Positions 1 to 23,128 of a DNA stretch of 23,128 nucleotides are shown here, piece by piece. The DNA is from a virus. The stretch spans positions 1 through 23,128 of IMG/VR virus record IMGVR_UViG_3300042878_000197; one strand, given 5' to 3'. Numbering within the stretch: position 1 is the stretch's first letter; each line of letters starts with the position of its first letter. The translations under genes and the position numbers were made by a program. The notes beneath the pieces were generated by a model. The model saw only the letters and a program-made list of their open reading frames with translations. It was not told where the DNA came from and searched no databases.

Positions 1-1
1 G

Positions 2-496
2 ACTAATGAAGCACTTGATAGTTCATATCCATATAGAAATAGTAAACGAAATCCTGGAAATGATTTTTACTTTGATACAGAAGATGGTCAAGAGTATAAG
101 GTTGAATTTAGTAGCATTTGGGGCAATGACGCTATCGTTGGTTTTGCTGCAAGAGGACAAGGTGACGAACATAAGATTGGTCTCACTGGTACTGGCAACA
201 GCAGAAAGATATTTGGCACAGTTATTAAAATTGTAAAAGATTATATCAGGAAAGCTAATCCAGAGTCAATATCATTCAGTGCTAATAATAGCGAACCAAG
301 CAGAATAAGACTTTACAAGATGCTTGCCTCTCAAGCAGATAAAGAATTACCTAACTATAAATTTGCCGACGCATTCAGTGACGGTGGATTCACAACATTT
401 TATCTTACACAAAATGATGCTAAAGTTCCAGCATCAACTAAAGTAAAAGCCAAAGCAGGTAAAGCACTAGATGCTGTATTTGAGGTTAATTCATGA
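2..496 (+). CDS. Phage hypothetical protein, 5' end outside the window
   Basis: The reading frame is open from the left edge to TGA at 494-496, giving 164 residues of a longer protein. It is the real frame because the next gene overlaps its stop as ATGA. The fragment holds a compact alpha/beta-looking domain: FDTEDGQEYKVEFSS near the start, then a long helix around FGTVIKIVKDYI, then ISFSANN..PSRIRLYKML and GGFTTFYL. That pattern (a helix, then a strand with SA..xxSR..LY) recurs, as I remember it, in uncharacterised proteins of T4-like marine phages and is vaguely reminiscent of GNAT acyltransferases, but no acetyl-CoA loop is evident. The N-terminus is missing, so I cannot tell whether it carries the packaging-type tag seen on later genes. 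No function is assigned. Confidence 0.7.
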   Translation, partial: TNEALDSSYPYRNSKRNPGNDFYFDTEDGQEYKVEFSSIWGNDAIVGFAARGQGDEHKIGLTGTGNSRKIFGTVIKIVKDYIRKANPESISFSANNSEPSRIRLYKMLASQADKELPNYKFADAFSDGGFTTFYLTQNDAKVPASTKVKAKAGKALDAVFEVNS

Positions 497-651
497 GCCA
501 TCTTAAAGAAGTTAATAGAAGTTACTTTTGTCATTTATATCATGCTTGGAAAGTTGCAGGTATATTAATAGTTCATGGATTGTTTCCGAATATTTGGAAA
601 ACTAAAGCCAGTGATAATCTTTGTCACCATGAGATACAGTCCGATAAATAG
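493..651 (+). CDS. Small DUF6356-like protein (52 aa)
   Basis: ATG at 493 overlaps the previous stop as ATGA, so translational coupling is likely; TAG is at 649-651. The 52-residue product starts MSHLKEVNRSYFCHLYHAW, followed by a hydrophobic stretch (VAGILIVHGLFPNIW) and a Cys/His-containing tail. The order SY..H..HAW...A...L..HGLFP matches my memory of DUF6356, a family of very small single-helix proteins of unknown function common in alphaproteobacteria and their phages. It probably touches the membrane through the central helix. The last codons overlap the late-promoter octamer of the next gene. Identity to the family is moderate; the function is unknown. Confidence 0.6.
   Translation: MSHLKEVNRSYFCHLYHAWKVAGILIVHGLFPNIWKTKASDNLCHHEIQSDK
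616..650 (+). promoter_or_regulatory. Late-type promoter GATAAATA with upstream box, before the methyltransferase gene
   Basis: GATAAATA at 643-650 is one base from the T4 late promoter TATAAATA. The 11-mer AATCTTTGTCA at 616-626 lies exactly 16 bases upstream; the same pair with the same spacing precedes the next gene. TTGTCA also fits a sigma70 -35 box, so the site may have dual use. T4-like initiation would give a leader of about 10 bases before ATG 666. Confidence 0.6.
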
Positions 652-665
652 TCTGTAAGATAATT

Positions 666-1304
666 ATGAACGAGTATCAATTTACAAACGACTGGTTTAA
701 CATGGCTAGGGCACGGGATGTTTGGGAAAAACTTACCACTATGTTGCCGAGCGAAGCAGGACAGCGTCAATTCCTTGAAATCGGTTCTTTCGAAGGACGC
801 AGTAGCATTTGGATTGCTGAAAATATGATGCAGGATGGTGACCACCTACGTTGCATCGATACTTGGGAAGGCAGTGAGGAGCATAGCGCGGAGAATATGA
901 GAGAAGTCGAAAAGCGGTTTCAACATAATCTTTCTATCGCAGCGGATAAATTTCCAAACCGACACATTTTACAGTCCAAAGGTACTTCGATTATCAACTT
1001 AGCAATGCTTCAGGGTAAAGTAGAACACGACTTCATCTACATCGATGGTAGCCACACTGCACCCGATGTACTGACCGATGCCTGTTTGGCTTGGCCTTTG
1101 CTCAAGCATGGCGGCTTAATGGTACTTGATGACTATATGTGGGGCAACCCCCGCGATGCCCTTCACCGTCCCAAGATAGCAATTGATGCTTTCACTACAA
1201 TATTCGGCGAGACACTAGATATTGTACACGTAAGATATCAGATAGTTGTCCGTAAGAAAACTACTAACGCTGATACAATGTTTGAACAGCTATTTACCAT
1301 CTGA
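666..1304 (+). CDS. Class I SAM-dependent methyltransferase (Methyltransf_24-like)
   Basis: A 212-residue protein with a Rossmann-type SAM site. Motif I is FLEIGSFEGRSSIW at residues 36-49, an acidic strand end follows (LRCIDTWEGSEEH, near 67), and the late motifs are DFIYIDGSHTAPDVLTD and LLKHGGLMVLDDYMWG. The IDGSH and LDDY signatures are typical of the Methyltransf_24 / cephalosporin-hydroxylase-like group, which methylates small molecules, sugars or proteins, so the substrate cannot be read from sequence. It is complete. The start ATG 666 lies 15 bases after the GATAAATA octamer with only a weak ribosome site. It is followed after 54 bases by the Dps-like gene under an apparently duplicated promoter, suggesting joint late expression. 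Confidence 0.85.
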   Translation: MNEYQFTNDWFNMARARDVWEKLTTMLPSEAGQRQFLEIGSFEGRSSIWIAENMMQDGDHLRCIDTWEGSEEHSAENMREVEKRFQHNLSIAADKFPNRHILQSKGTSIINLAMLQGKVEHDFIYIDGSHTAPDVLTDACLAWPLLKHGGLMVLDDYMWGNPRDALHRPKIAIDAFTTIFGETLDIVHVRYQIVVRKKTTNADTMFEQLFTI

Positions 1305-1305
1305 C

Positions 1306-1340
1306 AATCTTTGTCAATATCAAATCCAAAACGATAAATA
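1306..1340 (+). promoter_or_regulatory. Late-type promoter GATAAATA with upstream box, before the Dps gene
   Basis: GATAAATA at 1333-1340, preceded by AATCTTTGTCA at 1306-1316 with a 16-base gap, the same as at 616-650. The octamer context CGATAAATAGT is also shared. Predicted initiation near 1346 leaves a short leader containing TAGGA before ATG 1359. Confidence 0.6.
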
Positions 1341-1358
1341 GTTTATAGGACTATTAAT

Positions 1359-1802
1359 ATGCTAGCAGAAACACTTAAAACACTTTTAGCCACAGTTTAC
1401 GCTTTGTCAATCAAGGCTCAGAACTTTCACTGGAATGTGGAAGGCCCAGACTTCCCTCAGTATCACGATTTCTTCGGTAGTTACTACGAAGAAGTATACG
1501 GCAACACTATTGATAAACTAGCAGAAATCATTCGCCAGCAAGATAGTTATACTCCTGGCAGTATTCTTCGCTATGCTGAACTAAGTCAGATTCAAGATCA
1601 GACCAAGATTCCTCGTGCAATGCTTATGATGGAAGAACTATATCACGATAATGCTATTATCCTAGATATGTATAAGCAAGCATTTCATGTTGCTGAGGAA
1701 GCTGATGAGCAAGGAATCTGTGACTTCATCGCAGGTCGCATTGACGCACACGCTAAACATCAATGGATGTTGAGAAGTATTCTTAAAACCGCAAGAGCAT
1801 AA
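1359..1802 (+). CDS. dps: Dps-like ferritin (DNA protection during starvation)
   Basis: A 147-residue four-helix ferritin-like protein. The signature HWNVEGPDFPQYHDFF gives the Dps ferroxidase ligands His24 and His36; Asp52 and Glu56 (TIDKLAEIIR) complete the inter-subunit site. The His-to-Asp spacing is 16 rather than the usual 15, because one residue is inserted before the Asp. Dps dodecamers oxidise Fe2+ with H2O2 and often bind DNA; this one has no Lys-rich N-terminal tail, so protection by iron sequestration seems more likely than strong DNA condensation. It has its own late-type promoter and ends 2 bases before the amidoligase-like gene, so the two are probably co-transcribed. A late phage Dps may protect packaged or replicating DNA from oxidative damage (inference). 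Confidence 0.85.
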   Translation: MLAETLKTLLATVYALSIKAQNFHWNVEGPDFPQYHDFFGSYYEEVYGNTIDKLAEIIRQQDSYTPGSILRYAELSQIQDQTKIPRAMLMMEELYHDNAIILDMYKQAFHVAEEADEQGICDFIAGRIDAHAKHQWMLRSILKTARA

Positions 1803-1804
1803 TC

Positions 1805-4759
1805 ATGAAGTCAACAGATATCTACAGTCTTTTTGAAGCACAACAAGAACTATTTGAAGTGGCAATGAACCCTTCAAATCTTAAAAAGCTTGCGGCTGCT
1901 ATTCCTGGCGTACAAGTTGGTATGGAATTTGAAATGGTCGTCCCTGACGCTCAAGGCGAAGACGAGGATGAATTTGAGTACGAGCCAGACTACGGTCGTG
2001 ATGAACGGGCTACCGACATTGATGATATTGTTCGTTTCTTTGGCGAAGAAGATGATTATGTAGGTCAGAACAATGGTGAGCGTCAACTAGAACGTCTGCG
2101 TGAGGAACTTAACGAAAAGTTCTATGAGTGGCAGAGCGAAAAGATTGATGAAGAATGGAATAGTGACGAAGGTAAACAATACTTTTTTAAATGGGTTAAA
2201 GACAATGTAAGCCCTGATGACGTTGCTGACCACGTTGATAAAGAAGAAGATTTATTCGGTAATAGAAATCCTGACGGATCTGATTACATGGAGTTCTCTG
2301 AGGCAGCGTGGGAAAACGGCTTTGATGACGATAATTATCAAAGAGCATATGATGAGTTCCGCGACGAAAGAATAGATGACGGTGATTTTGACGAAGAAAA
2401 ATTCTTAAGAGATATCGGCATTCGTGACATGTCTGATGTTGCAAATAATGTCCGCACAGATATTAGTTGGCCATATTATGAATCAAACTACGGCGGTGGT
2501 GGTGGCGACAACATTGAATCTATCGGTGAGAACTTTAGTGACGCTATCGGTAAAAAAGTTTACACGAGTACTAGCTATCACGGTGCAAAACGAGGGCCAG
2601 ACGCATATTCATTAGAACCAGATAGTAGTATTGATGCTAGCTCAGGAGAAGCCGGACTAGAATTCATCAGTCCTCCCATGAGTGTTGAAGAAATGTTTAG
2701 TGACTTGCAGAAGGTAAAAGAGTGGGCTGATGACAGAGGTTGCTATACTAACAGATCAACTGGTCTACATATCAATGTAAGTGTTCCCGACTACAGCCTT
2801 GACAAACTTGACTATGTTAAGTTAGCAGTATTGCTAGGTGACAAATATGTACTTGAACAATTTGGTCGTCTCAGTAATAACTACGCTAAATCAGCACTTG
2901 AAATTATCAAAGATAGAGCTAAAGACAATGAAGATGTCGATAAACTATTAAAGCAATTAAAGGGCAATGTAGAAACTATTGCAAGTAAAATTCTTCACAG
3001 TGGTAGAACAGATAAGTTCACTAGTATTAATACTAAGGATGGCTATGTAGAGTTTCGTAGTGCTGGTGGTGACTGGCTAGGTCAAAACTTTGATAAGATT
3101 GAAAATACTATATTGAGAAATATCGTAGCACTTGATGCTGCTGTGGATCCAAACAAGTATAAGAAAGAATATCAAAAAGCTTTATATAAACTATTAAAGC
3201 CAAAAAATGAAAGAAGCGATATGAGCTATTTTGCTAGATATATGTCTGGTGAAATTAATCGTAGTGACTACCTGCAGGTACTAGAGAAGACTAGAACAGA
3301 CCGTTTCAGAGAACAAGGTATTAGAATCCTTAAGCCAAATGAATTAGAAGAAAATGACTGGGCAATCACATATGATGATGGTAAGACACAAGAGACCATC
3401 TATATTGCAAACACTGATAAAGTTCCTACAGAGGAAGCTGCATTCAATGCTGCGAAGAAATTCAAGCCGCAATGGTTCAAGCCTAACACAATTGATTATA
3501 TCACTGTAAAGCCATACAAGTTTGATGAGGCATTGAAAGAACTTAAATTATATCGTGCTGATTATTCATATAAGCAGGTAAGTGTTGTTGCTAAAGATGA
3601 AGACCAGGCTAGAACATTTATCAAAATAATGGACCCTGAATTCTTTGCTGCAAATCCTGATGAAAAAATTGATATTACTGATGAGAACGAAGCATCACTA
3701 AGAAAAATTAAGGAAATGAATGACTGGGTACAGGGTAAACTTGAGAAGGGTAGAGCCTGGATAGCCCGTCCAAAGATTTGGCAAGTCAGAGGAGTTGCCA
3801 GTGAACCAGCTTTTGCGGGTCGTTATTACATTGCAGCAGAGGACCGAAATGACGCACTTGCTGTACTAAAACAATTGGATCCGGGTTTTATAATCCGTGA
3901 TATGTATGTGAATGATTCGGACCCTAGTGATAATACTTACGAAGCTTATAAAAGGGCTCAGGAAGATTTAATTCGTCAACAGAATGAAGAACGCACACAA
4001 AGACAAGCCGCACAAGACGAAACAATTGATATTTCAAATCTAAAGGGATATCGTGTAAGCAATAGCACTACCTATATGTATGTTGTTGCTGAGAACGGTG
4101 GAGAAGCAGCAGAGATTGCAAGTAAGATTGATCCAGAAAGATTCCCTAACATCGCTGATATTACAGTACAGGATGCAGGTTCAATCGGTGCTGACACATT
4201 GATTAGAGGAATGTATGCTAGACAGCAAAGCTTGTTGGACAATCAGAAACCAGCTGCACCCAAGTTTGAAGTCAATGATAGAGTTGAGGTTGTGTCTCAG
4301 TTCCCAAGTCTAATAGGTATGATAGGTACAGTACTACAAGTAAGTCCTAATTACGATTTTGTTAGTGTGCAGCTTGCTGGTAACAACGAAGCAAGTTCAT
4401 TCCCTACATCTGCACTTAAGAAGGCTGAGGAGTCTACTCAAGCTACTTATACAGTCACTAACACCGAAACAGGTCAAGCTCGCCGCTTTGCTGCTTCAAG
4501 TGAAGAAGATGCGATTAATATAGGAAGACGGGAATATCCTGCACTGTTTAGTACTAGTAATGTTACCGCTCAGCAATCTTCAGGAACTCCCGCAGCAAGC
4601 GACACTCGTATCAGTGATTTACGGTATTACAGAGTACAAAGACAAGATGCTAGCGGAAGAGCCGATTTAGCTGCATCTAGTCCAGAAGATGCAATTAACC
4701 GGGCCAGAGAACGAAATCCAACTTGGGGAAATAGTCCACTGACCGCAGAGCTACTTTAA
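1805..4759 (+). CDS. Amidoligase-like protein with C-terminal repeats; putative packaged protein
   Basis: A 984-residue, acidic protein. Residues 1-18 (MKSTDIYSLFEAQQELFE) look like a T4-style capsid-targeting peptide with an LFE cleavage site. Residues 39-440 carry the pattern of the amidoligase (glutamine-synthetase-like COOH-NH2 ligase) family: GMEFEM at 39-44, GLEFISPP at 284, TGLHINVSV at 319-327 and GYVEFRSAGGDW at 413, with a very acidic insertion (about 48-240) between the first two. These families join an amine to a carboxylate using ATP. The second half holds about five divergent copies of a 35-45 residue unit with the core YxV...AxxxxdA....dP, near residues 583, 659, 749, 882 and 942, and a KOW/SH3-like segment (FEVNDRVEVVSQ) at 821-868. 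The repeats may bind a partner or DNA. The substrate is unknown. Confidence 0.75.
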   Translation: MKSTDIYSLFEAQQELFEVAMNPSNLKKLAAAIPGVQVGMEFEMVVPDAQGEDEDEFEYEPDYGRDERATDIDDIVRFFGEEDDYVGQNNGERQLERLREELNEKFYEWQSEKIDEEWNSDEGKQYFFKWVKDNVSPDDVADHVDKEEDLFGNRNPDGSDYMEFSEAAWENGFDDDNYQRAYDEFRDERIDDGDFDEEKFLRDIGIRDMSDVANNVRTDISWPYYESNYGGGGGDNIESIGENFSDAIGKKVYTSTSYHGAKRGPDAYSLEPDSSIDASSGEAGLEFISPPMSVEEMFSDLQKVKEWADDRGCYTNRSTGLHINVSVPDYSLDKLDYVKLAVLLGDKYVLEQFGRLSNNYAKSALEIIKDRAKDNEDVDKLLKQLKGNVETIASKILHSGRTDKFTSINTKDGYVEFRSAGGDWLGQNFDKIENTILRNIVALDAAVDPNKYKKEYQKALYKLLKPKNERSDMSYFARYMSGEINRSDYLQVLEKTRTDRFREQGIRILKPNELEENDWAITYDDGKTQETIYIANTDKVPTEEAAFNAAKKFKPQWFKPNTIDYITVKPYKFDEALKELKLYRADYSYKQVSVVAKDEDQARTFIKIMDPEFFAANPDEKIDITDENEASLRKIKEMNDWVQGKLEKGRAWIARPKIWQVRGVASEPAFAGRYYIAAEDRNDALAVLKQLDPGFIIRDMYVNDSDPSDNTYEAYKRAQEDLIRQQNEERTQRQAAQDETIDISNLKGYRVSNSTTYMYVVAENGGEAAEIASKIDPERFPNIADITVQDAGSIGADTLIRGMYARQQSLLDNQKPAAPKFEVNDRVEVVSQFPSLIGMIGTVLQVSPNYDFVSVQLAGNNEASSFPTSALKKAEESTQATYTVTNTETGQARRFAASSEEDAINIGRREYPALFSTSNVTAQQSSGTPAASDTRISDLRYYRVQRQDASGRADLAASSPEDAINRARERNPTWGNSPLTAELL

Positions 4760-4761
4760 TA

Positions 4762-5259
4762 GTGCGCGCCAAAGAGTTCATTGACGAATACAAAGCCGAC
4801 AATGATATAAACGGCAAGGGACTCGGTACAACCGGTTATAATTCAAATGTAGACTATCGTGGACTCAGAGTATTGATGAAGCCTAGTGTTTTCTTATCAC
4901 TTGCTGCTCATTTATCTGAACCCAGCAGTGTAGATTATATTGTACAGCATATGAAAGACGGTGGAGCATTGGGTTCTCCTTTCTTAATCGTAGACATTCC
5001 AGAAAAATACTTTGAAGGGGACTTCACTGGATTAAACTTCGCTAAGGTAGTGGGACATGAGGGCCGCAATCGTATGCTAGCCATTCAGAAGCTTGAGGGT
5101 GATGAACCATGTGAAGTTCATATCTTTGGCTACGGTGAGCTTAGAGCTAGGCACTTCACTCCGGAGATAATTGAACAGCTTGAAACTGCCATGAGAAACC
5201 AAGATGGTAAGCTAGTATTCGGTCGTCTTCCAGGATTATTATTTGAGCCGATTGGATAA
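4762..5259 (+). CDS. Tagged phage protein with GHEGRNR motif (ParB-like?)
   Basis: A 165-residue protein starting at GTG 4762, two bases after the previous stop. The GTG start is supported because it yields MRAKEFIDE, nearly identical to the tag of the metallopeptidase gene and of T4 internal proteins. The middle has FLIVDIPEKYF, then VVGHEGRNRMLAIQKL and CEVHIFGYGE. A G-H-[DE]-G-R-x-R-x-x-A motif after a hydrophobic strand resembles the core of ParB-like nuclease/CTPase folds and of uncharacterised domains in large phage polyproteins; I regard ParB-like as a guess. It is probably co-expressed with the amidoligase-like gene and, if the tag is real, processed and delivered with the DNA. Confidence 0.75.
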   Translation: MRAKEFIDEYKADNDINGKGLGTTGYNSNVDYRGLRVLMKPSVFLSLAAHLSEPSSVDYIVQHMKDGGALGSPFLIVDIPEKYFEGDFTGLNFAKVVGHEGRNRMLAIQKLEGDEPCEVHIFGYGELRARHFTPEIIEQLETAMRNQDGKLVFGRLPGLLFEPIG

Positions 5260-5265
5260 AAAAGG

Positions 5266-5294
5266 TTGACATTGGTATTGCACGGTGCTATAGT
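5266..5294 (+). promoter_or_regulatory. Sigma70-type promoter upstream of the 5342 gene
   Basis: TTGACA at 5266-5271, a 17-base spacer, and TATAGT at 5289-5294. This is a near-consensus host promoter, expected to fire early. It begins 7 bases after the previous stop. Confidence 0.75.
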
Positions 5295-5310
5295 AGTTTT
5301 AGTAAGTCGT

Positions 5311-5318
5311 GATAAATA
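5311..5318 (+). promoter_or_regulatory. Late-type promoter GATAAATA upstream of the 5342 gene
   Basis: An exact GATAAATA octamer, 17 bases downstream of the sigma70 -10 box at 5289. The two promoters in tandem suggest early and late expression. Predicted late initiation near 5324 leaves a leader with AAAGGG ahead of ATG 5342. Confidence 0.6.
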
Positions 5319-5341
5319 CTCTATTAGATAAAGGGTTACAT

Positions 5342-5680
5342 ATGAAAATTACCGAGCTACTCGCAGAATCACGCTACGACGATTGGGACAAGGAAGAAGA
5401 AGAACTTCCTGGCGATCCCGATCAAGATAAGGTTCCTAACCTCATCATTCAGTTCAAGAAGTCTTTGGATGTAGACGGTCGCTATCCTATCGTATTTCGT
5501 GACGGACGTAAGGTAAACATCCCTACTCAGATTATGGTTGACTTCCTCAACAAGTATGATGAACTAAAGCCAATGGATCGTGAAACTATGCAAAATCTTG
5601 CTGCACAGTCTGTTGATAAGTTTAAGGAAGTTCTTGCTACTTTCAAGGGCGAAAAGCCTGAAAGAAGCATTTACAAGTAA
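5342..5680 (+). CDS. Small acidic tagged protein, putative packaged protein
   Basis: A 112-residue protein. I chose ATG 5342, not the in-frame GTG at 5309: the GTG would lie before both the late octamer and the AAAGGG ribosome site, while ATG 5342 gives the tag MKITELLAE with Glu at position 9, as in the other tagged proteins. After the tag comes an acidic linker (DDWDKEEEE...GDPDQDK), then a strand-rich core (NLIIQFKKSLDV, YPIVFRDGRKVNIP) and a helical end rich in Lys and Phe. I do not recognise a family. The tag and late promoter suggest a small protein packaged in the head; the sigma70 promoter suggests it is also made early. No catalytic motif is visible. Confidence 0.75.
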   Translation: MKITELLAESRYDDWDKEEEELPGDPDQDKVPNLIIQFKKSLDVDGRYPIVFRDGRKVNIPTQIMVDFLNKYDELKPMDRETMQNLAAQSVDKFKEVLATFKGEKPERSIYK

Positions 5681-5718
5681 CATTAATTTAATAAAAATAT
5701 ACTAGTAGTTTATTTCAT

Positions 5719-5777
5719 CCCCCATATAACTAAATAATATTATAATATAATAATATTATTAAGGGGTTATATGGGGG
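5719..5777 (+). promoter_or_regulatory. Long hairpin trapping the first ribosome site and start codon of the csg-like operon
   Basis: Two nested perfect inverted repeats. Outer arms are CCCCCATATAAC (5719-5730) and GTTATATGGGGG (5766-5777), 12 bp. Inner arms are AATAATATTA (5733-5742) and TAATATTATT (5751-5760), 10 bp with an 8-base loop. The ribosome site AAGGGG (5761-5766) falls in the internal bulge and the ATG (5771-5773) in the outer stem. Six T follow at 5780-5785, so a read-through RNA could also partly terminate here. RNA started inside the hairpin would lack the left arm and be freely translated. Confidence 0.75.
5729..5736 (+). promoter_or_regulatory. Candidate late promoter inside the hairpin (ACTAAATA)
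   Basis: ACTAAATA keeps the TAAATA core of the late octamer (two bases off GATAAATA). T4-like initiation about six bases beyond it would start RNA near 5742, after the left outer arm at 5719-5730. Such an RNA could not form the outer stem. The region is very AT-rich, so a chance match is possible. Confidence 0.35.
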
Positions 5778-6052
5778 AATTTTTTAAACTTATTGCCGAT
5801 GTGGGCTTTCCTATAGCCGCAGCACTAGCTGCTGGCTATTTCGTTTTTCTAACATTGAAGTTCATCCTTGCAGGTGTGACTGGTAGTATCAGTGGCATGA
5901 AAGGTATCATTACGTCTTTAGATAATCGTGTGAAAACAATGAATCATGATGTTATTCGTATTGACACTGTAGTTAGTAACGCATTGGGTCTTAAACCAGA
6001 TATTGATCGCATTTCTAGAGCAGATGGCAAAGAGGATGCGAGAAAAGATTAA
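5771..6052 (+). CDS. One-helix membrane protein with coiled coil, paralogue 1, head of csg-like operon
   Basis: A 93-residue protein: a short amphipathic N-terminus, one transmembrane helix (VGFPIAAALAAGYFVFLTLKFIL, written in full because it is the defining segment, is residues 11-33; core GFPIAAALAAGYFVF), then a probable coiled coil around ITSLDNRVKTMNHDVIRIDTVV. The next gene encodes a paralogue sharing GFPI-AA-GYFVF and the D.IR....V pattern, so the pair arose by duplication. Size and topology would fit a holin-like or spanin-like protein, but the tight coupling to csgF/csgG suggests a part of the curli-type machine, for example an inner-membrane partner. Its ribosome site and start codon sit inside a strong hairpin. 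I know no named family. Confidence 0.75.
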   Translation: MGEFFKLIADVGFPIAAALAAGYFVFLTLKFILAGVTGSISGMKGIITSLDNRVKTMNHDVIRIDTVVSNALGLKPDIDRISRADGKEDARKD

Positions 6053-6357
6053 TGGAAGATATTGCCACCCTTATTAGTGAATACGGTTTCCCTATCATCG
6101 CCGCAGGCGGCATGGGATACTTTGTATTCTATGTTTGGCAATGGGCAACTGAGGAAGTTGATCCAGTGCTGAGTGAAGCTAGCGGGACACTAATAGCATT
6201 GATTGACCGTATTCGTATGCTTGACAATGATTTAATTCGGTTAAAGCAAAAAGTAGATACTGTTTTGCATTTACGTGGTAAATCTATTGAACATGAAAGA
6301 GTACAAGCAGAGAATGAAATAAACAAAATTACTATTGAAGCAAAAAAGGATAAATGA
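6052..6357 (+). CDS. One-helix membrane protein with coiled coil, paralogue 2
   Basis: A 101-residue protein overlapping the previous stop as TAATG. The layout matches the preceding protein: MEDIATLISEYGFPIIAAGG then MGYFVFYVWQW as the membrane helix, then a coiled coil (IRMLDNDLIRLKQKVDTVL) and a charged Glu/Lys-rich tail. Two related one-helix proteins with cytoplasmic or periplasmic coiled coils could form a hetero-oligomer. It ends in an ATGATG overlap with csgF, so equal or coupled expression is likely. Function is unknown; a holin/antiholin-type pair is the main alternative. Confidence 0.75.
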   Translation: MEDIATLISEYGFPIIAAGGMGYFVFYVWQWATEEVDPVLSEASGTLIALIDRIRMLDNDLIRLKQKVDTVLHLRGKSIEHERVQAENEINKITIEAKKDK

Positions 6358-6797
6358 TGAAAAAAGCTATCATATTATCACTACTCCTATTAAGTACTCC
6401 GGTGCAGGCTACCGAACTGGTGTTTCAATTTAAAAATCCATCATTCTCTGGAATCAACACCGGAGCGCAATGGTTGACTATTGAGAACCAAGAAACTCTA
6501 CGTAAGAAAGCTATACAGGATAAGATAGAAGCTGAACTCAAAGCAAAAGCATTGGAAGAAAAGAACTCAATTCTAAATCGCTTTTTGAACAATCTGCAAT
6601 CTCGTATATATTCGCAATTGGCTCAGCAGTTGACTAATAATCTGTTTGGAGAAATGGGCGGAGAATCAGGAGAGTTTACGCTTGAAGGCAATGTCATTAA
6701 GTATGAAAAGACTGACACTGAGATAAAGTTAGTAATCGTTGATGCGCAGGGTAATCAGACAGAAATCATAGTGCCTACTAGCGGATTTAAATGGTAA
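6354..6797 (+). CDS. csgF: CsgF-like curli assembly protein
   Basis: A 147-residue exported protein. The Sec signal peptide MMKKAIILSLLLLSTPVQA precedes TELVFQFKNPSFSG, which matches the mature N-terminus of E. coli CsgF (FQFRNPNFGG), the segment that inserts into the CsgG barrel. A central helical part (about residues 40-100, rich in Lys/Glu/Ala, then IYSQLAQQLTNNLFGE) and a C-terminal strand segment (IKLVIVDAQG..TEIIVP) also follow the CsgF plan. CsgF couples fibre nucleation to the outer-membrane pore. ATG codons at 6354 and 6357 both fit; the gene overlaps its neighbours on both sides. A CsgF directly before CsgG makes the assignment strong. Confidence 0.9.
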   Translation: MMKKAIILSLLLLSTPVQATELVFQFKNPSFSGINTGAQWLTIENQETLRKKAIQDKIEAELKAKALEEKNSILNRFLNNLQSRIYSQLAQQLTNNLFGEMGGESGEFTLEGNVIKYEKTDTEIKLVIVDAQGNQTEIIVPTSGFKW

Positions 6798-7585
6798 TGA
6801 ACTGGAAACTTCTCATATTGCTGCCGCTTCTAAGTGGCTGCGTAGCGTCTGGACCCGCCGGTCTTCAATTGAAGGAAGATCCGGTAAAGATGACTACACA
6901 GGTCAAAGAGTTATATAACCTTCCTGCTCCAGAAAGACAAGCTGTTGTAGCAGTATATGACTTTCCTGATTTGACAGGTCAGCGCAAAGATAAAGATGGT
7001 ATAGCAAGTATATCAACTGCTGTTACACAAGGCGGCACTCCTCTTCTAATATCCGCATTGCGGGATGCTGGTGGCGGAACATGGTTTAGAGTCGTAGAAC
7101 GCAATAGGGTCGATGACCTTGCGAAAGAACGTCAAATCGTTCGTACAACTCGTGAAGAATATGTTGGTGAAGGTGCAAATAAACTTGAGCCAATGCTGTT
7201 TGCTGGTCTTATCGTTCAAGGTGGTATCATCGGTTATGATACTAACATACAAACAGGTGGAGTAGGGGCAAGATATCTCGGCATAGGTGGAACAACTAGC
7301 TACCGAAAAGATCAAGTGGTTGTAGCGTTGCGCGGAGTCAATACTAATACCGGCGAAATAATTCTCAACGTGCAAGTTTCAAAAACTGTATTATCTGTTG
7401 GTAGAGACCTTTCTCTTTTCAAATTCGTAGATGTTGGTACAAAACTAGTTGAAGCAGAAATCGGTATGACCGAGAATGAAGCAAATACAATGGCAGTTAA
7501 AATGGCCACAGAAGAAGCAGTGCTACAACTGATTAAACAAGGCGTAGAGAAAGGGTACTTTAAATACAAGGAAGTAAAACAATGA
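6797..7585 (+). CDS. csgG: CsgG-like outer-membrane curli secretion lipoprotein
   Basis: A 262-residue lipoprotein from ATG 6797 (TAATG overlap; an in-frame ATG at 6791 would add two residues). The signal and lipobox are LLSGC with Cys15. Strong CsgG marks: LPAPERQAVVAVYDFPDLTG, STAVTQGG, FRVVERNRVDDL, ERQIVR, GGIIGYDTNIQTGGVGARYLGIG, VNTNTGEIILNVQVSKT and FKFVD. E. coli CsgG forms a nonameric 36-strand pore that exports curlins. At the constriction, E. coli Tyr51, Asn55 and Phe56 align here with Asp, Ser and Ile in a loop one residue longer, so the eyelet chemistry differs. The C-terminus ends shortly after the last helix, shorter than in E. coli. No CsgE adaptor gene is visible nearby. Confidence 0.95.
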   Translation: MNWKLLILLPLLSGCVASGPAGLQLKEDPVKMTTQVKELYNLPAPERQAVVAVYDFPDLTGQRKDKDGIASISTAVTQGGTPLLISALRDAGGGTWFRVVERNRVDDLAKERQIVRTTREEYVGEGANKLEPMLFAGLIVQGGIIGYDTNIQTGGVGARYLGIGGTTSYRKDQVVVALRGVNTNTGEIILNVQVSKTVLSVGRDLSLFKFVDVGTKLVEAEIGMTENEANTMAVKMATEEAVLQLIKQGVEKGYFKYKEVKQ

Positions 7586-8277
7586 AATTTAAATCAGTGA
7601 TGCTCGTTATGGCTATGTTATCTAGCTCTTTGGCTTTTGCACAGTCAACTACTAACTCAATTTTTATTGAGCAGGTAGGCGATAACAGTAATATTACTAT
7701 TGTTCAGAAGGGACAGAATAATAGAATTGGTTCTGAACAGAATCGGTTAATGCTTGACGGTAACGGACAAATAATTAACACAACACAAGAAGGTAACAAT
7801 AACCTTATTCAGGGTTCTATTGTTCAAGCTGACAATGTTTCGACTGATACTACAGTTACTGGTGATAGCAACACTATAACTTATGACCGTGGCGATGCTG
7901 CTAGTGTGGCTGCATCATCTGAGACAGTTGTAGTTACTGGTAGCACAAACAATCTTACATTCAATCAAGGTACTGCGGCTTCGGCAACTGGTGCTACTCA
8001 AACTATTGCTATAACTGGCGATACCAACACTCTTACATCTACTATAAACGCAGATGATGTAGTGAACACTAAGACAATCGCCGGTGATGGAAATACGATT
8101 ACTACTGTACAGAACGGGACTGCTGGAAAGAATATTGAACTTCTTCTTACTGGCAATACTAATACTGTAACAGTAAACCAACAGAGTACAACTAATGTTG
8201 ACACCCTTAAGATTAATAGCACAGGTAGCAACGGCATTATTACTGTTAATCAGTGTAACGCCGGCGGCCCTTGCTAA
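7582..8277 (+). CDS. Curlin-repeat amyloid fibre subunit (CsgA/CsgB-like)
   Basis: A 231-residue secreted protein starting in an ATGA overlap with csgG. The Sec signal peptide is MKFKSVMLVMAMLSSSLAFA. The first mature part, SIFIEQVGDNSNITIVQKG, is curlin-like (I.Q.G..N...I.Q.G). Then come six units opening with [TA]G[DSN]xN and a beta strand, near residues 93, 119, 145, 167, 190 and 214, a spacing of 22-26 as in curlins. The later units have Thr/Asn/Ala in place of the usual Gln/Asn ladders. The end, NQCNAGGPC, has two Cys, unusual for curlins. It is the expected cargo of the CsgG/CsgF pore. The last 83 bases also encode the signal peptide of the next protein in another frame. Confidence 0.85.
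   Translation: MKFKSVMLVMAMLSSSLAFAQSTTNSIFIEQVGDNSNITIVQKGQNNRIGSEQNRLMLDGNGQIINTTQEGNNNLIQGSIVQADNVSTDTTVTGDSNTITYDRGDAASVAASSETVVVTGSTNNLTFNQGTAASATGATQTIAITGDTNTLTSTINADDVVNTKTIAGDGNTITTVQNGTAGKNIELLLTGNTNTVTVNQQSTTNVDTLKINSTGSNGIITVNQCNAGGPC
7858..8244 (+). repeat. Curlin-type protein repeats within the amyloid gene
   Basis: Six imperfect coding repeats start at 7858, 7936, 8014, 8080, 8149 and 8221, at intervals of 66-78 bases. Each encodes [TA]G[DSN]xN followed by a short Thr-rich strand. The DNA copies have diverged (ACTGGTGATAGCAAC, ACTGGCGATACCAAC, ACTGGCAATACTAAT), so selection appears to act on the protein pattern. Confidence 0.75.
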
Positions 8278-9283
8278 TATAGGAAAGGTTACGCAAAACC
8301 GAGGTGTAAGTGAGGTCGTAAAGAATTCATCAAGAGTTCCTACACGACCTCAGTTACCTATTGCCAAATTGGATAGGGTGCAGACCGGTAACGGTAGAGT
8401 TGAAATCACATTCATAGATGATTCTACTGTTAAGGTCACTGAACACTCTAAGCTCGTGATTGACGATTTTGTATACAGTGGCAAGCCATCCACTTCAAGA
8501 ATGGCTCTCAAGTTCGCTGCTGGGACTGCTAGATTCGCTACAGGCCAGTCCGGCAAGATGAACAAGGGCAACATCAATCTCAGAACACCCACAGCTACGA
8601 TAGCCGTTCGCGGTACTGACTTTGCAGCAACAGTAGATGACTTTGGTAAAAGCTTGATTGTCTTGCTTCCAGAACCTGACGGGTCAGTAGGTGAAATTAC
8701 AGTAGCCAATGCTGCTGGATTCGTCATTCTTAATAGAGCATTTCAGGCTACTATAGTGTCTACGATGGACAGTAGACCTTCTCGTCCAGTTATACTGAAT
8801 CTTACTCTCAACCAAATTGACAATATGCTAATCGTATCTCCGGCAGAAGAAGTTAAATCACAAGAAGAAATTGCTGAAACTAAAGCTAACCTACTAGACC
8901 TATCAGAACTTGATATTGATTATCTTGCTAAAGATGACCTGCAGGAAAATCAACTAGCCAGTTCTGAACTTGATATCAATACGATTAACTCAGATTTCTT
9001 AGCAGAAGATTTTCTTGATAATGCTGACGGAAGTGATTGCGTAACAAGAGACAATACTAAGCTATGCGGAACTACATTTGGTCTTAATAACACTACTCAG
9101 ATTACTACTATTTTGACCGGAGATTCTCTGCGTCTTGTTAGAACACTAAGTACAACAGTGGATATTGTTGTAAAGAAAGACTCAAATAAAACACTATTCA
9201 TAGATAGCAATGGCAAATCATTTCTAATTGAAATAAACGAGCCAGCCGGAGGAACTATAATCAATGTTAAACAAGGCGAGTAA
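8195..9283 (+). CDS. Periplasmic FecR-domain protein
   Basis: A 362-residue protein from ATG 8195, overlapping the curlin gene by 83 bases. This start is required: it supplies the Sec signal peptide (MLTPLRLIAQVATALLLLI, then SVTPAALA), and no later ATG lies before the FecR domain. The FecR core runs from about residue 40 to 175: VEITFIDDSTVKVTEHSKLVI, then LKFAAGTARFATG, then LRTPTATIAVRGTDFAATVD. FecR folds are periplasmic sensor or ligand-binding domains, and stand-alone FecR proteins often neighbour CHASE2-cyclase genes in proteobacteria. The C-terminal part is acidic, with a repeated SSELDI-type segment (SELDIDYLAKDDL, SSELDINTINSDFLAEDFL) and a Cys pair (DCVTRDNTKLCG). No further membrane helix is seen. 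It probably feeds the CHASE2 cyclase that follows. Confidence 0.88.
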   Translation: MLTPLRLIAQVATALLLLISVTPAALANIGKVTQNRGVSEVVKNSSRVPTRPQLPIAKLDRVQTGNGRVEITFIDDSTVKVTEHSKLVIDDFVYSGKPSTSRMALKFAAGTARFATGQSGKMNKGNINLRTPTATIAVRGTDFAATVDDFGKSLIVLLPEPDGSVGEITVANAAGFVILNRAFQATIVSTMDSRPSRPVILNLTLNQIDNMLIVSPAEEVKSQEEIAETKANLLDLSELDIDYLAKDDLQENQLASSELDINTINSDFLAEDFLDNADGSDCVTRDNTKLCGTTFGLNNTTQITTILTGDSLRLVRTLSTTVDIVVKKDSNKTLFIDSNGKSFLIEINEPAGGTIINVKQGE

Positions 9284-11315
9284 AGTATTACTTTCACCGT
9301 GGCTAGCAGTAGCTACAATACTTTTACTGTTATCAGTGAAGTTGATGAATCCGTTCCTAGTTGATAGTATGAAATTAAAGTACTATGATTATCTGATGCT
9401 TGGGGAACCAATTAAGTCAGAACAGATTGTAGTTGCAAATATAGGGGAGAAAGCAATTGAAAAATATGGACAATGGCCGTTCCCTAGGGAAGTCCACGCT
9501 AAGATTATTAGCGATCTTTATGGGGCAAACGCTGGTATCGTTGGTACTACTATTCTTATGCCTGAACCTGATAGGATGGGTACTGATGGAAGTCTTGCTG
9601 ATACCTTAAACAAATATCCGGTTGTTCTCAGTCAAACACTCACTGATGAGTGTGTCAAGGATACTCGTCCGACTCGCCGCACAGGTATTGCTGTAGTCGG
9701 TGACGGACAACCCACTGATTTTCTTCCGAACTATCCATGTGTTCTTGATAACATTCCAATATTTCAAGAGTCTGCCGCAGGCGTCGGCATAACATCTTCT
9801 CTTCCTGAGACTGACGGGGTAACTCGCCGAGTGCCTCTATTAGGGATTTCAAATGGTGAATACTATCCTGCGTTTTCGTTAGAACTGCTAAGAGTTGCTG
9901 CGGGAGATCCTTCATATCAAGCGAAGATAAATCAGACGGGTGTTGAAGCATTGCGTGTTCCTCAGTTTGGTACAATTAATACAGATGAATATGGTCGTGT
10001 GTTTATAAATCCAAATTATCAGTTTGATTCTTTAGAAATTGGCGAAGCAATTCCTGATCTGATAGGTAAGATAGTGATTCTAGGCGTAACTGCCGAAGGA
10101 GTTGCAAACCCTGTAGCGACTCCGGGTGGTGCCCAAATGCCTCACACGGTTCAGGCCAGTCTTCTTGAGACATTGATAAAGGGAGATTCAGTGTCGATTC
10201 CGAATTGGGTTCAATTGGCTGATCTATTGGCATTTGCTATCCTTTCATTATTGATTATCGTTCTGTCAAGAGTTAGATATTCAATAGTTTGGATCGGAAT
10301 ATTATTAGCTGGCTACGTGTATGCTCCGATATATCTATTTACGCATAATAAGATATTGTTTGATATTTCTTTCAATATATTAGCAGCGGTAATAATTTAC
10401 TTACACATCTATACTGTTAAATTCATTAGTGAATACTTACAGAAACAACAGATTAAGAAACAATTTGGTACCTATCTAAGTCCGGACTTAGTTGCTCAAC
10501 TACAGCGCCAGCCAGAACTACTACAACTCGGTGGCACTGAACAAGAACTATCAATTATGTTTACTGATGTTCGCGGATTCACTACAATCAGTGAACATTA
10601 TGGTAAAGATGTTCAAGGTCTAACTAAGATTATGAACCGTTATATGACTGCCATGACTAAGGCAATTTTAGAGAACAAGGGAACTCTAGATAAGTATATA
10701 GGAGATGCTCAAATGGCATTTTGGAATGCTCCGGTAGACAATCCGCAGCACGCCAAAGATGCAGTTAGAACAGCATTTACAATGATGAAGGCACTTGAGG
10801 AATTCAATGATGAAGTTACGAAAGAAGGCATTCCAGCTTTTGGAATGGGCCTCGGTATTAATACTGATACTGTGGTTGTCGGTAATATGGGTAGTGATCA
10901 GCGTTTCGACTATACTTGTCTTGGTGATGGGGTCAATCTTGCATCTAGGCTCGAAGGTCAAAGCAAGCCTTATGGCGTTAAGATCGTCATCGGACCTAAA
11001 ACTGCGAAGTATGTTTTGGACCAGTATCAAATAGCTGAACTTGATTTGCTTGCGGTTAAAGGTAAAACTGAACCTGCTAGAATCTTTACTGTGTTCTCCT
11101 TCCATGATCCATTAGGTGAAACACAACACATGAAATTCTTAGAACTATATCGTCAAGGACACTGGGAAGTTGCAGCAAACTACGCAAGCGAATTAAAGCA
11201 AGCATGGCGCGGAGAAATGAACCAGTATTACGATATGATGATAGAACGAATTAACGAGTACAAAGAGAATCCTCCCAGAGAATGGGATGGAGTATATAGG
11301 GCAACTTCAAAATAG
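9264..11315 (+). CDS. CHASE2-domain class III adenylate cyclase
   Basis: A 683-residue inner-membrane enzyme overlapping the FecR gene by 20 bases. Order: one N-terminal helix (about 8-27), a periplasmic CHASE2 sensor (about 30-310, with QIVVANIGEKAIEKYGQWPFPR and GKIVILGVTAEG), three membrane helices (about 318-400), then a class III cyclase (about 425-600). Metal-binding Asp435 (MFTDVRGFT) and Asp481 (KYIGDAQMAFW) are present, as are Asn558 and Arg562 (GVNLASRLEG). The substrate Lys477 is kept and the partner Asp is replaced by Thr551, the pattern of class IIIb adenylate cyclases. A 70-residue helical tail follows. It should make cAMP from ATP in response to a periplasmic signal, probably with FecR. 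All catalytic residues appear intact, so it is likely active. Confidence 0.92.
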   Translation: MLNKASKVLLSPWLAVATILLLLSVKLMNPFLVDSMKLKYYDYLMLGEPIKSEQIVVANIGEKAIEKYGQWPFPREVHAKIISDLYGANAGIVGTTILMPEPDRMGTDGSLADTLNKYPVVLSQTLTDECVKDTRPTRRTGIAVVGDGQPTDFLPNYPCVLDNIPIFQESAAGVGITSSLPETDGVTRRVPLLGISNGEYYPAFSLELLRVAAGDPSYQAKINQTGVEALRVPQFGTINTDEYGRVFINPNYQFDSLEIGEAIPDLIGKIVILGVTAEGVANPVATPGGAQMPHTVQASLLETLIKGDSVSIPNWVQLADLLAFAILSLLIIVLSRVRYSIVWIGILLAGYVYAPIYLFTHNKILFDISFNILAAVIIYLHIYTVKFISEYLQKQQIKKQFGTYLSPDLVAQLQRQPELLQLGGTEQELSIMFTDVRGFTTISEHYGKDVQGLTKIMNRYMTAMTKAILENKGTLDKYIGDAQMAFWNAPVDNPQHAKDAVRTAFTMMKALEEFNDEVTKEGIPAFGMGLGINTDTVVVGNMGSDQRFDYTCLGDGVNLASRLEGQSKPYGVKIVIGPKTAKYVLDQYQIAELDLLAVKGKTEPARIFTVFSFHDPLGETQHMKFLELYRQGHWEVAANYASELKQAWRGEMNQYYDMMIERINEYKENPPREWDGVYRATSK

Positions 11316-11358
11316 GTTACCCAATATTTTTGACACACACAGTTAAATGTAGTATACA
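11314..11358 (+). promoter_or_regulatory. Sigma70-type promoter of the outer-membrane protein gene
   Basis: TTGACA at 11330-11335, 17-base spacer, TATACA at 11353-11358. Two bases upstream of the -35 lies AGGTTACCCAATAT (11314-11327), nearly identical to the block before the -35 of the 13280 gene, so a shared upstream element is likely. Confidence 0.75.
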
Positions 11359-11363
11359 TAGTA

Positions 11364-11381
11364 CTGACATAAAAATGTCAG
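11364..11381 (+). promoter_or_regulatory. 5'-end stem-loop in the outer-membrane protein mRNA
   Basis: CTGACAT (11364-11370), loop AAAA, ATGTCAG (11375-11381): a perfect 7 bp hairpin located where transcription from the 11353 -10 box should begin. Hairpins at the very 5' end stabilise mRNAs such as E. coli ompA. The ribosome site AAAGGA at 11395-11400 lies outside it. Confidence 0.55.
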
Positions 11382-11410
11382 ACTTTCAAACTTAAAAGGA
11401 AAAATAAAGT

Positions 11411-11881
11411 ATGAAGAAGTTAATCGCACTCGCAGCACTTGCAACTGCTGCTTTCGCATCGCCTGCAATGGCATCTGGTTTCGCCGGTCCTCGTATTGAG
11501 GTAACAGCCGGAGCTGATGATGTCAAGAATGGCGTTGATCCAACTGATGTAACTTATGGCGGCGTCCTTGGTTATGACCTTCAGTTCGGTAAGGTAGTTG
11601 TAGGCGTCGAAGCGACTGCTGCCAATGTCTTTGATCGTGCCGATCTTGGTGCAGGTGCTCGTCTTGGTTATACCTTGAACAAGCATGTTCTTGCTTATGG
11701 TCGTGTTGGTTATACCAATCTTGATCTTGGCGCCCGTTCTGCTGATGGTCTTGCTGTCGGCGGCGGTCTTGAGGCTCATCTTGCAGGCCCAGTCTTTGTT
11801 AAGGCTGAGTATCGCTACACTGACTTCGAAGGTAATCTTGGTCGTCATGGTGGACTCGTAGGCTTCGGTCTTCGTTTCTAA
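11411..11881 (+). CDS. Outer-membrane beta-barrel protein (opacity/Omp25-like)
   Basis: A 156-residue exported barrel. The signal peptide MKKLIALAALATAAFASPAMA is of a type common in sphingomonads and other alphaproteobacteria. The mature part alternates strands such as VTYGGVLGYDLQFG, VVVGVEATA, GARLGYTLN, LAYGRVGYTN, VKAEYRYTDF and ends GLVGFGLRF, with the C-terminal Phe that BAM recognises. Eight strands would fit the OMP_b-brl/porin-like small barrel family. It has a near-consensus sigma70 promoter, an mRNA 5' hairpin and a good ribosome site, so strong early expression is expected. Its GC content and codon use look higher and more biased than in flanking genes, suggesting acquisition from a host. 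A role in altering the infected cell surface or blocking superinfection is inference. Confidence 0.88.
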   Translation: MKKLIALAALATAAFASPAMASGFAGPRIEVTAGADDVKNGVDPTDVTYGGVLGYDLQFGKVVVGVEATAANVFDRADLGAGARLGYTLNKHVLAYGRVGYTNLDLGARSADGLAVGGGLEAHLAGPVFVKAEYRYTDFEGNLGRHGGLVGFGLRF

Positions 11882-11900
11882 TTAAGTAGAGACTAAAACG

Positions 11901-11930
11901 TAGCGGCGGCGAGTAAAATCGTCGCCACTA
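11901..11930 (+). terminator. Stem-loop after the outer-membrane protein gene, possible terminator
   Basis: TAGCGGCGGCGA (11901-11912), loop GTAAAA, TCGTCGCCACTA (11919-11930): a 12-pair GC-rich stem with one C-A mismatch and one G-U pair, 20 bases after the stop. It lacks a clear T-run (CCATATTTAT follows), so it may act by Rho-independent pausing or as an RNA-processing barrier. Confidence 0.5.
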
Positions 11931-11941
11931 CCATATTTATA

Positions 11942-11949
11942 GTTAAATA
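11942..11949 (+). promoter_or_regulatory. Candidate late promoter GTTAAATA, 5 bases before the start codon
   Basis: One base from GATAAATA. It ends 5 bases before ATG 11955, and the following GATATATG matches the layout at 12502-12517. T4-like initiation six bases downstream would fall on the A of ATG, predicting a leaderless mRNA. Confidence 0.4.
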
Positions 11950-11954
11950 GATAT

Positions 11955-12503
11955 ATGAAAATAGGATTAAGTAAATCTATAATTCACCATGCGGGTTTCG
12001 TATATGATGCGATAGATCAAGGTTGGTATAATACCCTAAAAGGACATAACTTGTTCTTTATTCCTAATACATTAAATCAAGACTTTAACGTCATGGCTAA
12101 CGATCTAGATTCATTAATTTTGACTGGTGGAGAATATGCTGAACAAAGAAGTGAAGTTGAGCAGGTGTTAGTTAACAAAATGACAGAACATAATAAACCA
12201 GTTGTTGGTATAGCTGAAAGCGCATTTCACATAGCTGGATTATTAGGCGGAGAACTTGACTCTATTGATAAGCATTATACAGTAGATCATCCTATCTTTT
12301 ATCATAGAGAAGTATTAGAAGTTAATAGTTACCATAATAAATGTATAAAAAAGTTGCCAGAATCTACAAACGTGCTTTGTTTAGATTATTTAGGGAACAT
12401 AGAAGCATTTACTAGTAATAATCTAGCAGGCATAGTATGGAATCCTGAAAAGATGGATAAACCTTGGATTCCCCCTGAGATAGCATATATGCTTCGTATT
12501 TGA
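11955..12503 (+). CDS. Glutamine-amidotransferase-like (peptidase C26) protein without catalytic residues
   Basis: A 182-residue protein with the class I glutamine amidotransferase / PuuD-like fold: LDSLILTGG near 50, PVVGIAESAFHIAGLLGGEL at 82-101, VNSYHNK near 124, then GNIEAF and GIVWNPEKM at 159-167. In active members the nucleophile is Cys in GIC[RK]G.Q and the His is in WHPE. Here these positions are Ala87 (GIAES) and Asn163 (WNPE), so two of the three catalytic residues are missing. It is shorter than PuuD (about 250 residues). It could be a binding-only pseudoenzyme, or use another residue such as Ser89. Amidoligases elsewhere are often encoded near PuuD-like peptidases, so a link to the 1805 gene is possible. 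Confidence 0.72.
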   Translation: MKIGLSKSIIHHAGFVYDAIDQGWYNTLKGHNLFFIPNTLNQDFNVMANDLDSLILTGGEYAEQRSEVEQVLVNKMTEHNKPVVGIAESAFHIAGLLGGELDSIDKHYTVDHPIFYHREVLEVNSYHNKCIKKLPESTNVLCLDYLGNIEAFTSNNLAGIVWNPEKMDKPWIPPEIAYMLRI

Positions 12504-12509
12504 TAAATA
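12502..12509 (+). promoter_or_regulatory. Late-type promoter GATAAATA before the metallopeptidase gene
   Basis: An exact octamer overlapping the upstream stop (TGA 12501-12503) and ending 5 bases before ATG 12515. The spacing predicts a start of transcription at or very near the A of the ATG. Confidence 0.6.
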
Positions 12510-12514
12510 CATAT

Positions 12515-13216
12515 ATGAGAGCCAATGAATTCATCGCCGAGCGCAAGCGCAAAAGAAAGAAGTCCAAAAGGGCCTATGGCGGATATTTCTATCCGGGCTT
12601 TGGCTACGGCGACAACAGCTCCGGCGAAGGCGGAGATGGCGGTGGCGGCGAAAGTATGTATGAAGACGCAGTAATGGAACTTGCTAACGAATTACCAACC
12701 TTAGCAAAGCACGACTATACCACTATTGACCAATTAATGCGTAAGGTAGCAGCAAAACATAAAATTACTGCTACTGCATTGCAGAATCTCTTTAAAACTA
12801 AATATCGCAGAACTCCTGATCATTGGATTCATAATAAGTTAGACGAAACTGATACAGTTGATAGCAATGTAGCTGCCGAAGTAGAAAAGTTTGTAGAATG
12901 GACTGCTAAAAAGTTAAATCTACAAAAGGTTCCTACTGTAGAACTATCAATGGATACTGAAGAAGCACAAGGCAATCATCATACCGGCGGCCATATCATA
13001 GGCGATGACAGTATTTGGGTATATGCAAAGAATCGTAATCTAGTTGACATTCTTAGAACAGTATTCCACGAGTTAGTACATGTTCGTCAACACGAGATAG
13101 GTATGATTAAGCCTGGTGACAGTTATCCTGGGTCACCCATTGAATCAATGGCAGATATGCTAGCCGGCAAATACATTAAGATTTACGGCGAAAAAAACAA
13201 CCACATCTTTCAATAA
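12515..13216 (+). CDS. Zinc metallopeptidase-like protein with capsid-targeting-type tag
   Basis: A 233-residue protein. ATG 12515 is preferred over an in-frame ATT upstream at 12500 because it yields MRANEFIAE, matching the T4 internal-protein tag (EFIAE). After the predicted cut come a very basic stretch (RKRKRKKSKR), an aromatic/Gly-rich linker (YGGYFYPGFGYG, then GEGGDGGGGES), a helical domain with TPDHWIHNKL near 105, and a C-terminal zincin: FHELVHVRQHEIG with His185, Glu186 and His189, and ESMADMLAG with Glu210 as the likely third ligand. Spacing and motifs suggest a gluzincin-type peptidase. The basic stretch could contact packaged DNA. With tag and late promoter, the likely picture is an enzyme packaged in the head and delivered into the cell (inference). 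Confidence 0.82.
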   Translation: MRANEFIAERKRKRKKSKRAYGGYFYPGFGYGDNSSGEGGDGGGGESMYEDAVMELANELPTLAKHDYTTIDQLMRKVAAKHKITATALQNLFKTKYRRTPDHWIHNKLDETDTVDSNVAAEVEKFVEWTAKKLNLQKVPTVELSMDTEEAQGNHHTGGHIIGDDSIWVYAKNRNLVDILRTVFHELVHVRQHEIGMIKPGDSYPGSPIESMADMLAGKYIKIYGEKNNHIFQ

Positions 13217-13258
13217 GGTTACCAATATAGTTGAATTTTCTGCACAGTCTGTTATACT
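13216..13258 (+). promoter_or_regulatory. Sigma70-type promoter of the DsbA-like/gp43 unit
   Basis: TTGAAT at 13231-13236, 16-base spacer, TATACT at 13253-13258. The block AGGTTACCAATAT at 13216-13228 ends two bases before the -35, as at 11314. It probably drives the 13280 gene and the polymerase gene 3 bases behind it. Confidence 0.7.
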
Positions 13259-13279
13259 AACTAGACTAAAGGAGAAAAC

Positions 13280-13534
13280 ATGTCACGTACATTCAATGCA
13301 GAAGCAAAAGTTAAACTAACCCAGCTCATCAACGAAGGTATCAGCGTTCTACAGGAAGTTGATACTCTTAACGAAGGTCTTAACGACACTGTTAAGGCGA
13401 TTGCAGAAGAACTTGAGGTTAAGCCAAGTGTTCTCAAGAAGGCAATCAAAATTGCTCACAAGCAGCGTCTTAACGAAGAAAACGAAGCTAACGAAGAACT
13501 CAACACTATTCTACAGACGGTGGGTAAAGCCTAA
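13280..13534 (+). CDS. DsbA-like phage late-transcription / dsDNA-binding protein
   Basis: An 84-residue, helical, charged protein with an excellent ribosome site (AAAGGAG) and a sigma70 promoter. The segment LNDTVKAIAEELEVKPSVLK, then KAIKIAHKQRL and ENEANEEL..IL, follows the layout of the C-terminal half of T4 DsbA (AKDELGV...LLALYHKDN...ETEEVVEL). T4 DsbA is a small dsDNA-binding protein linked to late transcription, and relatives are common in T4-like phages. Identity is weak at this length, so other small helical regulators are possible. It sits 3 bases before gp43, and early expression with the replication genes would fit a role in switching on GATAAATA promoters. Confidence 0.65.
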   Translation: MSRTFNAEAKVKLTQLINEGISVLQEVDTLNEGLNDTVKAIAEELEVKPSVLKKAIKIAHKQRLNEENEANEELNTILQTVGKA

Positions 13535-13537
13535 TTA

Positions 13538-16252
13538 ATGTCATATATTGACGCCATATCAGATAACAAATCCGATCGTATTCATGTGGTAGAACGAACC
13601 CCTGAGGGTAAACGGCTATACAAGGAATATCAGACAAACTATACGTTTTACTATAGTGACCCTAAGGGCAAATATCGTAGCATCTACGGAGATCCAGTAA
13701 GTAGGTTCTCTACTCGCAAGAAAGAAGAATTTGAAAAAGAAAAACGAATTCATCGCGGCAAGCAAATGTTTGAAAGTGATATTCCTGTCATTTTCAGATG
13801 CCTAAGTGACAACTATCTTAAAGCAGAGCCTCCCAAACTTCACACAGCATTTTTCGATATTGAAGTTGACTTTGACCGGGAGCGAGGATATAGTCCTACT
13901 GATGATCCATTCAACTCGGTTACTGCTATTTCAGTTTATCTAGATTGGCTAGAGCAACTAGTAACACTTGTTATGCCTCCCAGACATATGAGTGATGAGA
14001 CTGCACAGGAGTTAACAGCAGAATTTGACAACTGCTTGTTGTTCCGCAGTGAAATTGAAATGTTTGAAACATTCTTTGCATTGATTGAAGATGCAGATGT
14101 TCTTACTGGTTGGAACTCTGAAGGGTACGATATTCCCTATTGCGTGAACCGTGTTACTCGTATTATGAGTAAGGATGATACACGCAAGTTCTGTTTGATG
14201 GGGCAACTTCCTAAGACAAGAACATATGAACGTTTCGGTAAAGAACAACAGACATACGATCTAGTTGGTCGTATTCATATGGACTATCTACAGTTGTATA
14301 AGAAATATAACTATGAAAGTCGCCATAGCTATTCACTGGATGCAATTGGTGAGTATGAGTTGGGTGAGCGCAAGACTCAATACGAAGGTAGTTTAGATCA
14401 GCTTTATAATAACGACTTCAAACTATTCGTAGAATATAACCGACAAGACACTATGCTGGTGTTTAGAATTCACAACAAGCTTAAATTTCTTGATTTAGCA
14501 AACGCACTAGCACATGAAAACACTGTATTGCTGCCAACTGTTATGGGTTCGGTGGCTATGATTGAAATGGCAATTTATAATGAAGCACATGAACGAGGAT
14601 TTATCGTCCCTGACAAAAAGCGTAAGGATAGTTACGGTGACGAGCAGCAAGCTGCCGGAGCTTATGTTGCTGTCCCGAAGAAAGGGATTCACGAATGGGT
14701 CGGAGCAGTTGACATCAACAGTCTCTACCCCTCAGCAATCCGAGCCCTCAACATGGCCCCAGAAACAATTGTTGGACAAGTCAGACAAAATCTCACAGAC
14801 CAATACATGCACGAAAAAAGCCTTGCCCTTGCCAAAAACAAGCGTAAGAAAAAGAATGGTGATGATGCTGATGGAGTTATTGGAGCGATTCTTTGGGAAA
14901 ACCTCTTCGGGTCAATAGAATATACTGCGATTATGAATCAAGAGCGCGGCACGATGCTTATTATTGACTATGAAGATGGTCGTAGTGTAGAAATGAGTGC
15001 CGCAGAAATTTGGAAGCTTATCTTTGACAGTCATAAACCCTATATGCTATCAGCAAACGGAACCATCTTTACATATGAGAAAGAAGGAATCATTCCCGGA
15101 TTACTTTCTCGCTGGTATTCAGAACGTAAAGAAACTCAGAAACTAGCAAGAGAAGCATATGGCACAGACAAGTTTGAGTATTATGACAAGCGCCAGCTAG
15201 TTCGTAAGATTTTGCTTAACTCTGCATATGGTGCGCTTTTGAATGAGCATTGCCGCTTCTATGATAAAAGAATCGGGCAGTCAGTTACGTTGTCTGGTCG
15301 TCAAATTACTAAGCATATGATGAGCCAGATAAACGAAGTCATCACGGAAAAATATGAACACGACGGCGATGCTATCGTGTATGGTGATACTGACTCCTGT
15401 TATTTCTCAGCATATCCTATTCTCAAAGAACAAATTGAGTCCGGTGAACTTGAATGGACAAAAGATGCTTGCATTGATTTGTACGACCAAATTGCGGAAC
15501 TAACTAACAGTAGCTTCCCCGCGTTTATGGAGAAAGCGTTTCACTGTCCTCGTAAGAACGGCGAAGTGATTAAAGCTGGCCGTGAACTTATTGGTGATAG
15601 AACATTGTTCATTACGAAGAAGCGTTATGCTATCAATATCTTTGACTTAGAAGGCAAGCGCCAAGATATTGATAAAATGGGCAAGGTTAAGGCTATGGGT
15701 CTTGATCTCAAAAGAGCAGATACCCCTAAGTATGTTCAAGAATTCTTAATGGAAGTGCTAATGATGGTACTGGGTGGCGCGCACCGTGATGCGGTTATCA
15801 CGACGATTCGTGATTTTAAAAACTGGCTAAGTGAACAAGACAGCTGGACTAAAGGGTCTCCTAGGTCAGTTAACAAGCTTACATATTACGGTGAACTTGA
15901 GCAGCGCAGCAAGACCGGCAAAGTAACAATGCCGGGTCATGTTAGAGCGGCACTTAACTATAATTATCTACGCAAGATGAATAATGACCAATATAGTCAA
16001 AAAATTGTTGATGGGATGAAGGTTGTTATTTGTAGCCTAAAGGATAATCCACTAGGCTTTACTAGTGTAGCTTATCCGACAGATGAACTAAGACTTCCGC
16101 AATGGTTTATTGATTTGCCGTTTGATGCACTTGATATGGAACGTAAACTCGTTGATGAAAAAATTGACAACTTACTTGGAGTATTGAATTGGAAGATTCG
16201 CCAAGATACTAATACTAACAGCACAGTCGGTGATTTGTTTGATTTCGGATAA
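13538..16252 (+). CDS. 43: Family B DNA polymerase, T4 gp43-like
   Basis: A 904-residue polymerase (T4 gp43 has 898). The 3'-5' exonuclease motifs are intact: FFDIEVDF with Asp107 and Glu109, GWNSEGYDIPY with Asp198, and YNRQDT with Asp304. The polymerase motifs are DINSLYPS with Asp392, RKILLNSAYGALLN, and YGDTDS with Asp617 and Asp619, followed by KKRYAINIFD. It is therefore a complete proofreading replicase. It starts 3 bases after the DsbA-like gene, probably in the same early unit, and is followed by the clamp gene under its own promoter. This is one of the clearest markers that the window is a T4-like phage genome. Confidence 0.97.
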   Translation: MSYIDAISDNKSDRIHVVERTPEGKRLYKEYQTNYTFYYSDPKGKYRSIYGDPVSRFSTRKKEEFEKEKRIHRGKQMFESDIPVIFRCLSDNYLKAEPPKLHTAFFDIEVDFDRERGYSPTDDPFNSVTAISVYLDWLEQLVTLVMPPRHMSDETAQELTAEFDNCLLFRSEIEMFETFFALIEDADVLTGWNSEGYDIPYCVNRVTRIMSKDDTRKFCLMGQLPKTRTYERFGKEQQTYDLVGRIHMDYLQLYKKYNYESRHSYSLDAIGEYELGERKTQYEGSLDQLYNNDFKLFVEYNRQDTMLVFRIHNKLKFLDLANALAHENTVLLPTVMGSVAMIEMAIYNEAHERGFIVPDKKRKDSYGDEQQAAGAYVAVPKKGIHEWVGAVDINSLYPSAIRALNMAPETIVGQVRQNLTDQYMHEKSLALAKNKRKKKNGDDADGVIGAILWENLFGSIEYTAIMNQERGTMLIIDYEDGRSVEMSAAEIWKLIFDSHKPYMLSANGTIFTYEKEGIIPGLLSRWYSERKETQKLAREAYGTDKFEYYDKRQLVRKILLNSAYGALLNEHCRFYDKRIGQSVTLSGRQITKHMMSQINEVITEKYEHDGDAIVYGDTDSCYFSAYPILKEQIESGELEWTKDACIDLYDQIAELTNSSFPAFMEKAFHCPRKNGEVIKAGRELIGDRTLFITKKRYAINIFDLEGKRQDIDKMGKVKAMGLDLKRADTPKYVQEFLMEVLMMVLGGAHRDAVITTIRDFKNWLSEQDSWTKGSPRSVNKLTYYGELEQRSKTGKVTMPGHVRAALNYNYLRKMNNDQYSQKIVDGMKVVICSLKDNPLGFTSVAYPTDELRLPQWFIDLPFDALDMERKLVDEKIDNLLGVLNWKIRQDTNTNSTVGDLFDFG

Positions 16253-16260
16253 CAATTACA

Positions 16261-16289
16261 TTGACTTTCGCATTAACTTCCGCTATTAT
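16261..16289 (+). promoter_or_regulatory. Sigma70-type promoter of the sliding-clamp gene
   Basis: TTGACT at 16261-16266, 17-base spacer, TATTAT at 16284-16289. A leader of about 30 bases with AAAAGGA (16315-16321) leads to ATG 16328. It lacks the AGGTTACC block seen at two other early promoters. Confidence 0.65.
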
Positions 16290-16327
16290 ACACTATAGCA
16301 TTGCCTAAATATTTAAAAGGAAAACAC

Positions 16328-17059
16328 ATGAAAGATTATTTACTTGATTTGATTCAGCACACTTATGGACTAGGTGTAGTTGAACTTGTTAAAATTGACG
16401 GTTCAGATACCGAAACTAAGATTGCTGCATATGCCGAAGACAAGTCAGTTATCGTAACTGGCACATTTAAGACTCCTATTAATGGGTTTCAGGGTACTTT
16501 CGGTATGCCTAACTTGAGCAAGCTCAAGACTATTCTTAGCTTTGATGACTATGATGATAAGGCTATCATCAATGTTGCTCGTGATACCCGTGACGGTGAA
16601 AGCATCCCTACTGCTATTCACTTTGAGACTTCCACTGGCGACTTCGTAAACGATTATCGTCTTATGAGCAAGGTTGTTGTTGAAGATAAAGTGAAGTCTG
16701 TAACGTTCAAGGGCGCTACTTGGGACGTTGAGTTTGAGCCTACTGTTGCTGGCGTTATGCGTCTTAAGAAGCAAGCTTCTGCTAACAACGAAGAACTTAA
16801 CTTCAAGACTAAGACTGACAACGGCGACTTGAAGATTTACTTCGGTGACCCTTCAACTCACTCAGGCAACTTCGTGTTTCAGCCTGATGTAGCTGGCAAC
16901 TTGACTAAGGCTTGGAACTGGCCTGTTAAGGTTTTCCTCGCAATCATGGATCTTCCCGGTGACAAGGTTGTTCGTTTCAGTGACGCAGGCGCTGCCGAAA
17001 TCACTGTTGACAGCGGTATCGCTAACTATCGTTATTTGTTGCCCGCACAGGCTAAGTAA
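16328..17059 (+). CDS. 45: Sliding clamp, T4 gp45-like
   Basis: A 243-residue protein close in size to T4 gp45 (228). ATG 16328 is chosen over an in-frame TTG at 16301, because AAAAGGA sits at the right distance from the ATG and the TTG would precede the leader. Clamp-like features are alternating strands and GFQGTFGMPNLSKLKTILSF (T4: NGFLGILSLV in the same place), a mid-protein SSB-clamp-like duplication, and the closing strands AAEITVDSGIANYRYLLPA, as in T4 (EGEHANYVIAL). gp45 is the trimeric processivity ring for gp43 and also activates late transcription in T4. Codon use is strongly biased to AAC, TTC and AAG, consistent with high expression. The next gene overlaps as TAATG. Confidence 0.85.
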   Translation: MKDYLLDLIQHTYGLGVVELVKIDGSDTETKIAAYAEDKSVIVTGTFKTPINGFQGTFGMPNLSKLKTILSFDDYDDKAIINVARDTRDGESIPTAIHFETSTGDFVNDYRLMSKVVVEDKVKSVTFKGATWDVEFEPTVAGVMRLKKQASANNEELNFKTKTDNGDLKIYFGDPSTHSGNFVFQPDVAGNLTKAWNWPVKVFLAIMDLPGDKVVRFSDAGAAEITVDSGIANYRYLLPAQAK

Positions 17060-17436
17060 TGATAAAGACTGTCAATGGTTCTGGTAGATATATAATGGTC
17101 AATGGGGGCTACCCAGCGACCACATATATCAATACTAGTTCAGGATACATGAATGTCGGAGATGTTAGATATAACACTCAAATGCAGCGACTTGAAGTAT
17201 ATGATGGTCAAATGTGGTTAGAAATCAATACTAGTCATGCTAGTATTGGTTTGACTCCTGATGCTGAAATGGCACTTGATTGGGCTACTAAGAAGCGCAA
17301 TGAAGAAATGGTACTTGAAGCAAAAGCTAAGGATAATCCAGCTATTGCAGATTTGCTTAATCAACGAAAAACAATTGATGACCAAATCAAAATGATTGAA
17401 ATCTTAACGAAAGATAACAAAGTTGGAACAAATTAA
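17059..17436 (+). CDS. Small structural-looking phage protein
   Basis: A 125-residue protein coupled to the clamp gene by a TAATG overlap. The N-terminal half is Gly/Asn/Tyr-rich with strands: YIMVNGGYPATTYINTSSGY, then NVGDVRYNTQMQRLEVYDG and QMWLEI. The YNT....LEVYDG..W segment is a type I associate with tail-fibre and other virion proteins. The C-terminal half is a helical coiled-coil-like region (MALDWATKKRNEEMVLEAKA, then LLNQRKTIDDQIKMIEIL). It may be a virion or chaperone-like accessory. I know no named family; its place between clamp and dpdA says little about function. Confidence 0.8.
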   Translation: MIKTVNGSGRYIMVNGGYPATTYINTSSGYMNVGDVRYNTQMQRLEVYDGQMWLEINTSHASIGLTPDAEMALDWATKKRNEEMVLEAKAKDNPAIADLLNQRKTIDDQIKMIEILTKDNKVGTN

Positions 17437-18979
17437 CCTTTCAAACAGTCACAATCCCGAATGGGCATTGTTTCTGCCCGCAATCTCGTCTTTCTTCATT
17501 GCTGGCTTAGGCAAGCAACGTGAAGGTGAACAGTATTTTGACCCGGCGAGAATCCCTGCGGCATTCAACGGAGACGTTGAGTGTTTGAATTTCTTCAACA
17601 GCAAGCAAGGCTTATATACGTATAAGTGGGGCTTGTATTCTGCTGGTCACGCAAATCTTGATATTAATAAGGATGACAATAATGAATCAATTATCCGCAA
17701 GAGAGAAGAAGGCACTTTTCTTCTAGGAGACTCAGGAGGATTCCAGATTCTTAAATGTCAGTGGCCAGCAGATTGGAAGGATCCCAACTGCCCTCGTGCG
17801 ATGAAGAAGCGTCAACAAGTTCTTACTTGGATGGATGAGTACATGGACTATGGCATGTGTCTTGATATTCCATCACAGTCATTGACAACGTATCATATCC
17901 TTGACAAGAAGACAGGCAAATCAGCACATGGTATCAGCACAATTGAAGAAGCAATCACTGCTACGCATATCAACAACGAATACTTTGTTGCCAATCGTGA
18001 TGGTCGTTGCAAGTTTCTAAACGTTCTACAGGGTCGTAATCATGGTCAGTCAGATGCATGGTACGAAGAAATGAAGAAGTATTGTGATACGACCATTTAC
18101 GGTGACAAGGCATTCAACGGCTGGGCATTCGGTGGTCAAAACAAGATTGACATTCACTTGATGTTGAAGCGTATTGTAGGAATCATTCACGATGGTTTCC
18201 TAGAAGAAGGCAAGCAAGACTTGATTCACTGTCTCGGTACTTCAATCATGGAGTATGCAGTTCTCTTTACTGATATTCAGCGGGCAGTTCGCAAGTATCA
18301 TAATCCTAAACTACAGATTACGTTTGATTGTGCTTCTCCGTTCTTTGCTGCTGCTAAGGGTCTTGCATATAATAATAACACATTTGAGCATGGTACTAAA
18401 TGGTCTTATTCAATGGAAAAGACTGCTGAAAACAAGAAGTATGCAACAGACAACCGCAAGCTTAGCGACGGTGTCCTTGCTGATAAGATTCACAAGATGT
18501 TCACTGATAGTCCTGTAACTGACAAGTTGTTGATGAAAGATATCTGCTATCGCGGTCAAGGATTCTTAGGTCAGCACGGCAAAGAAACAAAGACTTCATG
18601 GGACACGCTTTCTTATACCTTGATTCAGGCACACAATGTCTATCAACATATGACTGCGGTTCAAGAAGCCAATCGTCGGTATGAGAATGGAATCAAGCCT
18701 AAGATGGTTATGGATCCTCTCGGTAATCTCAATTTTTCCGATATCGTTGATAAGATTTTCTCACTCAAGGATCGTGAAAAGAGTTTGGCTATGATTGACC
18801 AATATGATAAGTTTTGGCAGCAGTTTAAAGCTGGTCAAGGATTCAGTGGTAAGAAGACTATTAATGCTCATACTATGTTTGATCAACTATTTGCAGTTGA
18901 AGATAGTGATCCTGAAATTGATGAGGTTATGGAAGACACTGATGCTTTGATGGCAGAAGTTCTTGACCAAAACAGTTGA
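17423..18979 (+). CDS. dpdA: DpdA-like tRNA-guanine-transglycosylase homologue (7-deazaguanine DNA modification)
   Basis: A 518-residue protein. The start is probably TTG 17423: a stop lies just upstream in frame, no ATG occurs for more than 120 codons, and the TTG overlaps the previous gene by 14 bases. TGT-superfamily marks are GDSGGFQIL with Asp103, the general acid/base position, CLDIPSQS, LNVLQGRNHGQSDAWYEEM, GWAFGGQNKIDI and TFDCASPFFAAA with Asp302 as the nucleophile candidate. Phage and bacterial DpdA proteins exchange guanine in DNA for a 7-deazaguanine such as preQ0. The Cys-rich zinc site of tRNA TGT is not obvious. GTP cyclohydrolase I and a QueD-like gene downstream support the pathway. 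The modification should protect phage DNA from restriction. Confidence 0.85.
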   Translation: MEQINLSNSHNPEWALFLPAISSFFIAGLGKQREGEQYFDPARIPAAFNGDVECLNFFNSKQGLYTYKWGLYSAGHANLDINKDDNNESIIRKREEGTFLLGDSGGFQILKCQWPADWKDPNCPRAMKKRQQVLTWMDEYMDYGMCLDIPSQSLTTYHILDKKTGKSAHGISTIEEAITATHINNEYFVANRDGRCKFLNVLQGRNHGQSDAWYEEMKKYCDTTIYGDKAFNGWAFGGQNKIDIHLMLKRIVGIIHDGFLEEGKQDLIHCLGTSIMEYAVLFTDIQRAVRKYHNPKLQITFDCASPFFAAAKGLAYNNNTFEHGTKWSYSMEKTAENKKYATDNRKLSDGVLADKIHKMFTDSPVTDKLLMKDICYRGQGFLGQHGKETKTSWDTLSYTLIQAHNVYQHMTAVQEANRRYENGIKPKMVMDPLGNLNFSDIVDKIFSLKDREKSLAMIDQYDKFWQQFKAGQGFSGKKTINAHTMFDQLFAVEDSDPEIDEVMEDTDALMAEVLDQNS

Positions 18980-18985
18980 TAAATT
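18978..18985 (+). promoter_or_regulatory. Weak late-type octamer GATAAATT before the QueD-like gene
   Basis: One base off GATAAATA, overlapping the dpdA stop and 24 bases before ATG 19010. Placement in a gap supports it; GATAAATT also occurs inside genes (for example at 946), so confidence is low. Confidence 0.3.
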
Positions 18986-19009
18986 CTACACAGGTGATAT
19001 AACTAGAAT

Positions 19010-19462
19010 ATGGATAACGTAATACAAACTCTTGCTGAAAGGCGAAATCGCATTAGTGAACAGGCTAAGCGCATGATTTGGGTAACTTTTCAACGAGAAG
19101 GCATTCACATGTATCCCGGTGCAGACACCGACCCGAACTTAGCAACTGGCGACGAATATGATGTCAGTTTCTTAGGCTACCCACATCGCCACATTTTTCA
19201 TTTTACTGTGGCGATTCAAGTATTTCACAACGACAGAGATATTGAGTTTATTCAGTTCAAACGTTGGCTTGAAAATAGTTTCAAGTCTGGAGTGATGCAA
19301 CTTGATTACAAGTCTTGTGAAATGATTAGCGACGACCTATATCATTATATTGCAAGTCGCTATCCCAACCGTGACATTGAAATCACTGTATCAGAAGATG
19401 GTGAGAACGGTGCCACAATCTACTACAACACAACTAAACCCTATCAATCACTGACCATTTAA
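19010..19462 (+). CDS. QueD-like (6-pyruvoyl-tetrahydropterin synthase fold) protein
   Basis: A 150-residue protein of a type I remember from many T4-like phages. The core PHRHIFHFTVAIQVF, RDIEFIQFKRWLE, LDYKSCEMISDDLYHYI and IEITVSEDGENGATIYY aligns in order with QueD: LHGHSF (zinc His pair), IDFAELK, LDH, PTSEVLAKWI and VKETCTAGCIY. The HGH zinc motif is HRH here and Glu in the last segment is kept. QueD makes 6-carboxy-tetrahydropterin on the way to preQ0. Its position between dpdA and folE supports a role in the same pathway, but divergence is large and another T-fold activity is possible. It starts 30 bases after dpdA. Confidence 0.6.
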   Translation: MDNVIQTLAERRNRISEQAKRMIWVTFQREGIHMYPGADTDPNLATGDEYDVSFLGYPHRHIFHFTVAIQVFHNDRDIEFIQFKRWLENSFKSGVMQLDYKSCEMISDDLYHYIASRYPNRDIEITVSEDGENGATIYYNTTKPYQSLTI

Positions 19463-19472
19463 GGAAAATAAA

Positions 19473-19700
19473 ATGGCTATTATTAAGACTAACATTAAGC
19501 AGGTTTTTGAAGACCTAGATCGTTATCGCAACTTTTGTAGAGAATTTGGCTATCGGTTTAACGAAGCTGACCTATACAATACCCGCAGCGGAAACTACAA
19601 GCAGTTTCAGCGAATGCTAGCAGGACAACGTCCTCGTAATCAATGGGAAATTGATTACGCAAAGTATAAAGAACAAGGAACAGTGAGACGATATGGATAA
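19473..19700 (+). CDS. Conserved small phage protein (75 aa)
   Basis: A 75-residue basic, aromatic-rich protein with a good ribosome site (AAGGA) and an 8-base overlap with the next gene. Its pattern is VFEDLDRYRNFCREFGYRF, NEADLYN, YKQFQRMLAGQRPRNQW. Similar small proteins occur beside nucleotide and DNA-modification genes of T4-like phages as I recall, but without function. No known motif is visible. Position suggests co-expression with the QueD-like protein. Confidence 0.75.
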   Translation: MAIIKTNIKQVFEDLDRYRNFCREFGYRFNEADLYNTRSGNYKQFQRMLAGQRPRNQWEIDYAKYKEQGTVRRYG

Positions 19701-20460
19701 AACAATTGTCATAATTACTGGCGGATTTGATCCACTACATAGTGGGCACTTAAATTATATTAAAGCCGCCCGTGAATTAGGCGATGTTCTTATCGTAGGT
19801 GTAAACAGTGATGAATGGCTGGTCCGTAAAAAGGGCCGGTCATTCATGCCTTTCGAAGACCGAATTGCAATCGTTGGTTCTTTACAGGGAGTAGATTATG
19901 CTATTCCATTCAATGACAAAGATAATAGCGCCAAAGATGCTATACTTTGGGCTCGAAAAGTATTTCCACAAAGTAAGATTATTTTTGCTAACGGTGGAGA
20001 CAGGACCCTAAATAATATTCCAGAAATGGATATTATAGATGACAATGTTGAATTTGCATTTGGTGTTGGCGGAACCGACAAAATGAATAGTTCTAGCTGG
20101 ATCCTTGAAGAATGGAAGGCCCCAAAGACAGAACGACAATGGGGCTACTATCGTGTTCTACATGAAAACGGTAAAGAAGTAAAAGTTAAAGAACTCACTG
20201 TTGAACCTGGAAAATATCTAAGTATGCAACGGCATAACAGTCGTTTGGAACTATGGTTTGTTGCAGATGGCACTGCAACAGTGTATACTATTAATAATAG
20301 CTCAGATGAAGAATTAGACGGGGTGTATGAGAAGTTTCGCAATATTCATATTGCTACCAATCAGTGGCATCGCCTAGCTAATGAAACAGATAAGCCATTA
20401 AAGATAATTGAAATCCAATACGGCAATGAATGTATTGAAGAAGATATAGAGAGAAAATAA
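19693..20460 (+). CDS. Nucleotidyltransferase fused to a mannose-6-phosphate isomerase-type cupin
   Basis: A 255-residue two-domain protein. Residues 1-140 are a cytidylyltransferase-like domain: GGFDPLHSGHLNYIKAAREL with the HxGH motif, VGVNSDEWLVRKKG and FANGGDRTLNNIPE. Residues 145-255 are a type II phosphomannose-isomerase-like cupin: RQWGYYRVL, VKELTVEPGKYLSMQRH, NSRLELWFVADGTATV, HRLAN, KIIEIQYGNECIEEDIERK. The usual Q.H..R.EHW is QRHNSRLELW here, so one metal-ligand His is Leu and isomerase activity is uncertain. Activation and shaping of a sugar or polyol phosphate is the likely task. It couples by TAATG to the glycosyltransferase, suggesting supply of an activated sugar to that enzyme. 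Confidence 0.85.
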   Translation: MDKTIVIITGGFDPLHSGHLNYIKAARELGDVLIVGVNSDEWLVRKKGRSFMPFEDRIAIVGSLQGVDYAIPFNDKDNSAKDAILWARKVFPQSKIIFANGGDRTLNNIPEMDIIDDNVEFAFGVGGTDKMNSSSWILEEWKAPKTERQWGYYRVLHENGKEVKVKELTVEPGKYLSMQRHNSRLELWFVADGTATVYTINNSSDEELDGVYEKFRNIHIATNQWHRLANETDKPLKIIEIQYGNECIEEDIERK

Positions 20461-21638
20461 TGCGTAAATTATACTACATGGGACTTGAAGCGTACAACGC
20501 TCGTTACACACTACAACTTACTGATTGGAATCGCCGCGTCTTTGAAAAGCGCGGTATTGACGTTGTATACGTCCCTGGCGAAACACTTGATAACAGTCAG
20601 AAGATTGTAACTGGTCAGGTACTTGACGCACACGGTCGTTCATACTTCGGTATGAGTCAGATGATGAATCTTGTCAAGATGATGCAGAAGGGTGAAGTCA
20701 CTAGTGAAGACGTAATCTACTTTGAAGATATGTTCCAGCCGGGCTTCGAAGCGTTGCCTTACATCATTGACCAATGTGATGAAGACAATATGCCTCGTAT
20801 CTTTGTTCGCTGTCTTGCACAGTCCATTGACCCGGATGACTTTGTTCATGTGTGGGGCATGGATCGCTGGATGAGAGCGTATGAACAGATGGTCTGTTCA
20901 AGCGTAGACGGTGTGCTTGCAACTAATGAAGAAATGGTTGCACATATGAAGATTGCAGGATGGGACACTCCTATCTTCAATATCTCAGGTCTTGCATTCG
21001 GTAAGAGTGAAGTTATTGAGCGAGTTGGTGGTAAGATTAAGCCATTCAATGATCGTCGGTTGCGTGTTGTATTCTCAGCACGATGGGACCAAGAGAAGCA
21101 GCCTGACTTCTACATGGACTTGATTGAAGCCTGGCGTGAACGCTATCCGAGCAAGGATGTTGAATTCGTTATTTGCAGCGGTGGTGAACTAAAGAGCAAC
21201 AACGATAGCTACATGGCTCGTACTCGCAAGATGGTTGAAGATGGTAAGTTGACTATCTATGACAATCTTGACAAGAACAAGTATTATGAAATCGTCAACG
21301 ATAGCCGCGTGGTGTTCAATTGTGCGCTGCAAGACTGGGTAAGCAACACTGTAAGTGAAGCTGATGCTTTGGGATGCAATGTACTTTATCCTGCGTATCG
21401 TAGCTTCCCTGAGACTTTCGCAAACGACCCAGAGCGTCTTTACATTCCGTGGTCAATTGACGATGCTATCGCTAAGCTTGATGTCTTGCTTAAGAAGGCA
21501 CATCCGAACATGGGCAAGATTAGTGATTACACTGATGGAACCATTGACCGTATCTGTGACATTCTTGAAGGCAAGGGTGAGAAGTATCGTCGTATTAGCA
21601 GCGACTATAGAAAACATACCCGCGAAGCGAAATACTGA
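20460..21638 (+). CDS. GT-B-fold glycosyltransferase
   Basis: A 392-residue protein overlapping the previous gene as TAATG. The C-terminal Rossmann half fits GT4/GT1-like retaining glycosyltransferases: LRVVFSARWDQEKQPDFYMD at about 200, VEFVICSGGEL, LTIYDNLDKNKYYEIVNDSR, then ALQDWVSNTVSEADALGCNVLYP with the E....G donor-binding pattern. The N-terminal half (YYMGLEAYNARYTLQLTDWN, DVIYFEDMFQPGFEALPYI) would bind the acceptor. Next to a nucleotidyltransferase/cupin fusion it probably transfers an activated sugar. The acceptor could be modified phage DNA, a virion protein or a surface glycan; sequence alone does not decide. Confidence 0.8.
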   Translation: MRKLYYMGLEAYNARYTLQLTDWNRRVFEKRGIDVVYVPGETLDNSQKIVTGQVLDAHGRSYFGMSQMMNLVKMMQKGEVTSEDVIYFEDMFQPGFEALPYIIDQCDEDNMPRIFVRCLAQSIDPDDFVHVWGMDRWMRAYEQMVCSSVDGVLATNEEMVAHMKIAGWDTPIFNISGLAFGKSEVIERVGGKIKPFNDRRLRVVFSARWDQEKQPDFYMDLIEAWRERYPSKDVEFVICSGGELKSNNDSYMARTRKMVEDGKLTIYDNLDKNKYYEIVNDSRVVFNCALQDWVSNTVSEADALGCNVLYPAYRSFPETFANDPERLYIPWSIDDAIAKLDVLLKKAHPNMGKISDYTDGTIDRICDILEGKGEKYRRISSDYRKHTREAKY

Positions 21639-21644
21639 TAAATA
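21637..21644 (+). promoter_or_regulatory. Late-type promoter GATAAATA before folE
   Basis: An exact octamer overlapping the glycosyltransferase stop (TGA 21636-21638). A leader of about 55 bases follows. It holds a small hairpin GTAAC-ACAAAG-GTTAC (21650-21665) and a strong purine-rich ribosome site AAGGAAGGAAAG before ATG 21705. Confidence 0.55.
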
Positions 21645-21704
21645 AAAATGTAACACAAAGGTTACAAAAACATTAACATAATCCGTGTAAGGAAGGAAAG
21701 AATT

Positions 21705-22385
21705 ATGTCGTATAACAAAACTAAAACTGATCCAGAGTTGGGTCAAAAGATTCACGAACACCTAGTCAAGATGGGTGTTGAAACTCCCACAACAGAATAT
21801 TCACTAGACCGCAAAGAAAAGATTGAGGTAATTGAAGCGCATTTTGCTGGCATCATGCGTACACTAGGTCTTGACTTAGAAGATGACAGCCTTATGGATA
21901 CGCCGAAGCGTGTTGCAAAGATGTATGTCAATGAAATCTTTTGGGGTCTTGACTATGATGCATTCCCTAAGTGTACAACTGTTGCAAACAAAATGAACTA
22001 CGATGAAATGGTTGTAGAACGCAATGTCAATGTTCAATCTAATTGCGAACATCACTTCGTAATCATTGATGGGCTTGCCACTGTTGCGTATGTCCCGAAT
22101 GAAAAGGTACTTGGTCTTTCAAAGATTAATCGTATTGTTGAATACTTTGCGAAGCGTCCACAGATTCAAGAGCGTTTGACTGAACAGGTCTTCCATGCTC
22201 TTTGCTATATCCTTGAAACTGACAACGTTGCAGTAATGATTGACGCACAGCATTATTGCGTTAAGAGTCGCGGTGTTGAAGACACTGGTTCGTCAACTGT
22301 AACTACTAAACTCGGTGGTGGATTCAAGACTGATCCTGCTGCAAGAGCAGAGTTTCTTAGCATTGCCCGCATGGGTAAGTGCTGA
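21705..22385 (+). CDS. folE: GTP cyclohydrolase I
   Basis: A 226-residue GTP cyclohydrolase I (family about 190-240). Signatures are DTPKRVAKMY, SNCEHHFVIIDG with zinc ligand Cys114 and His116/His117, YVPNEKVLGLSKINRIVEYF, KRPQIQERLTEQ, and AQHYCVKSRGV with His183 and Cys185, the second zinc Cys. All expected catalytic and zinc residues are seen. The enzyme converts GTP to dihydroneopterin triphosphate, the first step toward folate or, with QueD, QueE and QueC, preQ0. With dpdA and a QueD-like gene upstream, the preQ0/DNA-modification branch is the likely use. It has a strong ribosome site and its own late-type octamer. The next gene overlaps as TGATG. Confidence 0.95.
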   Translation: MSYNKTKTDPELGQKIHEHLVKMGVETPTTEYSLDRKEKIEVIEAHFAGIMRTLGLDLEDDSLMDTPKRVAKMYVNEIFWGLDYDAFPKCTTVANKMNYDEMVVERNVNVQSNCEHHFVIIDGLATVAYVPNEKVLGLSKINRIVEYFAKRPQIQERLTEQVFHALCYILETDNVAVMIDAQHYCVKSRGVEDTGSSTVTTKLGGGFKTDPAARAEFLSIARMGKC

Positions 22386-22726
22386 TGAGAAATGCCAACT
22401 ACAATAAATTCATTTCTGATGAATATGAAAAATTCTATATTACATCAGAATTGGGAGATATTGAACAAAGTTGGATTTATCTTCAAAGAATTCATATCGT
22501 GTCGCAATCAATACTCGTTGATCATTTAAAGTCGCATTTGAATATGCTTTTTTACGCTGTTAAAATAGGTGACATTAATGAAATCTTTGGGCAAACGCTG
22601 CGCTTAATCCTTGCTCCAATTGGGAACTTTTTGAGAAGGATACCTGCAGGTAACAGAGGAACCTCAGATGTGAGTCCTTTTCTAAGAGAGAATATACCAA
22701 ACGACTTAAAGGAATTCATTAAATGA
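22385..22726 (+). CDS. DUF3703-family protein
   Basis: A 113-residue protein. ATG 22385 overlaps the folE stop as TGATG and is preferred over an in-frame GTG at 22379. The sequence SWIYLQRIHIVSQSILVDHL, KSHLNMLFYAVKIGDINEIF, GQTLRLILAPIGNFLRRIP, AGNRGTSDVSPF closely follows the DUF3703 pattern (LERAHILGQ...H..ML......E..GQ..R......G..P.GN.G...V). DUF3703 proteins are small helical proteins of unknown function in bacteria. No metal or catalytic set is clear beyond conserved His and Gln. The gene couples to the following cytidylyltransferase as ATGA. Confidence 0.75.
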   Translation: MRNANYNKFISDEYEKFYITSELGDIEQSWIYLQRIHIVSQSILVDHLKSHLNMLFYAVKIGDINEIFGQTLRLILAPIGNFLRRIPAGNRGTSDVSPFLRENIPNDLKEFIK

Positions 22727-23128
22727 TATTCAACAAGATTAAAAATCTTAAAGAACAAGGTCGTACTATCGGCATCACCTTTAGTACGTTCGATATGCTT
22801 CACGCAGGTCACATTGCTATGTTAGCAGAAGCTAAGAATCACTGTGACTACTTGATTGCAGGACTACAAACTGACCCAACTATTGATAGACCGGATACGA
22901 AGAACAAACCTATTCAGTCTATCGTAGAGAGACAGATTCAACTTAGTGCTTGTCGCTTTGTTGACGAGGTAGTTATTTACCAAACTGAACAAGATTTGGT
23001 CGATTTACTCTTGACATTACCCCTAGATTGTCGTATACTGGGTGTAGAGTATGCAGACAAAGACTTCACTGGTCGCAACGAATGTGATGACCGAGGTATT
23101 GAAATCATATTCAATGGTAGAGACCACA
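22723..23128 (+). CDS. Glycerol-3-phosphate cytidylyltransferase-like protein, 3' end outside the window
   Basis: ATG 22723 overlaps the previous stop as ATGA; the frame is open to the right edge (135 codons seen). The sequence is a classic small cytidylyltransferase: GITFSTFDMLHAGHIAMLAE with HAGH binding the nucleotide phosphates, CDYLIAGLQTDPTIDRP, QSIVERQIQLSACRFVDEV, YQTEQDLVDLLL and the DCRILGVEYADKDFTG segment. The usual length is about 130-150 residues, so only a short tail should be missing. Such enzymes make CDP-glycerol or related activated polyols. This is a second nucleotidyltransferase of the same superfamily within 3 kb, suggesting an activated-polyol or surface-modification pathway in the phage. 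Confidence 0.88.
   Translation, partial: MIFNKIKNLKEQGRTIGITFSTFDMLHAGHIAMLAEAKNHCDYLIAGLQTDPTIDRPDTKNKPIQSIVERQIQLSACRFVDEVVIYQTEQDLVDLLLTLPLDCRILGVEYADKDFTGRNECDDRGIEIIFNGRDH

Follow-up and report, generated by a model that had tools for sequence, protein, structure and literature searches.

The DNA analysed here is a window of 23,128 nt that corresponds to an IMG/VR virus record, a fragment of about 23 kb, in which an ORF on the plus strand at 1805-4759 encodes a protein of 984 aa that gave amidoligase matches in Pfam and PHROG and was modelled with AF2; the boundaries of the gene in the first-pass annotation proved exact. The gene is abutted by that of a Dps/ferritin-like protein (1359-1802, plus strand; PF00210, E 2.3e-21), homologues of which were present in 16 of the examined IMG/VR amidoligase loci. 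This ferritin-amidoligase operon is preceded by the octamer GATAAATA at 1333-1340 (plus strand), which we take to resemble the T4 late promoter and which occurs in five copies in the window, all on the plus strand, compared with 1.69 expected, a count reached by 1 of 100 shuffles. The DNA polymerase encoded in the window is closest to those of the jumbo phages Phosso and Atu_ph07.

With the core alignment as query, 80 loci were retrieved from IMG/VR. One IMG/VR locus (L001) carries an 89% identical copy in the same gene order, with the N-terminus of the protein lost at the contig end, while the relatives as a whole range from 480 to 2560 aa and are highly variable in architecture. Scanning of species-level genomes of bacteria and archaea, 84,980 in all, gave a single match of 73 residues on a seemingly chimeric contig, which led to the conclusion that, within the sensitivity of the scan, the phage sub-family is essentially confined to viruses, and a cellular origin of the family was rejected since the scan had found just this end of a phage-like gene. 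The contig in question, JALQVJ010000342 from a Burkholderiaceae MAG (L127:1-222), opens with the fragment of a phage amidoligase and runs on into bacterial sequence, a junction that is probably an assembly chimera.

Further genes of the window include a curli-like cluster at 6354-11881. It comprises CsgF, CsgG, a repeat protein similar to CsgA, FecR and a CHASE2-adenylate/guanylate cyclase, after which comes an outer-membrane-like protein. Homologues of CsgG are known in phages HTVC008M and Melnitz, and the FecR and cyclase genes beside curli genes in a phage are striking. GTP cyclohydrolase I is encoded at 21705-22385, and for the protein without Pfam match at 17423-18979 our guess is a tRNA-guanine-transglycosylase-like base-exchange enzyme; the two jointly could serve deazaguanine DNA modification. 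A peptidase C26-like protein (gamma-glutamyl hydrolase/amidotransferase) lies at 11955-12503. Whereas a C26-like gene stands beside the amidoligase in 12 of the 14 cellular loci, no counterpart of the window ORF was found in any other phage locus examined, and the C26 amidotransferase was consequently rejected as a conserved phage partner.

Profile comparison of the window protein with PF12224 (Amidoligase_2) gave an E-value of 2.5e-4 and 21.4 bits, the curated cut-off being 22, and comparison with phrog_2443 ('amidoligase enzyme') an E-value of 3.9e-5. Among its 56 aligned relatives, 45 matched PF12224 at E <= 0.01 (best 8.7e-15), and one relative covers nearly the full model (E 1e-16). An hhalign comparison of the core profile with 14 cellular amidoligases, drawn from a phylum-wide bacterial genome sample, reached 92.7% probability (E 4e-7). 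All 56 relatives share residues G39, E41, E43, E271, D273, S275, E286, H322, K339, R355, R418 and G421 without exception, and across the same set the motifs GxExE, ExDxS, the E of GxEfiS, GxHxN and EFR are invariant or nearly so. In the window protein, all on the plus strand, these correspond to GMEFEM, the first metal-site strand motif (residues 39-44, 1919-1936), EPDSS and GLEFISPP (residues 271-291, 2615-2677), STGLHINVS with H322 (residues 318-326, 2756-2782), R355 (2867-2869) and YVEFRSAGG with R418 and G421 (residues 414-422, 3044-3070). The AF2 model, built with 56 sequences (mean pLDDT 81.4, pTM 0.50), places most of the invariant residues on strands 37-47, 267-272, 282-288, 321-326 and 415-419, a pattern that fits a GS-type sheet. 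The outcome that, by the first-pass annotation, would refute its reading, a prediction lacking the GS-like beta-sheet site, did not occur, in that five predicted strands bear conserved residues in keeping with such a site.

Judged from family membership in PF12224, the motif residues and the profile match to cellular enzymes, the amidoligase reading holds, and the core is assigned to the Amidoligase_2 family, the window protein alone being borderline and its support lying at the level of the family. In an hhalign comparison with single-sequence YbdK (GCS2), only the GxExE strand was aligned, and not significantly, so that a link to glutamine synthetase proper has to be taken from the literature; the amidoligases have reportedly been surveyed by Iyer et al. 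in 2009. A PDB sequence search with the family profile returned nothing meaningful (best E 0.011).

Although the core motifs GxExE, ExDxS, GxEfiSpp and GxHxN are shared with Amidoligase_2, the viral sub-family differs by its acidic insertion of 190 residues, its repeats at the C-terminus and its propeptide of the capsid type. The insertion comes after the first motif strand (residues 48-240; 1946-2524, plus strand) and is as long and acidic as had been described, with 32.6% D/E and a pI of 4.05; AF2 models it as a largely confident helical domain, the helices mostly at high pLDDT, and not as low-complexity sequence. In the C-terminal half, for which five diverged repeats had been proposed, AF2 yielded six strand-strand-helix(-strand) units and therefore one extra: units 1-4 at about residues 519-570, 581-626, 657-702 and 747-792 (3359-4180, plus strand), and units 5 and 6 at about 881-915 and 942-976 (residues 881-984; 4445-4756, plus strand), the latter two modelled at lower confidence. 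A leave-out profile trained solely on other family members and compared with 200 shuffles recovered units 5 and 6 with 15.0 and 21.9 bits (shuffle maximum 4.8) and failed to recover units 1-4, whose statistical independence as repeats is unsupported. The proposed KOW-like segment likewise stands in part: a small beta-rich stretch is modelled at residues 826-873 (4280-4423, plus strand), but it has no Pfam match to back an assignment as KOW, and phrog_4943 (unknown function) touches it with an E-value of 0.025. No Pfam family accounts for the repeat units. Repeats and beta-rich segment would most likely position the enzyme on a host target or on nucleic acid.

Ahead of the enzyme domain, the family alignment and the AF2 model indicate a predicted capsid targeting propeptide comprising residues 1-18 (MKSTDIYSLFEAQQELFE; 1805-1858, plus strand) with putative sites LFE11 and LFE18. 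In T4, gp21 cleaves after L/I-X-E, and in the internal protein IPIII residues 1-10 target the head, positions 4 and 7 being important for the targeting itself and positions 8 and 10 for cleavage (PMC9026906). An (L/I)xE site directly before the enzyme domain was found in 56/56 relatives, which fall into 37 clusters at 70% core identity; alignment column 16 is L in 53 and I in 3, column 18 is E in 56/56, and the middle column 17 is free, with at least 8 different residues. The family consensus MR-x-x-x-F upstream of this (L/I)-x-E resembles the T4 capsid targeting sequence (IPIII, MKTYQEFIAE; IPI, MKTFKEF...ITE), and free members begin with MRAxxF, as in MRALEFLNE/IAMNP and MRARNFIAEAELFE/INMSP, where the slash marks the predicted cut. 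At the same place the window protein reads MKSTDIYSLFEAQQELFE/VAMNP, and its AF2 model has pLDDT < 50 for residues 1-19 and about 85 thereafter, the low-confidence stretch ending at the predicted cut. Its own start, MKSTDIYSLFE, fails the strict form of the tag pattern, and its tag support is that of the family. Diverged amidoligase paralogues stand in tandem in two loci (L008:2590-7443 and L013:5311-10580) and carry the same tag.

Applied to the amidoligase loci, the strict pattern matched 94/713 distinct ORF starts compared with 2/3875 internal Met, corresponding to about 250 times the background. The pattern had been devised after the amidoligase tags were seen, which makes the amidoligases among the 94 partly circular; most of the 94 are other proteins. 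Genome-wide on one 360-kb contig the tag occurred at 7/428 ORF starts and 1/1692 internal Met, and comparison of the two ORF-start frequencies indicates that tags are more frequent on genes in the vicinity of the amidoligase. The gp21 family was found in 7/12 contigs of relatives, the window record being just a 23-kb fragment, and Gp23 in 7/7 of the gp21-bearing contigs, whose capsid proteins, as seen by eye, have an N-terminal LxE before a conserved AGTTTAGN-like stretch in 7/7. Packaging, as predicted in the first-pass annotation, is thus supported at the sequence level by the site in all relatives, the tags on neighbouring genes and the gp21 and gp23 homologues. In the 462-kb uncultured phage LR756500 (L004:3832-10537), several unrelated ORFs begin with MKYIKEYEEF or MKYIQTYDDFLNE, perhaps another version of the tag.

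Besides the amidoligase, three ORFs of the window carry the tag, all on the plus strand. The next ORF (4762-5259), of unknown function, starts with the strict tag MRAKEFIDE/Y and has homologues in 8 amidoligase loci. A small ORF (5342-5680) begins with MKITELLAE/S, its true start being inferred from the octamer at 5311, and an HExxH metalloprotease-like protein (12515-13216) with MRANEFIAE/R, which is the stand-alone version of a module fused in relatives and has homologues, free or fused, in 33 amidoligase loci. As the octamers at 5311 and 12502 fall within the extensions of the longest ORFs, the shorter starts are supported, which puts the tag at the very N-terminus. Over all loci, the octamer was not clearly commoner before tagged than before other ORFs (16/93 vs 79/590). 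Tagged neighbours in amidoligase loci include a NUDIX plus ADP-ribosyltransferase protein, a GNAT-like protein and the metalloprotease-like protein.

Ten distinct relatives, of 1229-2560 aa, are fusions with a nucleotidyltransferase-like domain; most of them also have the metalloprotease-like (HExxH) module, and a cytidine deaminase or further modules occur in some. Giant fusions of 1652-2560 aa (L030:3532-11214, L043:3496-9261, L073:1906-8313 and L039:3061-8019) combine nucleotidyltransferase, SGNH-like, HExxH protease, amidoligase, cytidine deaminase and other modules. At the border of the amidoligase LxE was present in 10/10 fusions, and at other module borders [LIVM]xE lay within 3 residues of the cut of the free homologue in 9/13, with 1.24 expected, these 13 borders being not fully independent because related polyproteins are among them. 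The placement of the sites suggests, from sequence, that the capsid protease may double as a polyprotein processor.

Comparison with known systems revealed both agreement and differences. T4 IPI-IPIII and Alt share the short N-terminal propeptide ending in (L/I)xE and cut by gp21 (PMC9026906), and Alt, a packaged enzyme acting on the host, may be taken by analogy as the working model of a packaged amidoligase (PMC9026906). The T4 IPs are injected anti-defence proteins that block restriction enzymes, which indicates that injected cargo pays (PMC12373910). In contrast to the amidoligase phages, none of the T4 internal proteins is an amidoligase, the cargo set of T4 is far smaller, and its tag, MKTYQEFIAE, is usually one residue longer than the MRAxEFIxE of the phage loci. 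The polyvalent proteins known from phages and conjugative elements (PMC5512222) are similar in that many unrelated enzyme domains, with zincin-like proteases and Pol-beta nucleotidyltransferases among them, are joined in one polypeptide that is predicted to be injected. Their release has been proposed to occur via embedded metallopeptidases, whereas the amidoligase fusions have gp21-like sites at their module borders, and the words amidoligase and glutamine synthetase are absent from that paper (PMC5512222). Several unrelated enzyme domains, the mark of a polyvalent protein, are found in the ten fused relatives, while the window protein has one that is recognised. Agrobacterium phage Atu_ph07 encodes a related protein, gp196 (AUZ94978), with a 30% identical core and an LxE (LTE) before the domain; its gene is two genes away from that of the portal and, going by its number, falls within the virion-protein cluster CDS 170-215 (PMC6102473). 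Unlike the window protein, gp196 has 500 aa and lacks the C-terminal repeats, and strict tags were not found in the 50-kb head region of Atu_ph07.

From the gene, its family, the invariant residues and the strands that bear them, the protease site, the tag system and the co-tagged neighbours, all of which the computation demonstrated, we infer that the window protein is probably an internal head protein in the style of T4, with an enzyme part that would be delivered to form amide bonds on a host molecule early in infection. The amidoligase would be made late, from the operon with the Dps-like gene, and its first ~18 residues would dock it into the prohead core. A gp21-type prohead protease would then cut behind LFE18 and perhaps behind LFE11 as well, so that a mature enzyme of ~110 kDa would remain in the head and be ejected with the phage DNA. 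At the start of infection, the ATP- and metal-dependent enzyme would presumably couple an amine with a carboxylate on some target in the host, for which the first-pass annotation had suggested a host protein or the cell wall. Points that weigh against this reading are the atypical tag of the window protein, the lack of strict tags in the head region of Atu_ph07, the insignificant alignment with YbdK and the absence of a clear preference of the octamer for tagged ORFs.

The tag and the protease site argue just for entry into the prohead, and a packaged enzyme might also work there, for instance by introducing cross-links or other modifications into capsid or core proteins as the head matures, instead of being directed at the host. 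Amide cross-links occur in the capsids of other phages such as HK97. We nevertheless consider such a role unlikely, as the tagged or fused ADP-ribosyltransferase, GNAT-like, NUDIX, nucleotidyltransferase and protease domains resemble host-directed cargo like T4 Alt (PMC9026906), and the very variable architecture of the relatives, from one of 480 aa to the largest fusion, is unlike that of a core assembly enzyme. Still less probable in our view is an intracellular late enzyme that is not packaged at all, with an N-terminus that merely resembles a tag and an LxE that is a structural part of the domain, even though the block L-x-E-[IV]-x-M-S-P is conserved as a whole and could be structural, and the tag of the window protein is atypical. 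Against this reading, L/I and E are fixed on either side of a freely varying middle residue, the site is retained in free and fused contexts alike, the tag is common to many mostly unrelated ORF starts (94/713), and residues 1-19 are modelled at very low confidence. A catalytically retired amidoligase fold serving as scaffold or internal structural protein, for which the score slightly under the Pfam cut-off and the large insertions and extensions might speak, is very improbable, since invariance of the motif residues in 56/56 relatives would be unexpected without selection for activity.

Delivery of a host-directed amidoligase from the head is thus the reading that we prefer. More tentatively, and with somewhat more doubt than conviction, we propose that these T4-superfamily jumbo phages possess a tag-based cargo system in which many enzymes, some of them joined into polyproteins of up to 2560 aa, enter the prohead, are diced there at module borders by the protease of capsid maturation and are injected as a mixture of separate effectors. 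The components are of kinds that are already known, namely amidoligases, T4 capsid targeting and polyvalent injected proteins (PMC5512222). A literature search, with most subscription journals outside it, retrieved no paper linking an amidoligase with capsid targeting, nor any description of gp21-type sites between modules.

If the proposal is true, one member of the injected mixture would be an amidoligase that puts a peptide-type modification on some host molecule. Annotations of phage amidoligases go back years but have said neither where nor when the enzymes act; the capsid tag would locate this one to the virion and have it act within the first minutes of an infection, which makes the idea testable. 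By the same tag, ORFs that are so far anonymous in environmental jumbo phages could be read as a list of candidates for injected effectors.
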